Positions 1 through 64,000 of a DNA stretch of 64,000 nucleotides are shown here, piece by piece (positions within the stretch are counted from its first letter, which is position 1; each line of letters begins with the position of its first letter). Position numbers and translations under genes: made by a program. This DNA is from Oleiharenicola lentus (lineage in GTDB: Bacteria; Verrucomicrobiota; Verrucomicrobiia; Opitutales; Opitutaceae), in NCBI RefSeq assembly GCF_004118375.1, contig NZ_SDHX01000001.1:1739693-1803692 (forward strand). The letters are read 5' to 3'. A model generated the notes under the pieces. It did no database searches. It was given only the letters and a program-made list of their open reading frames with translations, and had not been told where the DNA came from.

Positions 1-33
1 GCTCGGCGGACTTTAGGCCCTGGTCTCTTCCCG

Positions 34-2211
34 TCAGGACTGCGAGCCGTAGTATTTCTTGTAGCTGCGGTAGTAGCGGTAGTTCGAGTAATACTCGATC
101 CGCCGGGGTGAAAGTCCGTTGAGGACGACCCCGAGCAGCTCGTTTTTGCTTTCCCTGAGCTGCTTGATGTAGAGCCGGATGTGTTTCCGGTAGGCCCGGT
201 TGAAGCGGCAGACGTAGATGACCTCGTCGGTGCGCTCCGAGATGAGCAGCGAGTCGGTGACCGCGCCCATCGGCGGCGAGTCCACGACGATCAGGTCGAA
301 GTGCTGCTTCATCGCCTCGATAAATTGGCCGAAAATGGGGTTCTCGAGGAATTCCGTGGGGCTCTTGGAGCGGCCGCCGGAGCGCAGCAGGAAGAGATTT
401 TCCTCGGCCTTGGTCAGGCCAAGCGAAGCGTCGGTGAAGGGATCCTCGGGGATCTTGGCGCCGGCCTCGAACCAGGCCAGCAGGCCAGCCTCGTTGGGCA
501 GCTGGAAGTGGCGGTGCAGCATCGGGCGGCGCATGTCGCAGTCGATGATCAGCACGCGCTTGCCGTGGCGGGCGAACGAGGCCGCGAGATTGCAGCTGAT
601 CATCGTCTTGCCCTCGCCGGGGATCGTGCTGGTGACGAGGATGGACTTCGGGAAATCGAGCTTCGACTGGATCTTCACCGCGCTGTATACACTCAGGAAG
701 GCCTCCGAGCCGGGCGAGGCCTTGTTGCTGTTGACGAGCGAGTGCTTCTCCGTGTCGGGCACATCGCCGAGTTCGGGGATGATGCCGAGCAGGTGGGCGC
801 CGATGAAGCCCTCGATGTCCCACGCGCTCTTCACCCGGTCATCCACGAAGCTGAGGCCGACGGCCACGCCGACGAACACCAGCAGGCCGAGGCCGAGCGA
901 GGTTTTGATGATGTTGCGGAGGTTCGGGGTGTAGGGGGCGCCGGCGGGCAAGGCCTGGTCGAGCGGCTTGACCGGGATGTTCTCCAGATTCTTGGAGGTG
1001 GTGGCCTGGGCGAGGCGGTCGAGGATCTGGAGATAATTGTTCTTCGCGACGGCGGCCTGGTTTTCGAGGCTCTTGAACTCCACGGAGAGTTCGCCGAGCC
1101 GCAGCTGCTCTTTCTCCGCCTCCTTGTACTCCCGGACGTAGGAGGCCTCCGTCTGCTTCAGGGTTTCGTGCTGCGCCCGCAGCGCGGCAATGGCCTGTGC
1201 GATGTCCGTCTTGATCTGGGCGGTGAGCACGTCGATCGAGTTGGCGACGTTGATCATCTTGGGGTGCCGCTCGAGGTAGCGTTCGCTGAGGATGGACTGC
1301 TGGTTCTGCAGGTCGGTCAGCTGGGTCTTGAGGGCGGCGACGTTGCCGTAGGCCGAGATGTAATCGATATCGAGCAGGTTGCCGCCGGCCTGCTGCATGC
1401 GCTCGATCTGGGCGAGGCGGTTCTCGATGGCGATACGGGCATTGCGGGCATCGGTGAGGCTGGTGTTATACCCGCGCAGCCGGTCGCTGATGATGTTGAT
1501 GCTGTTGTCGAGGGAGACGAGGTTGTGCTTGCGGCGATAGTCCTGCAGCCGCCCCTCCGCGGTTTCCGAGTCCTTGCGCAGCTCATCGGCGCGGCTGCGG
1601 AGGAAATTGACGGCGTCCTCGTTCTTGCCGCCGGCGTTTTCGAAGAGGTAGCGCATGAACTGCTCGACGTAGCGGTTGGCGAGCAGCGCGGCGCCCTGGG
1701 GGTCGCGGTTGGTGACGGAGATGTGGATCAGGAAGCTGTTGCGGATGGACTGGGGCGACATGCTGCCCAGGAGCTGGCCGACCGGCGGGGGATTCTCGCC
1801 GGGGGCGAGTTCACCCAGGTAGGGGCGCTGGAGAATGCGGACCTCCTCGGCGGTCAGCGACTGGGCCACCATCTGCCGCAGCTTGCCGCTGGTGAGGATC
1901 TGCAGGTAGGTGTTGAGATCGACGTCGTGGCGGATGGAGGTGTCCACGACCTGCTCGTTGAGCACGACACGCTCGGGGCGTTCGAACTGCATCGTGGCCG
2001 TGCTTGCATACATCTTGGTCTCGGTGGACTTCACGTAACCAAAACCCAGGGCCACGATCACCGCCACCGGCAGCGCGATCCACAGGCGCTCACGGAGCAT
2101 GATGTAGTAATCCCGGAGCGTACGGCGCTCGGAGACGTGCGGCTCGTTGCCGTGGAGCGAGGCGCCGTGCTTGACCGAGGCGGAGTGGGGGGAAAAATCC
2201 GGGGAAGACAT
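34..2211 (-). CDS. wzc: Wzc-like polysaccharide co-polymerase / BY-type tyrosine kinase
   Basis: This 725-residue inner-membrane protein is expected to control chain length and export of a surface polysaccharide through cycles of tyrosine autophosphorylation. A Wzz-type N-terminal domain has a membrane segment at about residues 43-60. A long periplasmic coiled-coil region spans about 195-400, and a second membrane segment lies at about 437-456. The cytoplasmic kinase has Walker A (STIPGEGKT, ~528-536), Walker A' (LIIDCDMRRP, ~554-563) and Walker B (LIVVDSPP, ~640-647). The C-terminus carries eight tyrosines within the last 20 residues, as in BY-kinases that autophosphorylate. It starts 10 bp after the stop of the export gene at 2222-2830 and is the last gene of this module visible here. 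Confidence 0.93.
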   Translation of the reverse strand: MSSPDFSPHSASVKHGASLHGNEPHVSERRTLRDYYIMLRERLWIALPVAVIVALGFGYVKSTETKMYASTATMQFERPERVVLNEQVVDTSIRHDVDLNTYLQILTSGKLRQMVAQSLTAEEVRILQRPYLGELAPGENPPPVGQLLGSMSPQSIRNSFLIHISVTNRDPQGAALLANRYVEQFMRYLFENAGGKNEDAVNFLRSRADELRKDSETAEGRLQDYRRKHNLVSLDNSINIISDRLRGYNTSLTDARNARIAIENRLAQIERMQQAGGNLLDIDYISAYGNVAALKTQLTDLQNQQSILSERYLERHPKMINVANSIDVLTAQIKTDIAQAIAALRAQHETLKQTEASYVREYKEAEKEQLRLGELSVEFKSLENQAAVAKNNYLQILDRLAQATTSKNLENIPVKPLDQALPAGAPYTPNLRNIIKTSLGLGLLVFVGVAVGLSFVDDRVKSAWDIEGFIGAHLLGIIPELGDVPDTEKHSLVNSNKASPGSEAFLSVYSAVKIQSKLDFPKSILVTSTIPGEGKTMISCNLAASFARHGKRVLIIDCDMRRPMLHRHFQLPNEAGLLAWFEAGAKIPEDPFTDASLGLTKAEENLFLLRSGGRSKSPTEFLENPIFGQFIEAMKQHFDLIVVDSPPMGAVTDSLLISERTDEVIYVCRFNRAYRKHIRLYIKQLRESKNELLGVVLNGLSPRRIEYYSNYRYYRSYKKYYGSQS

Positions 2212-2221
2212 CGGTGTCGGC

Positions 2222-2830
2222 TCAGATCAGACGTTCCGGCACGTAAACAATGTCGCCTGGTTGCAGCAGCAGGGTGGAATCATCGGTTTTGCTGTCTTTC
2301 CGGCCCTTGATGACACTATCCACGTCCACAGTGAAGACTTTCCTCGTGCCGTCGGGCAGGATGCGGGTGACGGTAACCGCCGAGCCTTTGCCGATGTCGG
2401 TGAGGCCGCCGGCCTTGGTGACGAGTTCGACGACGGTGAGGGTGGACTCGATCGGAAGGGTGTAACGACCGGGGGTGCGGATCGCGCCCTGGATGGAGAC
2501 CTCACGCGGCGCGTATTCCTCGACGCTGACGGTGACCTGCGGGTTGCGGAGGAAGCGGCCGTCCTTGTAGGCGTTTTCAATGGCGCCCTGCGCTTCGACG
2601 ACCGACATGCCGCCGATCGCGATTTCGCCGATGAGCGGCAGGTTGACCCGGCCGCGGGCATCAATGCGGGTGAGACTGGTGAGGTCCTCCTCCTGATAAA
2701 CAACAATGCGAACCCGGTCGGCCAGCGTCAGCGTGTGGATGTAATTCTTCTTCTCCGGGGCCTGGCCGCAGACGGCGACCAAGCCGGCGCAGAGCAAGGT
2801 GGCCAGGGCAAGGAGGCGGAGGGTAGTCAT
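2222..2830 (-). CDS. Wza/SLBB-type polysaccharide export protein
   Basis: This 202-residue secreted protein starts with a signal peptide of about 22 residues ending near VCGQA. The cysteine is not in a good lipobox, so lipidation is uncertain. A Poly_export domain follows (TLADRVRIVVYQEEDL ... RVNLPLIGEI, ~35-100), then an SLBB-like beta-grasp (VSIQGAIRTPGRYTL, ~111-125). The C-terminus (LQPGDIVYVPERLI) is typical of the family. It is much shorter than E. coli Wza (about 380 residues) and lacks the C-terminal helix that forms the outer-membrane pore. It probably relies on another outer-membrane protein, and the beta-barrel gene just upstream is a candidate. It lies between that barrel and the Wzc-like kinase with 9-10 bp gaps, so it is surely in the same operon. 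Confidence 0.9.
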   Translation of the reverse strand: MTTLRLLALATLLCAGLVAVCGQAPEKKNYIHTLTLADRVRIVVYQEEDLTSLTRIDARGRVNLPLIGEIAIGGMSVVEAQGAIENAYKDGRFLRNPQVTVSVEEYAPREVSIQGAIRTPGRYTLPIESTLTVVELVTKAGGLTDIGKGSAVTVTRILPDGTRKVFTVDVDSVIKGRKDSKTDDSTLLLQPGDIVYVPERLI

Positions 2831-2839
2831 GGCGGTGGA

Positions 2840-3976
2840 TCAGTAGCGGCTGGAAACGTCGAAGGCGAACCCGTGGTTATCGAAGTCGGCCAGCAGAAGC
2901 GAGGACCTGTTCTTGAGATAGCTGTAGGTGACGCCCATCTGGAGATGGTCGTTCATGCGGTAGCGGGCGCCGGTCTCCCAGGAGAAGTAGGTGTCCTTGC
3001 GGGCGACGCTCTCGTTCAGGAAGTTGTTGCGTCCGGCCGAAAGCATGGCGTGGAAGTCGAGCTTGCTGCTGTAAGTGTAGAGGGCGGTCAGGGCGGCGGA
3101 GGTGGAGTCCACCGAGGTGCCCGTGGCAATGGTGCTGAAGTCGCGGGAGCCCTGCAGGCTGAGCAGCAGTTTGCGGGTGATGGGCCAGTTGACCGAGGCG
3201 CTGGCGCTGAACTGGCCGTATTGATCCTCGCCGCGCACGTCGCGCAACTGATAACCGAAGCGGACCGTGCCCGACATCTTGGAGAAGAGGCCGCCCGTGG
3301 CGCCCAGGTTGAACCAGTGGTCCAGGCTGCGGCGCGAGTCGGAGGTGCGGGAGGAGCGGATGCGGTAGCCGGCGAACAGGTCCAGCTTGGAGGTATAGAC
3401 GTAGTAGAGGTCCAGCGCCTCGGACCAGTCGGTGTAGTCCAGCAGGGCGGCGTTGTCGCGGTAGGTGCGACGGAGGTAGCCGGTGGTGGAGGTCAGGTAG
3501 AGCTTCTCGTTGATCGGGTAGCGCAGACCGAACTCGACGGGCAGGCTCCAGGAATTGGTGCGCAGGTTGATGGCGTTGTCGGCCCGGCTTTCGCGGTAGG
3601 CGGAGATCTTCAGCGAGCCGGTGGTGCGGCCGGAGGACTTGCCGAACTCCACCGAGAAGCGAGGATTCCAGGCGTTCTCCTCGGTGAATTCGCCGTAGCG
3701 CACGTAGTCCACGCGCGCGGTCGCGTCCACCGAGATGATGCCCGCGCGGCGTTTCAGCTCCGTGCCCGCGTGGGCGGTGATGCTGTAGTCACCCTCGCCA
3801 TCGCGTTGGGAGAAAATGTTGCTGTCGTAACCGAAGCCCACCCCGCCGAAGACGAAGATCTGGTTCTTGGTGCCGTCGATGTTGAGCAGGGCGGGGGACG
3901 GTGCCGCCGCGACGCACGCTACGGCCAGCAGGACGCTGGTGCGGACGGGGCGCAGGTGGCGTGACGGGAGGATCAT
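2840..3976 (-). CDS. Outer-membrane beta-barrel protein of the export module
   Basis: This 378-residue protein has an N-terminal signal sequence (hydrophobic stretch ~14-27). Many alternating strands follow, rich in aromatic residues and Gly/Ser/Thr (for example VFGGVGFGYDSNIFSQ at ~41-56), and the protein ends in a C-terminal aromatic residue (DVSSRY). This is the pattern of an outer-membrane barrel, similar to the uncharacterised barrels often found beside exopolysaccharide export genes. No enzymatic motif is visible. Its start codon overlaps the stop of the FecR-like gene (ATGA at 3974-3977, minus strand), indicating coupled translation. A role as export channel or partner of the short Wza-like protein is inferred from context. 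Confidence 0.78.
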   Translation of the reverse strand: MILPSRHLRPVRTSVLLAVACVAAAPSPALLNIDGTKNQIFVFGGVGFGYDSNIFSQRDGEGDYSITAHAGTELKRRAGIISVDATARVDYVRYGEFTEENAWNPRFSVEFGKSSGRTTGSLKISAYRESRADNAINLRTNSWSLPVEFGLRYPINEKLYLTSTTGYLRRTYRDNAALLDYTDWSEALDLYYVYTSKLDLFAGYRIRSSRTSDSRRSLDHWFNLGATGGLFSKMSGTVRFGYQLRDVRGEDQYGQFSASASVNWPITRKLLLSLQGSRDFSTIATGTSVDSTSAALTALYTYSSKLDFHAMLSAGRNNFLNESVARKDTYFSWETGARYRMNDHLQMGVTYSYLKNRSSLLLADFDNHGFAFDVSSRY

Positions 3977-4896
3977 CAGGTTCCGGGCAGGCGGTCGGGG
4001 CTGACCACGATCTGGTTGGGAGGATTGCCGGGCACGGTGGGGTTGGCGACAATTTCCTGATTGTCGGCCTGGGCGCCGGCGGCCTCATCACCGCTGTCGC
4101 CGCCCGCCGGGTCGTCGCCGGGGCGGTCGAGCCCTTCCTCCGCGCGACGGGCAATGATGTCGAAGGTCACCGACTTGCGGGCATTGCAGGCCATCTCGAC
4201 GCGGCGGTCGTCGATCGGCATGGCCTCGCGCGGGATGGGTTGCACGGTGATCACGACCGGCTGGCCACCGGAGGAGGCCGGGATGAATGCGCGCTCACCG
4301 GGGCGGAGAATCTGGCCGCCGACATCCTTGTCGCCGGAGCGCACGGTGAGGTCGCCCTCGAGCAGGTCCACGGTGGTGCCCTCGGGAGTGGACTCGATCA
4401 CGACCTTGCCCCCGCGGATGTTCACGGTCGCATGCGGGGTGGAGTAGAGCATCGAGCTGCCGGAGATGAGCTGGCTGGTGCAGATACCGATCACTCCATA
4501 GGGCAGGTTGACGTTGCTCTGGGAGACCGACGGCTCATAGCGGCTGGCCAGTTGCTGGAGGTAGTCGGGCTTGAATGGCTCCTGCTGGAAGCGGCTGATC
4601 TCGACGCGGGTGAGCTGGTCCACAAACAGGCCCGTGCCGTTTGAGTAGACGAGCGCGTTGTGCGCTTCTTCCTTGGTCACGATCACGGTGCCGGGGGCGT
4701 CAAAGGCGGTGGCTTGGCGCGCGCGGTAGATTTTGTCCCCGTTCATGATCTCGGTCGGGCCCTTGGTCTCCGCGAGGTAGAGCTTGCTGGTCGGCCCTTT
4801 GAGGGCGGGAGCCTGGCGTTGGGCGTGGGCGAAAGGCGCGCAGAGCAGCGCACACAGCAGCAACGAACAGGAAGATCGGGTCGGAAATGTTTTCAT
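3976..4896 (-). CDS. Secreted FecR-like domain protein
   Basis: This 306-residue protein has a clear signal peptide (hydrophobic 10-20, cleavage near AHAQ). Residues ~40-215 look like a FecR-type beta-rich domain, with stretches such as TPHATVNIRGGKVVIES and TTVDLLEGDLTVRSGD near 152-190. The C-terminal ~50 residues are low complexity, rich in Asp, Gly, Pro and Ala. It is the first gene of the export module. A GAGGA Shine-Dalgarno-like sequence lies 8 bp before the ATG. FecR-domain proteins without a sigma-factor partner are common in exopolysaccharide loci of this kind; their function is unknown. A scaffold or binding role is a guess. Confidence 0.72.
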   Translation of the reverse strand: MKTFPTRSSCSLLLCALLCAPFAHAQRQAPALKGPTSKLYLAETKGPTEIMNGDKIYRARQATAFDAPGTVIVTKEEAHNALVYSNGTGLFVDQLTRVEISRFQQEPFKPDYLQQLASRYEPSVSQSNVNLPYGVIGICTSQLISGSSMLYSTPHATVNIRGGKVVIESTPEGTTVDLLEGDLTVRSGDKDVGGQILRPGERAFIPASSGGQPVVITVQPIPREAMPIDDRRVEMACNARKSVTFDIIARRAEEGLDRPGDDPAGGDSGDEAAGAQADNQEIVANPTVPGNPPNQIVVSPDRLPGT

Positions 4897-5032
4897 GGCT
4901 AGGATCCTCGGTGGGGTGAACAGAGGGTTATACGGTTAAATATAACGTCGTTTGAGTATCCCAGATGAAACTAGGGTATATTACCTATGGCAAGTGGATT
5001 CAATAAGCTGGCCCGGATAGGTCCCTAACTAC
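4897..5032 (-). promoter_or_regulatory. AT-rich leader and probable promoter region of the export operon
   Basis: The 136 bp between leuS and the FecR-like gene are much more AT-rich than their surroundings. They contain several TATAAT-like stretches (for example TTATATTTAA near 4937-4946 on the minus strand). No convincing -35/-10 pair with 16-18 bp spacing could be fixed by eye. Both flanking genes are on the minus strand, so read-through from leuS is possible, but the composition suggests an independent start. No terminator hairpin with a U-run was seen after leuS. Confidence 0.4.
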
Positions 5033-7603
5033 CTAAACGATAATGTTTATCAACCTTCCTTTTACGTAAATCGTGCGCCGGATGGCCTTACCGGTAAGGT
5101 GAGGGCCGGCCTTGTCGTGCTGGAGGGCCAAGGCGGTCAGCTCCGCCTCGGTCGCAGTGGGTGCGACACTGAGGTCGCCGCGATGTTTGCCATTCACCTG
5201 GATGACGATGGTGATGGTCGAGGCGACGAGCTTGGCCGCGTCGAACGCCGGCCAGCCGGAGGCCATGACGGAGCCGGTTTCGCCGAGACGGGCCCAGAGT
5301 TCCTCGGCCAGATGCGGGGCGAGTGGGGCGACGAGGCGCAGCAGGTCGAGCACGGACTGACGGGGCAGGGCGGGCTCCTTTTGGAACGCGTTCACCAGGA
5401 TCATCAGCTGCGAAATCGCGGTGTTGAAGCGCAGGCCATCGAAGTCCTCGCCGACCTTCTTGATGGTCTCGTGGAGGAGCTTCTCGGTCTCGGCGGTGAG
5501 CGTGGCGCCGGCGGCAATACGCGGGTTGACCGCGCCCACGGCGTCGAGGCACTCGCGCCAGACCTTCTTCAGGAAACGATGCACGCCCTCGATGCCCTTG
5601 GGGTTCCAGGGCTTCATGGCCTCGAGCGGCCCGAGGAACATCAGGTAGAGGCGCAGGGTGTCGGCGCCGTATTCGCGGATGATGTCGTCGGGATTCACCA
5701 CGTTGCCGCGGCTCTTGGACATCTTCACGCCGTCCTCGCCAAGGATGATGCCCTGGTGGAACAGCTTCTTGAACGGCTCGGCCTGCGGCACGACGCCGAG
5801 GTCGAAGAGCACCTTGTGCCAGAAGCGCGCGTAGAGCAGGTGCAATACCGCGTGCTCGGCGCCGCCGACATAGAGGTCGGGCACGCCCCAATATTTCAGC
5901 GCCTCCGGGGAAGCGAGTGCGCCGGCGTTCTGCGGGTCGAGGTAACGCAGGTAATACCAGCACGAACCGGCCCACTGCGGCATCGTATTGGTTTCGCGGC
6001 GGCCGCGCACCCACTCGTCGCCAGCGGGCTGCGCCTGCGATGCCGGCACGCTGGCGCCGGTCTGCACGTTGAACCAGATCTCCAGCCATTCGCTGACGTT
6101 CGCCAGCGGACTCTCGCCCGTCCCGCTGGGCAGGTAGGATTGCGTCTCGGGCAACGTGAGCGGCAGCGAGGTCTCGGGCAGCGGCAGCGCGTATTGCGTG
6201 ACGCCGTTCTCAAGGAAGGTCACGGGCGAAGCGGGCAGGTCCTTGCGCACGATGGCGGCCTTGCGGTAATCGGCTTCGCTCACCCAGACGATGGGGAACG
6301 GCTCGCCCCAGTAGCGCTGGCGGGAGAACAGCCAGTCGCGGAGCTTGTAGTTGATCGTGGCCTTGCCGATGCCCTTGGCGGCGAGGTCGGCGGAGATCTT
6401 CTTCTTGGCGTCGGCCCAATCGAGGCCGTCGTAGCCGGGCGAGTTGATGAGCTTGCCGTCGCCGGTGTAGGGGAGCTGGTCGCTGCCGTCGGCCGCGGCG
6501 ATGACGCGCGGGATGGGCAGGTGGTATTGCTGGGCGAACTCGTAGTCGCGCTCATCGTGCGCGGGCACGGCCATGATGGCGCCGGTGCCGTAACCCATGA
6601 GCACGTAGTCCGCGATCCACACGGGAACCTTGGCGCCGTTGACGGGATTGATCGCGTAGCTGCCGGTGAAAACGCCGCTCTTTTCCTTGGAGGCGTCGGA
6701 CATGCGTTCGACGTCGCTCTTGGCGGCCGTCTTCTTGCGGTAGGCCTCGACGGTCTCACGCTGGGCGTCGGTCGTGAGCCCGGGCACGAGCGGGTGCTCG
6801 GGCGCGAGCACCATGTAGGTGCAGCCGAAGAGCGTATCAGGGCGCGTCGTGAAAATCTTCAGGTCGCCGAGCGCGGCGTTCTCCAGCTTGAACAAAACCT
6901 CGGCGCCTTCGCTGCGGCCGATCCAGGCCTCCTGCATCCGCTTGGTGGAGTCGGGCCAGTCCACGTCCTTCAGGCCGTCAATCAGCTGCTCGGCGTAGGC
7001 GGTGATGCGCAACACCCACTGACGCAGGTTGCGGCGCTCGACGGGGAAGCCGCCGACCTCGGACTTGCCGTCCACGACCTCCTCGTTGGCCAGCACGGTG
7101 CGCAGCTCGGGGCACCACCACACGGGGCGTTCGTCCACGTAGGCCAGGCCTTTCTTGAAGAGTTGGAGGAAAATCCACTGCGTCCACCGGAAATATTTCG
7201 GGTCGGTCGTGTCCACCTCGCGGTCCCAGTCGTAGCTGAAGCCGAGCGCCTTGATCTGGCGGCGGAAGTTCGTGATGTTGTTCTGCGTGTTGGTGGCCGG
7301 GTGCGTGCCGGTCTTCACGGCGTGCTGTTCGGCGGGCAGGCCGAAGGCGTCCCAACCGATGGGGTGGAGCACATTGAAGCCGCGGGCGCGCTTGTAGCGG
7401 GCGAGGATGTCGGTGGCCGTGTAACCCTCCGGGTGGCCGATGTGCAGGCCGGCTCCGGACGGGTAGGGGAACATGTCGAGCACGTAGAACTTCGGCTTGG
7501 TCGAGCCGTTTTCGGCGCGGAAAGGCTTCGTCTGCTCCCAGATCGCCTGCCAGTGCGGCTCGATCGTGAGGAACTCGTATTCTTTGCAGGAGGTGGCGGC
7601 CAT
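5033..7603 (-). CDS. leuS: Leucyl-tRNA synthetase
   Basis: This is a class Ia aminoacyl-tRNA synthetase charging tRNA-Leu in the cytoplasm. The chosen ATG at 7603 gives 856 residues; an in-frame ATG at 7651 would add 16 residues that do not resemble the family. HIGH is in [15 protein letters not shown] and KMSKS in [15 protein letters not shown]. The CP1 editing domain contains [20 protein letters not shown] and the conserved [15 protein letters not shown]. The C-terminal anticodon-binding region is complete. It is convergent with nothing and divergent from ribE across 112 bp. It is a housekeeping gene with no obvious link to the polysaccharide genes on its 3' side. Confidence 0.97.
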
Positions 7604-7715
7604 GTGGGTAAACCGGCACTTTGTGGAAGGTAGGCCCCGAGCGTCAATCATCGGAAATGACCATCCCGGCGGACTTTTTCTGGTGCTCCCGGCACCGGCC
7701 GCTTAGGCATGGGGC
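7604..7715. promoter_or_regulatory. Divergent intergenic region leuS / ribE
   Basis: These 112 bp separate the divergent starts of leuS (minus) and riboflavin synthase (plus), so both promoters must lie here or inside the neighbouring 5' ends. No FMN riboswitch fold is visible upstream of the riboflavin gene; the space is too short for the usual element. No strong consensus promoter could be assigned by eye. Confidence 0.4.
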
Positions 7716-8312
7716 ATGTTCACCGGTCTGGTTGAGGAAACAGGCAAGGTCGTCAGCTTCGCCCCCGCGCAAAACGCGTGGAGCTTGCAACTTGCCGCAC
7801 AGGTCGTGCCGGCCGACGTGGCCGTGGGCGATAGCGTGGCCGTCAACGGCTGCTGCCTGACCGTGGTGCGCTTCGACGTCGGGCACCTCTGGTTCGAGCT
7901 GCTCGAGGAGTCGCGTCGCCTGACCAACTTCAAGGAGCTCAAGCCCGGTTCGCTCGTGAACCTCGAGCGCAGCCTCAAGCCCGAGAGCCGGCTCGGCGGA
8001 CATTTCGTGTCGGGCCACGTGGATGCGGTGGGGCGCGTGGAGGTCTTCGAGCCGCGCGGCAAGGACCATTACCTGCGCGTCGCCGCTCCGGCGGGTTTCG
8101 GTCGCTACCTTGTGAGCAAGGGCTCAATCGCCGTGGACGGCATTTCACTGACGGTTGCGGAGGTCGCGGGTGACTCCTTCGCCGTGTGGCTCATCCCGCA
8201 CACGCTGGCGGCGACCAATCTCCGTGAAAAACAGGCCGGCAGCGGCGTGAATCTCGAGTTCGACTTGCTGGCGAAATACGTCGAAAAGCTGATGGTCGCC
8301 CGCCCGGTCTGA
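7716..8312 (+). CDS. ribE: Riboflavin synthase, alpha subunit
   Basis: This 198-residue enzyme converts two molecules of 6,7-dimethyl-8-ribityllumazine to riboflavin plus a pyrimidinedione. It shows the classic duplicated lumazine-binding barrels. The first starts at [10 protein letters not shown] and includes VNGCCLTV (~44-51). The second contains [14 protein letters not shown] (~93-106) and [11 protein letters not shown] (~136-146). Length matches the family (200-220). The neighbouring plus-strand gene starts 8 bp after its stop, so it heads a transcription unit that also contains the uracil-DNA glycosylase and opgG/opgH. No other riboflavin genes are adjacent. Confidence 0.95.
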
Positions 8313-8320
8313 CCACCCCT

Positions 8321-9280
8321 TTGAACACCCGCGAACAACTGCTGGCTCTCAACGACGAGCTCCGGCGCCTCAAAGCCGAAGGCAACCGCACGATCGCAGT
8401 CAGCGAGGAGGCGATGCAGGCGCTGCGCGACGCGCTGGCCGATGCGCCGGCGGAGGAGAATCTTTCAGGCGGGGTGCCCACATCCCGCGAGTTCGAAGCC
8501 GAACCATCTCGCGCAACATCCGACCAATCACCACCCGTGCGCACTTTTGTGCTGCCGACGCCTGCACCCGTCGTCGCGGCCAAACCCTCACTCCCACCGC
8601 GCCCCGACATCGTGCTCCCCGACGGCGACAAGCAGACGCGGTGGAACGCCCTGCGCGAGATCGTGCTCAACGATCCGACTTGCAAGCAGAACGTCCATCC
8701 CGGCAAGCAGGTCGTCTTCGGCGTCGGCAATCTCGACACCGCGATCATGTTCGTGGGCGAGGCTCCCGGCGCCGACGAGGAGGACCAGGGCGAACCGTTC
8801 GTCGGCCGCGCCGGCCAGTTGCTCAACCGCATGATCAAGGCCATGGGCCTCGACCGCAGCCAGGTTTACATCGGCAACATCCTCAACTGGCGTCCGGCGA
8901 TGGGCGTGCGCAACAGCGACGGTTCGCAGACGGGTAACCGTCCGCCGACGCAGGAAGAGATGGCCTGCTGCCTGCCGTTCATCCGCGCGCAGATCGCCAT
9001 CATCCAGCCCAAGGTGATTGTCGCCCTCGGCAAGACGGCCGTAGACGGCCTGCTCGGCCCCGACCGCTTCAAATCCATGGGCGCCGCCCGCGGTGCTTGG
9101 CACGAATACGCCGGCACGCCCCTGCGGGCGACCTACCACCCGTCGTATCTGCTCCGCCAGGAGGGCCTCGTGTCCGCCGCCGCGAAGAAGATCAAACGCG
9201 ACGCCTGGGAGGACCTGCTCGCGGTGATGGAGCGCGCGGGTGTGCCGATATCGGAAAAGCAGCGAAATTATTTCCTGTGA
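8321..9280 (+). CDS. Family 4-like uracil-DNA glycosylase with reduced cysteine set
   Basis: This 319-residue protein starts at TTG (8321), 8 bp after ribE. The first ~100 residues are a variable Ala/Pro-rich extension. The rest is a family 4 (type IV) uracil-DNA glycosylase domain that removes uracil from DNA. Motif 1 is [18 protein letters not shown] (~145-162), followed by AGQLL. The C-terminal motif is HPSYLLR. Family 4 enzymes normally have four cysteines binding a 4Fe-4S cluster. Here the N-terminal pair is reduced to one (DPTCKQ) and the CRP position reads NWRP, although MACCLP keeps a cysteine. The cluster is therefore doubtful. The stop overlaps the opgG start (TGATG). Confidence 0.88.
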
Positions 9281-10884
9281 TGAATCGATTTTTCTTAGGG
9301 GTGGCTTGGTGGAGGGCGCGCGTCTCTGCGCGCCGGTTCGGTTTTTCCCCCATGGAGGGTCGGTCTCCGCACCGACCACGGTCGGTGCGGAGACCGACCC
9401 TCCACCTGCTGGCAATGCTTGGCGTCTTGGCGGGCGTATCCCACGCCGCCGAATTCAACTTCGACCTTCTCCAGCAGCGGGCCAGGGAAACCGCCGCGCG
9501 CCCCTACGCGCCGCCCGTCTCCCGCGTGCCCGCGTGGCTGGCCGGCTACAACTACCTCCAGCACCAGAACATCAAGTTCGACCATGATCACGCCTGGTGG
9601 AAGAAGGAGAAGCTGCCGTTTCAGCTCCAGTTCTTCCACCCGGGCTGGCTCTTCAAGGAGTCCGTGCAGGTCCACGAGGTGAGCGGCGGGCAGGAGAAAC
9701 TCATCGATTTCGATCCGGCGCTCTTCCACTACGGCTCCAACCGCCTGCCCGAGGCGGTGCCGGCCGACATGGGCTTTGCCGGCATGCGCATCCATTACGC
9801 GCTCGAGCGTTCGGGCGCGATGAGCGAGCTGGCCGTGTTTCTCGGCGCGAGTTATTTTCGCAGCCTTGCGCGCGGCCTGCACTGGGGACTCTCGGCGCGC
9901 GGCCTCGCGCTGAACAGCGGCGGTCCCGATCCCGAGGAATTCCCGCGCTTCTCCGAGTTCTGGGTCGAGCGCCCGAAGGCCGGTGCGGCTTCCATCACGA
10001 TCCATGCGCTGCTCGAGGGGCCGAGCGTGGCCGGTGCGTATCGCTTCGTCATCACCCCGGGCAAGGAAACGATGATGCAGGTGAAGGCCGCGCTTTACTT
10101 CCGTGCGCCGCCGGCGGTCGTGGGGCTCGCGCCGCTCACCAGCATGTTCCTGCACGGCGAGAACACCGGCTGGTCGAAGAATGATTTCCGGCCCGAGGTC
10201 CATGATTCCGACGGCCTGCTCATGCACACCGGAGCGGGGGAGTGGCTCTGGCGTCCGCTCAACAACCCGGCTTTGGTGCGCGTGAGCGCGTTTGCCGACG
10301 CTTCGCCACGCGGTTTCGGCCTGTTGCAACGCGATCGCGATTTTCTGCACTACGACGACCTCGAGGCTCATTATCACGAGCGGCCCAGCGCCTGGGTCGA
10401 GCCCGTCGGGGACTGGGGCCGCGGTTCCGTGCGCCTCGTCGAACTGCCTTCTCCGGATGAAACCAACGACAACATCGTCGCCTTTTGGACGCCGGAAAAA
10501 TTGCCCGCGCCGGGCGAACCGCTGGTTTTCGAGTATCGCCTCACCTGGTTCGGCGACGCGAAGGGCCGCCCGCCGGCCGGTTTCGTCGCATCCACGAGGC
10601 ACGGGGCTGTGCTCGATCATCCGGACCGCCGCCGGTTTGTGGTAGATTTTGACGGCCTGTCCTTGCCGAAAGGCGTCACGGACCCCGAAGCGGTCGTGAC
10701 CGTGGGCGACGGCGCCAAACTCATTGGCGTCGGCTCCGTGCAGCGCATCGGCCCGACCGGCCGCTGGCGCGCCGTCTTTGAACTGTCGGCCGACGGCAGC
10801 GGCCGGCCGGTGGAACTGCGTTGTTATCTGCGCGGCGCCGAGAAGGCCCTCTCCGAAACATGGAGCAACCTCTGGACACCCTGA
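9280..10884 (+). CDS. opgG: Periplasmic glucan biosynthesis protein OpgG (MdoG)
   Basis: This protein of about 534 residues belongs to the OpgG/MdoG family, which acts in the periplasm on the backbone of osmoregulated glucans made by OpgH. The mature part begins near AEFNFDLLQQRARETA and keeps the family's N-terminal signature (Pro-rich PYAPPVSRVP, then YLQHQNIKF). The ATG at 9280 overlaps the preceding stop. A second in-frame ATG lies at 9352. The signal peptide is odd: between [11 protein letters not shown] and the hydrophobic core LHLLAMLGVLAGVSHA the frame passes through a 50-bp perfect palindrome (9354-9403). The palindrome adds a basic stretch (about EGRSPHRPRSVRRPT). The gene overlaps the next one by 25 bp. 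Confidence 0.9.
   Translation: MNRFFLGVAWWRARVSARRFGFSPMEGRSPHRPRSVRRPTLHLLAMLGVLAGVSHAAEFNFDLLQQRARETAARPYAPPVSRVPAWLAGYNYLQHQNIKFDHDHAWWKKEKLPFQLQFFHPGWLFKESVQVHEVSGGQEKLIDFDPALFHYGSNRLPEAVPADMGFAGMRIHYALERSGAMSELAVFLGASYFRSLARGLHWGLSARGLALNSGGPDPEEFPRFSEFWVERPKAGAASITIHALLEGPSVAGAYRFVITPGKETMMQVKAALYFRAPPAVVGLAPLTSMFLHGENTGWSKNDFRPEVHDSDGLLMHTGAGEWLWRPLNNPALVRVSAFADASPRGFGLLQRDRDFLHYDDLEAHYHERPSAWVEPVGDWGRGSVRLVELPSPDETNDNIVAFWTPEKLPAPGEPLVFEYRLTWFGDAKGRPPAGFVASTRHGAVLDHPDRRRFVVDFDGLSLPKGVTDPEAVVTVGDGAKLIGVGSVQRIGPTGRWRAVFELSADGSGRPVELRCYLRGAEKALSETWSNLWTP
9354..9403. repeat. Perfect 50-bp palindrome inside the opgG 5' coding region
   Basis: Arms of 24 nt at 9354-9377 and 9380-9403 are exact reverse complements around a 2-nt loop (AC). 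The arms begin GGAGGGTCGGTCTCCGC. A related half-element (GGAGGGCGCGCGTCTCTGCG) lies just before it, at about 9311-9330. It resembles the dispersed REP-type palindromes elsewhere in the window, such as 13976-14081, which also contains a GGTCTCCG core. It is read in frame as part of opgG. Confidence 0.85.
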
Positions 10885-11447
10885 ACGCCTTCCGGCCGCG
10901 CACCGGCACGCCGGACCAGTGGAACGCGGCCTTCATCCGCGTCGAGGACTACCTGCGCGCGCACCGCGTGCACAACCGGCTGCAACAGATCACGATCATC
11001 GAGAAGGTGATCGCCCGCGCCGCCGCCCGCCACGCGCAGAACCCCACGCTTGATCCCACGACGCTCGCGGCCGAGGAGATCGACCGCATGATGGACGAGT
11101 GGTTCGGCGAACTGCTTGGCGACAAGAATCTGCCGCACGAACGCATCGCCGTCGAAGGCCGCGTCGCGCTGCTCCTGACCGAGGGCGTGGAACGCTGGCC
11201 CTATGCCTTCCTCGACGAGAAGCAGGTGCCGCCGGAGTTTGCCGAGGAGATGCGCCGGCGCTCCATCCAGGCCGGTCCGGACATGACGGTGACGAGCATG
11301 GTGCCGCGTCCGATCGAGTTGGGCGCGCTCACCGAGGTGGCGGGCCAGACCTTCGAGCAGATCGAGAAATGGCCAATCCTGCGCGTGATCCTGCTCTGGG
11401 CACTGTTCATCTCGGCACTGGGCCTGGTTTTCTACGCAACCCGATGA
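10860..11447 (+). CDS. Small membrane-anchored protein between opgG and opgH
   Basis: This 195-residue protein starts at the ATG at 10860, inside the last 25 bp of opgG, so translation is probably coupled. Residues 1-165 are soluble, charged and largely helical. One transmembrane helix lies at the extreme C-terminus (~169-191, WPILRVILLWALFISALGL), followed by YATR. I do not recognise the family. E. coli OpgH has a cytoplasmic N-terminal extension of about 140 residues before its first membrane helix, which the OpgH here lacks. This protein sits exactly where that extension would be encoded, so it may be a separated functional counterpart. That is inference from position and topology only. 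Confidence 0.7.
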   Translation: MEQPLDTLNAFRPRTGTPDQWNAAFIRVEDYLRAHRVHNRLQQITIIEKVIARAAARHAQNPTLDPTTLAAEEIDRMMDEWFGELLGDKNLPHERIAVEGRVALLLTEGVERWPYAFLDEKQVPPEFAEEMRRRSIQAGPDMTVTSMVPRPIELGALTEVAGQTFEQIEKWPILRVILLWALFISALGLVFYATR

Positions 11448-11461
11448 GCATGACAAGTCAC

Positions 11462-11559
11462 CACACCCCGTCGCTTCGCGCCTCCCCTCTCCAGCGGGGA
11501 CTCGCACTGCTTGGGCACGGATCCCCTCTGGAGAGGGGTGCCCGCCAGGGCGGGGTGTG
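11462..11559. repeat. Dispersed CACCCC...GGGGTG repeat, copy 1
   Basis: This imperfect inverted repeat starts with CACACCCCGTCGCTTCGCG and ends with GGGCGGGGTGTG. Inner arms CCCCTCTCCAG and CTGGAGAGGGG can pair. A second copy lies in opposite orientation at 34019-34120, sharing the CGTCGCTTCGCGCC block, the CCCCTCT/AGAGGGG arms and the CAGGGCGGGGTGTG end. It fills most of the 155-bp gap between the small membrane gene and opgH. Confidence 0.8.
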
Positions 11560-11602
11560 TAAGGCATCTGCGATCAGGTTTCAGCGGCCCATCTCCTGAC
11601 CC

Positions 11603-13756
11603 ATGCCCACGGCCTTCACAGTCGAGCAGGTGGACAAGACGCGCGTCAGCCGGCGGCGGGCGACATTCTTCTCGCTCATCTTTTTGCTCACCGCGTTGGC
11701 GGCATGGTTCATGGCCGATTTGCTCTGGCAGGGGCCGTTCACGCTCGCACGGGTGGCCGATCTGCCGCTGTTGATCCTGTTCACGATTCTGTTTGCCCAT
11801 GTGGCCACGGGTTTCTGCACCGCTCTGCTTGGCCTCTACGTGATCAATCGTGGCGACACGGCGCGCATCAGCCGCACGCTGCGCGACGACGAGTCGCTGG
11901 AGAAACTGCCGCTCGGCAGCACCGCCATCGTGATGCCGGTGTTCAATGAGGACCCCAGCCGCATCTTCGAGGGCCTGCGCGCGATCTATCAGTCGCTCGA
12001 GCAGACCGGCCGGCTCGACGAGTTCGACTTCTTCATCCTCAGCGACTCCAACGACCCGAACCGCTGGATCCAGGAGGAGGTCGCGTGGGCCGAGCTCTGC
12101 AAGCAGCTCAACGGTTTCGGCCGCATCTTCTACCGCAAGCGCCGCATTTCGCTGAACAAGAAGAGCGGCAACGTCGCCGACTTCCTGCGCCGCTGGGGCA
12201 GCAGCTACCGCTACATGGTGGTGCTCGACGCTGACAGCATCATGACCGGCGAGTCCATCGTGAAGCTGGTCGCGATGATGGAGCGCAACCCGACCGTCGG
12301 CATCCTGCAGACCGCGCCGCGCGTGGTGAACGGCGTGACGCTTTACTCGCGGCTGCAGCAGTTCGCCAGCCGGCTCTACGGCCCGCTCTTCCTCGCCGGC
12401 CTCAACTACTGGCACCAAGGCGAAAGCAACTTTTGGGGCCACAACGCCGTGATCCGTGTCGCGCCGTTCATGGAACACGCCGCACTGCCCGAGCTGCCGG
12501 GGCGCGAGCCGTTCGGCGGACGCATCCTCAGTCACGACTTCGTCGAGGCCGCGCTGCTGCGCCGGGCCGGCTGGAAGGTGTGGTTGGCCCATGACCTGGA
12601 GGGCAGCTTCGAGGAGGGGCCGCCCACGCTGATTGACGCCGCCAAGCGCGACCGCCGTTGGTGCCAGGGCAACCTCCAGCACAGCTGGCTGCTCACGGCC
12701 AAGAACCTTCACCCGGTCAACCGCTTTCACCTCTTCCAAGGCATCATGGGCTACGTGAGCTCGCCGATCTGGCTGCTCTTCATGCTCGTGAGCACGCTGC
12801 GGTTGTTTGCCCGCGTCGAGGACGGCACCGTGGATCCGGCGCGCTACATCATGATTTTCGACCATGTCGTGCCGGTGCCGCAGGCGCTCGCGTTGTTCGG
12901 CCTCACCATGACCCTCATCTTCCTGCCCAAGGTGCTGAGCGTGGGCCTCGTGCTGAAACACGGCCGGGCTGCAGCCTACGGCGGACGCGTTCGGCTGGTC
13001 CTGAGCGCCCTGCTCGAAACGATCGCCTCCACGCTGCTGGCGCCGATCAACATGATGTTCCACTCGAAGTTCGTGACCTACATCCTGCTCGGGCAGGGCG
13101 TTAACTGGGTCACGCAGCAGCGCACGGCCAGCGATGACCCCGACTGGCGCGAGGCGATCATCACGCATTCGGGCCAGACATTGTTCGGCCTCGTCTGGGG
13201 CGCCTCAGCCTACATCCTGGCGCCGGCGTTTTTCTGGTGGCTGTCGCCCGTGTTGCTCGGGCTCGTGCTCTCCGCGCCGCTTTCGATCCTCCTGAGTCGC
13301 GCGGGCCTCGGCCGGCGCGCCCGTGAACTCGGTCTTTTCCTGACGCCCGACGAGACGGAGCCCGCGCCCGTGCTCACGCAGCTCGAGCAGAATCTGGAGG
13401 AGTGCTACAAGCACATGCTGCCGATTCGCGAACTCCGCCGGGATTTCGGCCTCATGCAGGCCATCCTCGATCCCTACGTGAACGCCGTGCACGTATCTCT
13501 TTTGCGTCAGCGCCGGCCCGGCAGCTACTCGGTGCGCCGTTACTTCGTGGAATTGCGCCGGCGTTTGCTGGCTGACGGCCCCGACAAGCTCACCACGCGC
13601 GAGAAGATGGCGCTGCTGCTCGATCCCGAGTCCATGAACTGGCTCCACGAGCAATTGTGGAAACTCCCCGCGGACCAGCTCTCCCCGTGGTGGCGACTCG
13701 CGATGCGCCAATACAACGTGCTCACGGCGACTCCGGTGACGGCGTTGTATCGGTAG
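11603..13756 (+). CDS. opgH: Glucans biosynthesis glucosyltransferase OpgH (MdoH), short N-terminus
   Basis: This 717-residue inner-membrane family 2 glucosyltransferase is expected to polymerise UDP-glucose into the beta-glucan backbone of periplasmic glucans. Two N-terminal membrane helices (~20-42, ~52-75) are followed by the catalytic domain. Visible motifs are VMPVFNED, VLDADSIMTGE (D,D), SHDFVEAALLRRAG and the processive-type DRRWCQGN. Several membrane helices follow. Compared with E. coli OpgH (about 847 residues) it lacks the cytoplasmic N-terminal ~120-140 residues; the preceding 195-residue gene may replace it. The C-terminal cytoplasmic tail is present. A dispersed repeat separates it from the small membrane gene, but all are co-directional. 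Confidence 0.93.
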   Translation: MPTAFTVEQVDKTRVSRRRATFFSLIFLLTALAAWFMADLLWQGPFTLARVADLPLLILFTILFAHVATGFCTALLGLYVINRGDTARISRTLRDDESLEKLPLGSTAIVMPVFNEDPSRIFEGLRAIYQSLEQTGRLDEFDFFILSDSNDPNRWIQEEVAWAELCKQLNGFGRIFYRKRRISLNKKSGNVADFLRRWGSSYRYMVVLDADSIMTGESIVKLVAMMERNPTVGILQTAPRVVNGVTLYSRLQQFASRLYGPLFLAGLNYWHQGESNFWGHNAVIRVAPFMEHAALPELPGREPFGGRILSHDFVEAALLRRAGWKVWLAHDLEGSFEEGPPTLIDAAKRDRRWCQGNLQHSWLLTAKNLHPVNRFHLFQGIMGYVSSPIWLLFMLVSTLRLFARVEDGTVDPARYIMIFDHVVPVPQALALFGLTMTLIFLPKVLSVGLVLKHGRAAAYGGRVRLVLSALLETIASTLLAPINMMFHSKFVTYILLGQGVNWVTQQRTASDDPDWREAIITHSGQTLFGLVWGASAYILAPAFFWWLSPVLLGLVLSAPLSILLSRAGLGRRARELGLFLTPDETEPAPVLTQLEQNLEECYKHMLPIRELRRDFGLMQAILDPYVNAVHVSLLRQRRPGSYSVRRYFVELRRRLLADGPDKLTTREKMALLLDPESMNWLHEQLWKLPADQLSPWWRLAMRQYNVLTATPVTALYR

Positions 13757-14134
13757 ATGATCCCGTAGCCGCGCTGGAGCGAAGCGACAGCGTGGTAAAG
13801 CGCACGACCACGCTTTCATCCCGCCAAGCCGGGATTCAGGCGCGGCGACAAAGGAAGGCGTCTGAAGGAAAGAGGTGCCAGGATGGAACCCGCGCTCCGC
13901 GCGGGCTGATTGAAGCACGGTCAAAACCTCAATCCCAATACCGTGTTCATACCAACCGCCCCATGCTTTGGGGATGTAGGGCGGGGTCTCCGAACCCCGC
14001 CTTGCTGCAAAAACGATGCCGCGTTCGAGGCGGGGTTGCTTCGCCATCTCCGCCAAGCCTCCGTCGGAGACCCCGCCCTACAACTCGGAGAATCCTGAGG
14101 TCAGAATAGCTTCCGGAGCAATTGCGGTATCCCC
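13757..14134. other. Intergenic region with dispersed repeats after opgH
   Basis: No gene is supported in these 378 bp between opgH (plus) and the OPT transporter gene (minus). The two genes converge here. The first part contains GCGCTGGAGCGAAGCGACAG and an ACCACG/CGTGGT pair (13790-13815). The second part is the palindromic element listed separately. Short reading frames here lack domain content and are considered chance. Confidence 0.6.
13976..14081. repeat. 106-bp REP-like palindromic element
   Basis: Outer arms of 18 bp (GTAGGGCGGGGTCTCCGA at 13976-13993 and its exact complement at 14064-14081) enclose an inner pair (AACCCCGCC at 13994-14002, GGCGGGGTT at 14030-14038). The transcript could fold into a two-stem structure. 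It sits between convergent genes, where it could also act as a bidirectional terminator, although no U-run is present. It has the look of a dispersed non-autonomous element; no transposase of the RAYT type is visible in the window. Confidence 0.85.
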
Positions 14135-15922
14135 TCAAAGCACCGTCCGCAGCAACCCCGCCACGCCCACGCTCAGCGCGGCGAGTGAATCGCCGGCGAT
14201 GAGGCCGCCGCCGACGAGCGACATGGTGCTCATGTCGGAGGGCAGCGCGTTGGCGTCGGGGGCCGAGGCGGCTTTCCGTTTCTCGGCCCACATCGTGTAG
14301 AGCGAACCGAAGATGCCGCCGCCGGCCCACCAGAGCACAGTCTTGATCTCGACGAAACCGCCGAAGGAGGAAGCGTAGGGGCTGGGCAGGAGCACGGCGT
14401 CCACCGTGAAGTCGGTTACCTTGCCGGCGGTCGAGCTGGCGACGAAGGCCTTGTAGCCGGCGGTGCGCTTGATGAGCTTGCGGATGACCATCGTCACGAG
14501 ACCGATGGCGATGCCCAGCCAGAGGGCCTTCATGACGTGCGGTTGTTCGAGCGTGATGCCCTTGATCGCGCCGACGAACTTGTAAGTCATGGCCGACTGC
14601 CACTGTTGTGCGCCCTCGAGGTTCGGGTTGCTGAACTGGTCGGCCTTGAGGATCGGGTAGGCGCTCATGAAGACCTTGGCGAGCACCACGGTTAGGACGG
14701 CGCCGCAGGCAATGCCGATGACCTGGTAGCGGAACTGGTTCACGCGGTTGGTGCCGAGGCGCCAGCCGGTCGAGCGATCCTGCTGCATGTCGCCGCCGAC
14801 GCTGCAGGAGATGAGCAGGATGGCGGCGCACATGAGGCCGACGCCGGGGTCCTTGAGACCGAGCGCGGCCATGATGAAGACCGCCATCACGAAGGCGCTG
14901 GAGATCGGGTTCCAGTCGGAGATGCCGAGCGAGATGCCGTTCACCAGCACGAAGAGCAGGCAGAGCCCAAGCGCCACGATGAGGAAGAAGACCGGCTGCT
15001 GCAGGAGCTGGCTGCCGATGATCACGATGCCCGCGCCCCAGGCGATGATCCACAGGATCAGGCGGAACATGTTGACGCGCTTCCAATCGGGATCGGGCGC
15101 GACCGGCACCTGTTGGCGAAAGCGTTTGAACGCCTCGATCAGGATCAGGGTGATGTCGAGTCCGGCGGCGCCGAGGATGGTGCCGAGCGAGATGATGAAG
15201 CCGATCTTGCGGTAGGGTTCGCCCTCATGCAGCCAGCCGATCTCGATCAAATAGGGCATGGCCTCTCGGCCGATGACTGCCACGACGAGCGCCGGAATGG
15301 CGATGCGGGCGCCGACGATGAAGCCTGCGCCCACGGTCGAGGCCGAGACGCCGACCGCGCCGATGGCCGCGACCTTGAAGGAGGCGAAGCCCACGGCGTA
15401 GCCGGCGGCGAGGCCGCCGCCGAGCTTGGCGATGGATTGGCGCAACAGCACCGGGTCGGTGAGCGCGCGCAGGATGTTGGCCACCGCGTAGCCGGAGGGG
15501 AAGTTGAGCTGCATCCGGTCCACCAGCACCGGGGTGTAGAGCATGCCCACGCCGACGCCGAACATGCCGATGCAGGTGAGGAAAAGGACCATCTTCCAGT
15601 CGGGCACCGGCGGCAGATTGAGCCAGACCATCGCCTGGATCAGCACCGCCATCGCGCACATGCCGGCCACCGAGGCGGCCATCGTCTGCATGTAGTTCGC
15701 GCCGTGCTTGCCCTCCGGGCCGTAGGGCAGGGTGACCACGCTGCCGAGGATGCCGGCGAGCACTTGGCCACCGACGAAGAAGCCGATGGAGAAGTTCATG
15801 AACGCCGCGGAGATGCCGCCGAGCGGACCGAGGATCGTGATGGCCACCACGGAGAGCATCACGTGGTAGGCGGGTGAGCCGAGCGGGGGGAGGTAACGTT
15901 TCAGACCGGTGGGTTCGGACAT
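14135..15922 (-). CDS. OPT family oligopeptide transporter
   Basis: This 595-residue, very hydrophobic protein has roughly 14-16 membrane helices. It matches the OPT family (proton-driven uptake of oligopeptides or metal-chelating peptides). Features include the N-terminal GLKRYLPPLGSPAYHVMLS, the Gly/Pro-rich first helices, PSGYAVANILRALTDP near residue 145, and a conserved-looking CSVGGDMQQDRSTGWRLG loop in the second half. Typical prokaryotic OPT proteins are 580-680 residues, so it appears complete. The neighbours do not suggest a substrate. Confidence 0.88.
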   Translation of the reverse strand: MSEPTGLKRYLPPLGSPAYHVMLSVVAITILGPLGGISAAFMNFSIGFFVGGQVLAGILGSVVTLPYGPEGKHGANYMQTMAASVAGMCAMAVLIQAMVWLNLPPVPDWKMVLFLTCIGMFGVGVGMLYTPVLVDRMQLNFPSGYAVANILRALTDPVLLRQSIAKLGGGLAAGYAVGFASFKVAAIGAVGVSASTVGAGFIVGARIAIPALVVAVIGREAMPYLIEIGWLHEGEPYRKIGFIISLGTILGAAGLDITLILIEAFKRFRQQVPVAPDPDWKRVNMFRLILWIIAWGAGIVIIGSQLLQQPVFFLIVALGLCLLFVLVNGISLGISDWNPISSAFVMAVFIMAALGLKDPGVGLMCAAILLISCSVGGDMQQDRSTGWRLGTNRVNQFRYQVIGIACGAVLTVVLAKVFMSAYPILKADQFSNPNLEGAQQWQSAMTYKFVGAIKGITLEQPHVMKALWLGIAIGLVTMVIRKLIKRTAGYKAFVASSTAGKVTDFTVDAVLLPSPYASSFGGFVEIKTVLWWAGGGIFGSLYTMWAEKRKAASAPDANALPSDMSTMSLVGGGLIAGDSLAALSVGVAGLLRTVL

Positions 15923-16049
15923 GAGGAAGGAACTGGGTGTGGGTTTCGACCATGGGTATTATGACACGGCGGCCAATCCCTAAATTTTGTCCGAGGTCAC
16001 GCGGAGCGATGAGTTGCAACCCTGAGCCCTGCCGCCGTGTCATGGCCGC

Positions 16050-16553
16050 ATGGAATACGTCATCTGGACCACGGTCATCCTGCTCATGCTGGTGGGGCTG
16101 GTGGGCTGCGTCGTGCCGCTGTTGCCCGGGACTACGCTGATCCTGCTGGCGGCGCTGCTGCAGAAATGGCTCCTGCCCGACACCCTCACCTGGCTGGCGG
16201 TCGGCTGGATCGCGGGCTTCTGGCTGCTGTCGGTGCTGGCCGATCTCGGCTGCACGATCCTCGGCACGAAATTGCTCGGCGGCGGCAAGTGGGGCATGGC
16301 CGGCGCCACGGGCGGGGCCCTGGCCGGGATGTTCTTTTCGCTGCCCGCGCTGCTGCTCGGCACGATGCTTGGCGCCGTCATCGCTGAGAAATGGCTGGGC
16401 AAGAAGACCGACGAGCAGGCCCTCAAAGCCGGCGCCGGCGCCGCGCTCGGCTTCCTCCTCTCCGGCTTCGCCAAACTCGCGTGCGCGGTGGTGATGGTGA
16501 CGCTCTACGCGCTGTCGGCGCTGGGCTCCGCCAGCCAGCCGTTGTCCGCCTGA
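16050..16553 (+). CDS. DUF456 membrane protein
   Basis: This 167-residue protein has about four to five membrane helices and glycine-rich segments (KLLGGGKWGMAGATGGALAG near 75-94). This pattern is characteristic of the DUF456 family, a widespread small inner-membrane protein of unknown function. It diverges from the OPT gene across 127 bp. The start is the first ATG of the hydrophobic frame. Confidence 0.82.
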   Translation: MEYVIWTTVILLMLVGLVGCVVPLLPGTTLILLAALLQKWLLPDTLTWLAVGWIAGFWLLSVLADLGCTILGTKLLGGGKWGMAGATGGALAGMFFSLPALLLGTMLGAVIAEKWLGKKTDEQALKAGAGAALGFLLSGFAKLACAVVMVTLYALSALGSASQPLSA

Positions 16554-16619
16554 GTAGCAGGCGGTAAAGGGGAAAGCACTGTCCGACGCTTAGGCACTTT
16601 CTCGGCCCAACTGGCCAAA

Positions 16620-16644
16620 CCAATGTTCGTATTACGAACTTTGG
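16620..16644. promoter_or_regulatory. Palindromic operator-like site 1
   Basis: Twelve-nucleotide arms (CCAATGTTCGTA and TACGAACTTTGG) flank a single central base (16632) with one mismatch. The core GTTCGTA-N-TACGAAC is shared with the site at 16682-16706. The centres are 62 bp apart, close to six helical turns. Both lie between the DUF456 gene and the membrane glycosyltransferase start. This is typical geometry for a dimeric repressor or activator. No regulator gene is adjacent. Confidence 0.6.
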
Positions 16645-16681
16645 GCACGAATCGCCGCCACCGCCAGAGGTAGGTCCGATC

Positions 16682-16706
16682 AGAATGTTCGTAATACGAA
16701 CATTGG
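16682..16706. promoter_or_regulatory. Palindromic operator-like site 2
   Basis: The second copy of the GTTCGTA-N-TACGAAC palindrome has arms AATGTTCGTA and TACGAACATT perfectly paired around 16694. It ends 79 bp before the chosen start of the downstream glycosyltransferase, a plausible operator position. Confidence 0.6.
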
Positions 16707-16785
16707 CGTCGCGGCGGGATGCCTCAGCGACTTGCGTCCGAACATTCAGGTTGGCATCGGGCGGTTGATTTCATTGCCTGCGGCG

Positions 16786-18879
16786 ATGGAGTCACCTGCC
16801 GTTGCCCGCGCCCCGTCCCGTGGGGAAACCCGGTTTGCCATCGGGCTATTTCTCGCGTGCCTCGCGTTCCACTTTTGGGGCGTGCAGGTGGGGTGGCAGA
16901 GCCGGAATCTGCCGGGCGGGGAATTCCGTCAGGCGCAGACGGCGCTGTCGGCCTACTGGATCAAGCAGGAGAACAATTTCTCGCTGGCCTATCCGACGCC
17001 GGTCGTCGGCAAACCGTGGTCGGTGCCGATGGAGTTTCCGTTCTACCAGTGGACGGTGGTGGTCACGAGCAAGGTGACCAACTGGAGCCTGACCAAGGCC
17101 GGGCGGGCGGTGAGCATCGCGTGTTTCTACCTCGCGCTGCCGGCGGTGTTCCTGCTGTTGCGGCGGTGGAACGTGGCGCCGGCGCATCGCTGGATCGTGC
17201 TGGCGCTGCTGCTGACGTGTCCGCTCTACATTTTCTATGGGCGCGCCTTCCTGATCGAGACCATGGCACTGATGTTCAGCCTGTGGTTCTGGGTGGCTTT
17301 CGAGCGCGCGGTGGCGGAGCGGAGCAAGCTCTGGCTGGCGGTGGCCATCGTGGCCGGCACCGGAGCGGGGCTGGTGAAGGTCACGACCTTTTTGCTCTAC
17401 CTGCTACCCGCCTGGGTCTGGGCGGCGATGCGACTGTGGAGTGCGCGCCGCACGGCTTGGAAAACCGATTTCCTGTGGATGTCCGCTGCGGTGGCGTTGC
17501 CGTTTGCCGCGACCCTTTGGTGGCTGCGCTTCGCCGACGCCACGAAGGAGCTGAATCCGCTGGGCGTGGCCTTTACCTCCGCGAACCTGCGGTCCTTCAA
17601 TTTCGGTTGGGAGGGCACGTATTTCTCCGCGGATTTGTGGGCGACGAAGGCGCGCATCGTGGCGGAACAACTGACCTGGCTGCCGGCCTTGCTGTTTTGT
17701 TTGCTGGCCGGGGTGCTCGTTCGCCGGCGCTGGCGCGAGATGGGGGGCAACCTGCTGGCCTTCGGTTCCGTGCTCGTGGTTTTCCCGATCCTTTATGCCC
17801 ACCACGACTACTACTACGTGGCCAACACCGTGCTGTTGCTCGTGGCCATGGGTCTCGCGCTGGTGGCGCTGGCTGAGTCGGCACTGCCGCGCTGGGCGGT
17901 GTGGGCGGCGGTCCTGCTGGTGCCGGCGGGTCAGGCTTGGCGCTACGTCCAGCACTACTATCCGGCGCAGCGGGCGATCAGTCCGGGCGGGGATGGCCTG
18001 ACCACGTCACTGCGCGCGCTGACCAATCCCGGCGATGTGATTGTGGTGCTCGGGCAGGATTGGAACTCGATGACGCCCTATTACGCCCAGCGGCGCGGCG
18101 TGATGATCCGCAACGACATCGCCACCGACGCCGACCGGGTGGAACGGACGCTCGCGATGCTCGACGGTGAGAAGATTGGGGCCCTCGTCATCGTGGGCGA
18201 ACCCGACGGCGCGCGATGGCTGATCGACCGGGCTGCGGCCCGTGGACTCGGGCGAGAACCGCTCTACGTCTGGCGCGATGCACGCATCTACGTGCCGGAG
18301 GCCCGGCGAACGGAGCTGCTGTATGCGATTCTCGACAACCCGTTTCATGAAGTGGCCCTGGCCCCCGGGGTCGTGGTGCCGCCGGAAGACCTGTCGGCCC
18401 GTTGGCTGGACGTGGCCAAGCTGCGGCGCTGGCAGCAGCGGTATTTCTCCGGCATGACCCCGCAGCCGGTGCGGGTCTGGGCGAGTTTCGGTCCCGGCAT
18501 GGACGGGTCGAGCGGTCATGCCATGTATGGCGCGCATCCGGTGACGCGGCTGGTTTTCGCCCTGCCGGCGGGCCGGCACACGCTGCGCAGTTCCTTGCAA
18601 CTGCCACTGGAGGCCTACCGGGTGGATTTGGCCGATGTGGATACCACAGATGGTGTGGAGGTGAGTCTGTTTGCGCTCGGGTCGGACGGGGCCCGGCGTC
18701 AACTGGCGACGCGGCTATTTAATCCACGCGCGAATCGCGATGATCGCGGCTCGATGCGGCCCTATGAGGTCGGGTTTACCTTGGAACAAGCGGGCGAGGT
18801 CGAGCTGTTCTTTGGGCCCGGTCCGTCGGGCAAGGACAACCGTGATTGGATTCAGCTTGGGCCGCTGAAAATCGAGTAG
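16786..18879 (+). CDS. ArnT/GT39-like membrane glycosyltransferase
   Basis: This protein of about 697 residues has ~10 membrane helices in its first 400 residues and a soluble C-terminal part. The first periplasmic loop holds GGEFRQAQTAL, matching the acidic-Arg-Gln pattern of ArnT/PMT-type (GT39/GT83) enzymes that transfer sugars from polyprenyl-phosphate donors to lipid A, proteins or glycans. The ATG at 16786 was chosen; a TTG at 16732 would add 18 residues. The C-terminal ~170 residues look beta-rich and carry no recognised domain. It stands alone on the plus strand behind two operator-like palindromes and converges with the polysaccharide operon. Acceptor and donor are unknown. Confidence 0.8.
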   Translation: MESPAVARAPSRGETRFAIGLFLACLAFHFWGVQVGWQSRNLPGGEFRQAQTALSAYWIKQENNFSLAYPTPVVGKPWSVPMEFPFYQWTVVVTSKVTNWSLTKAGRAVSIACFYLALPAVFLLLRRWNVAPAHRWIVLALLLTCPLYIFYGRAFLIETMALMFSLWFWVAFERAVAERSKLWLAVAIVAGTGAGLVKVTTFLLYLLPAWVWAAMRLWSARRTAWKTDFLWMSAAVALPFAATLWWLRFADATKELNPLGVAFTSANLRSFNFGWEGTYFSADLWATKARIVAEQLTWLPALLFCLLAGVLVRRRWREMGGNLLAFGSVLVVFPILYAHHDYYYVANTVLLLVAMGLALVALAESALPRWAVWAAVLLVPAGQAWRYVQHYYPAQRAISPGGDGLTTSLRALTNPGDVIVVLGQDWNSMTPYYAQRRGVMIRNDIATDADRVERTLAMLDGEKIGALVIVGEPDGARWLIDRAAARGLGREPLYVWRDARIYVPEARRTELLYAILDNPFHEVALAPGVVVPPEDLSARWLDVAKLRRWQQRYFSGMTPQPVRVWASFGPGMDGSSGHAMYGAHPVTRLVFALPAGRHTLRSSLQLPLEAYRVDLADVDTTDGVEVSLFALGSDGARRQLATRLFNPRANRDDRGSMRPYEVGFTLEQAGEVELFFGPGPSGKDNRDWIQLGPLKIE

Positions 18880-18892
18880 GGCGCGAACGCCC
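18879..18892. terminator. UUCG-type hairpin between convergent genes
   Basis: On the minus strand GGGCG-TTCG-CGCCC forms a short stem with a stable UUCG-type tetraloop. It overlaps the stop of the glycosyltransferase gene and precedes the end of the SDR gene at 18898. It may serve as a terminator for the minus-strand operon, but no U-run follows closely. Confidence 0.3.
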
Positions 18893-18897
18893 GAAGC

Positions 18898-19803
18898 TCA
18901 CGGGCAGGGCGGCCGGCTGCCAACGGTCGAGCGTCGGATACCTTCGTCGAGCGAGGTGCGCGGGCTCCAGCCGGTGGCGGCCTTGAAGCGGCTGATGTCG
19001 AGCCGGCTGTCCTGCACGTCCCAAGATGGGGCCGGTGTCGTCGTCGTGGCGATTTTGCGGCCGGTGTGTCGGGCGACGAGATCGAGGATCTCCGTCACGC
19101 TGTGCGATTCGCCCGCGCCGAGGTTGAAGGTGCCAGTGAGCCGACTGGCGAGCACCCTGCGCAGGGCGGCGAGAAAATCCGTGTAGTGAATGAAGTCCTT
19201 CCGCGCGTGTCCGTCGCCCCAGAGCGTCAAGGTGCGGCCTTCCGTGGCGGCGCGGATGGCGTGGGGGATGATGCCTTGCACGCGTCCGCTGGGTACGGGG
19301 TAGCCGTAAGGATTGGAGATGCGCAGGATGGCGCAGGGCAGGTCATGTTTCGCGGCGGCGGCGCGGATCATTTCCTCGGCCGCGACCTTGGCGCGTCCAT
19401 AGCGCCCGATGGGGTGGCAAGGGTCGTTCTCGGTGTTTGGGCGCCCCGGGGCGTTGCCGTAAACGGTGCCGCCAGAGGAGAAGAACACGAAGTGGGGGCG
19501 CGTGGGTAGCGAGGCCAGCATCGCCAGCAGTTTCTCGAGACGCGGCAAATCCTCCCGTTCCTCCTGGCCGGGGGATTGCTCCGACGTGGCGGGCAGGGTG
19601 CTCCACGCGAGGTGCAACAGCGCGCCGGCCCCGACCAACTCCGCGGGATCGAGCAGGCGCTGTAAATCGCGGAACGCACCCGCCGCCTCCCGGGAGTAGA
19701 GCGCGACGTCGTAATCGGGAGCCTGGAAACTGTCGGCGATCAGGGCGGCGAGGCGTCCGCGTCCGCCGGAAACGAGGAGACGCTGCGGCCGGCTGGCAGG
19801 CAT
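18898..19803 (-). CDS. NAD-dependent epimerase/dehydratase (extended SDR)
   Basis: This protein of about 301 residues (ATG at 19803; a GTG at 19824 is the alternative) is related to UDP-glucose 4-epimerases. The cofactor motif is degenerate at the N-terminus (VSGGRGRLAALI in place of GxxGxxG). The catalytic region is recognisable: SSGGTVYG, then YGRAKVAAE as YxxxK, and ISNPYGYP. It is the last gene of the long minus-strand operon. The altered glycine motif could reduce NAD binding. Specificity cannot be read from the sequence. Confidence 0.78.
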   Translation of the reverse strand: MPASRPQRLLVSGGRGRLAALIADSFQAPDYDVALYSREAAGAFRDLQRLLDPAELVGAGALLHLAWSTLPATSEQSPGQEEREDLPRLEKLLAMLASLPTRPHFVFFSSGGTVYGNAPGRPNTENDPCHPIGRYGRAKVAAEEMIRAAAAKHDLPCAILRISNPYGYPVPSGRVQGIIPHAIRAATEGRTLTLWGDGHARKDFIHYTDFLAALRRVLASRLTGTFNLGAGESHSVTEILDLVARHTGRKIATTTTPAPSWDVQDSRLDISRFKAATGWSPRTSLDEGIRRSTVGSRPPCP

Positions 19804-19836
19804 GGGGTGGGGGTGTTGGCTCACCGGTGGGCGGGC

Positions 19837-21252
19837 TCAGGTGAACTTCAGCTTGCGCGCCGCGAAGAGGACCATGCGCAGGAGGAGCCAGCCGTGTTTC
19901 CAGCGCTGGATGTTGGTTTCGCCGTAGGTGCGCTCCTTGTAGCGGATGGGCACGTCGGCGATCTTGAGGTTCAGTTTCGCGGCGCCGAACAGCAGGTCGA
20001 AGTCGCCGAAGGGATCAAAGTCGCCGAAGTAGGCGCGATTGGCGTCGATCCGCTCGTAGTGGGCGCGGCGCAGCACCTTGGTACCGCAGAGGGTGTCCTT
20101 CACCGGCTGGCCGAGCAGCCACGTGAAGATGAGGCCGAAAGCCTTGTTCGCGCAGAGGTTCAGGAACTGCATGGCCTTTTCGTCCATCGGATAGACGAGG
20201 CGCACGCCATTGGCGAACTCCGCCTGCTCGTGGGCGAGCACGGCGTAGAACTTGGGCAGCTCCTCGGGCGGCATCGTGAGGTCGGCGTCGAGGATCATGA
20301 GGATGTCGCCGGTGGCGGCGGCAAAGCCCAGGCGCACGGCGTCGCCCTTGCCGCGGCCGGTTTGCTGCATGATCTTGATCTTGCGGTCGGGATGTTCGCG
20401 CGCGACCTGCTGGATCCTGGCCCAGGTGTCGTCCTTGGAGTGGCCCTCGACGAAGATGAGCTCGGTGCCGGCGCCCATCTCGGGCGTGCGCAGCACGGCG
20501 GCGGCGATGTTGCCGGCCTCGTTGCGGGCCGGGATGATGACGGAGACGGTCGGCTGGGCGGCCGCGGGTTGGCGGTGGGGGCGGGCGGCGATGAAGATCG
20601 TGAGGCAGAACCACTGCAGCAGGGGCGCCAGCCAACGGTTGGCCAGGTAGTCCACGCCGAACAACCACACGGGCACCAGCACGCGGCCCTGGCAGGTGAT
20701 CGGGCTCCAGCCGCCGAGTTGCATCAGGTTCACCACATCGGAGGTCGCGAGCCAGCTGCTTTGGGGCTGCCGGTTCTTGACCCCGAACAGGGTGGCGAGT
20801 GAGAGCAGCGGACGCCACAGCGAGTTGTGGAAATTCACGAAGAGCCGCGTGTCGGCGTGGGCGACGGTCTGCAGCCGCTCGAAGAGCATCTGCACATCGG
20901 CCGAGAAATTCAGGGTGTCCGAGATGAGGATGCAGTCAAAGCGCTCGCTAAGTTCCAGCGTTTCGCCCGCCTGCACGTGGAACTCGGCTCCCGGCACGCG
21001 GGCCCGCGCGAGTTCGACCTGATGGGGTGACAGGTCCACGCCGACTTTGCGCCGGGCCTGGATGCGCGCCAGCAGTTCCCCGCCGCCGCAGCCGATCTCC
21101 AGGACGGAGGCGGTGGGCGGAATCAGCAGGTTGTAGTAGCGAGCCAGCAGCGCGCGATAGTGGCGCGCCGGGGCGTTGGGCGGCGTGGCGGTGTCGAAAA
21201 AGGCGCGAACCTTGTCGAGGTGCTGGCGGGCGATGGCGGAAGGACCGGACAT
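19837..21252 (-). CDS. Fused SAM methyltransferase and GT2 glycosyltransferase
   Basis: This 471-residue protein starts at the ATG at 21252, 1 bp after the stop of the preceding methyltransferase gene. Residues ~1-200 are a class I methyltransferase (VLEIGCGGGELLARI, then VGVDLSP). Residues ~235-470 are a GT-A family 2 domain with VSVIIPARNEAGNI, LILDADLTMPPEE as the DxD region, and KDTLCGTKVLRR. The C-terminal part resembles polyprenyl-phosphate mannose/glucose synthases without added membrane helices. One polypeptide may both methylate and transfer a sugar, or the parts may act on successive intermediates. It lies in the operon that makes the branched CDP-sugar. Confidence 0.85.
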   Translation of the reverse strand: MSGPSAIARQHLDKVRAFFDTATPPNAPARHYRALLARYYNLLIPPTASVLEIGCGGGELLARIQARRKVGVDLSPHQVELARARVPGAEFHVQAGETLELSERFDCILISDTLNFSADVQMLFERLQTVAHADTRLFVNFHNSLWRPLLSLATLFGVKNRQPQSSWLATSDVVNLMQLGGWSPITCQGRVLVPVWLFGVDYLANRWLAPLLQWFCLTIFIAARPHRQPAAAQPTVSVIIPARNEAGNIAAAVLRTPEMGAGTELIFVEGHSKDDTWARIQQVAREHPDRKIKIMQQTGRGKGDAVRLGFAAATGDILMILDADLTMPPEELPKFYAVLAHEQAEFANGVRLVYPMDEKAMQFLNLCANKAFGLIFTWLLGQPVKDTLCGTKVLRRAHYERIDANRAYFGDFDPFGDFDLLFGAAKLNLKIADVPIRYKERTYGETNIQRWKHGWLLLRMVLFAARKLKFT

Positions 21253-21253
21253 G

Positions 21254-22021
21254 TCAGGCGGGCTCCTTCTCCAGCACGACGAGCAGCCGGGCCGCAAAGA
21301 CTCGGGGGAATGGCGTCACGAGAAAATCCAGGGTGCGCATAAGACCGTGCAGGAATCGTCCGCCGAGCTGCGGACCGGAAAATCCGCCGGAAGCGAAATA
21401 GTCGAATGAGGTCAGGGGCCTGACTTCAGAGAGTTTCCAGCCCTTAAGCCGCGCATGGCCCTCGCCCCACCAGAAAAGGCGCGTGGCCGAACCCTGGGCC
21501 GCGTAATAGTCGGCATCAGCGGCGCGGAAGCCCGCGGGGGCTTCCCAGGTGATGGGGTCGCGCACTGCCACGGGCTCGTGGTGGAAAAAGTGATAGATCA
21601 GCCGGCCGACCCAACTGGCCGCAGGTTCGAAGAGGATCAGGCGGCCGCCGGTCGTGAGCACACGGTGAAATTCCTGCAGCGCCGTGCCGGGGTAGCGCAG
21701 ATGGTGCCACACGTCGAAGAGGATGAGATGCGAAACTTCGCCGTCGGCGAAGCTCAGCGCGTAGCAGTTTTCCCGGCGATCCAGCCAGGGGTTCGGGAAG
21801 AGGTCGGTCGTGAGGCAGTGCGGGATCACTTCCTTGATGCGCCCCATGCCCGAACCCAGCTCAACCACCGGACCGGTCAGCCGCGGATTCAGCCGGGCCG
21901 CGATCTGCCGGTAGAAGCCAAGGTAGATTTCCCGCAACATCGGTTTGCGCTCCCACGCCGCGCGGTTGCGCTGAATCTCGATGTTGTGTTGCTCCAAAGG
22001 GAGCGCGGCGGTGGTGGTCAT
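21254..22021 (-). CDS. Class I SAM-dependent methyltransferase
   Basis: This protein of about 255 residues uses the ATG at 22021; an in-frame ATG at 22051 is less likely. Motif I reads VVELGSGMGRIKEVIP, and the post-motif region has LILFDVWHHLRYPGTALQEF, as in methyltransferase type 11 proteins. The downstream gene follows after 1 bp. It probably methylates a glycan or a sugar nucleotide in the locus. No substrate-defining feature is visible. Confidence 0.8.
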   Translation of the reverse strand: MTTTAALPLEQHNIEIQRNRAAWERKPMLREIYLGFYRQIAARLNPRLTGPVVELGSGMGRIKEVIPHCLTTDLFPNPWLDRRENCYALSFADGEVSHLILFDVWHHLRYPGTALQEFHRVLTTGGRLILFEPAASWVGRLIYHFFHHEPVAVRDPITWEAPAGFRAADADYYAAQGSATRLFWWGEGHARLKGWKLSEVRPLTSFDYFASGGFSGPQLGGRFLHGLMRTLDFLVTPFPRVFAARLLVVLEKEPA

Positions 22022-22106
22022 ACGGCGTTGGCCAGCTCCCATAGGGTCCAAGGGCCGGCAGGGCTGACAAGCTCATAAAACTTTCCGCCCGGGTGGCGGA
22101 TTGCGC

Positions 22107-24041
22107 TCAGCGGGTTGTCAGGAGCCGGTAAAATCCCATCAGAGCCTCCGCGCTGCGCCGCCAGCTGAAGTGGCGCTCGGCAAACGCCCGTGCTCCCTGC
22201 GACAGCCGCTGGTGGAGGTCCGGATCGCTGCGCAGTTCGCTGACCGCCGTGGCGATGCCGGCGGCGTTCGCTTGATCGAGCACATAGGCGTCAATGTCAT
22301 GTCGGACATGCGTGCCGAGGTTGGTGCGCGGCAGGATCACTGGCCGACCAAGGGCGAAGAACTCGGGGAGCTTCGACGGGAAACGGTAGTCGTTGAACGC
22401 ATCGGCGCGGCCGGGTTGCACGAAGATGTCGGCCAGGGCCATGAGCGGCGGCAGGTGATGGTGGTGCAGAAGCTGCCCGAGGCAGAGCACGTGCGGGGCG
22501 ACCTCCGGGGCGAGCGGGCCGAGAAAATCAACGGAGTCGCGGCCGGTGCGGATCAGCGTCACCGGCTCGCCGGCCTGGTTCAGCCGCAACACGGCGAGGT
22601 AGAGTTCGCGCACCTCGGCCGCGTTGGCCGCGTGCACGTTGCCGTGGTAGAAGAGCACGGTCTCGCCGGGCCGGCGGTCGAGCAGGTGGCGGAAAGCGTC
22701 CGGGCGCGGCCGTGGCCCGAACCACCGCGCATCCGCGGCCGGCCAGAGCAGGTGGCGGGGCCGGTCGGAGGGAATAAACTCGGCCAGACGCCCGGTGATG
22801 TGGGTGACGCCGTCGGCCTGCGCGAGAAATTCGCGCGCGCGGTGCGGATGCGACAGGTCGGCGGGCACGATGCGGTCGAGTTCAGCCGTGGCCAACCGGG
22901 CCAGCTCCGCGGCCGGACGGCCGAGCGACAGGGCGAGGAGTTCCTGCTCGTTGTCCTCGAGATGGACGACGACGCGGGCGCCGTGGCGCGCGCGGAGCGT
23001 TTCCGTGAGGCGGCGGACGTTTTCGCGCGTGGTCCAGGCGTGGATAATGTCGGGGGCACGGTCGTCGGAAAATACGCTGGAAGACTCGGCGACTTGGGCA
23101 TGCAGCAGGCCACGAAAGGCCGGCGCCGGGTGATGAGCGAGGGTCTCGACATCGTGCGGGACGGCGATCACGCCCTCGTGTCCGCTGGCCACCAGCTCAT
23201 TGGCCAGGGCGGCGGCGTGGAGGGCGCTGTTGGACGCGAAGCTGCCGGGGAGCACGAACAGCACGTTGAGCGACTGGGGTGATCGTGCCGGGGCCGGGGT
23301 GGCGACCATCCGCCGATCCGTGGTCAGGGGCACGCGGGGCGCCGAAAAATCGAGGTCGACCGGATGATTTTCATCGGTGCGGACGTCCACCTGCAGCAGG
23401 GTGCGGGCAATGGCGGTTGAACCGTCGGCGAGCCGGGCCTTGAGCCGCACGGGGCCGCGTCCGGCAGAGAGGATCACGCGGCTCTTGAAACCGGCCTTGG
23501 CGGCATGCGGCGACGCCGGATGGCTCCGGGCGAGGTCCGGACGCGGACGTCCCAGGTCGCAGGGAATTTCCTGATGGCCGTAGCGCAGCGAGAGTTCACT
23601 CACGGGTTGGTCCGGCTGGAAAGCCCAGCCCTCGACATGTACGCGTTTAGTCACGGTGCCGGTGGCGGCGGGCGCATCGATCCCGGCGGCCAAGGGAATG
23701 GACTCAACCGCGAGGGACAGCGTTCTGAAAGTCTGCCAGCTGCCATCGGACAACCGGGCCTCAAAGCGGGCGAGATGCACGCCGGCGGGGAGATGGCCTT
23801 CGATGACAAAGCCCGCGTGAGCGGCCGCGGGCTCGCTGGCATGCAGCGGGTGCAGATCGGGGCGCGGGTGCCGGGCGGTTTGGGCGAGCTGGCCGGCGTC
23901 GGTGGTGAGCCGCACGGCCGGCGGTTCGGCCACACCGGCCAGGAAGCACCAGCCTCGCACGGAAACCAAGCCATGCTGGGCCCGGAGCGGACGGGGGCTC
24001 TCCACCTCGCCGAGCAGACGGATGGCGGGCGTGGCGCTCAT
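22107..24041 (-). CDS. Glycosyltransferase (GT-B) with two N-terminal GWxF domains
   Basis: This protein of about 644 residues starts at 24041, its ATG overlapping the stop of the coiled-coil gene (ATGA). Residues ~20-115 and ~128-218 are two copies of a beta-rich module with the pattern GW(C/A)F ... RPDL ... AGF ... L.DGS. The same module occurs twice in the 1345-residue protein at 37591-41628. Residues ~258-640 look like a GT4-like GT-B fold: VLFVLPGSFASNSA at its N-lobe, VLFYHGNVHAAN in mid-domain, and GRADAFNDYRFPSKLPEFFALGRP as the C-lobe donor site. The modules may bind glycan. The conserved acidic residue of the usual EX7E motif is not clear. Confidence 0.82.
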   Translation of the reverse strand: MSATPAIRLLGEVESPRPLRAQHGLVSVRGWCFLAGVAEPPAVRLTTDAGQLAQTARHPRPDLHPLHASEPAAAHAGFVIEGHLPAGVHLARFEARLSDGSWQTFRTLSLAVESIPLAAGIDAPAATGTVTKRVHVEGWAFQPDQPVSELSLRYGHQEIPCDLGRPRPDLARSHPASPHAAKAGFKSRVILSAGRGPVRLKARLADGSTAIARTLLQVDVRTDENHPVDLDFSAPRVPLTTDRRMVATPAPARSPQSLNVLFVLPGSFASNSALHAAALANELVASGHEGVIAVPHDVETLAHHPAPAFRGLLHAQVAESSSVFSDDRAPDIIHAWTTRENVRRLTETLRARHGARVVVHLEDNEQELLALSLGRPAAELARLATAELDRIVPADLSHPHRAREFLAQADGVTHITGRLAEFIPSDRPRHLLWPAADARWFGPRPRPDAFRHLLDRRPGETVLFYHGNVHAANAAEVRELYLAVLRLNQAGEPVTLIRTGRDSVDFLGPLAPEVAPHVLCLGQLLHHHHLPPLMALADIFVQPGRADAFNDYRFPSKLPEFFALGRPVILPRTNLGTHVRHDIDAYVLDQANAAGIATAVSELRSDPDLHQRLSQGARAFAERHFSWRRSAEALMGFYRLLTTR

Positions 24042-24595
24042 GGCTTGCCGCCAAAGGTGCGTTCGAGCGAACGCAGCCACGCGGTCCAGCGCCAGCTGCG
24101 GGCGGCTTTCATCGCGCGTTGTTCGGCGTCCAGTTCGCTGATGCGGGCCTGGCGCGCGGAAATTTCAGACTGGGCGGAGGCCAGCGACTGCTGCAGCTCA
24201 TCCAGGCGCGTGAGTTGCTGGCGCTCGGTCTCGGCCAGTTGACGCGTGAGCAGGTGGAGGTGCTCGATTTCAGAGAGCAAGGACCGCTCCCGGGTGGCCA
24301 GATTGCCGGCCTCGGCCCGCGCGGCGTTGAGCGCCTCGTTGGTCACATGCTGGACGTGGCGCAGGTGGTCGAACTCGGCCTGCAACGCGGCCCGGACCCG
24401 TTCGAGGTGGGCGGCTTCGTCGGTCTTCGCGTCGGCCAGCGTCTGGGCCTCGGCGAGCAGTTTCTCCAGCCGGGCGACCTGCGGGGCCAGTTCGTCGCGC
24501 ACGTCCTCGAGCTCCATGATGCGCACCTGGGCCAGGATGAGCTGCTGGCGGAGCAGGTTCAGCGGGTCGGCCGGCGCGGCGGGGTCGGGCTTCAT
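24038..24595 (-). CDS. Coiled-coil protein of the glycosyltransferase operon
   Basis: This protein of about 185 residues (ATG 24595; GTG 24607 alternative) is almost entirely a long heptad-repeat coiled coil from residue ~15 to 160. It ends in a basic, aromatic tail (SWRWTAWLRSLER). Similar coiled-coil segments ending in SWR(L/W)TxPLR-like tails are often found before or fused to glycosyltransferases in surface-polysaccharide loci. The tail may be a membrane-association motif. The stop overlaps the next glycosyltransferase start, which suggests that the two products work together. No catalytic motif is present. Confidence 0.75.
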   Translation of the reverse strand: MKPDPAAPADPLNLLRQQLILAQVRIMELEDVRDELAPQVARLEKLLAEAQTLADAKTDEAAHLERVRAALQAEFDHLRHVQHVTNEALNAARAEAGNLATRERSLLSEIEHLHLLTRQLAETERQQLTRLDELQQSLASAQSEISARQARISELDAEQRAMKAARSWRWTAWLRSLERTFGGKP

Positions 24596-24657
24596 CGTGG
24601 CCAACACTCAACTTCCGCGGACGCGGGATGTGAAGCCAATTGTCCGCCGCCGCCGCC

Positions 24658-25587
24658 TCAGAAGTTGATCCGTTCCTGCTCGACGACGAGCGGGCGTTTG
24701 GTGACGTGCGTGTGGATGGCGCCGATGTATTCGCCCAAGATGCCGATGAAGAGCAATTGCACCGAGCCGAGGAAGAACAGGCCCACGACGACCGGCGCGA
24801 GGCCGATGGTGAACTCACGCCACAGGATCAGCTTCAGCACAAGGTAGATCAGGCCGATCAGGAACGAGAGCGCGGACAGCGCGAAGCCGAACATCGTGGC
24901 GAGGCGCAGCGGCACTTTACTGTGGTTGGTGAAACCCAGCATCGCGACGTCGTAGAGGCTGTAGAAGTTGCTCTTGGAGAAGCCGCGCTTGCGCCGGGGC
25001 TGCACGAAACTGACGCGCGCGATCGGGTAGCCCAGCTCGACGATGATGCCGCGGAAGTAGGGGTAAGGATCGTCGAGCTTTCGCATCTGCTCGACCACGG
25101 TCTGGTCGTAGAGGCCGAAGCCCGTGAAGTTTTTCAGCAGGTCCACGTTGCTGAAGCTGGCCACCACCGCGTAGTAGGCCTTGCGGGCCATGAAAAACAG
25201 CGCTGATTCCTCGCTCTCGTTCTTGATCGCGGCGACCACCTTGAAGCCTTCCTCCCACTTGGGGATGAATTGGGTGATCAGCTCCGGCGGGTCCTGTAGG
25301 TCGGAGGCGAGGTAGATCACGGCGTCGCCGCGGGCCTGGAGGATGCCGTAGTAAGGCGAGCGGATGTAGCCGAAGTTGCGCGTGTTGAAGATGACCTTGA
25401 TCCGTTTGTCCTCGGCGGCCATCCGGCGGAGCAGGGCGCGGGAACCGTCGGTGGAGCAGTTGTCCACGATGATGTATTCCCAGGCATACTGCGGAAACTG
25501 CGCGGCGGCGGCGAAAACGCGCGACACGAGGTCGGGCAGGTTGTCCTCCTCGTTGTAACAGCCGCTGACGAGCGTGATGGTTTTCAT
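24658..25587 (-). CDS. Polyprenyl-phosphate glycosyltransferase (GtrB/ArnC-like GT2)
   Basis: This 309-residue protein has a GT-A family 2 catalytic domain (VSGCYNEEDNLP, IVDNCSTDGS, LASDLQDPPELI as the DxD region). Two C-terminal membrane helices follow (~230-255, ~265-290) with the linking LGSVQLLFIGILGEYIG. This is the architecture of enzymes that load a sugar from a nucleotide onto undecaprenyl phosphate (GtrB, ArnC, DPM1). It would supply a lipid-linked donor, perhaps for the ArnT-like transferase at 16786. It lies 20 bp after the TPP enzyme. Confidence 0.87.
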   Translation of the reverse strand: MKTITLVSGCYNEEDNLPDLVSRVFAAAAQFPQYAWEYIIVDNCSTDGSRALLRRMAAEDKRIKVIFNTRNFGYIRSPYYGILQARGDAVIYLASDLQDPPELITQFIPKWEEGFKVVAAIKNESEESALFFMARKAYYAVVASFSNVDLLKNFTGFGLYDQTVVEQMRKLDDPYPYFRGIIVELGYPIARVSFVQPRRKRGFSKSNFYSLYDVAMLGFTNHSKVPLRLATMFGFALSALSFLIGLIYLVLKLILWREFTIGLAPVVVGLFFLGSVQLLFIGILGEYIGAIHTHVTKRPLVVEQERINF

Positions 25588-25607
25588 GGAACGGTCAGGA
25601 CGCGGGT

Positions 25608-27443
25608 TCAGGCGAGATGCTCCGATTTCGGGTGCAGCGTGCCGCCCATCTCTTCGCGCAGCACGGTGCGGGGGAGGAGCGGCGAAAGGTCCTCGAGCGG
25701 GGGCGACACGAGCGTGCCGTCGGCTTGTTTGGCGAGCGAGAGCTTGGGATGGAAATACTGCTCCGGGTCCATGAAGACCTCGACGATGCAGGGGTCGGTG
25801 GCGGCCTGGGCCAGCGGGAGCACGCGGTCGAAATCCTCCCAGGTGCGGATCTGCCAGGCGGGCAGGTCGAAGGCGGCAGCGAGCTTCGTGAAGTCCGGGC
25901 AGCTCACGCCGGATTTGCGATCAGTGCCGGAGTAGCGTCCGTCCATGATCGCCTTCTGGGTGTGCTTGATCATGAGGTAGCCGTCGTTGTTGAAGATGAA
26001 AAGTTTGATGGGCAGCCGGTGGTGGACGACGGTCTGCAGTTCCTGGAGGTTCATCATCATGCCGCCGTCGCAGTTGAGGCACATGACCTCGCCGCGGTTG
26101 CGGGCAAACGAGGCGCCGATCGCGCCGGGCAGACCAAAGCCCATTTCGCCGAGACCCTGGGAGGTGAGCAGGCGTTGCGGCGGCTTGATCGCGAGCGCCT
26201 GATGGCCGCAGAGCAGGGCGGTGCCCATGTCGGTCACGATGACCTGGTCGGGCTTCATATGCGGCCCGAGCTTCTCCATGAAGCGGTAGGTGTTCATGAA
26301 ACCGCGCTGATCGGCGTGCTCGGAACCGATCCACGGAAAGCGGGCGCGCGTGGCCTGGCAGCGGGCAACCCAGCTCGCGTGCGCGGGGGTCGGACGCGCC
26401 GGCGCCGCGGCCTGCAATGTGCGGATGAATTCACCGGCATCGGCGTGGACCGGGTGATTGAACCGCTGCGGGTATTTGCGCAGCTCGGTCGGATCAATGT
26501 CCACGACCGTGATGTGCTTGGCCGCCCGCGCCAGCTCGGCGACCTCGTAGCCGACCTGCGGGATGGCAAGGCGCGTGCCGATCGCGAGCAGGTAGTCGCA
26601 GTTCTGGAGAATTAGATTGGCGGCTCGTTGGCCGTAGGTGCCGGCGCGGCCGACGACGAGCGGGTGCTCCGACGGCAGCAGGTCCACCGCCGACCAGGTC
26701 ACCAGCGCGGGGACACCGAGTTGTTCGAGGAGCGGGAGGATTTTCTCGCGGGCTCCGGCCATCGTGATGCCCACGCCGAGCCAGAGCAGCGGGCGCTCGG
26801 CGGCGGCGAGGTGGGTCAGGGCTTTCTTCACCTCTGCGACGAGAGCATTGCCAGTGAGCGGAGCCGCCTCCGGCGTCGGCGCGGGGGGCGAGAAGCGCGG
26901 CAGGTCGTCCTCCTCAACGAACGCGCCCTGCACGTTCATCGGAAAATCCAGCCAGCAGGGGCCGGGACGTCCGGTGGTGGCGAAGTGCCAGGCTTTCTCC
27001 AGCTCGAAGAGCACCTGCCGCGGGTCCATCACGCGGGCGCCGTATTTGGTCATCTTGCTGACGGCAAATGGGCTGTCGTAGCCCTGGATGCCATACATGC
27101 GCAGCGCGTGGTCGGGCGTGATGTAGCGGGCGTTTTCCTGACCGGACAAAATGAGGCAGGGAATCGAGTCGGCCCAGGCAGAGAGCACGCCGGTGATGGC
27201 GTTGCTCGAACCGGCGCCGGCGGTCACGAGGGCGAAGGTGGGCGTGCCGGTGATTTTCCAGTAGGTCTGCACCGCCATCGTGCAGGCCTGCTCGTGATGG
27301 TTGCACACCAGCTCGATCTCCGGCGTGGTGTTGAAGAACGAGTCGAAGAGGTGCGAGTTGGCCGAGCCGATGATGCCGAAACCGTGGGTGATGCCCTTGC
27401 GGGCGAAAAAGCGGGCGACGATGTCGCTGACCTTGGATTTCAT
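25608..27443 (-). CDS. Thiamine-diphosphate enzyme, acetolactate synthase-like (YerE-type candidate)
   Basis: This 611-residue protein has the three-domain fold of acetolactate synthase. The activating glutamate is E51 (CNHHEQACTMA), and the ThDP/Mg motif runs from C458-D459-G460 to FNND near 484-487. No small regulatory subunit gene is nearby, and the neighbours are CDP-sugar genes. This fits YerE-type enzymes, which decarboxylate a 2-oxoacid and attach the acyl unit to the C4 ketone of CDP-3,6-dideoxy-4-keto-hexose. The adjacent 4-hydroxy-2-oxoacid aldolase and acylating aldehyde dehydrogenase suggest a longer donor than pyruvate. It overlaps the preceding SDR by 4 bp. Confidence 0.85.
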   Translation of the reverse strand: MKSKVSDIVARFFARKGITHGFGIIGSANSHLFDSFFNTTPEIELVCNHHEQACTMAVQTYWKITGTPTFALVTAGAGSSNAITGVLSAWADSIPCLILSGQENARYITPDHALRMYGIQGYDSPFAVSKMTKYGARVMDPRQVLFELEKAWHFATTGRPGPCWLDFPMNVQGAFVEEDDLPRFSPPAPTPEAAPLTGNALVAEVKKALTHLAAAERPLLWLGVGITMAGAREKILPLLEQLGVPALVTWSAVDLLPSEHPLVVGRAGTYGQRAANLILQNCDYLLAIGTRLAIPQVGYEVAELARAAKHITVVDIDPTELRKYPQRFNHPVHADAGEFIRTLQAAAPARPTPAHASWVARCQATRARFPWIGSEHADQRGFMNTYRFMEKLGPHMKPDQVIVTDMGTALLCGHQALAIKPPQRLLTSQGLGEMGFGLPGAIGASFARNRGEVMCLNCDGGMMMNLQELQTVVHHRLPIKLFIFNNDGYLMIKHTQKAIMDGRYSGTDRKSGVSCPDFTKLAAAFDLPAWQIRTWEDFDRVLPLAQAATDPCIVEVFMDPEQYFHPKLSLAKQADGTLVSPPLEDLSPLLPRTVLREEMGGTLHPKSEHLA

Positions 27444-28495
27444 GAAGACTGAAGCAGGCGGTTCCAGGCGATGGTCCGCTCGATGGCGGTGGCGAGGGGC
27501 ACGCTGACGCTCAGGCCGAGGTCGCGCGCCGCCTTGTCGATGACGGGGACGAGACGGTTGCGGTCATGGCCCGCCTGGCCCACGCCGGTGCGGATCTCCG
27601 GCGCCGGGGTGAAGTGGCGGGTGATGAGGCGCGCGAGGGAAATGAGGTCGATGGCCTCGGCGCTGCCGAGGTTGTAGGTCTCGCGCGGCCGGCCGGCCGC
27701 GAGGGCGGCGAGCACGCCGTAGGCAAAGTCGCTGCCATACATGATGCTGCGCACCGTGGCGCCGTCGCCCATGATCCGGATGGGACCGCCGTTCAGGCTG
27801 TCGCGGATGAAGTCGGTGACGGCCCACGGCAGTTGCAGAGACTGGTAGGGACCGACAAAGGCGAAGGGGCGCAGGGTCACGACCGGAAGCTTGCTCTCGC
27901 TGATGGCGCATTGGGCGACCGTTTCGGCGTAGCGCTTGGACTCGGCGTAAACGGAGGTGACCTCGTCGCAGCGCAGCGGGCCGGAGAAATCCTCCGCGAT
28001 GGCGGACATTTCCCACGGCTGCCGGCCATAGACGAGGCCGGAGCTGAGGAGCACGAATTTCTGCAGGTCCTCGAGCAGGTTGGCGGCGCGGAGGATGCGC
28101 AGCGTGCCGAGGCCGTTGGTCTCGGCGACGGCTCCGGGCTGCGAGGCGAAAAGCCGGCGGTCGGTCAGTGCGGCGGCGTGAATGATGTAGCGCGTGTCGC
28201 GCGGCAGCTCGGCGAGGTAACGGATGTCGCCCTCCTGAAAATGAGCCCAGTCCAGGCTGCCGAGGTGGGGCCAGCGGCGGGCGAATTCACGCGCGTTGCG
28301 GGAAAAGACCGTGACCTTCAGTCCGAATCCATGCCGCTGGTTGAGCACCGCGGCCAGTTCCAGCAGCCAGGCCCCGAGGAAACCGGTGCCGCCGCTGATG
28401 AACAGGTGCTGGCCGCGGAGAGGTTCCAGCCGGTTGGTGCGGCCTTGGAGCACGGCTTCGGCATCGGCGCGGACGAGATCGAGGGCGGCTTTCAT
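27440..28495 (-). CDS. NAD-dependent epimerase/reductase (extended SDR)
   Basis: This 351-residue Rossmann protein has cofactor motif SGGTGFLGAWLL (~34-45), YxxxK in YAESKRYAE, and RPFAFVGPYQ and GDGATVRSIMYGSD in the substrate half. Its place directly between the aldolase and the TPP enzyme, with ATGA overlaps on both sides, suggests that it acts right after C4 branching. One possibility is a YerF-like reduction of the exocyclic ketone. An epimerase role is equally compatible with the motifs. Confidence 0.82.
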   Translation of the reverse strand: MKAALDLVRADAEAVLQGRTNRLEPLRGQHLFISGGTGFLGAWLLELAAVLNQRHGFGLKVTVFSRNAREFARRWPHLGSLDWAHFQEGDIRYLAELPRDTRYIIHAAALTDRRLFASQPGAVAETNGLGTLRILRAANLLEDLQKFVLLSSGLVYGRQPWEMSAIAEDFSGPLRCDEVTSVYAESKRYAETVAQCAISESKLPVVTLRPFAFVGPYQSLQLPWAVTDFIRDSLNGGPIRIMGDGATVRSIMYGSDFAYGVLAALAAGRPRETYNLGSAEAIDLISLARLITRHFTPAPEIRTGVGQAGHDRNRLVPVIDKAARDLGLSVSVPLATAIERTIAWNRLLQSS

Positions 28496-29535
28496 GGGGC
28501 GGGGGCTCCGGGGTTGGCGCCGTTCTTGCGGCGGGCGAGTTCATTGGCGACCTCGAGGATGATGTCCTCCTGACCGCCCACGACCTTGCGGCGGCCCAGT
28601 TCGAAGAAGACATCGCGCGGGTCCACGCCGAGCTGGGTGGCGGCGCGCTGCACGGGTTTGGCAAAGCCGGAGAACACGCCCGCCAGTCCGCTCACGATGG
28701 TGATGCCGGAGGCGCTGGGCAGGGAGCCGGCGAAGAGCTTGGCCGCGACCTCGGCCACATCGAGGGCCTTGTAGAAATCGAGGGAGGTGGGGTAGCCGCG
28801 CTGGCGCAGCACGGCGGCGAGGAGTTCCAGCGGGGCGTTGCCGGCGCCGGCGCCGAAGCCCTTGGCGGTGCCGTCGATAATGCGCGCGCCGGCCTCCAGC
28901 GCGGCCAGGGAATTGGCGATGCTCAGGCCAAGGTTGTCGTGGGCGTGGAAACCAACCGGCACGTCGAGGCGGCCGGCGAGCAGGCCGATCTTCTCGGTGA
29001 CGTCCGCGGGAAAATACGCGCCGGCCGAATCCATGAGCACGATGCCCTGGGCGCCGTAGGACTGCATCTTCTTGGCCTCCTCGAGGAGCACGTCCTTCGA
29101 GGCCATGTGACTCATCATGAGCACGCCCCACGCTTCGCGTCCGACCGAGCGGACGTGGCCGATGTGGCGCTGGGTGATGTCGGCCTCGGTGCAGTGGCAG
29201 CCGACGCGGAAAAGCTCCACGCCGGCTTCGAGCGCGCCGGCAATATCGCGCTGGATGGTGGCGAAGCCGGGGATGACGTGGACGCTGAGCTTGGTGCGGC
29301 GGAGGCAGGCCTTGGCCGCGCGGAGCATGTCGCCCTCGGGCACGAGACTTTCGCCGACCTGGAGGGAAGACGCGCCGAGGCCGTTGCCATGGCCCACTTC
29401 GAGGAAGGAGAAACCGGCCGCCTCGGAGGCCGCGGCGTAGGTGCGGACCTGTTCCAGCGTGATCTGGTGGCTGTAGGCGTGGGAGCCATCGCGCAGGGTG
29501 GCGTCGCAGACCGTGATGCTGGGCTTGTCCGGCAT
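28492..29535 (-). CDS. 4-hydroxy-2-oxovalerate aldolase-like (DmpG family)
   Basis: This protein of about 347 residues is a DRE-TIM-type, metal-dependent pyruvate aldolase. The active-site loop DATLRDGSHAYSHQ (R15, D16, H19) and the metal pair H197/H199 (FHAHDN) are present. The C-terminal half has the helical communication-domain character of DmpG. Known DmpG enzymes split 4-hydroxy-2-oxoacids to pyruvate plus an aldehyde, reversibly, and channel the aldehyde to DmpF. The partner dehydrogenase is the adjacent gene, 2 bp away. No meta-cleavage genes are present, so a biosynthetic role in branched-sugar formation is proposed. Confidence 0.88.
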   Translation of the reverse strand: MPDKPSITVCDATLRDGSHAYSHQITLEQVRTYAAASEAAGFSFLEVGHGNGLGASSLQVGESLVPEGDMLRAAKACLRRTKLSVHVIPGFATIQRDIAGALEAGVELFRVGCHCTEADITQRHIGHVRSVGREAWGVLMMSHMASKDVLLEEAKKMQSYGAQGIVLMDSAGAYFPADVTEKIGLLAGRLDVPVGFHAHDNLGLSIANSLAALEAGARIIDGTAKGFGAGAGNAPLELLAAVLRQRGYPTSLDFYKALDVAEVAAKLFAGSLPSASGITIVSGLAGVFSGFAKPVQRAATQLGVDPRDVFFELGRRKVVGGQEDIILEVANELARRKNGANPGAPAP

Positions 29536-29537
29536 GG

Positions 29538-30416
29538 CTAGGAGGAGCGACGATGGGCGCGCGCCTCGGCGAAGGCAATCGCGGCGCAATTGATAATGTC
29601 GAGGTTGCCCGCGTAGCGCGGCAGGTAGTCGCCGAGTCCGTCCACCCGGACCATCGTGACGAGTCGTCCGCCCTCGATCATCGGCGGCAGGATCAGCTGG
29701 TAGCCGGGCACGTATTTCCGGATCACGGCGACCATGGCCTCGACCTGCTGGCGGGTGCGCGCGAGGTCGGGCTGGCGGATCTTGGCCATGACGGTCGTCT
29801 GCATGTGAATGCAGGGCTGGGCCGGATTCAGGTTGAGGATCGCCTTGGTGTGCGGGCAGCCAGCGAAGGTCCGCAGGCCGGTCTCGGTGGTCTGCAGGTA
29901 TTCGTCGAGATTGATGCGCGTGGCCGGCCCGGCGCTGCGGGAGGCGATGCTGGAGACCGTTTCGATGTATTCGACGCCGGTGTTGGCCTGGGCGATGGCC
30001 CAAGCGAGCGGCACGGAGGCCTGTCCGCCGCAGGTGACCATGTTGACATTGGGCTGGTCGAGGCAGTCGGCCAGGTTGACGGCCGGCACGCACATGCGGC
30101 CGACCTGCGCCGGCGTCAGATCGACGACCGTCACGCCCATCTCGGCGAGGAGGGGGGCGTGCTTGTGATGGCTTTCCGCGCTGGTGGCGTCGAAGACCAG
30201 CTCCACCTGCCCCCGGAGTTCGCGGATGCTGTCGATGCCCTTGGCGGAGACGGGTACGTTGAGCAGACTGGCCTTGGTCATGCCCGGCGAGGAGAGATTG
30301 CGACCGGCAAACAGGCGGCACTCGAGCACGGGAGAGCGCAGCACTTTCACCAGCAGATCGGTGCCGATGTTGCCGGTGCCGAGGATCGCGACGGGAAGCT
30401 TGCGTGGCTGGCTCAT
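29538..30416 (-). CDS. Acylating acetaldehyde dehydrogenase-like (DmpF family)
   Basis: This protein of about 292 residues starts at 30416, overlapping the stop of the preceding SDR (ATGA). An N-terminal Rossmann motif (ILGTGNIGTD, ~11-20) and the catalytic cysteine C129 in NMVTCGGQA are present. The family converts aldehyde, CoA and NAD to acyl-CoA and NADH, reversibly, in a complex with the DmpG aldolase. Here it is encoded immediately before the aldolase within a CDP-sugar operon. Running in reverse it would supply an aldehyde for condensation with pyruvate. Confidence 0.9.
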   Translation of the reverse strand: MSQPRKLPVAILGTGNIGTDLLVKVLRSPVLECRLFAGRNLSSPGMTKASLLNVPVSAKGIDSIRELRGQVELVFDATSAESHHKHAPLLAEMGVTVVDLTPAQVGRMCVPAVNLADCLDQPNVNMVTCGGQASVPLAWAIAQANTGVEYIETVSSIASRSAGPATRINLDEYLQTTETGLRTFAGCPHTKAILNLNPAQPCIHMQTTVMAKIRQPDLARTRQQVEAMVAVIRKYVPGYQLILPPMIEGGRLVTMVRVDGLGDYLPRYAGNLDIINCAAIAFAEARAHRRSS

Positions 30417-31468
30417 GGCGAACGGAAGCAGGCAAGGGTGCGCGCGAAGCCTTCGCGGGGGAGCCACTGCGGCTGCCAGCCGAGGGCGCACAGACGGGAC
30501 ACGTCGGGGACGTTCACCGGGATGGGACTGGGCAGGTAGCCGGCGGCCGGTTGGCCGGCGTGGCTGACCTTGAGCGGTCCGCCGGAGGCGAGGCCGGCCA
30601 GGAGATCGGCGAGTTCGCGGATGCTGAGGGCACCGGCGGGATTGCCGACGTTGTAGGCGGTGCCGGTTACGCCTTTCAACAGGACGGTGAAGAGTCCCGC
30701 CACGGCGTCGGCCAGATAGCAGAACGCGCGCACGGCCTTGCCGTCGCTGTGGAGGACGAGGTCGCGATTATGCACGACATCGCGCACGAGGTCCGCGTAA
30801 ACGCGGCCGTCCTCCAGCGACATGCCCGGACCATAGGTGTGGAAAGGACGCGCAATGACGAAGGGTGTGCCGAATTGTTTACAGTGGCTCACGCCGAGAG
30901 TCTCGGCGGCGCGTTTGCCCTCGGCGTAGCAGGAGCGAGGATCGGTGGTTTCGATCCAGCCGTAGTCGGACTCCTTGGTCGGAACGTGCTCTGGCGCCAC
31001 GCGGCCGTAAACTTCTCCGCTGCTGACAAACAAGAATCCTTCGCTTTTCCACGCACGGGCCTGCTCCAGCAGGTGATGCGTGCCCAGCACGTTCGCGTTC
31101 ATCGTGCCCACCGGATCGGGGCCGTAAAACTTGGGACTGGCCTGGCTTGCGGCATGGATGATGAAGTGCGCCGGTTCCGGCCAGGCCTGAGCGACCGCGA
31201 CATCGCCCTGGAGGAGCTGAAGGTCCACGCGGGAGGTGTGGTGCGCGAAGCGGGTGCGGGCTTTCTCGAGGTTGCGCACCAGGCCCACGACGCGGCATTT
31301 CAACGCCCGTGTGTCGTTGAGGTGCAGCAACGTCTCGACCAGATAGGCGGGCAGGAAGCCGGCCGCGCCGGTGATCAGCACGGTCTTGCCCGTCAGCTTC
31401 TCCCACGGCAGCGCCGACGCGGCAATCGCGGCGACGTCCTCGGTGATGATGCGATGAGGGGACGCCAT
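30413..31468 (-). CDS. NAD-dependent epimerase/dehydratase (extended SDR)
   Basis: This 351-residue protein has NAD motif LITGAAGFLPAYLVETL (~31-47), SSGEVYG, YxxxK in CYAEGKRAAE, and RPFHTYGPGMSLEDGRV. The GFLPAY variant differs from the SDR at 27440, so the two are not recent duplicates. It is likely to act on a nucleotide sugar of the same operon (reductase, epimerase or dehydratase). Specificity cannot be told. It lies 7 bp after the FkbM methyltransferase gene and overlaps the dehydrogenase gene. Confidence 0.8.
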   Translation of the reverse strand: MASPHRIITEDVAAIAASALPWEKLTGKTVLITGAAGFLPAYLVETLLHLNDTRALKCRVVGLVRNLEKARTRFAHHTSRVDLQLLQGDVAVAQAWPEPAHFIIHAASQASPKFYGPDPVGTMNANVLGTHHLLEQARAWKSEGFLFVSSGEVYGRVAPEHVPTKESDYGWIETTDPRSCYAEGKRAAETLGVSHCKQFGTPFVIARPFHTYGPGMSLEDGRVYADLVRDVVHNRDLVLHSDGKAVRAFCYLADAVAGLFTVLLKGVTGTAYNVGNPAGALSIRELADLLAGLASGGPLKVSHAGQPAAGYLPSPIPVNVPDVSRLCALGWQPQWLPREGFARTLACFRSP

Positions 31469-31475
31469 GGCGGAC

Positions 31476-32411
31476 TCAGGAAAGGGCGGCCGCGATGGCG
31501 GCGTGCTGGTCGCGGTGCAGGAAGATGAAATTGGTCTCCTTGGTCTCCTCGGTGATAATCGGGCAGGGGGCCAGCCGGCCGTCGCTCACGACATGGCAAC
31601 CGTAACCGAGTCCGCCGAGGTGGGAAATGATGTCGTTGGGGTGATACTGGTATTTCGCGCACCACTTGCGCAGCATCTCGGTGAAGATCGCGGGGCGGTC
31701 GCGCCGGATAATTTGGCTGCCACCCTTGAAGACGAACAACTCGGCGCCCTCGACGTCGCACTTGATGAAGTCCGCGCCCTGCTGGTGTTGCGCACTGTAG
31801 GCGTCGAGGGTGGTCACGGGGCAACGGACCTCCTGCACATCGGCGGCGTCCACGTTGCGGGTCATCGAGGAGGACCCGGACTGGCTGGGATAGGTGTAGA
31901 AGACCAGTTCGCCCGCCTGGTCCGAGAGACCGAGGTTGCGGGGGGCGATGCCGGTGACGGCGTTGAGCGCGAGGTTTCGGCACAGGTGGCCGAAAGTGGA
32001 CGGGATGGGCTCGAAGGCGGTGCCGCGGAGGCCGGGGAACCATTGGGAAAGCGCGAGGCTGTAGAACCCGGCGTTGGCGCCGATGTCGAGGAAGCGCACC
32101 TTGGCGCCGCCCAGCAGGCCGACCAGCCGGCGCACGAGCTGGATCTCGGCGTGCTCGTAGTCGCCGAAGTTGAAGGCCTCGATCGGCGCGATGCGTGTGT
32201 CGGCCGGCGGACAGACCATCGTGATGGGCGGGTCCTTGAACGTGGCGGTCACTTCGCCGGCCTTGATCCGAATCTCGGCGAGATTGGTCGGGGCGAGGTG
32301 TTGGGCATGGTCGAGCAGCACCGAGTGCCGTTCATACATCGCATGGATGTAGCCCGCCTTGTCGAGGCGGCCGGCTTGGTAGGAGGCTTTGAGGTCGGAG
32401 ATGGTGCTCAT
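31476..32411 (-). CDS. FkbM family methyltransferase
   Basis: This 311-residue protein has the FkbM pattern: motif I FLDIGANAGFYSLALS (~107-122), acidic motif FEPIPSTF, and the family-defining IKCDVEGAELFVFKGG. FkbM proteins O-methylate sugars or polyketides. In this operon it probably methylates a sugar hydroxyl. It lies 40 bp after rfbH. Confidence 0.85.
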   Translation of the reverse strand: MSTISDLKASYQAGRLDKAGYIHAMYERHSVLLDHAQHLAPTNLAEIRIKAGEVTATFKDPPITMVCPPADTRIAPIEAFNFGDYEHAEIQLVRRLVGLLGGAKVRFLDIGANAGFYSLALSQWFPGLRGTAFEPIPSTFGHLCRNLALNAVTGIAPRNLGLSDQAGELVFYTYPSQSGSSSMTRNVDAADVQEVRCPVTTLDAYSAQHQQGADFIKCDVEGAELFVFKGGSQIIRRDRPAIFTEMLRKWCAKYQYHPNDIISHLGGLGYGCHVVSDGRLAPCPIITEETKETNFIFLHRDQHAAIAAALS

Positions 32412-32451
32412 GGGGGCTGCGCGACGGAGGCAGGGCCGTTCCGCCGGGCGG

Positions 32452-33969
32452 TCATCGCTTCGTTTTCACGAAGCCATGGATGGTCTCGATTACGTAATCC
32501 AGCATCGCCCGGCTCAAGCCCGGATAAGTGCCGAGGAAAAGGGCGCGGTGCATGATCTCGTCGGCGCCGGCGAGGTCGCCCACGACGCGGAAGGCCTCGG
32601 GGCGGTCCTTCTTGAGCTGAACGAAGACCGGCTGGCGCAGGAGATTTCCGCCGAAGAACATCCGGTTGCCGATCTTCTGCTCGTCGAGGTGACGGGCCAG
32701 CGCGGTGTGCGAGAAGGGTGCGCCGGGCTTGACCCGCAACATGAAGCCGAACCACGAGCAGTCGGTGCGGCACCCGGTCTGGTCCCAGACGAAGGCATCG
32801 CCGGCGGATGAGCGCTTGCCCGGAGGAATCCACGCGGTCGCATGGGTCGGGAGCGAAAAATCGAAGAGATCGCCGAGGTCGTCGAGCCCGGCGCGGAGAT
32901 AATCCCAATTCTGTTTTCGGGCCGCGATGAAAGCGGGCAGCTTTTTCAGCTGCTGCCGGCCGATGGCGGCCTGCGGGTCGAGGGGCTTCAGGTTGTAGCC
33001 GAGGTGGCTGTAGATGTATTTGTGGTCGTAGCCGGCGGGGAGTTCGCCGAGCTGCCAGCCGAAGCGCTTGTGGCAGGTGTTGTCCTTGCCCGAGGCGCAC
33101 CAGCAGTCGCGGCCCCAGTCGCGAAAGCTCTCGGCGTAGGTTTTCAGCGGCGGACGATGGATGATGTTCACCGCGCCGCCTTCGCCCATGGTCAGGTGGT
33201 GCGGAGGGTAGAACGACTGGGTGGAGAGGTCGCCCCAGGTGCCGGTGTAACGGGTGACGAGTCCGGCGGTCGCGGACAGGCCGGGTGAGTTGTCGGCGAG
33301 GCCGAGCGACTTCGCGCGCTCGACGGGCATGGAGTAGGTGCAACCGAGCGCGTCGCAATTGTCCTCGATGAGCCAGAGATCGTGCGCGCGGCAGAAGGCG
33401 AGCACAGCCCCGAGGTCGAAGGGGTTGCCCAACGCGTGGGCGAGCATCACGGCCTTGGTCTTGCCGGGGACAAACGCCGCTTCGAGGCGGTCGGCGCGCA
33501 GGTTGCCGGTGGCGGGATCATTGTCCACGAAGACGGGCACGGCGCCGGATTGGACAATCGGGGTGACCGTGGTCGGAAACCCCGCCGCAACCGTGATGAC
33601 CTCATCGCCGGGCAGGATGCGGCGCGGTGCGGCGATCTTCGGCGACGTGAGCGTGGAGAAGGCGACGAGGTTCGCGGAGGAGCCGGAGTTGACGAGCAGC
33701 GAGTGCTTCACGCCGAGCAGGGTGGCGAGTTCGCGCTCGAAGGCCTCGCCCTCGGGACCGAGCGTCAGCCAGAAATCGAGCGTGCTGGACACGGCGGCCT
33801 CGACTTCGTCGGCCGTGAACACGCGGCCGGCGTAGGGCACCGTGGTCTGGCCGGCGACGAAGGCCGGCTGGTCCGCGTCGGCCGGGAGATTGGCGCGATG
33901 GGTCAGCGCGGAGTATTCGCGGGTGAGACGCAGGATCTCGGCTTTCAGTTCGGCGGGCGTGCGGGGCAT
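32452..33969 (-). CDS. rfbH: CDP-4-keto-6-deoxy-D-glucose 3-dehydrase (E1, RfbH/DdhC)
   Basis: This 505-residue PMP-dependent, iron-sulfur dehydrase removes the C3 hydroxyl of CDP-4-keto-6-deoxyglucose. The usual PLP lysine is replaced by histidine (SFYPPHHLTMGEGG, H257), the hallmark that separates E1 from sugar aminotransferases. Cluster cysteines are visible as CWC and C299 in GRDCWCASGKDNTCH. It is about 65 residues longer than typical RfbH (437). Extra segments lie at ~212-243, between CDALGC and TGTWGDLSTQ, and near HATAWIPPGKRSSAG. The reductase partner (E3, RfbI) is not in the window. A dispersed repeat separates it from rfbG. Confidence 0.92.
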   Translation of the reverse strand: MPRTPAELKAEILRLTREYSALTHRANLPADADQPAFVAGQTTVPYAGRVFTADEVEAAVSSTLDFWLTLGPEGEAFERELATLLGVKHSLLVNSGSSANLVAFSTLTSPKIAAPRRILPGDEVITVAAGFPTTVTPIVQSGAVPVFVDNDPATGNLRADRLEAAFVPGKTKAVMLAHALGNPFDLGAVLAFCRAHDLWLIEDNCDALGCTYSMPVERAKSLGLADNSPGLSATAGLVTRYTGTWGDLSTQSFYPPHHLTMGEGGAVNIIHRPPLKTYAESFRDWGRDCWCASGKDNTCHKRFGWQLGELPAGYDHKYIYSHLGYNLKPLDPQAAIGRQQLKKLPAFIAARKQNWDYLRAGLDDLGDLFDFSLPTHATAWIPPGKRSSAGDAFVWDQTGCRTDCSWFGFMLRVKPGAPFSHTALARHLDEQKIGNRMFFGGNLLRQPVFVQLKKDRPEAFRVVGDLAGADEIMHRALFLGTYPGLSRAMLDYVIETIHGFVKTKR

Positions 33970-34018
33970 GGTGGTGTGACCTCAGCGCGGAAAAGGCACG
34001 GGCTGGCGGAAGCGGGCT

Positions 34019-34120
34019 CCACACCCCGCCCTGCGGACACCCCTCTCAAGAGGGGAATTCGGGCCACAAGGGTTCAGGTCCCCTCCAGAAAGAGGGGTGG
34101 CGCGAAGCGACGGTGTGTGT
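34019..34120. repeat. Dispersed CACCCC...GGGGTG repeat, copy 2
   Basis: This copy has the opposite orientation to the copy at 11462-11559. It starts with CCACACCCCGCCCTG and ends with GGCGCGAAGCGACGGTGTGTG. Inner CCCCTCTCAAGAGGGG forms a tight stem, and a second pair (CCCCTCC, AGAGGGG) lies further in. It fills most of the 184-bp space between rfbG and rfbH, inside what otherwise looks like one operon. Confidence 0.8.
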
Positions 34121-34153
34121 GGGGGGGGCATGAGTGAGAGTGATAGCACGGCC

Positions 34154-35257
34154 TCAGCTTGCCCAGGAAAGGCCGCGGGTCTTGGCGGCGGCGGTGTAGG
34201 CGGCGATCTGTGCGGTGGTGAGTGCGTGAATGGACGCCGGTTGGTCAGCGGCCTCGCGATACCAGCGCACGGTTTGCGCGATGGTTTCCGCGAAGGCCCA
34301 GACCGGCTGCCAGCCGAGGAGCTGGTGGGCTTTGTCGGTGTTGAGGCTCAACCGGCCGGCTTCGTGCACGGCGGCCGGGTCGCTCTTGTCTTCCCAGCGT
34401 CCGGGCCAGGTTTTGAGGACTTCCTGCACGAGGTCGGCCACCGTGCGGTCGGCGGTAGGGTCGGGGCCGAAGTTGAAGGCCGCGGCGAGCGCGGAGGCGG
34501 GGGCCGCGGCGGAGAGCCGCGCGCCGAGGGTGAGATAACCGCTGAGCGGCTCCAGCACGTGCTGCCAGGGGCGGGTGGAAATCTTGTTGCGCACGGGGAT
34601 GGCTTCGCCGCGCTGCAGCGCACGGATGCAGTCGGGCACGATGCGATCCTCGGCCCAGTCGCCGCCGCCGAGCACGTTGCCCGAGCGGGCGGAGGCGAGG
34701 CGGATGACGGAGGCGGGGCCGGAAAAGTAGGACCGGCGATACGCGCTGATCACCAGTTCGGCCGCGCCCTTGGACGAGCTGTAAGGGTCGTGTCCACCCA
34801 TGGCATCCTCCTCGCGGTAACCGTGCAGCTGCTCGCGGTTTTCGTAGCACTTGTCGGTCGTGATGGCCACCACGGTGCAAGGCCGGCCCGCGAGACGTAC
34901 GGCCTCGAGCACGTTCACGGTGCCCATGACGTTGGTCGAGTAGGTCTCGACCGGTTCGCGGTAGGAGAGCCGCACGAGCGGCTGCGCCGCGAGGTGGAAC
35001 ACGAAGTCGGGTCGCACGGACTCCACCGTCTGGCGGAGCTTGGGCAGCTCGCGGATGTCGCCGTCGAGGTGGTGCAGGCGCGAAGCCAGGCCGAGTTGTC
35101 CGAAAAGCGAAGGGTTGGTTGGCGGCGGCAGCGAGTAGCCGGTGACCTCCGCCCCGAGGGCGAGCAACCACTCCGCCAGCCACGCGCCCTTGAAACCGGT
35201 GTGGCCGGTGAGCAGGACACGTTTGCCGCGGTAGGCTTGGGCGAAGGAGTTCACCAT
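34154..35257 (-). CDS. rfbG: CDP-glucose 4,6-dehydratase
   Basis: This 367-residue extended SDR forms CDP-4-keto-6-deoxy-D-glucose from CDP-glucose. The NAD motif is LLTGHTGFKGAWLAEWL (~15-31), with HLAAQPLVRLSY, ITTDKCYEN and the catalytic YxxxK in YSSSKGAAEL. These are diagnostic of CDP-glucose dehydratases rather than dTDP-glucose ones. Length is normal. It overlaps rfbF by 7 bp (35251-35257). Confidence 0.95.
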   Translation of the reverse strand: MVNSFAQAYRGKRVLLTGHTGFKGAWLAEWLLALGAEVTGYSLPPPTNPSLFGQLGLASRLHHLDGDIRELPKLRQTVESVRPDFVFHLAAQPLVRLSYREPVETYSTNVMGTVNVLEAVRLAGRPCTVVAITTDKCYENREQLHGYREEDAMGGHDPYSSSKGAAELVISAYRRSYFSGPASVIRLASARSGNVLGGGDWAEDRIVPDCIRALQRGEAIPVRNKISTRPWQHVLEPLSGYLTLGARLSAAAPASALAAAFNFGPDPTADRTVADLVQEVLKTWPGRWEDKSDPAAVHEAGRLSLNTDKAHQLLGWQPVWAFAETIAQTVRWYREAADQPASIHALTTAQIAAYTAAAKTRGLSWAS

Positions 35258-36033
35258 ACCTTCCAGGGGGCGCGACCTTCCGACCAGAGTTTGTTCAGAT
35301 ACTGGGCCTCCTGATAGGTGTCCATCGGCTGCCAGAAGCCCTCGTGCTTGTAGGCGTTGAGCTGGCCGTCGCGGACGAGGTCGTCCATCGGTTTGCGCTC
35401 GAGCAGCATGTTGGGGTCGTCGGTCAGGTAGTTGAACATCCGGTGGTCGCAGACCATGTAGCCGCCGTTGACGTAGGCGTCCTCGAACTGGGGTTTTTCG
35501 TTGAAGGTGTGGATCTGGCCGGAGTCCTCGATGCGCAGGCTGCCGAAGCGGCCGGCGGGGTGGACGGCGGAAAGGGTGCAGACCTTGCCCGAGGCCTGGT
35601 GGGAGCGGATCGAGGCGTTGATGTCGATGGTGGCGAGACCGTCGCCGTAGGTGAGCAGAAAGGGTTCGCCGGCGGGGATGTATTTCTGGATGAGCTTCAC
35701 CCGGTAGGCGGTCATGGATTCCTGGCCGGTGTTGGCGAGGGTGACGCGCCAGTCGTCCTCATTGTGGCTGGTGTGGAACTGCACCGCCGGGTTGGCGCCG
35801 AGGCTGAGGGTGGCGTCGCAGGTGTTCCAGAGGTAGTTGTGGAAATAGTCGCGGATCATGTCGCCCTTGTAGCCGAGGCAGAGGATGAAGTCCTTGTGCC
35901 CGTAATGGGCGTAGGTCTTCATGATGTGCCAGAGGATCGGACGTTCGCCGACGGGCACCATCGGCTTGGGCCGGTATTCGGTTTCTTCGCGCAACCGGGC
36001 GCCTTTGCCACCGCAGAGTATGACGACTTTCAT
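35251..36033 (-). CDS. rfbF: Glucose-1-phosphate cytidylyltransferase
   Basis: This 260-residue enzyme makes CDP-glucose from CTP and glucose-1-phosphate, the first step of the CDP-3,6-dideoxyhexose route. The N-terminal nucleotide motif is MKVVILCGGKGARLREET, followed by RPKPMVPVGERPILWHIM, YGDGLATIDI and NGGYMVCDHRMF. The ATG at 36033 is preceded directly by an in-frame GTG, so the start could be one codon earlier. It is the first gene of the long minus-strand operon. Its upstream region (36037-36463) consists mainly of repeats, so the promoter must lie among them. Confidence 0.95.
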   Translation of the reverse strand: MKVVILCGGKGARLREETEYRPKPMVPVGERPILWHIMKTYAHYGHKDFILCLGYKGDMIRDYFHNYLWNTCDATLSLGANPAVQFHTSHNEDDWRVTLANTGQESMTAYRVKLIQKYIPAGEPFLLTYGDGLATIDINASIRSHQASGKVCTLSAVHPAGRFGSLRIEDSGQIHTFNEKPQFEDAYVNGGYMVCDHRMFNYLTDDPNMLLERKPMDDLVRDGQLNAYKHEGFWQPMDTYQEAQYLNKLWSEGRAPWKVW

Positions 36034-36463
36034 CACCGCTAGAAATGCGGACGGGACAGGGAGTTGGCAACGAAAGACTATGGCCCGGCGGGCGGCCGGC
36101 CGCCGGGCCGCGGGAGAAAGGAGAAAGGAGAAGGGAGAAAGGAGGAGGGAGCAGGGAGGATGGCACTTGCACGGCGGTCACAGACCGCCGCTACAGGGGT
36201 TGATCCCCTTCTGCTACATCCCTTCTCCTTATACCAAATGCCCGTAGTTTTTGGACTTTTGTCATCGCGAGGCCCGCAAGGAGGGCCGTGGCGATCCAGT
36301 CCCTCGACCGGCTCGGGACCTTGAGTGGTTCGACTTGGCTCACCTCCCTGAGCCAGTGGAAGGGCTTGTCGAAACGGCGGCAAAGTGGTCGTCCCCTGAC
36401 CACGCTTTCACCTGCGGTTGATGCGCGGCTGCAACGCTTATGAATGTGCTCCAAAGCGCCGCA
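36034..36463. other. Repeat-filled region upstream of rfbF
   Basis: No gene is supported in these 430 bp. They contain repeat copy A (36082-36196, listed separately). An element around 36255-36300 has GTCATCGCGAGG and GTGGCGATCCAG. At about 36335-36385 lies a GGGCTTGTCGAAACGG-type dispersed sequence; a related one occurs near 44525-44562. The promoter of the rfbF operon should be here but could not be fixed. Confidence 0.55.
36082..36196. repeat. GC-hairpin/heptamer/hairpin repeat, copy A
   Basis: The order is a GC-rich stem (GGCCCGGCG at 36082-36090 with CGCCGGGCC at 36101-36109), six 7-bp units of the GAGAAGG type (36114-36155), then a tail with an 8-bp stem (CGGCGGTC-ACA-GACCGCCG). The last 56 bp (36141-36196) are identical to 37511-37566. 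Copy B, in the same orientation, lies on the other side of the vapBC pair. Confidence 0.88.
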
Positions 36464-36901
36464 CTACTCTTCGTGGGAGAGCGGGTTGGTCCATTTCAGC
36501 CCTTTGAACCGGGCGAAATCGGTGTCGGCGCTGTGGACCTCGGCGCCGTATTCGAGGGCGAGGGCGGCGATCTGGGCATCGCTCACCAGGTTGCCCGCCG
36601 TGCCGGCGGCGGTGAGCAAGCTGCAGACGACGTCGAGGTGCTTCGGTCCGGGGTAGAGCACGCGCACATTGGGCCGCTCGATCCAGGAGCTGATGCGGGC
36701 CGTGGCCTCGGCCACGGTCAGGGGGCGCTCGTAAACCCTGGCGTGGGTTGCGAGCCGCAGAAAACTGAAAATGACCACGGGGCAAAGGCCAACGGGTGCG
36801 TGGCCCGAGAGCAGACCGGTCCACCATTTGGCGGCGGCCTTGTGAAACGGGCTGTCGCTGTCGTAGGCGTAGAGCAGCAGGTTGGCGTCGGGCAGGATCA
36901 T
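36464..36901 (-). CDS. vapC: VapC-like PIN-domain toxin
   Basis: This 145-residue PIN-domain protein is a probable Mg-dependent ribonuclease toxin. The first acidic residue is D5 in MILPDANLLLYAYD, and a Glu is expected mid-domain. The C-terminal set is VSDAQIAALALEYGAEVHSADTDFARF, with Asp residues in the usual positions. It overlaps the antitoxin gene by 4 bp (ATGA). The pair sits between two direct repeats. Confidence 0.86.
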   Translation of the reverse strand: MILPDANLLLYAYDSDSPFHKAAAKWWTGLLSGHAPVGLCPVVIFSFLRLATHARVYERPLTVAEATARISSWIERPNVRVLYPGPKHLDVVCSLLTAAGTAGNLVSDAQIAALALEYGAEVHSADTDFARFKGLKWTNPLSHEE

Positions 36902-37176
36902 TTGCGGCTCCGCCTCAGGCGGCGGGTGGTGGCGGCAAAGGCCTCAAGCTCCATTTCGTCGGCAAGGTCATGCAACCGGGCCGGATCGAGCCCCGCCCGC
37001 AAACCCATCCGCTTGGCTTCGACGACAAAGGGCTTCACCGGCGCGGTCGCCGCGTGGTGGGCCAGCCCGCGGCGCAGGGCGGCGTTCAGGGTTTCTTTCA
37101 GGCCCCGTTTCTCGCCGTGCATGGCCTGCTGCAGCAGCCGCGCCACATCGGGATCGATCGTCAAGGTGGTTCTCAT
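36898..37176 (-). CDS. vapB: VapB-like ribbon-helix-helix antitoxin
   Basis: This protein of about 92 residues starts with MRTTLTIDPDVARLL, a ribbon-helix-helix DNA-binding start, so the ATG at 37176 was preferred over 37188. The C-terminal half is charged and probably binds the PIN toxin. It should neutralise VapC and repress its own promoter; the operator is expected in the ~100 bp upstream. No strong palindrome was noticed there. Confidence 0.82.
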   Translation of the reverse strand: MRTTLTIDPDVARLLQQAMHGEKRGLKETLNAALRRGLAHHAATAPVKPFVVEAKRMGLRAGLDPARLHDLADEMELEAFAATTRRLRRSRK

Positions 37177-37365
37177 GGAGTGCATCATGATGTCGCCAAT
37201 AATGACCTGTCAAGATGCTCAGCCTTTCGGTGGGGCGGTCGACCAGAGGAGGGTGGAGCAGGGCTTGGCCGATGGGGCGGCGAGCCGGGCGGCAAGAGTC
37301 GACCATGCCTCAGACCAAGGCGCTCCAACACGGATGGATCCGGGATTTTCGGACAAGGAGGTCAC

Positions 37366-37409
37366 CGAAGGATGAGCGAAGGATCCCCGAAGGATGACCG
37401 AAGGATGAA
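37366..37409. repeat. Four tandem 11-bp units (CGAAGGATGAC type)
   Basis: Units are CGAAGGATGAG, CGAAGGATCCC, CGAAGGATGAC and CGAAGGATGAA. A similar 11-bp array (AGAAAGGATCC type, five units) lies at 48770-48824. In both places the same 33-bp block is close by. Confidence 0.85.
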
Positions 37410-37468
37410 AACGCCTGTTTGCCGATTATTTCAGCACGCCGACGCGTACTTTGAGACGGGTTGACGCA

Positions 37469-37566
37469 CCGCGGCCCGGCGGCCGGCAGGCCGCCGGGCC
37501 GCGGGAGAAGGGAGGAGGGAGCAGGGAGGATGGCACTTGCACGGCGGTCACAGACCGCCGCTACAG
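37469..37566. repeat. GC-hairpin/heptamer/hairpin repeat, copy B
   Basis: A perfect 16-bp stem (37469-37484 with 37489-37504, loop GGCA) is followed by 7-bp units GAGAAGG, GAGGAGG, GAGCAGG (37505-37525). The tail is identical over 56 bp to copy A at 36141-36196. Confidence 0.88.
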
Positions 37567-37590
37567 CAAAGCCGCTTTCCGGACAGGCTA

Positions 37591-40500
37591 TTACCGGGCG
37601 CGGACACCGAGCTTCCAGAGGAATTCGATGAAGGCGCTGCGGCGGAGGTAGCGGAGCAGGGTGGGGTTCGTTTCCAGTACCTCAGGTGGGAATGGCCGGC
37701 CGAAGGTGCGCTCGCGGAGGCGGGTGATCTCGGCCTGGCCGACGGAGTGCATCTGGGCGCTGGTTTTCTGGGCCGAGTGGATGCGGAAACAGGCGAGGAA
37801 GTAGGGCACGCGCACGATCTTCGCCCCGGCGGCCTGGAAACGCAGCAACAGGTCCCAATCCATCGCGAACTTGAACGACGGGTTGATGCCCCCGACCTTG
37901 TCCCAGATGCGCCGGCGCCAAAACATCGTTTCCTGCGGGACGAAGTCGTTCAGCCGGAGCACCTCGGGATCATGTTTGGGCAGAAACCAGCGGCCGATCT
38001 CCTGCGAGTTTTCATCCACCAGGATCCGGTGCCCGTAGATCACGTCCACGTCGGGATGCTTCGCGAAGTAATCCACCACATAACGAAGGGCGCCGGGAAC
38101 ATAGAAATCGTCGGAGTTGATCCACGCCATGAGATCGTCGGGCTCGCCGCTTGTTTTTGCGAAAGCTTTGGCGATGGCGTCGGCCTGGCCGGAGTCAGGC
38201 TCGCTGCTCCAGGCCACGAGGCGGGCTCGGGCCGGAGGCGGGAGACGGGAGGCCGGAGGCTGGAGAAGGGAATCGGATTCACTTGTTATATACTCTCCGG
38301 TCTCCGGTCTCCGGCCTCCAGCCTCCGTAGCTACGCGCTCGATGAGCGCCGCGCTGCCATCCGAAGACCCGCCATCCTGCACGACGTAGTCACAGGCGAC
38401 GCCGGATTGCTCGAGCACGCTGCGCATGGTCTCGGACAGGAATCGCGCGTGATTGAAGGAGGGCGTGACCAGGGAGAGTTTCGGTGTCGGAACGCCGGCC
38501 GGTGAAGAGGGGAAGTTTTCTCCCATCAGCGGCCGAGGGGCATGCACCGGGTGTCCCGGCATCTGGAAAAACATCAGCTCGCGCCAGTCCCCGCCCCGCA
38601 GCCAAAGCGGCAGCAAGGCCCGGCTGATCGTGGTGGGCTGATTGAAAAACGGGTGCCAGGTCCCGTCGCCGAGCTGGGCTTCCACCTGCACTGCATAACT
38701 GCCGGCAGGCAGCACGCCCCGGATTTCGAAGCCGGTGTTCGCATCGGGAGCCTCGGGCAGCGTGGCTTTGACATCCGGACGGGGCAGTCCGGTGACGCCC
38801 ACTAGCACGCGATCGCCGGCCCGCAGGCGGACGCTTCGGATGGCCGTGCCGTCGCCGGAAAAGCACCACCCCCGGGCAATGAGGCAGCGCGGCAAACGGC
38901 TCCAGTCGGACGGTTGCTCGAGGTTGAAGCGCAACTGAGCTCGTCCCACCGGGGTCTCGGCCGGCGGAACGGCGAGTTGATAGCCGTCTCCCTCGAGGGA
39001 AAACTGCGGGTGGTGGAATTCGCGCGCGGCCGGGGCCGGCACGGGTGTGGGGGCCTGCGGATCGCGCCACGATTGATTCACCTCAACCTGGGCCGAGGCG
39101 CAAACGCGGTGAAAGAGTCCGCGAGATCGCAGCTGACGCAAAAACGGGAGCCACGGAGCGGTCGCATCGGTTTGGAGCGAAAGCAACAGGGAGCGCTTGA
39201 TCGCGATGCAACGCGGGGAAACGGCATCCACCTCCCGGTTGCAGCGCAGCGAACCATGGTAGCCGTCACTGGCCGCGTGGAAACCGCGCAGCAGGGAGCA
39301 GGGGCCCACGGCCCCGGCCTCATAGACCAGGCCTTCCTTCGCGAGGAGGACGGGCGCGACGCAGCCGGAGTCGGGCAACGCGGCGAGAGCCACCAGCTCG
39401 GCCAGAGCGATCGGCGCGCGCCACCCCACGTCGGGCGTGTGGCAGACGATCACCTCGGCCTGGCTCCGCTCGGCGAGCGCTCGCAGGCGCGCGGGCAAGT
39501 TGTCGGAGGAATCCTGGCTGAACACCTCGTGGGTCGGAGGCTGCGGGACGCGCAGCCGCACCCGGTGTCCTCCGGCGGGTTCGGCCTGCCGCGGATCGCC
39601 GATGCGCCGGAGGTGGGCTTGCACGGCGCGCGCCTGCTTCTCGTCCATGTTGCCCTTGATGTTGCCGGACAAGGCACTGGACCCGGCGGCCTGCCGCCAG
39701 TGGTAGAGCATGCGGGGAATGTGGCCGATGCGGCGGGTGCGCTCGCTCACGCGCAGCATGAACTCGAAGTCCTGCACGCCATCGAAGACCGGATCAAAGC
39801 CGCCTACGTCGCGCGCCACGGTCGTGCGCACGCAGAGGGCGTGACCAACATACATCACGCCGCGGAAAAATTCCGGCGAGAAGTCCGGCTTGAGCAGGGG
39901 CAGCACGCGCTGGCCGTCCGCGGTGATTTTGTCTTCGTCCGAGTAAAGCGCATCCCATTCCGGTTCACGTCGGAGCCGGGCGGCGAACTCGCTCAGGGCG
40001 TGGGGTCGCAACCGGTCGTCGTGATCGAGCAGCAGGATGAATTCACCGCGGGCCAGCGCGAGGGCATCATTGGTGGCGCGACTGATGCCGCCGTTCTCCG
40101 TTCGGACCTTGAGCCGGATGCGCGGGTCGCGCGCCGCCGCCGTTTCCAGGATTCGGGTGATCTCGGCGGAAGCCGAGGCGTCATCGACCACGCAGAGTTC
40201 CCAGTGGCCGTGGTGCTGCTGAGCGACCGACGCAAGACAGGCTTCGAGGTCGGTGGCCTGCGGTCGGTAGACCGGTAACAGCACGGAGAAAAGAGGACCC
40301 GGGGCCGCGGCTTGCACCGGCGCCGGAGGATCGGGATCGTGCCGGGCGGCCCAGGCCGGGTAGTCGCGCCAGTCGAGCGCCCCGCGCGGGAGATCCGCCT
40401 CGGTCAGCGTCAGGAAGGGGATCAGCGTGCCTTGTTCGACCACCGCACAGAGTTCGACCGGTTGGGCGAAGCACGAGCGGTCGAGTTCGAGGCTGAACCC

Positions 40501-41628
40501 GGTATAGAGGGCGCGGGCATCGCCCTGGTGGTGCTGCTGGACGTCGGGGCGGGCGATCAGCCCGGAGCAGGTCCACAGGGCGTCGTCGCGCTGGATGGCG
40601 GCGACGCCTTGGGGACCGGGGTAGGTGAAGGGGAAACACCAGCCGGAAAGGCTCAAGACGCCGGGTCTTTCCGTGGACCAGCGGACTTCCTCCAGGCGGG
40701 TCTCCACTTTCGTCAGGGAAACCGACCAGCCCGTCATTTCGATTTTCAGCAGCCTTTCTGCGAGCGTGCGGATGAGGCCGAGGCGGGCGGGCGACACGCG
40801 CTGGAGGTAAGCGGCGGTGTTGTGGGTGGACTCCAGCTGCCATTGCCGCAGCCAGAAATACAGGTGCCAAACGAGGCCTGGGGAGGCGGGCAGGGCGTGG
40901 GGCAGGTCCAGGTCGGGACGCTCGCGCAGGAGACTGGACAGCACGCGGAAACGCACCGCGTCTTCCGCAAAAAAATGGGTGCGGCGCGCAAATTCCGCAT
41001 CGATCAGCCGGACGGTGCCGTCGCCTCCGACCAGCAGATTGGACGGAAGAAAATCGCCGTTCGTCCACCGGGTGGCGGCGGGCGCGGCGGTGAGGGCGGA
41101 GTAGAGCGCGGGCAACAACGTATCGGTCAGCAGTGCGCGTTCATTCGGTTGCCAGTTGGGCAGGGCGAGCAGTTCTGCGGTCCATTGCTGCCACTCCGCT
41201 TGACGGGCCCCTTCGCTGGAAGGCTGCTCGGTTGCGGCGAGCGCACGCGAAACAGTGGCGAGGGCCACGAGGATGGTCTCGTCGGTATATAGCCTGGTTC
41301 TGACGGCCTCATCCAGCGGCGTCCCGGCAAAATATTCCTCCGCGAGCACTTCGCCGCCGCTCACCCGTTCGTGGAAGCACGGGCGGGGGATGATGGCGGG
41401 ACAGGCGGCGGCCAGCGCGGCGTGATTCTGCGGCAAACGGCCCAGGGAAGCGGCGAGCGTGAGCTTGACCGACGTCCCATCGGGCCGGGTGGCCCGCCAG
41501 CCGGTGCGTACTTGATCGGGCCGGCGGTCGGCATTGCCGGAAGCCAGGGCTTGCGGCGGCGGCGTGGAGGCGAGCAGGCCGCGGGCAACCAACTCGGGGA
41601 AAATCACGTCGATGGAGGGCGCGCTCAT
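37591..41628 (-). CDS. 1345-residue multidomain glycosyltransferase with kinase-like N-terminus
   Basis: The domain order is unusual. Residues ~1-300 look like an aminoglycoside-phosphotransferase-type kinase fold (WTNGDFLPSNLL then VRLIDAEFA as catalytic and metal loops, ~188-213). A GWCF module follows at ~325-410. A family 2 glycosyltransferase spans ~445-690 (FSVLLPVYRPQ, VVDDASAS, LLLDHDDRLRP). After a linker come a second GWCF module (~915-1000) and a second family 2 domain (~1048-1340; LSLVTPSFNHARF, VVQDGGSSDGS, AWINSDDFYVPGA). Residues ~1101-1133, inside the last domain before VAWSSEPDSGQAD, are encoded by an inverted heptamer repeat and look like an insertion. The enzyme probably adds two sugars to a glycan. 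Confidence 0.87.
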   Translation of the reverse strand: MSAPSIDVIFPELVARGLLASTPPPQALASGNADRRPDQVRTGWRATRPDGTSVKLTLAASLGRLPQNHAALAAACPAIIPRPCFHERVSGGEVLAEEYFAGTPLDEAVRTRLYTDETILVALATVSRALAATEQPSSEGARQAEWQQWTAELLALPNWQPNERALLTDTLLPALYSALTAAPAATRWTNGDFLPSNLLVGGDGTVRLIDAEFARRTHFFAEDAVRFRVLSSLLRERPDLDLPHALPASPGLVWHLYFWLRQWQLESTHNTAAYLQRVSPARLGLIRTLAERLLKIEMTGWSVSLTKVETRLEEVRWSTERPGVLSLSGWCFPFTYPGPQGVAAIQRDDALWTCSGLIARPDVQQHHQGDARALYTGFSLELDRSCFAQPVELCAVVEQGTLIPFLTLTEADLPRGALDWRDYPAWAARHDPDPPAPVQAAAPGPLFSVLLPVYRPQATDLEACLASVAQQHHGHWELCVVDDASASAEITRILETAAARDPRIRLKVRTENGGISRATNDALALARGEFILLLDHDDRLRPHALSEFAARLRREPEWDALYSDEDKITADGQRVLPLLKPDFSPEFFRGVMYVGHALCVRTTVARDVGGFDPVFDGVQDFEFMLRVSERTRRIGHIPRMLYHWRQAAGSSALSGNIKGNMDEKQARAVQAHLRRIGDPRQAEPAGGHRVRLRVPQPPTHEVFSQDSSDNLPARLRALAERSQAEVIVCHTPDVGWRAPIALAELVALAALPDSGCVAPVLLAKEGLVYEAGAVGPCSLLRGFHAASDGYHGSLRCNREVDAVSPRCIAIKRSLLLSLQTDATAPWLPFLRQLRSRGLFHRVCASAQVEVNQSWRDPQAPTPVPAPAAREFHHPQFSLEGDGYQLAVPPAETPVGRAQLRFNLEQPSDWSRLPRCLIARGWCFSGDGTAIRSVRLRAGDRVLVGVTGLPRPDVKATLPEAPDANTGFEIRGVLPAGSYAVQVEAQLGDGTWHPFFNQPTTISRALLPLWLRGGDWRELMFFQMPGHPVHAPRPLMGENFPSSPAGVPTPKLSLVTPSFNHARFLSETMRSVLEQSGVACDYVVQDGGSSDGSAALIERVATEAGGRRPETGEYITSESDSLLQPPASRLPPPARARLVAWSSEPDSGQADAIAKAFAKTSGEPDDLMAWINSDDFYVPGALRYVVDYFAKHPDVDVIYGHRILVDENSQEIGRWFLPKHDPEVLRLNDFVPQETMFWRRRIWDKVGGINPSFKFAMDWDLLLRFQAAGAKIVRVPYFLACFRIHSAQKTSAQMHSVGQAEITRLRERTFGRPFPPEVLETNPTLLRYLRRSAFIEFLWKLGVRAR
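38231..38328. repeat. In-frame inverted heptamer element inside the 1345-residue glycosyltransferase gene
   Basis: Five GCCGGAG-type 7-bp units (38231-38265) and five TCTCCGG-type units (38294-38328) face each other around an AT-rich centre. The frame stays open and encodes roughly residues 1101-1133 (TEAGGRRPETGEY ... QPPASRLPPPA). The peptide resembles one in the Wzt-like protein encoded by 43203-43307. Confidence 0.9.
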
Positions 41629-41639
41629 GGGGAGGGCGG

Positions 41640-42656
41640 TCAGGAGGCGCGAACGAAGAAGCTCGGCGCGAACGGATGCGCGGCGCCGGCGGTCGCCATG
41701 GCCCGATAGCGGGTCTGCAAAGCGCGCTGAAACATCGTGTCCAAAGGAGAGCCGTCGTAGCCGTTGTGCTCCGGCGGAACGTCGTGGGCGGCGAGCCAGG
41801 CATTCAAATTTGCGCCGTTCTCACCGAAGGCGATGATCTGCTCCGGCAGTTTGTAGTCGGGGAAGGCGCCGAAAAACTCGATCCGGGTGAAACCGGCCGC
41901 TTGCAGCAGGTCCCGAAGTTCCGATTGCGAATAAGTGAAGGCCTGCAGCCGGCCGTGTCCGGCTTCGTCCCACCGCCGGCGGGCGAGGGCAGCGGGCAGG
42001 CAGCCGACGTAAGGCACACCGAGGTGGTCGTCGGGACACCCGAGGAGATATTTCAGGCCGAGCCGGTTTTCGATCCCGAGAACAAGCGAGCCGCCCGGGG
42101 CCAGTTCCCGCCGGATCTTGACGAGAAACTCCCGTTGCCGCTCCTGTGGGTCGGTTTGCTGTTGGAATGCGCCGACCCATTCCAGCACGCCGATGGCGCA
42201 GATGATCGCGAAAGGCGTTTCGAAGCGAATGTCGAAGTAGTCGGCGCCAATGCTGGCGAGCCGGGACCGCACGCCGTCCTGTCCGGCCGCGGCGTGGATG
42301 AAAGCGAGGCGCTCGGCCACGGGCTCGAGGGCAACGACCGGGCGTTCTGCGGCGAGGACCCGGGCGATCTGGCCCCAGCCGGCACCGATCTCGAGCACCG
42401 GCCCGGCCCCCGACGGGAGCACGTCGGCGAAGAAGGCCGTGCGCCGGGGCGACGTGATGATCTGATGCAACCAAAGTTTGGCCGCAGCGTAACGCACCTG
42501 CACGGCTTCGCGCCAGGGACGACCGATTTCGATTTCGCGGATCAAGTCGAGCAGGTCGGCCGAGGGTGTGTCCCGGAAACCGTCCTCCCGGGGAGCGTTG
42601 AATGTTTGGCCGCCCTCCAGCGTGACACGGCGGTCGCGATGAACGAAGGCGATCAT
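41640..42656 (-). CDS. SAM-dependent methyltransferase-like protein
   Basis: This 338-residue protein has motif I VLEIGAGWGQIARVLA (~87-102), an acidic residue after VVALEP, and the methyltransferase pattern ICAIGVLEWV ... LAPGGSLVLGIENR. Its N-terminal ~70 residues are extra. It overlaps the Wzt-like gene (ATGA at 42653-42656) and precedes the large glycosyltransferase by 11 bp. It may cap or modify the exported glycan. In ABC-exported O-antigens such caps can set chain length, but nothing here proves that. Confidence 0.82.
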   Translation of the reverse strand: MIAFVHRDRRVTLEGGQTFNAPREDGFRDTPSADLLDLIREIEIGRPWREAVQVRYAAAKLWLHQIITSPRRTAFFADVLPSGAGPVLEIGAGWGQIARVLAAERPVVALEPVAERLAFIHAAAGQDGVRSRLASIGADYFDIRFETPFAIICAIGVLEWVGAFQQQTDPQERQREFLVKIRRELAPGGSLVLGIENRLGLKYLLGCPDDHLGVPYVGCLPAALARRRWDEAGHGRLQAFTYSQSELRDLLQAAGFTRIEFFGAFPDYKLPEQIIAFGENGANLNAWLAAHDVPPEHNGYDGSPLDTMFQRALQTRYRAMATAGAAHPFAPSFFVRAS

Positions 42657-44128
42657 GCCGGACGTTGGGCGCTCGCCGGCATCTTGACCTCGATCGTCGT
42701 CGGGCAGTGCGCGAGGCCGAAGGATTTGTCGCGCGGCATCACGTCGAACCGAATGCTGTCGTAGCGGCGGTGGATCACCTGGACCTCACCATTCACCAGC
42801 CGCACCCAGCCGAGGGAGATGAAATAGACGCCGGCCTGCACGTTGAGCTGCACCTCGAAGCGGACCTCGACCCGGCCCCCGGGTGGGACGGAGGGCGGGG
42901 ACTGGTTTTGGAAATAGGTGTTGGTGCCGTAGATTTCCTGGCCGCGGACATCCTTGATCGTGAGGGCGTAGATGGGATCGGGGATGGTTTGGGCGGCCAA
43001 GCATGACAGGCGCACGCGGATCCGACTGCCCGCAGGGAAGGCGAGGCGGGGCTGGTCGTCGGCATCGGTCAGCGTGACGGTCTCGATCCGGCCCATTTCG
43101 CCGCCATAGGCGTATTCCTTGTCGGAGATTTGTTGGTGGGAGCGTTCCTCGGTGAGGAGGTTTTCCGAGGCCGACGCCGCGAGGTCGGAGGCGAGGAGGG
43201 AAGCCGGAGCGGGGAGGCTGGAGGCGGGAGGCTGGGCACCGGCTGATTCGGAAGAATTAGTCCCGTCGATTGCTTCTCCGGAGTGCGGTCTCCCTTCTCC
43301 GGTCTCCGTTCGCTGCCGCAGCGCGGCGAGGTCGTCGCGAATCGCTTCCACGCCGTGCGGGCTGGTGATGAGCTTCGTGTAGATGTTGGTGACGTCGTTG
43401 GGCGAGCCCTTGAGCAGCACCTCGCCGCGCTCGAGCAGGACGGCGGTGCGGCACATGCGTTTCACCGCGTTGGTGTCGTGGGAGACGAAGATGATCGTGC
43501 GGCCTTCCTTGAGCATTTGCTCGAGCGTGGCGTGGCACTTGAATTGGAACCGGGCATCGCCGACCGCGAGGGCCTCGTCGATAATGAGGATGTCGGCGTC
43601 CACGTGCACACACACGGCGAACGCCAGCCGCAGCGTCATGCCGCTGGAGTAGGTGCGGACCGGCTGGTCGATGAATTCGCCGATGCCCGAGTAGGCGACG
43701 ATGGCGTCGAATTTCTGGGCAATCTCCGGCTTGGTCAGGCCGAGGATTGCGGCGTTGAGGTGGATGTTTTCACGGCCGGTGAAGTCAGGATTGAAACCGC
43801 TGCCCAGCTCCAGCAGGGCGGCCACGCGGCCGTGGACGGCGATGGTGCCGGTCGAGGGCTGGACCGTGCCGGCGATCATCTGGAGGAGGGTGCTCTTGCC
43901 CGCGCCGTTGCGGCCGATGATGCCGAGGCACTCGCCGCGGGTGATGGCGAGGGAGATTGCCTTCACGGCGGTGAACTGGCGGGTCGCCGCCGCCGGTTTG
44001 CCGCCCGACCAGAGCCGGCGCAGCGGCGCCATCAGGCGCGCGGCCGGGTCGTCCCAGATGGTGTAGGTCTTGGTGACGCCGTGCAGGGAGATGACGGTCT
44101 CGGAGGGGGATTCCTCGGCAGAAGGCAT
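42653..44128 (-). CDS. wzt: Wzt-like ABC transporter ATPase with C-terminal glycan-binding domain
   Basis: This 491-residue protein has an N-terminal ATPase domain (~10-250): Walker A GRNGAGKST (~73-81), signature YSSGMTLRLAF (~160-170), Walker B ILIIDEALAVGDARF and H-loop VSHDTN. Residues ~335-475 form a beta-sandwich like the Wzt C-terminal domain, which recognises the glycan end. Between the two lies a linker (~274-309) encoded by an inverted heptamer repeat. The matching permease (Wzm) is not found in the window. It would export a lipid-linked polysaccharide across the inner membrane. Confidence 0.9.
   Translation of the reverse strand: MPSAEESPSETVISLHGVTKTYTIWDDPAARLMAPLRRLWSGGKPAAATRQFTAVKAISLAITRGECLGIIGRNGAGKSTLLQMIAGTVQPSTGTIAVHGRVAALLELGSGFNPDFTGRENIHLNAAILGLTKPEIAQKFDAIVAYSGIGEFIDQPVRTYSSGMTLRLAFAVCVHVDADILIIDEALAVGDARFQFKCHATLEQMLKEGRTIIFVSHDTNAVKRMCRTAVLLERGEVLLKGSPNDVTNIYTKLITSPHGVEAIRDDLAALRQRTETGEGRPHSGEAIDGTNSSESAGAQPPASSLPAPASLLASDLAASASENLLTEERSHQQISDKEYAYGGEMGRIETVTLTDADDQPRLAFPAGSRIRVRLSCLAAQTIPDPIYALTIKDVRGQEIYGTNTYFQNQSPPSVPPGGRVEVRFEVQLNVQAGVYFISLGWVRLVNGEVQVIHRRYDSIRFDVMPRDKSFGLAHCPTTIEVKMPASAQRPA
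43203..43307. repeat. In-frame inverted heptamer element inside the wzt-like gene
   Basis: Five units of the GCTGGAG/GCGGGAG type (43203-43237) and five of the CTTCTCC/GGTCTCC type (43273-43307) surround an AT-richer centre. The frame stays open. It encodes about residues 274-309 (TETGEGRPHSGEA ... QPPASSLPAPAS), similar to the insert in the 1345-residue glycosyltransferase. Confidence 0.9.
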
Positions 44129-44685
44129 GACGGCGTCAGGAGAAGGGAGGAGGGAGAAGGGGGCAAGGATGGAGAGGGGCGCGCGAAGCGCGGGAGAAGG
44201 GAGGAGGGAGGAGGGAGAAGGGAGACCGGAGAGCAGTGGACAGTGAGACGGTGGCCGGTTGTGGGAGAGTGAAGGCGGAGGCGGGAGGAGGGAGGAGGGA
44301 AAAGGGAGGAGGGAAGGTGGACCGTCGGACAGTAGCCGGTCGGACGGTGGAGGGAGGCAGGAAGCCGGAGGGGGAGACCTGAAACTTGAGACCTGAAACC
44401 TGAGGTGCCGGCCCGTGCTGCCAAAGCACTTCAGTTCTCAGCCGGGTTCAGGCAGCCGAGGTGGAGCGACCTGCTCCTCAGGGCGCTTTCTGCGCAGCGG
44501 ACATCCTCAGCGCGTTGGGGAGCCGTTTCGGCAGGCTCAAGGCCCTGAGCTCGTCGAACGGGCAACGCGCGCCACCGTATGGTCGATACGGTTCTCCTTT
44601 GGGGCGTCGTTTCAACGGCTTGAGCTCAGCTCTCAGGTTTCAGCCATCAGGATTCTGCACTCGTCCACCCTCTTCTGTCCACCGG
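44129..44685. other. Repeat-rich intergenic region upstream of wzt
   Basis: These 557 bp hold no supported gene. From 44137 to about 44325 the plus strand is nearly pure purine, with 7-bp periodicity (GAGAAGG, GAGGAGG, GAGACCG units). At 44377-44404 are four units ACCTGAA/ACTTGAG, and complementary units (CTCAGCT, CTCAGGT, TTCAGCC) lie at 44625-44645. A TCGTCGAACGG-type dispersed sequence is near 44530-44562. A promoter for wzt must be here or further upstream. Confidence 0.65.
44377..44404. repeat. Four ACCTGAA-type heptamers
   Basis: Units ACCTGAA, ACTTGAG, ACCTGAA, ACCTGAG are in tandem. The same family occurs at 46000-46104 and 46731-46765. Confidence 0.8.
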
Positions 44686-45924
44686 CTAGCGCGGTGCCTG
44701 GCGACGCGACTCCGTCGCGGTCGCGCCGAGCGCCGCATTGATCTGCGCGAGAGCTTCCGGTTTCAGGCCGAGGATGGGATCGGTGGCGTCGGGGGTGGTT
44801 TCGATGAAGAGCTGGTCGTCCTTCACTTCCAGCCGGGAGATTTCGCGAACGGACGTGAAGAGATCGAGGGGCAGCACCAGACGGGTGCGTTGGCCGACAT
44901 CCACCAGCCGGACGCCACGGACCACCATCTTGGTGGCGCCGTTCAGGGGATCGAAGCGCAGGCCCTGGATCGGGCGATCAGGCAGGACGAAGCGCAGGGT
45001 TTGCTGGTTGGCATGGGGTTCAGGTTGGGCGCGCGTGCTGTCCGCCTCGCTCAGACCGGCGCCGAGATCCCAGAAAATCTGGGCCTGCAGGGCGGAGTGT
45101 TCGGTGGTGAGATCCATTTCCAGCTTGAGACCGGGCGGGAGCACCGGGGCGACGTAGCGGGAGAAGTGATAGGAGTTGCGGATGAGGCCGCGGTTGCCGA
45201 CCGGGGCAAAGAGTACGGCCAGACCCGCCATGAAGCCCGCATGCAGGAAGAAGTCTCGCCACCCGCGGGGCCGCCAAGTCGCGGTCAGCACGGCCATGAG
45301 CAGGATGAAGAGCATGCCCGCGAGGTAGCCGGTGGAGAGCAGGCAGCGCAGCAGGTTGCGGTGGTTCATGCCCACCGGGACGAGGTGGGAGAACAGCTCG
45401 ATCCGGGTGGAGGGCGCGCTGGCGCCCGGAGCGGAGATTATTTTCCAGCCCTCGGGCAACGGCTCGATGCCGGCGATGTCGCGCTCGGCCCGGAACAGGT
45501 CGCGGGTGAAGCGGCGGATCTCCTCGTTGCGGCGGTTGATGATGCGCATCTGGCGGATGGTCAGTTCGCCGTCCTTGGGCGGCTGGATCCGCAGTTCCAC
45601 GATCGGCAGATCGGGCAGGGGGAAGGTGTAGGTGAAGGTCTGGGTCGTCGGCGAGATCGGGATCGTGATGTTGTCGAACGGCCGGTTGCCGAACCGGTTC
45701 ACATCATAGCGGATGATCACCTCGCCGTTGACGTTGCTGGCGCAGGAAATTTCCAGGTAATTGATGTCCGTGCCCGGATTGTTGAGCGGATACCACTCGA
45801 GCGGGACCTCCTGCGGGAGCAAGAAGCCGATGACCGCCACGACCGCCGCCAAAGCCAAACGCCCCCACGATGGCGCGAGCCAGCTGGGCTCGGGTGGTGG
45901 AGTGGGCGGGATGGGCTCGGGCAT
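44686..45924 (-). CDS. Membrane protein of unknown function
   Basis: This 412-residue protein has a Pro-rich N-terminus (MPEPIPPTPPPEPSW), one membrane helix at ~24-41, and a beta-rich, probably periplasmic part (~45-190). Two central membrane helices follow at ~198-220 and ~230-250, then another beta-rich region to the end. It is not an ABC permease and shows no enzymatic motif I recognise. It is flanked on both sides by heptamer repeat arrays and lies between the Wzt-like and Wzz-like genes on the same strand. A role in polysaccharide export or modification is inferred only from location. Confidence 0.65.
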   Translation of the reverse strand: MPEPIPPTPPPEPSWLAPSWGRLALAAVVAVIGFLLPQEVPLEWYPLNNPGTDINYLEISCASNVNGEVIIRYDVNRFGNRPFDNITIPISPTTQTFTYTFPLPDLPIVELRIQPPKDGELTIRQMRIINRRNEEIRRFTRDLFRAERDIAGIEPLPEGWKIISAPGASAPSTRIELFSHLVPVGMNHRNLLRCLLSTGYLAGMLFILLMAVLTATWRPRGWRDFFLHAGFMAGLAVLFAPVGNRGLIRNSYHFSRYVAPVLPPGLKLEMDLTTEHSALQAQIFWDLGAGLSEADSTRAQPEPHANQQTLRFVLPDRPIQGLRFDPLNGATKMVVRGVRLVDVGQRTRLVLPLDLFTSVREISRLEVKDDQLFIETTPDATDPILGLKPEALAQINAALGATATESRRQAPR

Positions 45925-46265
45925 GGGTTTTGCCGAGGAGAAAGCAGAAGGGAGAAGGGGGCAAGGAAGGAGAACCTGTAGAGGAAGCCTGTGGCGGAGA
46001 CCTGAGATCTGAGACCTGAGAGCTGAGACTTGAGATCTGAGATCTGAGACCTGAGATCTGAAATCTGAAAGCTGAGACCTGAGGGGTGAAACCTGAGAGC
46101 TGAAGCCAAGATATCAGGATAGCCCGCCTATTTCACACCCAGAGGTGAGGAATAGGCGCCCTGTCGGGCCGACCTTGTCGGGGCTAACCGCGACGAAGTC
46201 GCATTTGTCGGAGGCAAAACGGATATTTCTGATTCAACGTTTTTCATTGGGGTGAAATATCCGGG
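45925..46265. other. Intergenic region with heptamer array and two hairpins
   Basis: No gene is supported in these 341 bp. It contains purine heptamers near 45945-45972, the 15-unit array at 46000-46104, an 8-bp inverted repeat (CGCCTATT 46125-46132, AATAGGCG 46151-46158) and a 9-bp one (GGATATTTC 46221-46229, GAAATATCC 46254-46262). The last lies just downstream of the four-helix-bundle gene and could be its terminator. Confidence 0.6.
46000..46104. repeat. Fifteen tandem heptamers (ANCTGAG type)
   Basis: Fifteen consecutive 7-bp units of the form ACCTGAG, ATCTGAG, AGCTGAG or ATCTGAA run without interruption; only one (GGGTGAA) departs strongly. The unit length is not a multiple of three and no gene crosses it. 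Confidence 0.92.
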
Positions 46266-46637
46266 CTAGGTGTGTTCTTTTGCCGTTTTGGCCATGGCGA
46301 CAAAGATCGAGATCAATTCGTCGGCTTCTTTCCAAAGAGGGTTCACGATGTCTGCAGATATGCCGCAGTCATCGCGCAATAGTTCCAGCCAAAGCTGGGA
46401 TTCATCAGCCTCCTGGGTGCATAATTCGATCTTCGCGATGAACTCATCGCGACTCCGGGCCCTGGAGTCTTCCCGATAATTGGCGGCTACGGAAGTCCCG
46501 GACCTCAGCAATTGTTTGCCCAGCACCCTTAGCTCCTCCCGCTGTTTGTCGATGGAGATATAAAATCTCACCACAGCACTCGCGAATGCCTTTGTTCGTC
46601 TGCGCATCGCGGCTTTTCTTTCTTCGTTAATGGTCAT
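46266..46637 (-). CDS. Four-helix-bundle protein (23S rRNA intervening-sequence family)
   Basis: This 123-residue, all-helical protein resembles the S23/four-helix-bundle family first noted as reading frames inside 23S rRNA intervening sequences and later found free in many genomes. The pattern LRSGTSVAANYREDSRARS (~45-63) is typical, as are the many charged helices. The function of the family is unknown. It is not inside an rRNA here. Its codon use looks less GC-rich than its neighbours, and it is surrounded by repeats, so it may be a recent arrival. Confidence 0.82.
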   Translation of the reverse strand: MTINEERKAAMRRRTKAFASAVVRFYISIDKQREELRVLGKQLLRSGTSVAANYREDSRARSRDEFIAKIELCTQEADESQLWLELLRDDCGISADIVNPLWKEADELISIFVAMAKTAKEHT

Positions 46638-46730
46638 GATCGACGTTAACAGGATCCCTGCGGTGGCTGATCCAGGAAATGGCCACTTTTAAGGTTCCCC
46701 CTGCCTCAGATCGGCGCTCGGAGAAGCGAA

Positions 46731-46821
46731 ATCTGAAATCTGAAACGTGAGACCTGAAACCTGAGGTGGTGACTCGCCGCCACCGGTTCCAACTTCAGGT
46801 CTCAGTATTCAGCTCTCAGGT
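46731..46821. repeat. Inverted pair of ACCTGAA heptamer arrays
   Basis: Five units (ATCTGAA, ATCTGAA, ACGTGAG, ACCTGAA, ACCTGAG; 46731-46765) are followed by four complementary units (TTCAGGT, CTCAGTA, TTCAGCT, CTCAGGT; 46794-46821). The transcript can form a hairpin directly downstream of the Wzz-like gene end at 46833. Confidence 0.85.
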
Positions 46822-46832
46822 TTCGTATTCCT

Positions 46833-48245
46833 CTACCGCCGCTTCGCGCCGGTAATACCCAACAGGCTCAGGCCGAGGCCGAGGGCGCCGCCGATGCCGA
46901 GGCCGGCGATGCCGGCCATGGCGAGGCTGCGGTAGAAGCTGCCGGTCCTGGCCTGCATGCTCACGCGGATGGCGTCGGCATACTGTTGCTTCTGGTAATC
47001 TTCGTAGGTGAGACGAAGATTCTGCATCAGGTCGTCATACACCTTGCGGAGGTCCGCGAGGGACTTCTCGAATTGCGCCAGGGCGTTCTGTTGGGCCGAG
47101 GCGTTGCTCTTGATGAAGGACTCCATGGTGTCACGGCGCTCCTGCAGGATGGCCTTTTCCGACTGGATGCGGCGGGTCTTGAGGCTCGCGTCGAGGGCCT
47201 GCCGGACGAGGAAGTTGTAGGCATCGTTGGCGAGCAGCGAGTCCACCAGGCCCTGGTCCACGACCAGGCCGTCATTGCGCTGCTGGGCGGACTGGGATTT
47301 TACCCCGATGGCCAGTTTCTGTTCGCGCTCCTGCGCCTGCTTGAGGAGGTCGTGCACGACTTTCTCCTCTTCCACGGCCCGCAGCTGCTCGTCGCTCAGG
47401 GTTTTGAGATAATAGTCCATCTTGACCAGGGCGAGCTGGCGGTCGCGGGAGAGGCCGTCGCGGCGGATCAGGCCGAGCACCTCGTTCAGGCGGATCTGGG
47501 TGAAGAGCTGGCTCTGCTTGTGGAGGTCGCTGAAAGTCAGGTTGGTCCGCGGGGAGCGGAAAGCCCGCGCCGTCTCGGACATCTGGCCCAGGAACGCGTT
47601 GATGTTCTGACTCTCGCGGTTGAGGACCAGATCGTAGTCGTAGAAATCGGCTCCCGCGAGGGACTCGAAGGCCTTGCCCATCCCGAGGGGCAGGGCGACG
47701 TAAGTGCGGGTGAACTTTTCCTGGTAGATGCTGACGATTTCGCCCAACAGGCTCTCGCGCTGGTCCGGGCTGAGCGGGAAGCGGCGGGGCAGGGTGAGGC
47801 TGAGGGAATACTCATCGGGGACATAGACGCGGGGCGTCTGGCCCGCCGCGCGCTGCTTGTCGCGCTCCTTGATGACGCTGTCGGGAATGATGCCCTCGAT
47901 GCTCAGGGCGGCCCGCACCTTGGCCTGGGTCTCGTCGGTGGCTTCGAGCCCTTTGCGTTTCAGGGCCTCGGCAATGATCTCAGGCGAGCGGAGGTCGTCG
48001 GCAGAGAACTTGGACTTGTCGGGGTATTCGCCTTTCTCGAAGCCCGTGAAACTGAACACGACCCGAGTGGAGGTCGTCACACTGAGGAATCCGCCCGCGG
48101 CGGCGAAAATCGCGGCTGCCAGTCCCAGTCCAAGTGCCCCCAGCCCCACGGTAACGGCCAGACCCTTGCGCACACGGGCAATCAATTCGGCGATATCAAT
48201 CGCATCGTCATCGGGGTAGGGGCGGGAGTCGGGGGGATTCGTCAT
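46833..48245 (-). CDS. Wzz-like chain-length determinant / membrane-anchored coiled-coil protein
   Basis: This 470-residue protein has a membrane helix near ~28-52 (glycine-rich), a long mostly helical periplasmic part (~60-435) with coiled-coil stretches at ~320-410, and a second membrane segment at ~438-462. It ends in KRR. This N/C-terminal anchoring with a periplasmic coiled coil matches polysaccharide co-polymerases, but the classic Wzz proline-glycine motif is weak. It differs clearly from the Wzc-like kinase at 34-2211. It probably sets chain length for one of the glycans. Heptamer arrays flank it on both sides. Confidence 0.72.
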   Translation of the reverse strand: MTNPPDSRPYPDDDAIDIAELIARVRKGLAVTVGLGALGLGLAAAIFAAAGGFLSVTTSTRVVFSFTGFEKGEYPDKSKFSADDLRSPEIIAEALKRKGLEATDETQAKVRAALSIEGIIPDSVIKERDKQRAAGQTPRVYVPDEYSLSLTLPRRFPLSPDQRESLLGEIVSIYQEKFTRTYVALPLGMGKAFESLAGADFYDYDLVLNRESQNINAFLGQMSETARAFRSPRTNLTFSDLHKQSQLFTQIRLNEVLGLIRRDGLSRDRQLALVKMDYYLKTLSDEQLRAVEEEKVVHDLLKQAQEREQKLAIGVKSQSAQQRNDGLVVDQGLVDSLLANDAYNFLVRQALDASLKTRRIQSEKAILQERRDTMESFIKSNASAQQNALAQFEKSLADLRKVYDDLMQNLRLTYEDYQKQQYADAIRVSMQARTGSFYRSLAMAGIAGLGIGGALGLGLSLLGITGAKRR

Positions 48246-48300
48246 GGGAAGGGCGCGCGGCGCGCGCCAGATTAATTCTGAAGTTTATGTTGCAGGCTGG

Positions 48301-48412
48301 CTAGGGACTAGGAACTAGCGACTAGCGACTAGCGACTAGGGACTAGAAACTAGGAACTAGGGACTAGGGACTAGGGACTAGAAACTAGGAACTAGGAACT
48401 AGGAACTAGCGT
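48301..48412. repeat. Sixteen tandem heptamers (CTAGNRA type)
   Basis: Sixteen uninterrupted 7-bp units are present: CTAGGGA, CTAGGAA, CTAGCGA or CTAGAAA, the last being CTAGCGT. It is the longest array in the window and lies about 50 bp upstream of the Wzz-like gene start. Two more units recur at 48754-48767. Confidence 0.95.
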
Positions 48413-48635
48413 CCAGCATCCATGAAGCGGGAATGGAGGCGGTTCAATCCCGGATTGTCGGATGTGACTTGGAGGGGTCGCGGCGCAGGAGGCGCCAAGG
48501 CGCACCCGTTTAAGTTTTAAGTGGAAGTGTAAGTTTGAAGGCTGACTAGGGGCGTCTTCAACCCTTGGACGTCTCTCAGAAACTGAGGACCTGACCAGAA
48601 CCTATCTGGATTCGATCGTCATCCAACGTCCCTAC

Positions 48636-48719
48636 CGTCATCCTGAGCCTGGCGAAGGATCCAGCAGCATTATCGCCAGCGGACATCATCTTGGATCCTT
48701 CACTTCGCTCAGGATGACG
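48636..48719. repeat. GTCATCCTGAG-type inverted repeat
   Basis: The 28-nt arms at 48636-48663 and 48692-48719 pair with few mismatches (CGTCATCCTGAG ... GAAGGATCCA and its complement). Sequences of this type are known as dispersed repeats in several bacterial groups. No open frame is involved. Confidence 0.8.
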
Positions 48720-48769
48720 GGTTTCGAGAGTTTGAAGGGTTTAAAAACTCGCCCTAGCGACTGGGGACT

Positions 48770-48824
48770 AGAAAGGATCTAGAAAGGATCCAGCAAGGAT
48801 GTAGAAGGGATCCAGAAGGGATGC
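48770..48824. repeat. Five tandem 11-bp units (AGAAAGGATCC type)
   Basis: Units are AGAAAGGATCT, AGAAAGGATCC, AGCAAGGATGT, AGAAGGGATCC and AGAAGGGATGC. They follow directly on two CTAGCGA/CTGGGGA heptamers. Confidence 0.88.
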
Positions 48825-49102
48825 AGATCATCAGTCAGGGCATCGCCCCCGGACGGTTGAACCACAGATCAAACGGATCAAACCGGGATTATCGGGCAAG
48901 GAGGTTGCGGAGAACACAGTGGGAAGAATGTCGAACGCCGAACTTTTTACGTCAGAACGCCGAATGCGGAAGGCGGGGACTTCAACTTAAACTTTTGCCT
49001 ACGTTTTGGACGAATGTCCAAGAACGTCGGACAAACACATGTCGAGCGAGCATGATGGAACAGTGTCCCACTTCAACTGGCGCGCGTAGCGCGCCTTGGC
49101 CT

Positions 49103-49681
49103 ATGGTTCAAATTTTCTTGAACAAGAAGCGCCGCGAGGTTCAGCTCGCTGGGTTGAAGACCAGCCCGACAGTTGCGGAAGCCAAGGCGGAGTCAGATCC
49201 GGCCTTTGAGCAGGAGTGCGTCGCGCTCTTTGCGAGTTTCCTGCACGTCCTGGGGGCGCCTAATTCGGTCGGAGCGATCTACGGGCTGCTCTTTGCCTCG
49301 CCCGAGCCGCTATGTTTTGCCGAGATTGTCGCGAAGCTAGGTATGAGCAAAGGCTCCGTTAGTCAGGGGTTGGCCTTCTTGCGTCAGAGCGGGGCGGTGA
49401 AAACGGTGAACCGTGGGCCGATGGACGGTGGTCGTAGGGAATATTTCGAGCCCGAGTTAGGGCTGCGCCGTCTCGCGAGCGGGCTTATTAAGGAAAAGAT
49501 CCAGCCGCTCGCAAAAGAGACCAAGGGAGCCGTCGCCCGTCTCAAGCAGCATGCCCAGAACAGCCGCGGCGGTCGGAGTGATTTTCAGATGGATCGGATC
49601 AAGCAATTGGAGATCTGGCACAAGCAACTTGGCCGGGTGCTTCCAGTGGTCCGAACTATGCTCAATATTCCACGTCAGTGA
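49103..49681 (+). CDS. GbsR/MarR-like winged-helix regulator
   Basis: The chosen ATG at 49103 gives 192 residues; an in-frame ATG at 48821 would add 94 residues encoded by repeats. The DNA-binding domain includes VGAIYGLLFASPEPLCFAEI, then the recognition region LGMSKGSVSQGLAFLRQSGA, and a wing at GGRREYFEPE. This matches GbsR-type regulators of the MarR group. The C-terminal ~70 residues are helical. It lies 191 bp before the first nonulosonate gene on the same strand and is the likely local regulator. A 7-bp stem ends 8 bp before the ATG, where no Shine-Dalgarno sequence is evident. Confidence 0.8.
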   Translation: MVQIFLNKKRREVQLAGLKTSPTVAEAKAESDPAFEQECVALFASFLHVLGAPNSVGAIYGLLFASPEPLCFAEIVAKLGMSKGSVSQGLAFLRQSGAVKTVNRGPMDGGRREYFEPELGLRRLASGLIKEKIQPLAKETKGAVARLKQHAQNSRGGRSDFQMDRIKQLEIWHKQLGRVLPVVRTMLNIPRQ

Positions 49682-49872
49682 TTCCACGGAAAGAGTATCG
49701 TCATGCGGTTTCTTCCCGCTGGGAAGCGACGGGACGAAGTTGTGCCTGCATCGCAGCGGCGGAGTTATCGAGCTGGCTTCAGTTGGATGCAGGCAGCCTC
49801 CTTCCGTCCTGCATGGCGTGCTTGCTACGGTGCAAGGTTTATTGCCATTACATACATCAAACCTAGCGAGTT

Positions 49873-50889
49873 ATGAATCAAACAACCGCCAACGCAAAAA
49901 TTCTCGTCACTGGGGCCGACGGCTTTATCGGGTCGCACCTCACTGAAGCTCTCGTGCGCCAAGGGCGTAAGGTCAAAGCCTTCGTGCTCTACAACTCCTT
50001 CAACTCTTGGGGATGGTTGGATCATTGCGGGGCGGATATTAGGCAGAATATCGAGGTTTTTGCCGGTGACGTGCGTGATCCCAACGGGGTCAAGGCGGCC
50101 ATGGCGGGATGTGATGCGGTGCTCCATCTCGCCGCCCTGATCGCCATCCCGTATTCGTACCACTCGCCGCACACCTACGTGGACACCAATGTGAACGGCA
50201 CCTTGAACGTGCTGCAGGCGGCCCGGGACCTGGGAGTCAAGCGTGTCGTCCATACCTCCACCAGTGAAGTATATGGCACGGCGAAATTCGTGCCCATCAC
50301 GGAGGAGCACCCTCTGCAAGGCCAGTCCCCTTACTCCGCTTCCAAGATCGGAGCAGATCAGCTGGCCTATTCCTATTACACATCCTTTGGGCTGCCGGTG
50401 GTGACCGTGCGCCCCTTCAACACCTACGGTCCGCGCCAATCGGCGCGCGCGGTGATTCCCACCATCATCACGCAGATCGCCAAGGGGCAACGGGTCATCA
50501 AGCTCGGGGCAGTGACTCCGACGCGCGATTTCAATTATGTGCAGGACACGGTGCGCGGGTTCATCGCTGCGCTGGATTCCACCCAGGGAGTGGGCGAGGT
50601 GGTGAACATCGGCAGCAATTTCGAGGTTTCAATCGGCGAGACCGCCAAGCTCATCGCCGAGACTATGAACACGAAGATCGACATCGTGACCGACGAGGTG
50701 CGTTTGCGGCCGGAGAACTCCGAGGTCAACCGTCTCTGGGCCGACAACGCCAAGGCGGCGAGACTGTTTGGCTGGACCCCTGGTTACGGCGGGCGAGAGG
50801 GATTCAAGCGCGGGCTGGCGGAAACCGTCGCATGGTTCACCCAGGAAGACAACCTGCGGGAATACAAGGCCGATATCTACAACATCTGA
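49873..50889 (+). CDS. legB: LegB-like NAD-dependent nucleotide-sugar 4,6-dehydratase
   Basis: This 338-residue extended SDR has NAD motif ILVTGADGFIGSHL (~10-23), HLAALIAIPYSYHSP, STSEVYGTA, YxxxK in YSASKIGADQ, and RPFNTYGPRQSARAVIPT. These segments are characteristic of LegB proteins, which convert a nucleotide-activated GlcNAc to the 4-keto-6-deoxy form in legionaminic acid synthesis. It is the first biosynthetic gene of the plus-strand operon. The partner aminotransferase that normally follows (LegC) is absent. Confidence 0.87.
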   Translation: MNQTTANAKILVTGADGFIGSHLTEALVRQGRKVKAFVLYNSFNSWGWLDHCGADIRQNIEVFAGDVRDPNGVKAAMAGCDAVLHLAALIAIPYSYHSPHTYVDTNVNGTLNVLQAARDLGVKRVVHTSTSEVYGTAKFVPITEEHPLQGQSPYSASKIGADQLAYSYYTSFGLPVVTVRPFNTYGPRQSARAVIPTIITQIAKGQRVIKLGAVTPTRDFNYVQDTVRGFIAALDSTQGVGEVVNIGSNFEVSIGETAKLIAETMNTKIDIVTDEVRLRPENSEVNRLWADNAKAARLFGWTPGYGGREGFKRGLAETVAWFTQEDNLREYKADIYNI

Positions 50890-50905
50890 ACCAGCCGTTT
50901 ATCCC

Positions 50906-51958
50906 ATGAACACTCCCAGCTGCGCCGAGTTCAAGATCGCCGGCCGATCCATTGGCTACCATCATCCCCCGGTGGTGATCGCCGAAATCGGCATCAACCA
51001 CGAAGGGTCGATCGACCTAGCCATCACGATGGCGGATGCGGCGATCGATGCCGGGGCGGAGATAATCAAGCACCAAACCCACATCATCGAGGACGAGATG
51101 TCGGAGGAGGCCAAGTCGGTGATTCCGGGCAACGCCAGCATTTCAATCTATGACATCATGCAGGGCTGCGCGCTGTCGGAGGCGGAGGAATTCCAGCTGA
51201 TGCAGCATGTGCAGTCTCGAAAGGCCATTTTCATCAGCACGCCATTTTCCCGGGCGGCGGCGCTCAGGCTGGCCAAGTTCGACGTGCCGGCAATCAAGGT
51301 CGGATCGGGGGAATGCAACAATTATCCCCTCATCCAGCTGATCGCCCGCATGGGGAAGCCGGTCATCCTGAGCACTGGTATGAATTCGATCGAGACTGTG
51401 CGTCCATCCGTCGACATTCTGCGCAAGGCTAGGGTGCCGTTCGCCCTACTGCATTGCACCAATGTCTACCCGACGCCGCCCCGGTTGGTCCGTCTAGCCG
51501 CAATGCAGGCGCTGCAAGCGTCGTTTCCCGATGCCGTCGTCGGGTTGTCGGACCACACTACCTCCAACTATCCCTGCCTTGGGGCGGTGGCCCTTGGGGG
51601 GTGCATCCTCGAACGTCATTTCACCGACCGAATGGACCGCCCGGGGCCGGATATCGTTTGCTCGATGGATCCAGCGGCGCTGCGCAGCCTGATCGAAGGG
51701 TCGCGCATCTTGTTCGAAGCCCGCGGTGGGGACAAGGGGCCGGTGGACGCCGAGGCCCCGACCATCGCCTTTGCATTCGCGTCCGTGGTGGCGATTCGCG
51801 ACATCCCGGCGGGCGAGAAATTATCGGATGAGAATATCTGGCTTAAGCGCCCGGGCGGCGGGGACTTTTCCGTACCCGATTATCCTAATCTTCTCGGCCG
51901 GACAGCCAGGCGACCCATTCGCAAAGGCTTACAACTGCGACGGGAAGACGTGACCTGA
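50906..51958 (+). CDS. neuB: NeuB/LegI-type nonulosonic acid synthase
   Basis: This protein of about 350 residues condenses PEP with a 6-carbon amino sugar to give a 9-carbon nonulosonic acid. The ATG at 50906 was chosen. The TIM-barrel part begins VVIAEIGINHEGS, contains FISTPFSRAAA, KVGSGECNNYPLI and STGMNS, and keeps the metal-binding His pair in GLSDHTTS and LERHFT. The C-terminal ~65 residues form a SAF/antifreeze-like domain (IPAGEKLSDENI), which closes the partner active site in NeuB dimers. The synthase subclass (Neu, Leg or Pse) cannot be fixed by eye. Confidence 0.92.
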   Translation: MNTPSCAEFKIAGRSIGYHHPPVVIAEIGINHEGSIDLAITMADAAIDAGAEIIKHQTHIIEDEMSEEAKSVIPGNASISIYDIMQGCALSEAEEFQLMQHVQSRKAIFISTPFSRAAALRLAKFDVPAIKVGSGECNNYPLIQLIARMGKPVILSTGMNSIETVRPSVDILRKARVPFALLHCTNVYPTPPRLVRLAAMQALQASFPDAVVGLSDHTTSNYPCLGAVALGGCILERHFTDRMDRPGPDIVCSMDPAALRSLIEGSRILFEARGGDKGPVDAEAPTIAFAFASVVAIRDIPAGEKLSDENIWLKRPGGGDFSVPDYPNLLGRTARRPIRKGLQLRREDVT

Positions 51959-51979
51959 TTGGAGGGCGCGATTGCACGA

Positions 51980-52816
51980 ATGAATCGGAGCGTTGTCGTA
52001 ACCGGGGCTTCCGGATTTATCGGGCAAGCCTTGTCGGCGGCCTTGAGATCGGCCGGAATGGAAGTCGTGCCGGTCGCCCGCCGGCCCGGTGGTGGGTGGC
52101 GCCAGGTGTCTGATTACCGGGACGCACCCTCGGCTGACGTATTGATACACCTTGCGGAAGACAGTGATCGTGGCCGGGTCAATGCAGCGGGATCGGCGGT
52201 AAGCGCGCGAGCGCTTCAAACCATGGAGGCATTGCTCCATAAGCCCTTCCAGCGCGTGATCTATGCCTCTTCTTCAGTCTTGTACGGAGATGCGGAATCC
52301 AAGGCGCATGACCCGGCGGACCATGTGCAACTGGTGGATGAGTACTCCAGGACCAAGTGGCAATGCGAACGCCTCGTGTTGCAGCGCCAGGGGAACCTGG
52401 TCCTACGCCTGTCGAATATCTACGGCCCGGGCATGAGCGCCAATAATGTCATAAGCACCATTCTCCGGCAGATACCGGGGACGGGCGCACTATGCGTTTG
52501 GGATGCCGGGCCGATCAGGGATTTTCTCTGGATTGACGATGTGGTCTCCGCCATGAGTGCGGCGATTACCAGTGATTTTGACGGCACACTAAACCTTGGG
52601 AGTGGCGCGGCTTACTCGATCGGGGAGGTGGCGCGCATGGCCCTGGCCGCCGGCGGCGAAGCCGATCGCCCCGTCCAGTGCACCAAGTCAAGCGGTCGGT
52701 CGTCCTGTCTCGCCCTTGATATACGGGAAACAACGCGGGCACTGGGATGGTGTCCGACTACACACTTGAAGACAGGTTTGGAAAGACTCATTAAAGACCG
52801 CTTATCACCTGAATGA
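51980..52816 (+). CDS. SDR family NAD-dependent epimerase/reductase
   Basis: This 278-residue protein starts at the ATG at 51980, 13 bp after a GGAGGG sequence; a TTG at 51959 is the alternative. It has SVVVTGASGFIGQALSAAL, ASSSVLYG, YSRTKWQCE as YxxxK, LRLSNIYGPGM and DFLWIDDVV. It resembles nucleotide-sugar 4-ketoreductases and 4-epimerases. Placed between NeuB and NeuC, where a standard Leg operon would have other enzymes, it may reduce the 4-keto group made by LegB. The next start codon overlaps its stop. Confidence 0.8.
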   Translation: MNRSVVVTGASGFIGQALSAALRSAGMEVVPVARRPGGGWRQVSDYRDAPSADVLIHLAEDSDRGRVNAAGSAVSARALQTMEALLHKPFQRVIYASSSVLYGDAESKAHDPADHVQLVDEYSRTKWQCERLVLQRQGNLVLRLSNIYGPGMSANNVISTILRQIPGTGALCVWDAGPIRDFLWIDDVVSAMSAAITSDFDGTLNLGSGAAYSIGEVARMALAAGGEADRPVQCTKSSGRSSCLALDIRETTRALGWCPTTHLKTGLERLIKDRLSPE

Positions 52817-54033
52817 AAAAACGAGTCATTGCTATTTTCACGGGCAACCGAGCTGAATATGGCCTGCAGTATCCCATTATCCGGGCGGTGGATCGGCATC
52901 CGGAGCTGGAGTACAGGCTGTTGGTGTCTGGCGCCCATTTGGATCCGAACTTCGGAAGCACTTTGCAGGAAATCCAAACCGATGGATTCCGGGTGGATGC
53001 CGAAGTTAAAATCGACATGGATGCGGCTTCCCTGTTTGCCACGGCCCAGGCCATCGGTTCGGGAGTGCTGGCTATCAGCCAGGCCTTTGCGAAGATAAAG
53101 CCCGACCTGACGGTCGTCTATGCGGACAGGTTCGAGGGCTTGGCCGCGGTGATTGCCGCGAGCCAGATGAATATCCCGACCGCCCACGTGGAAGGCGGGG
53201 ATCTCACCGAAGGAGGGGCTTTGGACGATTCGGTCAGGCATGCCATGACCAAGCTTGCCCATCTGCATTTCACGACGAACCAACAGGCGACCAACCGGAT
53301 TCTGGCCATGGGTGAGGAGTCTTGGCGGGTTCATACCGTGGGCTTCCCGGCGATCGATCTTATTTCCGAAGGCAGGTACGCGAAGCCCTCCGAAATTCAG
53401 GCACGCTTGGGTCTCGACCTGGCCCGGCCAATCGTGCTTTTCACGCAGCACTCGGTCACGACCGAGTTTGACCAGGCATCGTCGCAGTTGATGCCTTCGC
53501 TGCGGGCGATTGAGCAACTGGCAGGCGAGGGGGTGCAGGTTGTCCTGACATATCCGAACAACGATGCGGGCGGGCGGGCGATCATACAGGAACTCGACGC
53601 CTTTGGCGCCCGCAGGATCGAGGGTACCAGCGTGCACCGGTCCCTCGGCCGGTACCTCTATCACGGGGTCCTCTCCCTTGCGAAGGTTCCTGGGATGCGG
53701 GTAGCGTGCGTCGGCAATTCCTCCTCCGGCCTCAAGGAAACCCCGGCCTTTGGCTGCCCCACGGTCAATATCGGCTCAAGGCAGGAAGGGCGGTTGCGCG
53801 GGCAGAATGTCGTGGACGTCGCGTACCAAGCGGAGGAAATCAGGCAAGGTGTACGGAAGTGCCTGTTTGACGAGCCATTCCGGGAAGTCTGCCGTACGGC
53901 GCCCAATCCCTATTGGCTGGGGGATGCCGGTCCGAAAATCGCCGAGGTGCTGGCGAAGGTGGCCTTGGATAAGAATTTGCTTCGCAAGCGTATGACGTTG
54001 CGAGGTGAATCGCGTGATGGATGGTTCCGATGA
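52813..54033 (+). CDS. neuC: NeuC/LegG-type hydrolysing nucleotide-sugar 2-epimerase
   Basis: This 406-residue GT-B-fold enzyme releases NDP and inverts C2, giving a free manno-configured amino sugar for NeuB. Motifs are FTGNRAEYGLQYPIIRAV (~9-26), VVYADRFEGLAAVIAAS, HVEGGDLTEGGALDD, FTQHSVTTEFDQ and VGNSSSGLKETPAFGCPTVN. These place it with NeuC/LegG rather than the non-hydrolysing WecB group. It overlaps both neighbours by 4 bp (ATGA), consistent with a tightly coupled operon. Confidence 0.92.
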   Translation: MKKRVIAIFTGNRAEYGLQYPIIRAVDRHPELEYRLLVSGAHLDPNFGSTLQEIQTDGFRVDAEVKIDMDAASLFATAQAIGSGVLAISQAFAKIKPDLTVVYADRFEGLAAVIAASQMNIPTAHVEGGDLTEGGALDDSVRHAMTKLAHLHFTTNQQATNRILAMGEESWRVHTVGFPAIDLISEGRYAKPSEIQARLGLDLARPIVLFTQHSVTTEFDQASSQLMPSLRAIEQLAGEGVQVVLTYPNNDAGGRAIIQELDAFGARRIEGTSVHRSLGRYLYHGVLSLAKVPGMRVACVGNSSSGLKETPAFGCPTVNIGSRQEGRLRGQNVVDVAYQAEEIRQGVRKCLFDEPFREVCRTAPNPYWLGDAGPKIAEVLAKVALDKNLLRKRMTLRGESRDGWFR

Positions 54034-55091
54034 GCGAAGCACCCTTACGTCCCGAGGCCTTGTTGATTGAAGCCGTACGCGCCATCGAGGTGAATCGTCG
54101 CCGGATGGCGGTGGTCGTCACTGAGGATGGTCGCTTGCGCGGCACGCTCACCGATGGCGACATCCGCAGGCATTTGCTGGCCGGCGGAAGCCTGGAATCC
54201 CCTGTGTCGAAGGCGATGAATCAGAATCCAGTGGTGGCGGAGGACGGGTTCGGTGCCGGTTATCTCAAAGACATGATGCGCCGTGGGAATGTCCTGGCCA
54301 TCCCGCTGCTCGATAAGGAGGGGAAGTTCGTGCGCATGGTGCACCTGCTGGATCTCGAGGAGGAAGAACAGTCCGCCACCGGTTCCAGTTTCGCCTTCGC
54401 GGTGATCATGGCGGGCGGCGAGGGGACGCGGTTGCGGCCGCTGACGGCATCGATTCCCAAGCCTATGGTTGAGATCGGGGGAGTCCCGTTGCTGGAACGG
54501 CAGATCCGCCGGCTGGCTCAAGCCGGGATCGAGCGGGCGTATCTTTCGGTCAATTATCTGAGCCATGTCATCGAAGACTACTTCAAGGACGGCCAGGGCT
54601 TTGGCATTGAGATCCGGTACCTTCGCGAAACCGTGAAGCTGGGCACGGCCGGGGCGCTTACCCTGCTGCCGGAAGTGCCGAGCGGCCCGATCATCGTGAT
54701 GAACGGGGACATCCTCACCACGTCCGACTTCGCGAGCCTGCACTCCTTCCACGCCAGTCACGATGCGACCATCACCATCGCCGCCATCGACCACAAAGTT
54801 GACATCCCTTACGGCGTCATCAAATCCGAGGGACACCTTGTAAGGGAGTTGGTGGAAAAGCCGTCGGAGCGCTTCCTCTGCAATGCCGGGATCTACGCCG
54901 TTTCTCCCGAAGCCCTGCGCCGGCTGCCGGCGGACAAGTTTGTCAACATGACCGATTTGATCGACGCCTGCCTCCGGGAGGGGATGCCGGTCGCTGTGTT
55001 TCCGGTGCATGAATATTGGAATGATATCGGCACGGTATCCGACCTGCAGAAGGCGCGGGCGCACTTCGCGAAACTTGAAATCATCAAATAA
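54030..55091 (+). CDS. CBS-domain sugar-1-phosphate nucleotidyltransferase (PtmE-like)
   Basis: The ATG at 54030 overlaps the previous stop and gives 353 residues. Residues ~8-115 are a pair of CBS domains (GTLTDGDIRRHLLAGG, then GNVLAIPLLDKEGKFVRMVHL). Residues ~122-350 are a nucleotidyltransferase (VIMAGGEGTRLRPLTASIPK at ~125-144, VMNGDILTTSDFASL, EYWNDIGTVSDL). In Campylobacter, PtmE of this architecture makes GDP-activated glucosamine for the legionaminic pathway. The same role as supplier of the LegB substrate is likely. CBS domains may sense a nucleotide. Confidence 0.88.
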   Translation: MSEAPLRPEALLIEAVRAIEVNRRRMAVVVTEDGRLRGTLTDGDIRRHLLAGGSLESPVSKAMNQNPVVAEDGFGAGYLKDMMRRGNVLAIPLLDKEGKFVRMVHLLDLEEEEQSATGSSFAFAVIMAGGEGTRLRPLTASIPKPMVEIGGVPLLERQIRRLAQAGIERAYLSVNYLSHVIEDYFKDGQGFGIEIRYLRETVKLGTAGALTLLPEVPSGPIIVMNGDILTTSDFASLHSFHASHDATITIAAIDHKVDIPYGVIKSEGHLVRELVEKPSERFLCNAGIYAVSPEALRRLPADKFVNMTDLIDACLREGMPVAVFPVHEYWNDIGTVSDLQKARAHFAKLEIIK

Positions 55092-55198
55092 GCCCCCTCG
55101 CCGTATATCCGCTATTGATTCGATATCGGATTTGGGTGTGCATGCCGGGCTATCTCCCGCAATTGATTTAGGCGCGATTTTCACACCACCCTTAAATT

Positions 55199-55204
55199 TA
55201 TAAT
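55199..55204 (+). promoter_or_regulatory. Candidate -10 element (TATAAT) before the amidotransferase gene
   Basis: A perfect TATAAT lies in an AT-rich part of the 129-bp gap after the nucleotidyltransferase gene, 16 bp before the ATG at 55221. No good -35 box was found at 16-18 bp; TTTTCA is at 15 bp. An internal promoter would split the operon here, the only sizeable gap inside it. Confidence 0.3.
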
Positions 55205-55220
55205 TAATTCCTGAACACCA

Positions 55221-56435
55221 ATGACTAAAGCGTTTTTTGGCCTGCCTGAGGATGTTGTTTTCTGCAAACGCTGCGTGATTTCAAATCAGCGTCCGAGTTC
55301 GTCGGTCGAGTTCAAGCACCGGCATGAAGACAAGAAGGCCACTATCGGAATTGGGGCGGATGGTGTATGCGATGCCTGCCGTTATCATGATGTGAAGGAA
55401 GCCCAGATCGACTGGGGCAAGCGCGATCATGCGCTCAAGGCGCTCCTGGATCAGCACCGGCGCAACGATGGCGGCTACGACGTGATCGTGCCCGGGAGTG
55501 GCGGTAAGGACAGCGCCTACACTTCTCATATCCTCAAATACAAGTACGGGATGAATCCACTCACGGTCACGTGGGCGCCGCACAAATACACCCAGATTGG
55601 CTGGAAGAACTTCGAGAGCTGGACCCACGTCGGAGGCCTCGACAACATCCTGTTCACCCCGAATGGCCGGCTTCATCGCTACCTGACGCAACAGGCATTC
55701 CTCAACCTGCTGCATCCGTTCCAGCCGTTCATCGTGGGGCAGAGGATCATCGGCCCCCTCATGGCCGCCAAGTTCGGCGTGAAATTGGTGATGTACGGCG
55801 AAAACCAAGCCGAGTACGGCAATGCCTCCGAGGAAAACTACAAACCGACGATGGATCGCAAGTTCTTCTCGGTCGGAAATCCCGAGGAAATGATCTTGGG
55901 GGGGAGAAAGGTGAAGGACATAGTGGCAGAGAAACGCTTCACGTTAAACGATTTTGCGCCCTATATAGCACCGGATGCGGCGTATCTTGAGGAGCGTGGA
56001 GTGGAGGTGCACTATCTGGGATACTATTTGAAATGGGATCCACAGGAATGCTATTACTACGCCGTAGAGAACACCGGATTCCAGGCGAATTCCGAACGCA
56101 CCGAAGGCACCTATTCGAAGTACAGCAGCATCGATGACCAGATCGACATGTTCCACTATTTCACCACCTTGGTGAAATTCGGCATCGGCCGGGCCACGTA
56201 TGATGCCGCCCAAGAGATTCGTAACCACAAGATTACCCGGGAGGAGGGCGTTAATCTCGTCAGGAAGTACGACCAGGAGTTCCCCAACAAGTACTACAAG
56301 GAGTTCCTTGAGTACATTGACATCACGGAGGAGCAATTCTGGGAGACAGTGGACCGGTTTCGTTCGCCTCACCTGTGGGTCAAGGCCGACGGAAAATGGA
56401 AACTGAAGCACGCGGTCTGGCACGAAACAAAGTGA
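55221..56435 (+). CDS. N-acetyl sugar amidotransferase (WbpG/PseA-like)
   Basis: This 404-residue PP-loop enzyme has SGGKDSAYTSHIL (~93-105) as ATP-binding loop. N-terminal cysteine pairs (FCKRCVISNQRP, CDACRYH) probably bind metal. Family members convert an N-acetyl group on a sugar to an acetamidino group, using ammonia supplied by HisH/HisF-type partners. Both partners follow immediately. Related enzymes act on pseudaminic and legionaminic acids (PseA, PtmG) and on ManNAc3NAcA (WbpG). Confidence 0.9.
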   Translation: MTKAFFGLPEDVVFCKRCVISNQRPSSSVEFKHRHEDKKATIGIGADGVCDACRYHDVKEAQIDWGKRDHALKALLDQHRRNDGGYDVIVPGSGGKDSAYTSHILKYKYGMNPLTVTWAPHKYTQIGWKNFESWTHVGGLDNILFTPNGRLHRYLTQQAFLNLLHPFQPFIVGQRIIGPLMAAKFGVKLVMYGENQAEYGNASEENYKPTMDRKFFSVGNPEEMILGGRKVKDIVAEKRFTLNDFAPYIAPDAAYLEERGVEVHYLGYYLKWDPQECYYYAVENTGFQANSERTEGTYSKYSSIDDQIDMFHYFTTLVKFGIGRATYDAAQEIRNHKITREEGVNLVRKYDQEFPNKYYKEFLEYIDITEEQFWETVDRFRSPHLWVKADGKWKLKHAVWHETK

Positions 56436-56445
56436 TCCGCCGGCC

Positions 56446-57216
56446 GTGAGAAGCATTCGTTTAATCGCCCGTCTCGACATCAAGGGCCCCAACCTTATCA
56501 AAGGCATCCATTTGGAAGGCCTGCGTGTGATCGGGGTTCCGAATGAGTACGCCTTGAAATATTATGCCCAGGGAGTCGATGAGCTGATATACATGGATTG
56601 TGTCGCCAGCTTGTATGGCCGCAATCACCTAGGCGAGATCGTGCGAGCCGCGGCCAAGGATATCTTTGTGCCGATGACGGTGGGTGGGGGTATTCGGTCT
56701 GTCGCGGATGCGACGGAGATCCTGCGCTGCGGAGCGGACAAGGTGGCGATCAACACAGCGGCCGTTGCCAATCCCCAGCTCATCAGTGACATTGCCCGCC
56801 GATTTGGCAGCCAATGTATGGTCCTCTCAATAGAAGCTAAACAGATCGGTGCGGACAGATGGGAGGTATACACCGACAACGGCCGGGAAAAGACCGGACT
56901 GGACGTTATCGAATGGGTCAAGCGGGGTGTACAGATGGGGGCTGGAGAAATTCTGCTGACGTCGATAGATCGGGAAGGCACACGCAAGGGATTTGACTCT
57001 GCACTCGTCAAGGCGGTAACCACCGAGGTTAATGTACCGGTGATCGCCAGTGGTGGCATGGGCAAGGATGCCGACTTGGTGAAAGTCGTTCTTGAGGGGG
57101 GCGCCGATGCGGTTGCGATGGCCGATATTCTACATTATAACCGTTCTGATCTTTTGAAAATACGGGCCACGGCCCAGGCGGCTGGACTCAGCGTCAGATC
57201 CTATGAGTGTTTCTGA
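56446..57216 (+). CDS. HisF-like ammonia-channel partner of the sugar amidotransferase
   Basis: This 256-residue TIM barrel starts with GTG at 56446 and closely resembles HisF (cyclase subunit of imidazole glycerol phosphate synthase). D11 is kept (IARLDIKG). The position of the second catalytic aspartate reads glutamate (VLSIEAK, E130), while the later SIDREGT aspartate is present. Together with the neighbours this indicates HisF2-type duty, that is, channelling ammonia to the sugar amidotransferase, and not histidine synthesis. It overlaps the HisH-like gene by 14 bp. Confidence 0.9.
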   Translation: MRSIRLIARLDIKGPNLIKGIHLEGLRVIGVPNEYALKYYAQGVDELIYMDCVASLYGRNHLGEIVRAAAKDIFVPMTVGGGIRSVADATEILRCGADKVAINTAAVANPQLISDIARRFGSQCMVLSIEAKQIGADRWEVYTDNGREKTGLDVIEWVKRGVQMGAGEILLTSIDREGTRKGFDSALVKAVTTEVNVPVIASGGMGKDADLVKVVLEGGADAVAMADILHYNRSDLLKIRATAQAAGLSVRSYECF

Positions 57217-57850
57217 AGTCACTATCATCGACTATGGAGTCGGCAACCTGCTCAGCGTGCAGCGGGGCTTTGAGCACTGTAGGGCTAAAACCATCATCAC
57301 CTCCGATCCGGAGCAGATACTTCGCTCCGACCGGGTGGTTTTGCCCGGCGTGGGAGCCTTTGGCGATGCTATGTTGGCTTTGGACCGGCTCGGCTTGGTG
57401 ACCGTGGTCAAGGAAGTCGCCCGTCGCCGGATTCCGTTGCTTGGTATCTGCCTTGGCATGCAGATGCTGCTGGACGAAAGCGAAGAGTTCGGGCTCAGCC
57501 GGGGCCTGGGTTTGATTTCCGGGCGGGTGATTCCTGTGCCGCACAAGGCCTTGAATGGGGAACCACACAAGATCCCTCACATCGGGTGGAATGCGCTGGT
57601 TCCGTCCCGAGGCGGCTCTGGTTGGGGGGACTCCCTGCTCGGCGATGTACGCGAGGGCGAAGCGGCTTATTTTGTGCATTCGTTCATGGCGGTCCCCTCC
57701 GACGACACGCACCGGCTGGCCGATTGCGTCTATGGCGGGCATTTCCTTCCGGCGGTCATCCGCCGGGATCGGATCGTCGGCTGCCAGTTCCATCCCGAAA
57801 AGAGCGGGCAGGTCGGATTGCGCATCCTGCGGAGTTTCGTGTCGCAATGA
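57203..57850 (+). CDS. HisH-like glutaminase of the sugar amidotransferase complex
   Basis: This 215-residue class I glutamine amidotransferase has its nucleophile at C83 (LGICLGMQMLL). The oxyanion region is LPGVGAFGDAM, and the His-x-Glu pair is in GCQFHPEKSG. It hydrolyses glutamine and passes ammonia through the HisF-like barrel. No other histidine genes are present, so it belongs with the amidotransferase. Its stop overlaps the next start. Confidence 0.92.
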   Translation: MSVSEVTIIDYGVGNLLSVQRGFEHCRAKTIITSDPEQILRSDRVVLPGVGAFGDAMLALDRLGLVTVVKEVARRRIPLLGICLGMQMLLDESEEFGLSRGLGLISGRVIPVPHKALNGEPHKIPHIGWNALVPSRGGSGWGDSLLGDVREGEAAYFVHSFMAVPSDDTHRLADCVYGGHFLPAVIRRDRIVGCQFHPEKSGQVGLRILRSFVSQ

Positions 57851-58557
57851 AGATCCTGGCCTTGATTCCGGCGCGCGGGGGGTCGAAAAGATTGCCAGGG
57901 AAAAATACCCGGCTGTTGGGCGGCAAACCCATGATTGCCTGGTCCATCGAAGCCGCCAAGGGCATAGGAGAGATCTGCGCGGTGCTGATTTCCACGGATG
58001 ATCCGCAGATTGCGGCGGTGGCGAAGGCGGCAGGCGGCCAGGTCCCCTGGCTGCGGCCGGCGGAACTTGCCACTGACACCGCCACTTCCGTGGATGTCGC
58101 GCTCCATGCCTTGGATTGGTATGAAAACGCCCATGGGAAGGTCGACGGCCTTTTGCTGCTGCAGCCGACCTCTCCCTTCCGGACGCCGCGGACGATCCGG
58201 CAAGGCATCGGGTTGTTTTCGGACAACCCGCAATTCCCGGTCCTAGGGGTGGCCCGGCTTCATGTGCATCCAGAGTGGGCGCTGCGGCTTGAAGGCGGGC
58301 GCCTCGTGCGTTACACTCCGGGCAACGGTCTTGAGACCCGCTCCCAGGATCTACCGCAGGTTTTTTTCCCAACCGGAAGTCTGTATGTCATCGCCCCGGA
58401 GGTGCTCCGCACGGGGCGTACCTTCGTTGGCGCCCAGGCCGTTCCGGTGGTGATCGAGCCGCCACACGAGGCCTTGGACATAGACACCGAGTGGGATTTC
58501 AGGATCGCGGAGATGGTCGCAAGCAACCCCCAGGATTACCGGTCGATTGAAGACTAA
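57847..58557 (+). CDS. neuA: CMP-nonulosonic acid cytidylyltransferase (NeuA/LegF-like)
   Basis: This 236-residue enzyme activates the nonulosonic acid with CTP. The start at 57847 overlaps the HisH-like stop (ATGA). The N-terminal motif is LIPARGGSKRLPGKNTRLLGGKPMIAW in parts (LIPARGGSKRLPGKN, ~6-20), followed by LLLQPTSPFR, FFPTGSLYV and DIDTEWDF, all typical of CMP-sialic acid synthetases. It places a CMP-activated product in the pathway, so a sialyltransferase-like enzyme should exist outside the window. Confidence 0.94.
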   Translation: MKILALIPARGGSKRLPGKNTRLLGGKPMIAWSIEAAKGIGEICAVLISTDDPQIAAVAKAAGGQVPWLRPAELATDTATSVDVALHALDWYENAHGKVDGLLLLQPTSPFRTPRTIRQGIGLFSDNPQFPVLGVARLHVHPEWALRLEGGRLVRYTPGNGLETRSQDLPQVFFPTGSLYVIAPEVLRTGRTFVGAQAVPVVIEPPHEALDIDTEWDFRIAEMVASNPQDYRSIED

Positions 58558-59407
58558 CCATACCGTCGCTAGGCACCTGAGTCTCTACCTCATCACCAAT
58601 GACCCCGCGATCGCGGAGCATGCGGTCGGTGCCGGGGTAGACCGGATCTTCGTGGACTTGGAGATTCATGGCAAACGCGAGCGTCAGGCGGGACTGGATA
58701 CTCCGATCAACGCTCATACGACCGGCGATATCGCCGCCATCCGGGCGCGTCTTCCCCAGGCTTATATTCTGGGCCGGATCAACCCGCTGCACGCGGGGAG
58801 TCAGGCGGAGATCGACGCCGTGCTGGCCGCGGGGGCCAACGCGATCATGCTGCCCATGTTCCGGCGCGCCGCCGAGGTCCGCCAGATTGCTGCGCTGGTC
58901 AACGGCCGTGCCGCATTCATTCCGCTGGTGGAAACGAAGGAGGCGGTCGCCTGCTTCGCGGAATGGGCCGATGCTCCAGGGCTGACGGAAATCTACGTCG
59001 GCCTCAATGATCTGCGCCTGTCGCTGGGCCTGCCTTCGATCTTCAGCGTGCTGCTGAACGGGTTGCTGGAGGATTTCGTACGCCAAATCTCCGCCCGGGA
59101 GATTCCATTTGGCTTCGGGGGGCTCGGCCGGCTCTCGGCTCCGCAGCCGGTTCCCGCGGGACTCCTGCTCGCTGAGCATGTGCGGCTTGGCTCAACCAGC
59201 GTCATTCTTTCGCGGGCCTTCCATATGCGCAGCAAGACTCTGGCCGAATTCACTGCCGCGGTGAATGCTGCCGAGGAAGTCGCGGCCATCCGCCGGGCGT
59301 GGCTGCAGCTGCAATCCTCCGCTCCGCAACAACTCGTGCGCATGAACGGCGAACTGAAGGACCGGATCGCCCGTTTGGACTCCGGTCGCGCCGTTCCGCC
59401 CGCCTGA
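58547..59407 (+). CDS. HpcH/HpaI-type aldolase-like protein
   Basis: This 286-residue TIM barrel starts with TTG at 58547, overlapping neuA by 11 bp. It resembles the HpcH/HpaI aldolase family: DRIFVDLEIHGKRERQ with a conserved acidic pair, ILGRINPLH, MLPMFRRAAEV and FIPLVETKEAV carrying the metal-ligand Glu. Family members add or remove pyruvate or a related unit by metal-dependent chemistry. A reaction in nonulosonate synthesis is not known to me. It may modify or clear an intermediate. Its overlap within the operon argues for a real role. Confidence 0.78.
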   Translation: MKTNHTVARHLSLYLITNDPAIAEHAVGAGVDRIFVDLEIHGKRERQAGLDTPINAHTTGDIAAIRARLPQAYILGRINPLHAGSQAEIDAVLAAGANAIMLPMFRRAAEVRQIAALVNGRAAFIPLVETKEAVACFAEWADAPGLTEIYVGLNDLRLSLGLPSIFSVLLNGLLEDFVRQISAREIPFGFGGLGRLSAPQPVPAGLLLAEHVRLGSTSVILSRAFHMRSKTLAEFTAAVNAAEEVAAIRRAWLQLQSSAPQQLVRMNGELKDRIARLDSGRAVPPA

Positions 59408-59436
59408 TCCTCAAGCATCAAACACCCTTCAATCAA

Positions 59437-61230
59437 ATGTGCGGAATTTTCGGCTACGTAGCGTTCGACGGGAAATCCCTTCCACAGGATGCCATGCCAC
59501 GGATGGCGCGGACATTGCGGCATCGCGGCCCGGACGGCGAGGGCTGGCATGCCGCCGGTGTGTTCGCGGTGGGTAACCGTCGCCTCGCGATCATCGATAT
59601 CGATGCCGGGAAGCAGCCGTTCTACTCCGCGGACCGGCAGGTGATTGTGGTCCAGAACGGGGAAATCTTCAACTACATCGAGCTGGCCGCGGAACTGGCC
59701 GACCTGGGCTATCCTTGCGCAACGCACAGCGACACCGAGGTGATCCTGCGGGCCTACGAATGCTGGGGGGACGATTTTGTGAAGCGGTTGAACGGCATGT
59801 TTGCGATCGCCATAATCGATCGGCGCAAGGATCTGCTGCATCTCTTTCGCGATCGGGCGGGGGTCAAGCCGCTGTATTATTACGCGGATGAGCGACGGCT
59901 CGTCTTCGGCTCGGAGATCAAGGCTTTGCTCGATTGCGACATCCCGGCCGAAGTCGATGTCATCAGCCTGGATGCCCTGCTGACCTGCAATTACGTACCT
60001 CCGCCGCGTACGATCTACCGAAACGTCCGCCACCTTTCGCCGGGTGGGCACATGAAGATTCATGCCGACGGCCGCCGTTCCGAAGTGGCGTGGTGGCAGC
60101 TGCAGCCGCGCATCCGGGAGGACGTCTCGGAGGAGGAGGCCGTGGCGGAATTCACCGAAATCCTGGCCGACGCGGTGCGCATCCGTATGCGTTGCGACGT
60201 CCCGTTCGGGGCCTTCCTATCCGGGGGGCTTGATTCCAGCACGATCGTCAGCCTCATGGGGCGGTATTCCCCGACGCCAATTAAGACCTTCTGCATCGGG
60301 TTTGATGACGCGCGGTTTGATGAGTCGCCCTTCGCCCAGTTGGCGGCCACGCGATTCAACACCCAGCATCATCTTCGCCTGTTCAAGTCCCAGGACCTGA
60401 GCATCTGGCCCAAGATATCCTATCACAACGATCAACCCCACGGGGACGTTTCCTTCCTACCCACCTATCACGTTTCCGAACTGGCGGCCGAGCAGGTCAA
60501 GGTCGTGCTCACCGGGGACGGTGGGGACGAATTGTTCGCCGGCTATGACAAGTATCTGGAACTGGAGACCGGCGCGGCCGGCGCTCCGGGCGGGCAAAAT
60601 CCGCTGCTACCCTATCTCGAGCGCACCAGCCTCTTCACCCGGGAGATGAAAAAGGGACTCTATGCCCCGGGGCTCCTGCGGGCGACGGCAGGGCAGGAAC
60701 CAATGGACCAAGTGCTCGGGATTGCGAGGCAGTACGAGCACCTGGATGCGGTCAATCAGGCACTGGCCATCGACTTCCTGCTGCTCCTTCCCGGCAACAA
60801 TCTCGTCAAGCCGGATCGCATGGGCATGGCGCATTCGATCGAGGCTCGGACGCCCTTTCTGGATTATCGCATGATCGAATTCGCCTTCAACCTGCCCAGC
60901 CGGTTCAAGCTACACGGCGGGCGGACGAAGCACATGATGCGAAAGGCCATCGAGCCGCTGATCGGCAGGGAATTGCTCAACCGGCCGAAGCAAATGTTCA
61001 CCGTGCCGATCGGCGAATGGTTCAAGTCCGATGGCGGCGCGTACTGCCGCCGGGTGCTCTTTGCACCGGACTCGCTGGCCTCGCAACTGTTCGACGGCAA
61101 GGTCGTCGAAGACATGGTTCAGGCCCACTGTGGCGGACATAAGAACTACACCCGGCAGCTCCGGGCGCTCGCGGCGATCGAGATATGGTATCAAAGCGCT
61201 CCCCGCAAACCGGCCCTGTCCCTCGGCTAG
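59437..61230 (+). CDS. Asparagine-synthase-like glutamine amidotransferase 1
   Basis: This 597-residue protein starts with MCGIFGYVAF; Cys2 is the Ntn-glutaminase nucleophile, so the ATG at 59437 is secure. The N-terminal glutaminase (~1-215) includes RHRGPDGEG and VQNGEIFNY. The synthetase domain has the PP-loop FLSGGLDSSTIVSL (~268-281) and LTGDGGDELFAGYDK. AsnB-like enzymes within polysaccharide loci usually amidate sugar carboxylates or related groups rather than aspartate. A second copy lies at 62591. Confidence 0.9.
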   Translation: MCGIFGYVAFDGKSLPQDAMPRMARTLRHRGPDGEGWHAAGVFAVGNRRLAIIDIDAGKQPFYSADRQVIVVQNGEIFNYIELAAELADLGYPCATHSDTEVILRAYECWGDDFVKRLNGMFAIAIIDRRKDLLHLFRDRAGVKPLYYYADERRLVFGSEIKALLDCDIPAEVDVISLDALLTCNYVPPPRTIYRNVRHLSPGGHMKIHADGRRSEVAWWQLQPRIREDVSEEEAVAEFTEILADAVRIRMRCDVPFGAFLSGGLDSSTIVSLMGRYSPTPIKTFCIGFDDARFDESPFAQLAATRFNTQHHLRLFKSQDLSIWPKISYHNDQPHGDVSFLPTYHVSELAAEQVKVVLTGDGGDELFAGYDKYLELETGAAGAPGGQNPLLPYLERTSLFTREMKKGLYAPGLLRATAGQEPMDQVLGIARQYEHLDAVNQALAIDFLLLLPGNNLVKPDRMGMAHSIEARTPFLDYRMIEFAFNLPSRFKLHGGRTKHMMRKAIEPLIGRELLNRPKQMFTVPIGEWFKSDGGAYCRRVLFAPDSLASQLFDGKVVEDMVQAHCGGHKNYTRQLRALAAIEIWYQSAPRKPALSLG

Positions 61231-61240
61231 GTCCGCCGGT

Positions 61241-61372
61241 ATGAGCACCTTGCTGCGATTGATGGGGCTGCGCCCACGGTGGTTCCGGGGCGCCTTGGCG
61301 TTGTCACCGGTTCACGAGGCAGGCCGCGCCTTGGCCGCCGATCGGGTCACCCGGCACCGTGTTGCGGCATGA
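61241..61372 (+). CDS. Small coupled open frame (43 residues), hypothetical
   Basis: An ATG at 61241 opens a 43-residue basic frame (MSTLLRLMGLRPRWFRGAL at the start) whose stop overlaps the polymerase ATG at 61369 (ATGA). This junction type joins most real genes of the operon. The peptide has no domain. It could be a leader for translational coupling, a real small protein, or chance. Confidence 0.35.
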   Translation: MSTLLRLMGLRPRWFRGALALSPVHEAGRALAADRVTRHRVAA

Positions 61373-62583
61373 AGGCCCAGGGCATGGATCTGACGGGTCT
61401 GCCGCTCAACCTGGTGACGTGCTACCTGCTGTCGATACAGCTGCCCTATCCGTATTTATGGGCGGTGATCTTCGCGTTTCTCATGTCCGTGGTCATGCTG
61501 CTGATCGCCCGGAGTTCACCGGAGAAGGGCGGCGGGGTGAGACTGGGCACGGCCGCCATGCTGGTGCTAACCGGGATGTGCCTGATACCGACCACGACAT
61601 TGTTCCTCTCTCCCCATGGCTTCGGCGTCCGCTTGTTCTCCGAGCTCTTTCAATATTTCTTTGTCGCAATTGTCTTCATGACCGGAGTCTATGCCTTTGG
61701 CCGCCCGGACGGCTTCAGCCGGTTTGCGTACCGGGCAGCCTGGATCACGATCCCGCTCTCGATTTATGGCATTGGGCGTGTCGTGCTGGGGTGGGAGCTA
61801 GATTGGTCTTCCTTCGTGGCCCCGACGGAAAACAACTATGCCTCCATTTACATCCTGCTTTTTGGCGTGGCGTTGCCGGCCAGCCAGATGTTCTCGGGGA
61901 AACGGGGGCGGATTCTCTACACCGTCTCGATCATGTTGGGCGTGGCTGCGATAAACTATCACTCCAGCCGCGCCGCGATGGTGGCGGCTCTGGCTTGCTT
62001 GGCAATGGGCGTGGCCATCGGGCGCACCCGCCTGGTGACCGCCATCCGGATCCTGATGCTGCTCGCGGCTGGACTGGCCGGGGCCGTCTACCTGTTTCGT
62101 GGCGAGGATCTTTACAACCCTGATTCAGTGGCGAGCCTTGTGAACTTCGACTCCAATTTCTCGAATGTCCAGCGACTACAGTACCTGCGCGCCGCCGGAT
62201 ATTCCCTGGTGAACTTCCCTTTTGGGCAGGGCATCGGTACCGCCAGCGCCTACTTTACGCACAACGTCTTCATCGAGATGGAAAGCCCGACTCCCCACAA
62301 CACGGCCGCGCTGCTGGCCACGGAGATGGGCGTGCTGGGCCTCGTCAGCTATGTACTCCTAGCCTTGTACCTGCTCGGTCGTGCGCTCGCGACATTGCTG
62401 CGTCGCTACCGACAGCCGGTGGGGCACCGGCGGCTGTTCATCATCCTACCGCTGATCCTGCTGATGGTGAGCATTTACGATGCGGTGTTTTTCAATGGGG
62501 GCCTGACCGCGATCTATTTCCTAGCGGCGGCAACGGTGTTCGCGACACCTTGCGAATCCGTGCGTCCCTTGTCGCAAGCCTGA
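61369..62583 (+). CDS. O-antigen polymerase/ligase-like membrane protein (Wzy/WaaL)
   Basis: This protein of about 404 residues has some 10-11 membrane helices. The start at 61369 was chosen because residues encoded upstream are not hydrophobic. A large periplasmic loop at ~265-320 contains NVQRLQYLRAAGYSL, FGQGIGTASAYF and PTPHNTAALLATEMG. The PHN(T) segment with a following GLVSYV helix is typical of the O-antigen ligase/polymerase fold. Together with the Wzc-like and Wzz-like proteins it indicates a Wzy-dependent glycan. No flippase (Wzx) is in the window. Confidence 0.82.
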   Translation: MKAQGMDLTGLPLNLVTCYLLSIQLPYPYLWAVIFAFLMSVVMLLIARSSPEKGGGVRLGTAAMLVLTGMCLIPTTTLFLSPHGFGVRLFSELFQYFFVAIVFMTGVYAFGRPDGFSRFAYRAAWITIPLSIYGIGRVVLGWELDWSSFVAPTENNYASIYILLFGVALPASQMFSGKRGRILYTVSIMLGVAAINYHSSRAAMVAALACLAMGVAIGRTRLVTAIRILMLLAAGLAGAVYLFRGEDLYNPDSVASLVNFDSNFSNVQRLQYLRAAGYSLVNFPFGQGIGTASAYFTHNVFIEMESPTPHNTAALLATEMGVLGLVSYVLLALYLLGRALATLLRRYRQPVGHRRLFIILPLILLMVSIYDAVFFNGGLTAIYFLAAATVFATPCESVRPLSQA

Positions 62584-62590
62584 ACCCATC

Positions 62591-64000
62591 ATGTGTGGCA
62601 TTGCTGGCACCTTCCGGTTGAACGAAGAATCACGGCAAGATCTCGCCGTGGACCTGGCCCGGATCATGATCCGGCGCCTGGCCCATCGCGGGCCCGATGG
62701 GATCGGGGATTTCGCCGATGAGCGCGCCTGCCTGGCGCATGCCAGGCTGAGCATCATAGATCTCGAGGGCGGGGCGCAGCCGCTTTTCAACGAGGAGGGA
62801 AACCTGGCCCTTGTCTTCAATGGCGAGATCTACGGGTACAAGCAGCTGCAAGCCGAACTGGCGAAAACCCATGTCCTCCGGACACAAAGTGACTCCGAAG
62901 TGCTGTTGCATCTGTACGAGGATCTGGGTTTCCGGATGCACGAGCGGTTAAATGGCATGTATGCGTTCGCCCTCTACAACCGGCAATCCGGCGAGTTCTA
63001 TGCGGCGAATGATGGGGCGGGAATCAAGCCCCTCTATTACGCGGTCAGGAACGGGATCCTGCTGTTCGCCTCCGAGATTCGGGCCATCGTCGAGGCGTTG
63101 CGGGCGGGGCGCATGGAATGTGAGGCCGATCTGGAAGCGGCGCGCTCTTACCTGCTAAACGGCTGGATTCCGCCGCCGTATTCCCTGCTCAAGGGGGTGC
63201 GAAAGCTGCCGCCCGGCGGATTCCTCCGCGTGCGCGATGGCCGGGTCGAATCAGGCGTTCACCGGGCGAAGACTCCGGTCGCGGTCCTAGGAAATGCGGC
63301 GGCGGTTTCCAGCCTGGAGGCCCAACTGACCGCGGTGATCGAAGACCAACTAGTGGCCGACGTGCCGGTAGGTCTCTTCCTGAGCGGAGGCATCGATTCC
63401 AGCCTGTTGCTCGCGTTGACGCCGGCGGCGCGCCGGAAGGAGCTTTCGACTTTCACCATCGGCTTCGCCGGGAACACGGCCGAGGTGCGGCGGAGCAACG
63501 AAGCGGATTATGCCCGGGATGTGGCCGCGCACTTCGGCACCCAGCATCACACCGAGTACATGGCGGCGCAGGATCTCCTCCAGCTGCTCGATGCCGGGCT
63601 GGATGCCATGGACGAACCCATCGCGGATCCCGCGATTCTGCCGCTCTTGCGGATGTCCACCTTTGCGCGGGCCAAGGTCAAGGTGTGCCTTTCGGGGGAT
63701 GGTGGGGACGAATTGTTCGGCGGCTATCTTCGCTTCCGAACCCTGCGCGCCCGGCAGTGGGTGCAGGCCTTGCATGCCGGGGCCCCGTTGCTGGCCATGC
63801 GCCGGGTGATGGGCCTCGGGATGATGGGACGCTCGGCCGTTTGCGGGCGGATGCGGTCCTTGCTGGGCCATCTGAGTGATCCGCGTTTTTTCTCGGGTCC
63901 GATCGACCCGAAGCATGTGCGCTACCTGGAGCAACCTCTGCCCGCCGGGTTTCGCTCGAAGCACGTGGCGGATGTTGCGCGTTCGACCATCGAGGAAGAG
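62591..64000 (+). CDS. Asparagine-synthase-like glutamine amidotransferase 2 (runs off window)
   Basis: The frame from the ATG at 62591 stays open for 470 codons to the window end. It begins MCGIAGTFRL with the Cys2 nucleophile and has RRLAHRGPDGIGD and VFNGEIYGYKQL in the glutaminase half. The synthetase half has LFLSGGIDSSLLLAL (~257-271) and CLSGDGGDELFGGY. About 100-150 residues should follow outside the window. It clearly differs from the copy at 59437, so the two probably have different substrates. Confidence 0.9.
   Translation, partial: MCGIAGTFRLNEESRQDLAVDLARIMIRRLAHRGPDGIGDFADERACLAHARLSIIDLEGGAQPLFNEEGNLALVFNGEIYGYKQLQAELAKTHVLRTQSDSEVLLHLYEDLGFRMHERLNGMYAFALYNRQSGEFYAANDGAGIKPLYYAVRNGILLFASEIRAIVEALRAGRMECEADLEAARSYLLNGWIPPPYSLLKGVRKLPPGGFLRVRDGRVESGVHRAKTPVAVLGNAAAVSSLEAQLTAVIEDQLVADVPVGLFLSGGIDSSLLLALTPAARRKELSTFTIGFAGNTAEVRRSNEADYARDVAAHFGTQHHTEYMAAQDLLQLLDAGLDAMDEPIADPAILPLLRMSTFARAKVKVCLSGDGGDELFGGYLRFRTLRARQWVQALHAGAPLLAMRRVMGLGMMGRSAVCGRMRSLLGHLSDPRFFSGPIDPKHVRYLEQPLPAGFRSKHVADVARSTIEEE

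Follow-up and report, generated by a model that had tools for sequence, protein, structure and literature searches.

In-frame heptamer-repeat inserts in unrelated proteins of Oleiharenicola lentus and related arrays in its family

Introduction

Two unrelated genes of Oleiharenicola lentus, encoding a glycosyltransferase (GT) and a Wzt-like transporter ATPase, each hold a segment of seven-base units facing their complements, with the reading frame kept open. How did such DNA enter conserved proteins, and did one sequence enter both? We address these questions in the window, the whole analyzed stretch of 64,000 nucleotides, and in samples of the same genome and its family. R denotes a GGAG-type heptamer arm and Y its complement. 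The two genes and their inserts are as follows.

37591..41628, minus strand: GT gene, 1345 aa, with the first insert (translation, Pfam, homologue alignment)
38231..38265, plus strand: R arm of the GT insert, five GGAG-type heptamers in plus-strand reading
38266..38293, no strand: spacer between the GT arms
38294..38327, minus strand: Y arm of the GT insert, inverted heptamers
42653..44128, minus strand: Wzt-like ABC transporter ATPase gene (ABC_tran and Wzt_C), with the second insert (translation, Pfam)
43200..43230, plus strand: R arm of the Wzt insert
43231..43272, no strand: spacer of the Wzt insert
43273..43310, minus strand: Y arm of the Wzt insert, degenerate

Results

Two inserts of one class. 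The first-pass annotation described two in-frame heptamer inserts, and that observation is confirmed: both segments are where it placed them, both run in R-spacer-Y order, and both frames are open and encode the peptides quoted at the time. In the GT gene, the R arm at 38231-38265 reads GCCGGAG, GCGGGAG, ACGGGAG, GCCGGAG, GCTGGAG, opposite the Y arm TCTCCGGTCTCCGGTCTCCGGCCTCCAGCCTCCG at 38294-38327. An inverted-repeat search pairs 34-nt arms, 82% complementary and 27 nt apart, and the predicted fold is a long hairpin of ~100 bp at -54.7 kcal/mol, a single value without a shuffle control. Pfam places its GT2 match at residues 448-562; the insert falls downstream of this match, within a second GT2-like part recognized through aligned homologues, and interrupts a stretch that is continuous, with no extra segment, in 24 of 30 aligned homologues, as had been proposed.

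The Wzt insert falls between ABC_tran (residues 56-187) and Wzt_C (339-473) by Pfam, in agreement with its first assignment to the interdomain linker. This linker is predicted to be unordered, with pLDDT below 50 across residues 276-343, insert included, in a shallow model. The arms of the Wzt insert are more degenerate than those of the GT insert: the R arm has a GGAG core exactly every 7 nt, four in all (43206-43230), with three inverted cores opposite them in the Y arm (43290-43307). The inverted-repeat search found no pair between the Wzt arms, and a stricter period-7 caller detected neither arm.

That the segments might be conserved functional parts of GT and Wzt draws some support from the GT side, where a long insert occupies the identical position in all three genes that have one, but it is opposed by the 24 GT homologues without an extra segment and by close Wzt relatives, 4 of 9 of which have no array while the others have different units. 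Orthologues free of the segment thus exist for both proteins, supporting in-frame insertion into two unrelated proteins and refuting the conserved-part reading as a general claim; we regard it as highly improbable. The GT genes with an insert sit on two tree branches, which may reflect repeated insertion or repeated loss.

The initial interpretation is partly supported. It had called the two inserts the same element, which they are not in sequence: they have in common the heptamer type and the R-to-Y layout. A single copied sequence behind both was rejected, as the inserts do not match each other by BLAST; against the own-genome sample the Wzt insert found only itself, and the GT insert found pieces of 27-48 nt. 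The two are instead members of one class with several unit sequences, present genome-wide. The segments are not a domain part conserved everywhere, and DNA of this type does recur elsewhere.

Heptamer arrays in the window. The window contains 13 occurrences of GGAGNNNGGAGNNNGGAGNNNGGAG, where 100 dinucleotide shuffles average 0.00, and 22 of a three-unit pattern, where they average 0.05. Further arrays are listed below.

36110..36158, plus strand: GGGAGAA-type intergenic array, composite repeat copy A (cmpA)
37501..37528, plus strand: GGGAGAA-type intergenic array, composite repeat copy B (cmpB)
44139..44404, plus strand: heptamer run upstream of wzt, with units of the GGGAGAA, GGAGNNN and GARACCT types
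45994..46103, plus strand: GAGACCT-type array, ~15 units
46728..46824, no strand: inverted doublet of the GARACCT type in R-to-Y order, outside called genes
48298..48422, plus strand: GGGACTA-type array, ~16 units

The cmpB array is shorter than that of cmpA by 21 bp, or three heptamers, in a single gap between near-identical flanks. This unit-wise difference fits spreading elements that later change by slippage, and it also fits pure local slippage, in which the polymerase prefers seven-base slips and arrays arise independently at each site, with nothing moving. Passages of PMC4679880 lend weight to pure slippage: in most genomes heptanucleotides outnumbered all other such repeats, and a 7-nt polymerase-contact length is mentioned there as an earlier proposal. 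The loose GGAG, GGGAGAA and GGGACTA arrays are explicable by local slippage alone, a point against spreading.

Arrays in proteins across the genome and family. In the ~30% of the own genome sampled, at least 14 proteins carry in-frame arrays, counting Pfam-matched proteins, excluding Lgt and including Wzt although the strict caller misses its arms; UvrA, PurL, the topoisomerase IV A subunit and RecD2 are among them. Several flagged frames, among them Lgt in L221 and those with the arrays upstream of wzt, are antisense or upstream extensions. As heptamer stretches lie in frame in many proteins of this bacterium and its relatives, some of them serving DNA repair and purine synthesis, the GT and Wzt cases are part of a much larger pattern.

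Across 464 kb of the own genome, 19 period-7 arrays are called where one Markov shuffle gives 0, and each other period from 4 to 30, multiples of 7 excepted, gives at most 2. Across the family, the own genome included, 59 frames of UvrA and PurL contain 41 period-7 arrays, where codon shuffles contain 0; multiples of 3 or 7 aside, each other period gives at most 2. The carriers are 15 of 30 UvrA and 5 of 29 PurL frames. The UvrA frame of one genome (L244) has seven called arrays; L251 has six. L292 was dropped from this count, which supersedes an earlier tally of 19/97 inserts with period 7 that had included L292 rows, where the longest frame is antisense. A GRRRSNN x4 pattern run over 120 family genomes proved unspecific, its reversed control scoring about equally high in most genomes, and its counts are therefore not used; in the own genome it also matched a G/C run at a contig start. 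Unit sequences vary from genome to genome in the UvrA and PurL frames, as slippage would have it, but identical unit types return at unlinked sites of one genome, which speaks against it.

A 30-bp subclass and its doublets. One subclass of 30 bp comprises four heptamers and ten codons and, 30 being divisible by three, can keep a frame. The sample holds 35 elements with at most two mismatches, without a clear flank consensus. An inverted partner lies downstream in 16 of them, forming nine doublets, and upstream in none; every doublet is in R-to-Y order and the reversed order has 0 cases, while no partner was found for the other 19 copies. Compared by eye, the doublet spacers seem unrelated, with no conserved interior between the arms. 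By inspection, the single unit has a purine-rich strand and lacks self-complementarity. The usual form, read in the R direction, has TGA at every unit junction; three open-frame copies in that direction lack the TGA between units 2 and 3, namely those in a TPR membrane protein, in topoisomerase and in the same-genus genome G113, as does one copy outside called genes at C1:334581. In G113 the 30-bp sequence recurs as a doublet, R to Y, and the frame that holds it is open. One scan of viral contigs, in which the window's nearest relatives were perhaps left out, gave no exact match to the 30-bp sequence.

Pure slippage would not be expected to place one 30-bp sequence at 35 sites in the sample and in a second genome of the genus, nor to yield doublets of one order only, and we consider it unlikely as the whole explanation. 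Target-site duplications, sought in the 30-bp subclass alone, are not supported: repeats of at least 4 within 3 nt flank 4 of 35 elements, where shuffled flanks give a mean of 2.2 and a largest value of 6. A MITE with target-site duplication was rejected on these flanks of the 30-bp subclass.

Strand and replication. In the one genome tested, the orientation of single arrays tends to agree with the replication strand. R arrays number 14 on the plus and 0 on the minus replichore and Y arrays 1 and 15, so that 29 of 30 are concordant in a partly selected set, 21 of the 30 coming from the window and two stretches chosen for holding matches. Restricting the count to the evenly placed stretches leaves 8 of 9, and counting by stretch gives 10 of 11 (p = 0.012). 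Whole-genome pattern matches, on both strands and with doublet arms included, are concordant in 25/32 and 13/17 among the matches listed. Twenty stretches drawn largely from the GRRRSNN x4 matches listed are biased to the plus strand and were for that reason omitted from the 30-array test; they are present in the larger strand tables. Gene direction is a partial confounder of the strand bias, as it fits 26 of the 30 arrays; when the nearest gene and the replichore predict different strands, replichore is correct in 4 of 5. The dnaA gene, at C1:3.07 Mb, does not coincide with a skew switch, and no switch was therefore designated as the origin.

Candidate machinery. REP sequences are short, palindromic and extragenic, occur as singlets and as inverted doublets (REPINs), and are paired with a RAYT gene; a replication-strand bias would be compatible with single-strand transposition. 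REP/REPIN-like miniature elements mobilized by a Y1 transposase (RAYT or IS200/IS605-like) would account for a ~30-bp sequence found as singlets and inverted doublets, and the genome has four PF01797 matches, with one gene ~130 bp from an array. However, the other three Y1 loci have no called array within ~1.5 kb on each side, the single arm is not palindromic, and many copies lie within genes, making this source distinctly improbable. A search around the Y1 gene of L240 found no inverted repeat.

The doublets, with R-to-Y order and unrelated spacers, also resemble two ends extended alike and then joined, as if a telomerase-like or defence reverse transcriptase of the DRT10 type had added heptamers to broken ends. 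DRT10 produces tandem-repeat DNA, according to passages of PMC12632851, and excerpted accounts report vertebrate telomeric repeats inserted at double-strand breaks. A telomerase-like reverse transcriptase source was nevertheless rejected, as the own genome (G000; two contigs, rated 100% complete) has 0 RVT_1 matches, where a highly diverged polymerase could escape the model; 68 of 100 family genomes searched, some incomplete, likewise have no RVT_1 match. We think this origin hardly credible.

Discussion

Our data lean toward the view, which we hold at somewhat better than even, that the inserts are short dispersed heptamer-repeat elements spreading in Opitutaceae-type chromosomes and tolerated within genes at flexible loops or linkers, provided that they keep the frame open. 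New copies may be born while the chromosome replicates, if a strand end or a stretch of exposed single strand is lengthened with an existing array as template, possibly through template switching or single-strand-coupled copying. Two extended ends that meet would leave an R-spacer-Y doublet with an unrelated spacer, and slippage in steps of seven bases would later lengthen, shorten and gradually alter the arrays. Within proteins, they would probably serve as neutral or near-neutral linker material. A copying enzyme was not found in the genome, where one of the four Y1 transposase-like genes is near an array. A broader proposal, possible though on balance doubtful, is that heptamer copying coupled to the replication strand operates family-wide with lineage-specific units, supplies in-frame linkers to essential proteins and uses machinery other than a usual reverse transcriptase.

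These arrays offer a natural series of short repeat DNA entering conserved proteins without destroying them. By comparing strains, one could then test directly how repeat DNA gives rise to protein linkers. The arrays may also provide a handle on why seven-base units are so frequent among longer-unit bacterial repeats, for which passages of PMC4679880 offer only a proposal and detailed study is described as lacking in passages of PMC4692102.

Separately, heptamer repeats and in-frame palindromes are already known; our literature search found no account of the two combined. Of the REP/REPIN kind are the nine inverted doublets of a short repeat, but unlike a REP the single 30-bp arm is not an imperfect palindrome. 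The arrays do share with heptamer tandem repeats of the STRR/TAACTGA kind the dispersed, head-to-tail seven-base units. The TAACTGA repeats of Beggiatoaceae, cyanobacteria and others, as described in passages of PMC4679880, are also dispersed direct heptamers with related variant units, sometimes in frames, with stop codons in one orientation; they have one favored unit, are mostly intergenic and, when in frame, lie mostly near protein ends, whereas the arrays here have many unit types, also form inverted doublets and sit within conserved proteins. The GGGAATC and GGGGA(T/C)T repeats of Xanthomonas and Nostoc are likewise G-rich heptamer arrays, mainly intergenic and dispersed without preference for regions such as origin or terminus, and in-frame insertion into housekeeping proteins does not come up in the passages of PMC4692102. 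Borg tandem repeats are similarly fast-evolving, some in frames that yield disordered regions, with a strand-related base bias, but Borgs are linear extrachromosomal archaeal elements with error-free repeats, and no tie to seven bases is mentioned in passages of PMC9879509.

The likeness to Rickettsia palindromic elements, suggested at the outset, holds in effect and fails in conserved sequence. As in passages of PMC10969869, palindromic DNA here lies in frame within unrelated protein genes; those elements are ~150 bp and form families with a conserved peptide, while the GT and Wzt inserts do not match and show no ~150-bp palindrome of family-wide conserved sequence. What is shared here is the heptamer type, with many copies single-armed, spacers that seem unrelated and a different host phylum.

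Results

The genome that contains the window comprises 4.71 Mb in two contigs. We call it Opitutaceae-type, since the closest named relatives of its Wzt protein belong to Opitutaceae and other Opitutia, apart from a single Verrucomicrobiota record that is unplaced. A run of C opens contig 1 (C1:1-73) and is perhaps an assembly artefact. Two neighboring genes hold the inserts from which this analysis started:

38231-38327, in minus-strand gene 37591..41628: insert within the gene for a 1345-aa glycosyltransferase (GT), five GGAG-type heptamers opposite an inverted set
43200-43310, in minus-strand gene 42653..44128: insert in the linker of a Wzt-like ABC transporter ATPase (Wzt), a heptamer pair more degenerate than that in GT

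Both reading frames are open across the inserts, and the four-unit heptamer pattern had no match in 100 dinucleotide shuffles of the window. The Wzt linker, residues 276-343, has pLDDT below 50 in an AlphaFold model built with seven sequences (mean pLDDT 66).

Some GT match was present in 108 of 120 genomes, and one set of 30 homologues among the matching genomes was aligned. The sequence continues uninterrupted at the site in 24, three have a small extra segment, and three (the genome under study, G095, and G111) have a long heptamer-type insert, in each case a GGAG-type arm (R), a spacer, and the complementary arm (Y), with differing units. As G111 groups with insert-free genes on the gene tree (support 95/92), apart from our genome, which adjoins G095, the GT insert was gained or lost more than once. 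By eye, the Wzt linker is array-like in five of nine close relatives and not in four, though one of these four, L059, has CTCC-rich runs. Its units are GGAG-type in our genome, GGAG and CTCCCTC-type runs in L090, GGTGGAC-type in L087 and L089, and GGAGAAA-type in L086. Resolution of the Wzt tree is too poor to show how often such arrays arose.

Head-to-tail arrays of period 7 extend well beyond these two genes. A 464-kb sample (20 stretches in addition to the window, of which two were chosen for their hits) held 19, versus none in one Markov shuffle, and every other period from 4 to 30 gave at most two, multiples of 7 excepted. A laxer caller applied to 1.16 Mb, in 58 stretches placed evenly, gave 16 arrays of period 7 and seven of period 14. 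Periods 6, 9, 12, 15, 18, and 21 had between 7 and 16 apiece, which is to be expected of coding sequence, and no remaining period outside the multiples of 3 exceeded two. The arrays are therefore moderate in number and clustered, with the window region rich. Unit types include GGAGNNN, GARACCT, GGGACTA, GGGAGAA, GAAAATC, and GACCACA.

Other repeats were also noticed. A composite repeat at 36091-36196 and 37473-37566 runs from a GC-rich hairpin through a heptamer array to a conserved stretch that includes the hairpin CGGCGGTCACAGACCGCCG; parts of that stretch recur elsewhere in the genome sample. Arrays of 11-base units, of CCGAAGGATGA and CTAGAAAGGAT types, occupy 37364-37408 and 48768-48822, the period having two arrays in the 464-kb sample. 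Palindromic repeats at 36256-36310 and 48636-48722, of the TCATCGCGAG...GGCGATCC and TCATCCTGAG...GAAGGATCC kind, resemble repeats known from other phyla. Locus L106 has a duplicated segment (396-720 and 1341-1640); its two copies share the same heptamer array, in which unit types are mixed, and one block is found in a single copy.

A 30-bp subclass, four heptamers plus GA with at most two mismatches, occurs at 35 places in the sample, a few within longer arrays; its most frequent exact form is GAAACCTGAAACTTGAGACCTGAAACCTGA (3/35). A purine follows the last GA, and the flanks otherwise have no clear consensus. Target-site-like flank repeats (at least 4) accompany 4 of the 35, against a chance mean of 2.2, no excess. 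An inverted partner lies downstream in 16 and upstream in none, forming nine doublets whose spacers (27 to 105 nt) are apparently unrelated. The element spans ten codons and in one direction encodes a QVSGLRSQVSGF-type peptide; in the other, the usual form has TGA at every unit junction. All three open-frame copies of that direction, in a TPR protein, a topoisomerase, and a 99-codon open stretch of G113, have lost the TGA at the junction of units 2 and 3, and so has one copy outside called genes. An allied pattern matched 9 of 313 loci, some overlapping, with G113 the sole locus outside our genome.

Fourteen proteins of the own-genome sample, identified by Pfam and including GT and Wzt, carry an array in frame; in several of the others it lies ahead of or between domains.

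Array-bearing proteins other than GT and Wzt
UvrA: three called arrays
PurL
Topoisomerase IV/gyrase A subunit: both arms
RecD2
Short-chain dehydrogenase: Pfam domain split by the array
RsmB/F methyltransferases (two)
TPR membrane protein
Alpha-L-rhamnosidase: array within an immunoglobulin-like domain
Polysaccharide deacetylase
Sialate-esterase-like protein
Iron-sulphur/DmsC-type protein

Across the family, 30 UvrA and 29 PurL frames (own included) contained 41 period-7 arrays, versus none in codon shuffles; at the same threshold, periods 6, 9, and 12 gave 14 to 15, versus 6 to 8 in shuffles, and no period outside the multiples of 3 and 7 exceeded two. Carriers are 15 of the 30 UvrA and 5 of the 29 PurL frames, with seven arrays in UvrA of L244 and six in that of L251. 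The UvrA loop between KLVRYL and LLLLDEPTTG ranges from 7 to 37 residues among 28 sequences listed, and called arrays of differing units occupy it in seven. As they stand, 34 of the 41 arrays are stop-free in all frames; inverted, 13 would meet a stop in every frame. C exceeds G on the coding strand in 36 of the 41, which is no evidence by itself, since 54 of the 59 genes are C-rich too. Two recurring in-frame insert peptides, a SLDDARGRTQGAPL-type in PurL of L287 and L296 and a GSELARD-type common to dehydrogenase L178 and UvrA L243, suggest further repeat families entering proteins.

Discussion

What sets the strand of an array? From ~0.1 to 2.27 Mb of C1 the replication component of GC3 skew is largely positive, and elsewhere it is largely negative, although some stretches lie close to zero or have the other sign; replichore boundaries were set from these values after the arrays had been seen. 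Among arrays outside doublets, with stretches from a one-strand list excluded, 29 of 30 agree with the skew (Fisher p = 2e-7, assuming an independence that clustered arrays violate), with 21 of the 30 lying in the window or in two hit-selected stretches. Evenly placed stretches alone give 8/9, and counting by stretch gives 10/11 (p = 0.012), the discordant one, C1 209-216 kb, being made of doublet arms. With doublet arms counted, two whole-genome patterns show concordances of 25/32 and 13/17. The direction of the nearest gene accounts for 26 of the 30, and where the two rules disagree replication is correct in four of five. Given the 29/30, the 10/11 by stretch, and the outcome where the rules conflict, we favor a link to replication, not proven and resting on one genome.

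During replication, existing arrays may be copied to the ends of strands or to exposed single-stranded DNA, and the copies would then change by slippage in seven-base steps. The two copies of the composite repeat in the window, with near-identical flanks, differ by an array gap of exactly 21 bp, and copies of a duplicated segment on contig 2 differ by a block of additional heptamers. A telomerase-like source is unlikely, as RVT_1 matches neither our genome nor 68 of the 100 family genomes searched. Y1 transposases are probably not the source, their genes being few in our genome and only one of four lying near an array.

Literature searches on heptamers in Verrucomicrobia and in Opitutus/Opitutaceae, on in-frame insertion, and on slippage, in a collection with few subscription papers, gave no account of this pattern among the matches listed. 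The separate features are known: heptamer repeats are known from Beggiatoaceae and cyanobacteria (PMC4679880) and from Xanthomonas (PMC4692102), in-frame palindromes from Rickettsia (PMC10969869), and disordered protein regions made by repeats from Borgs (PMC9879509).
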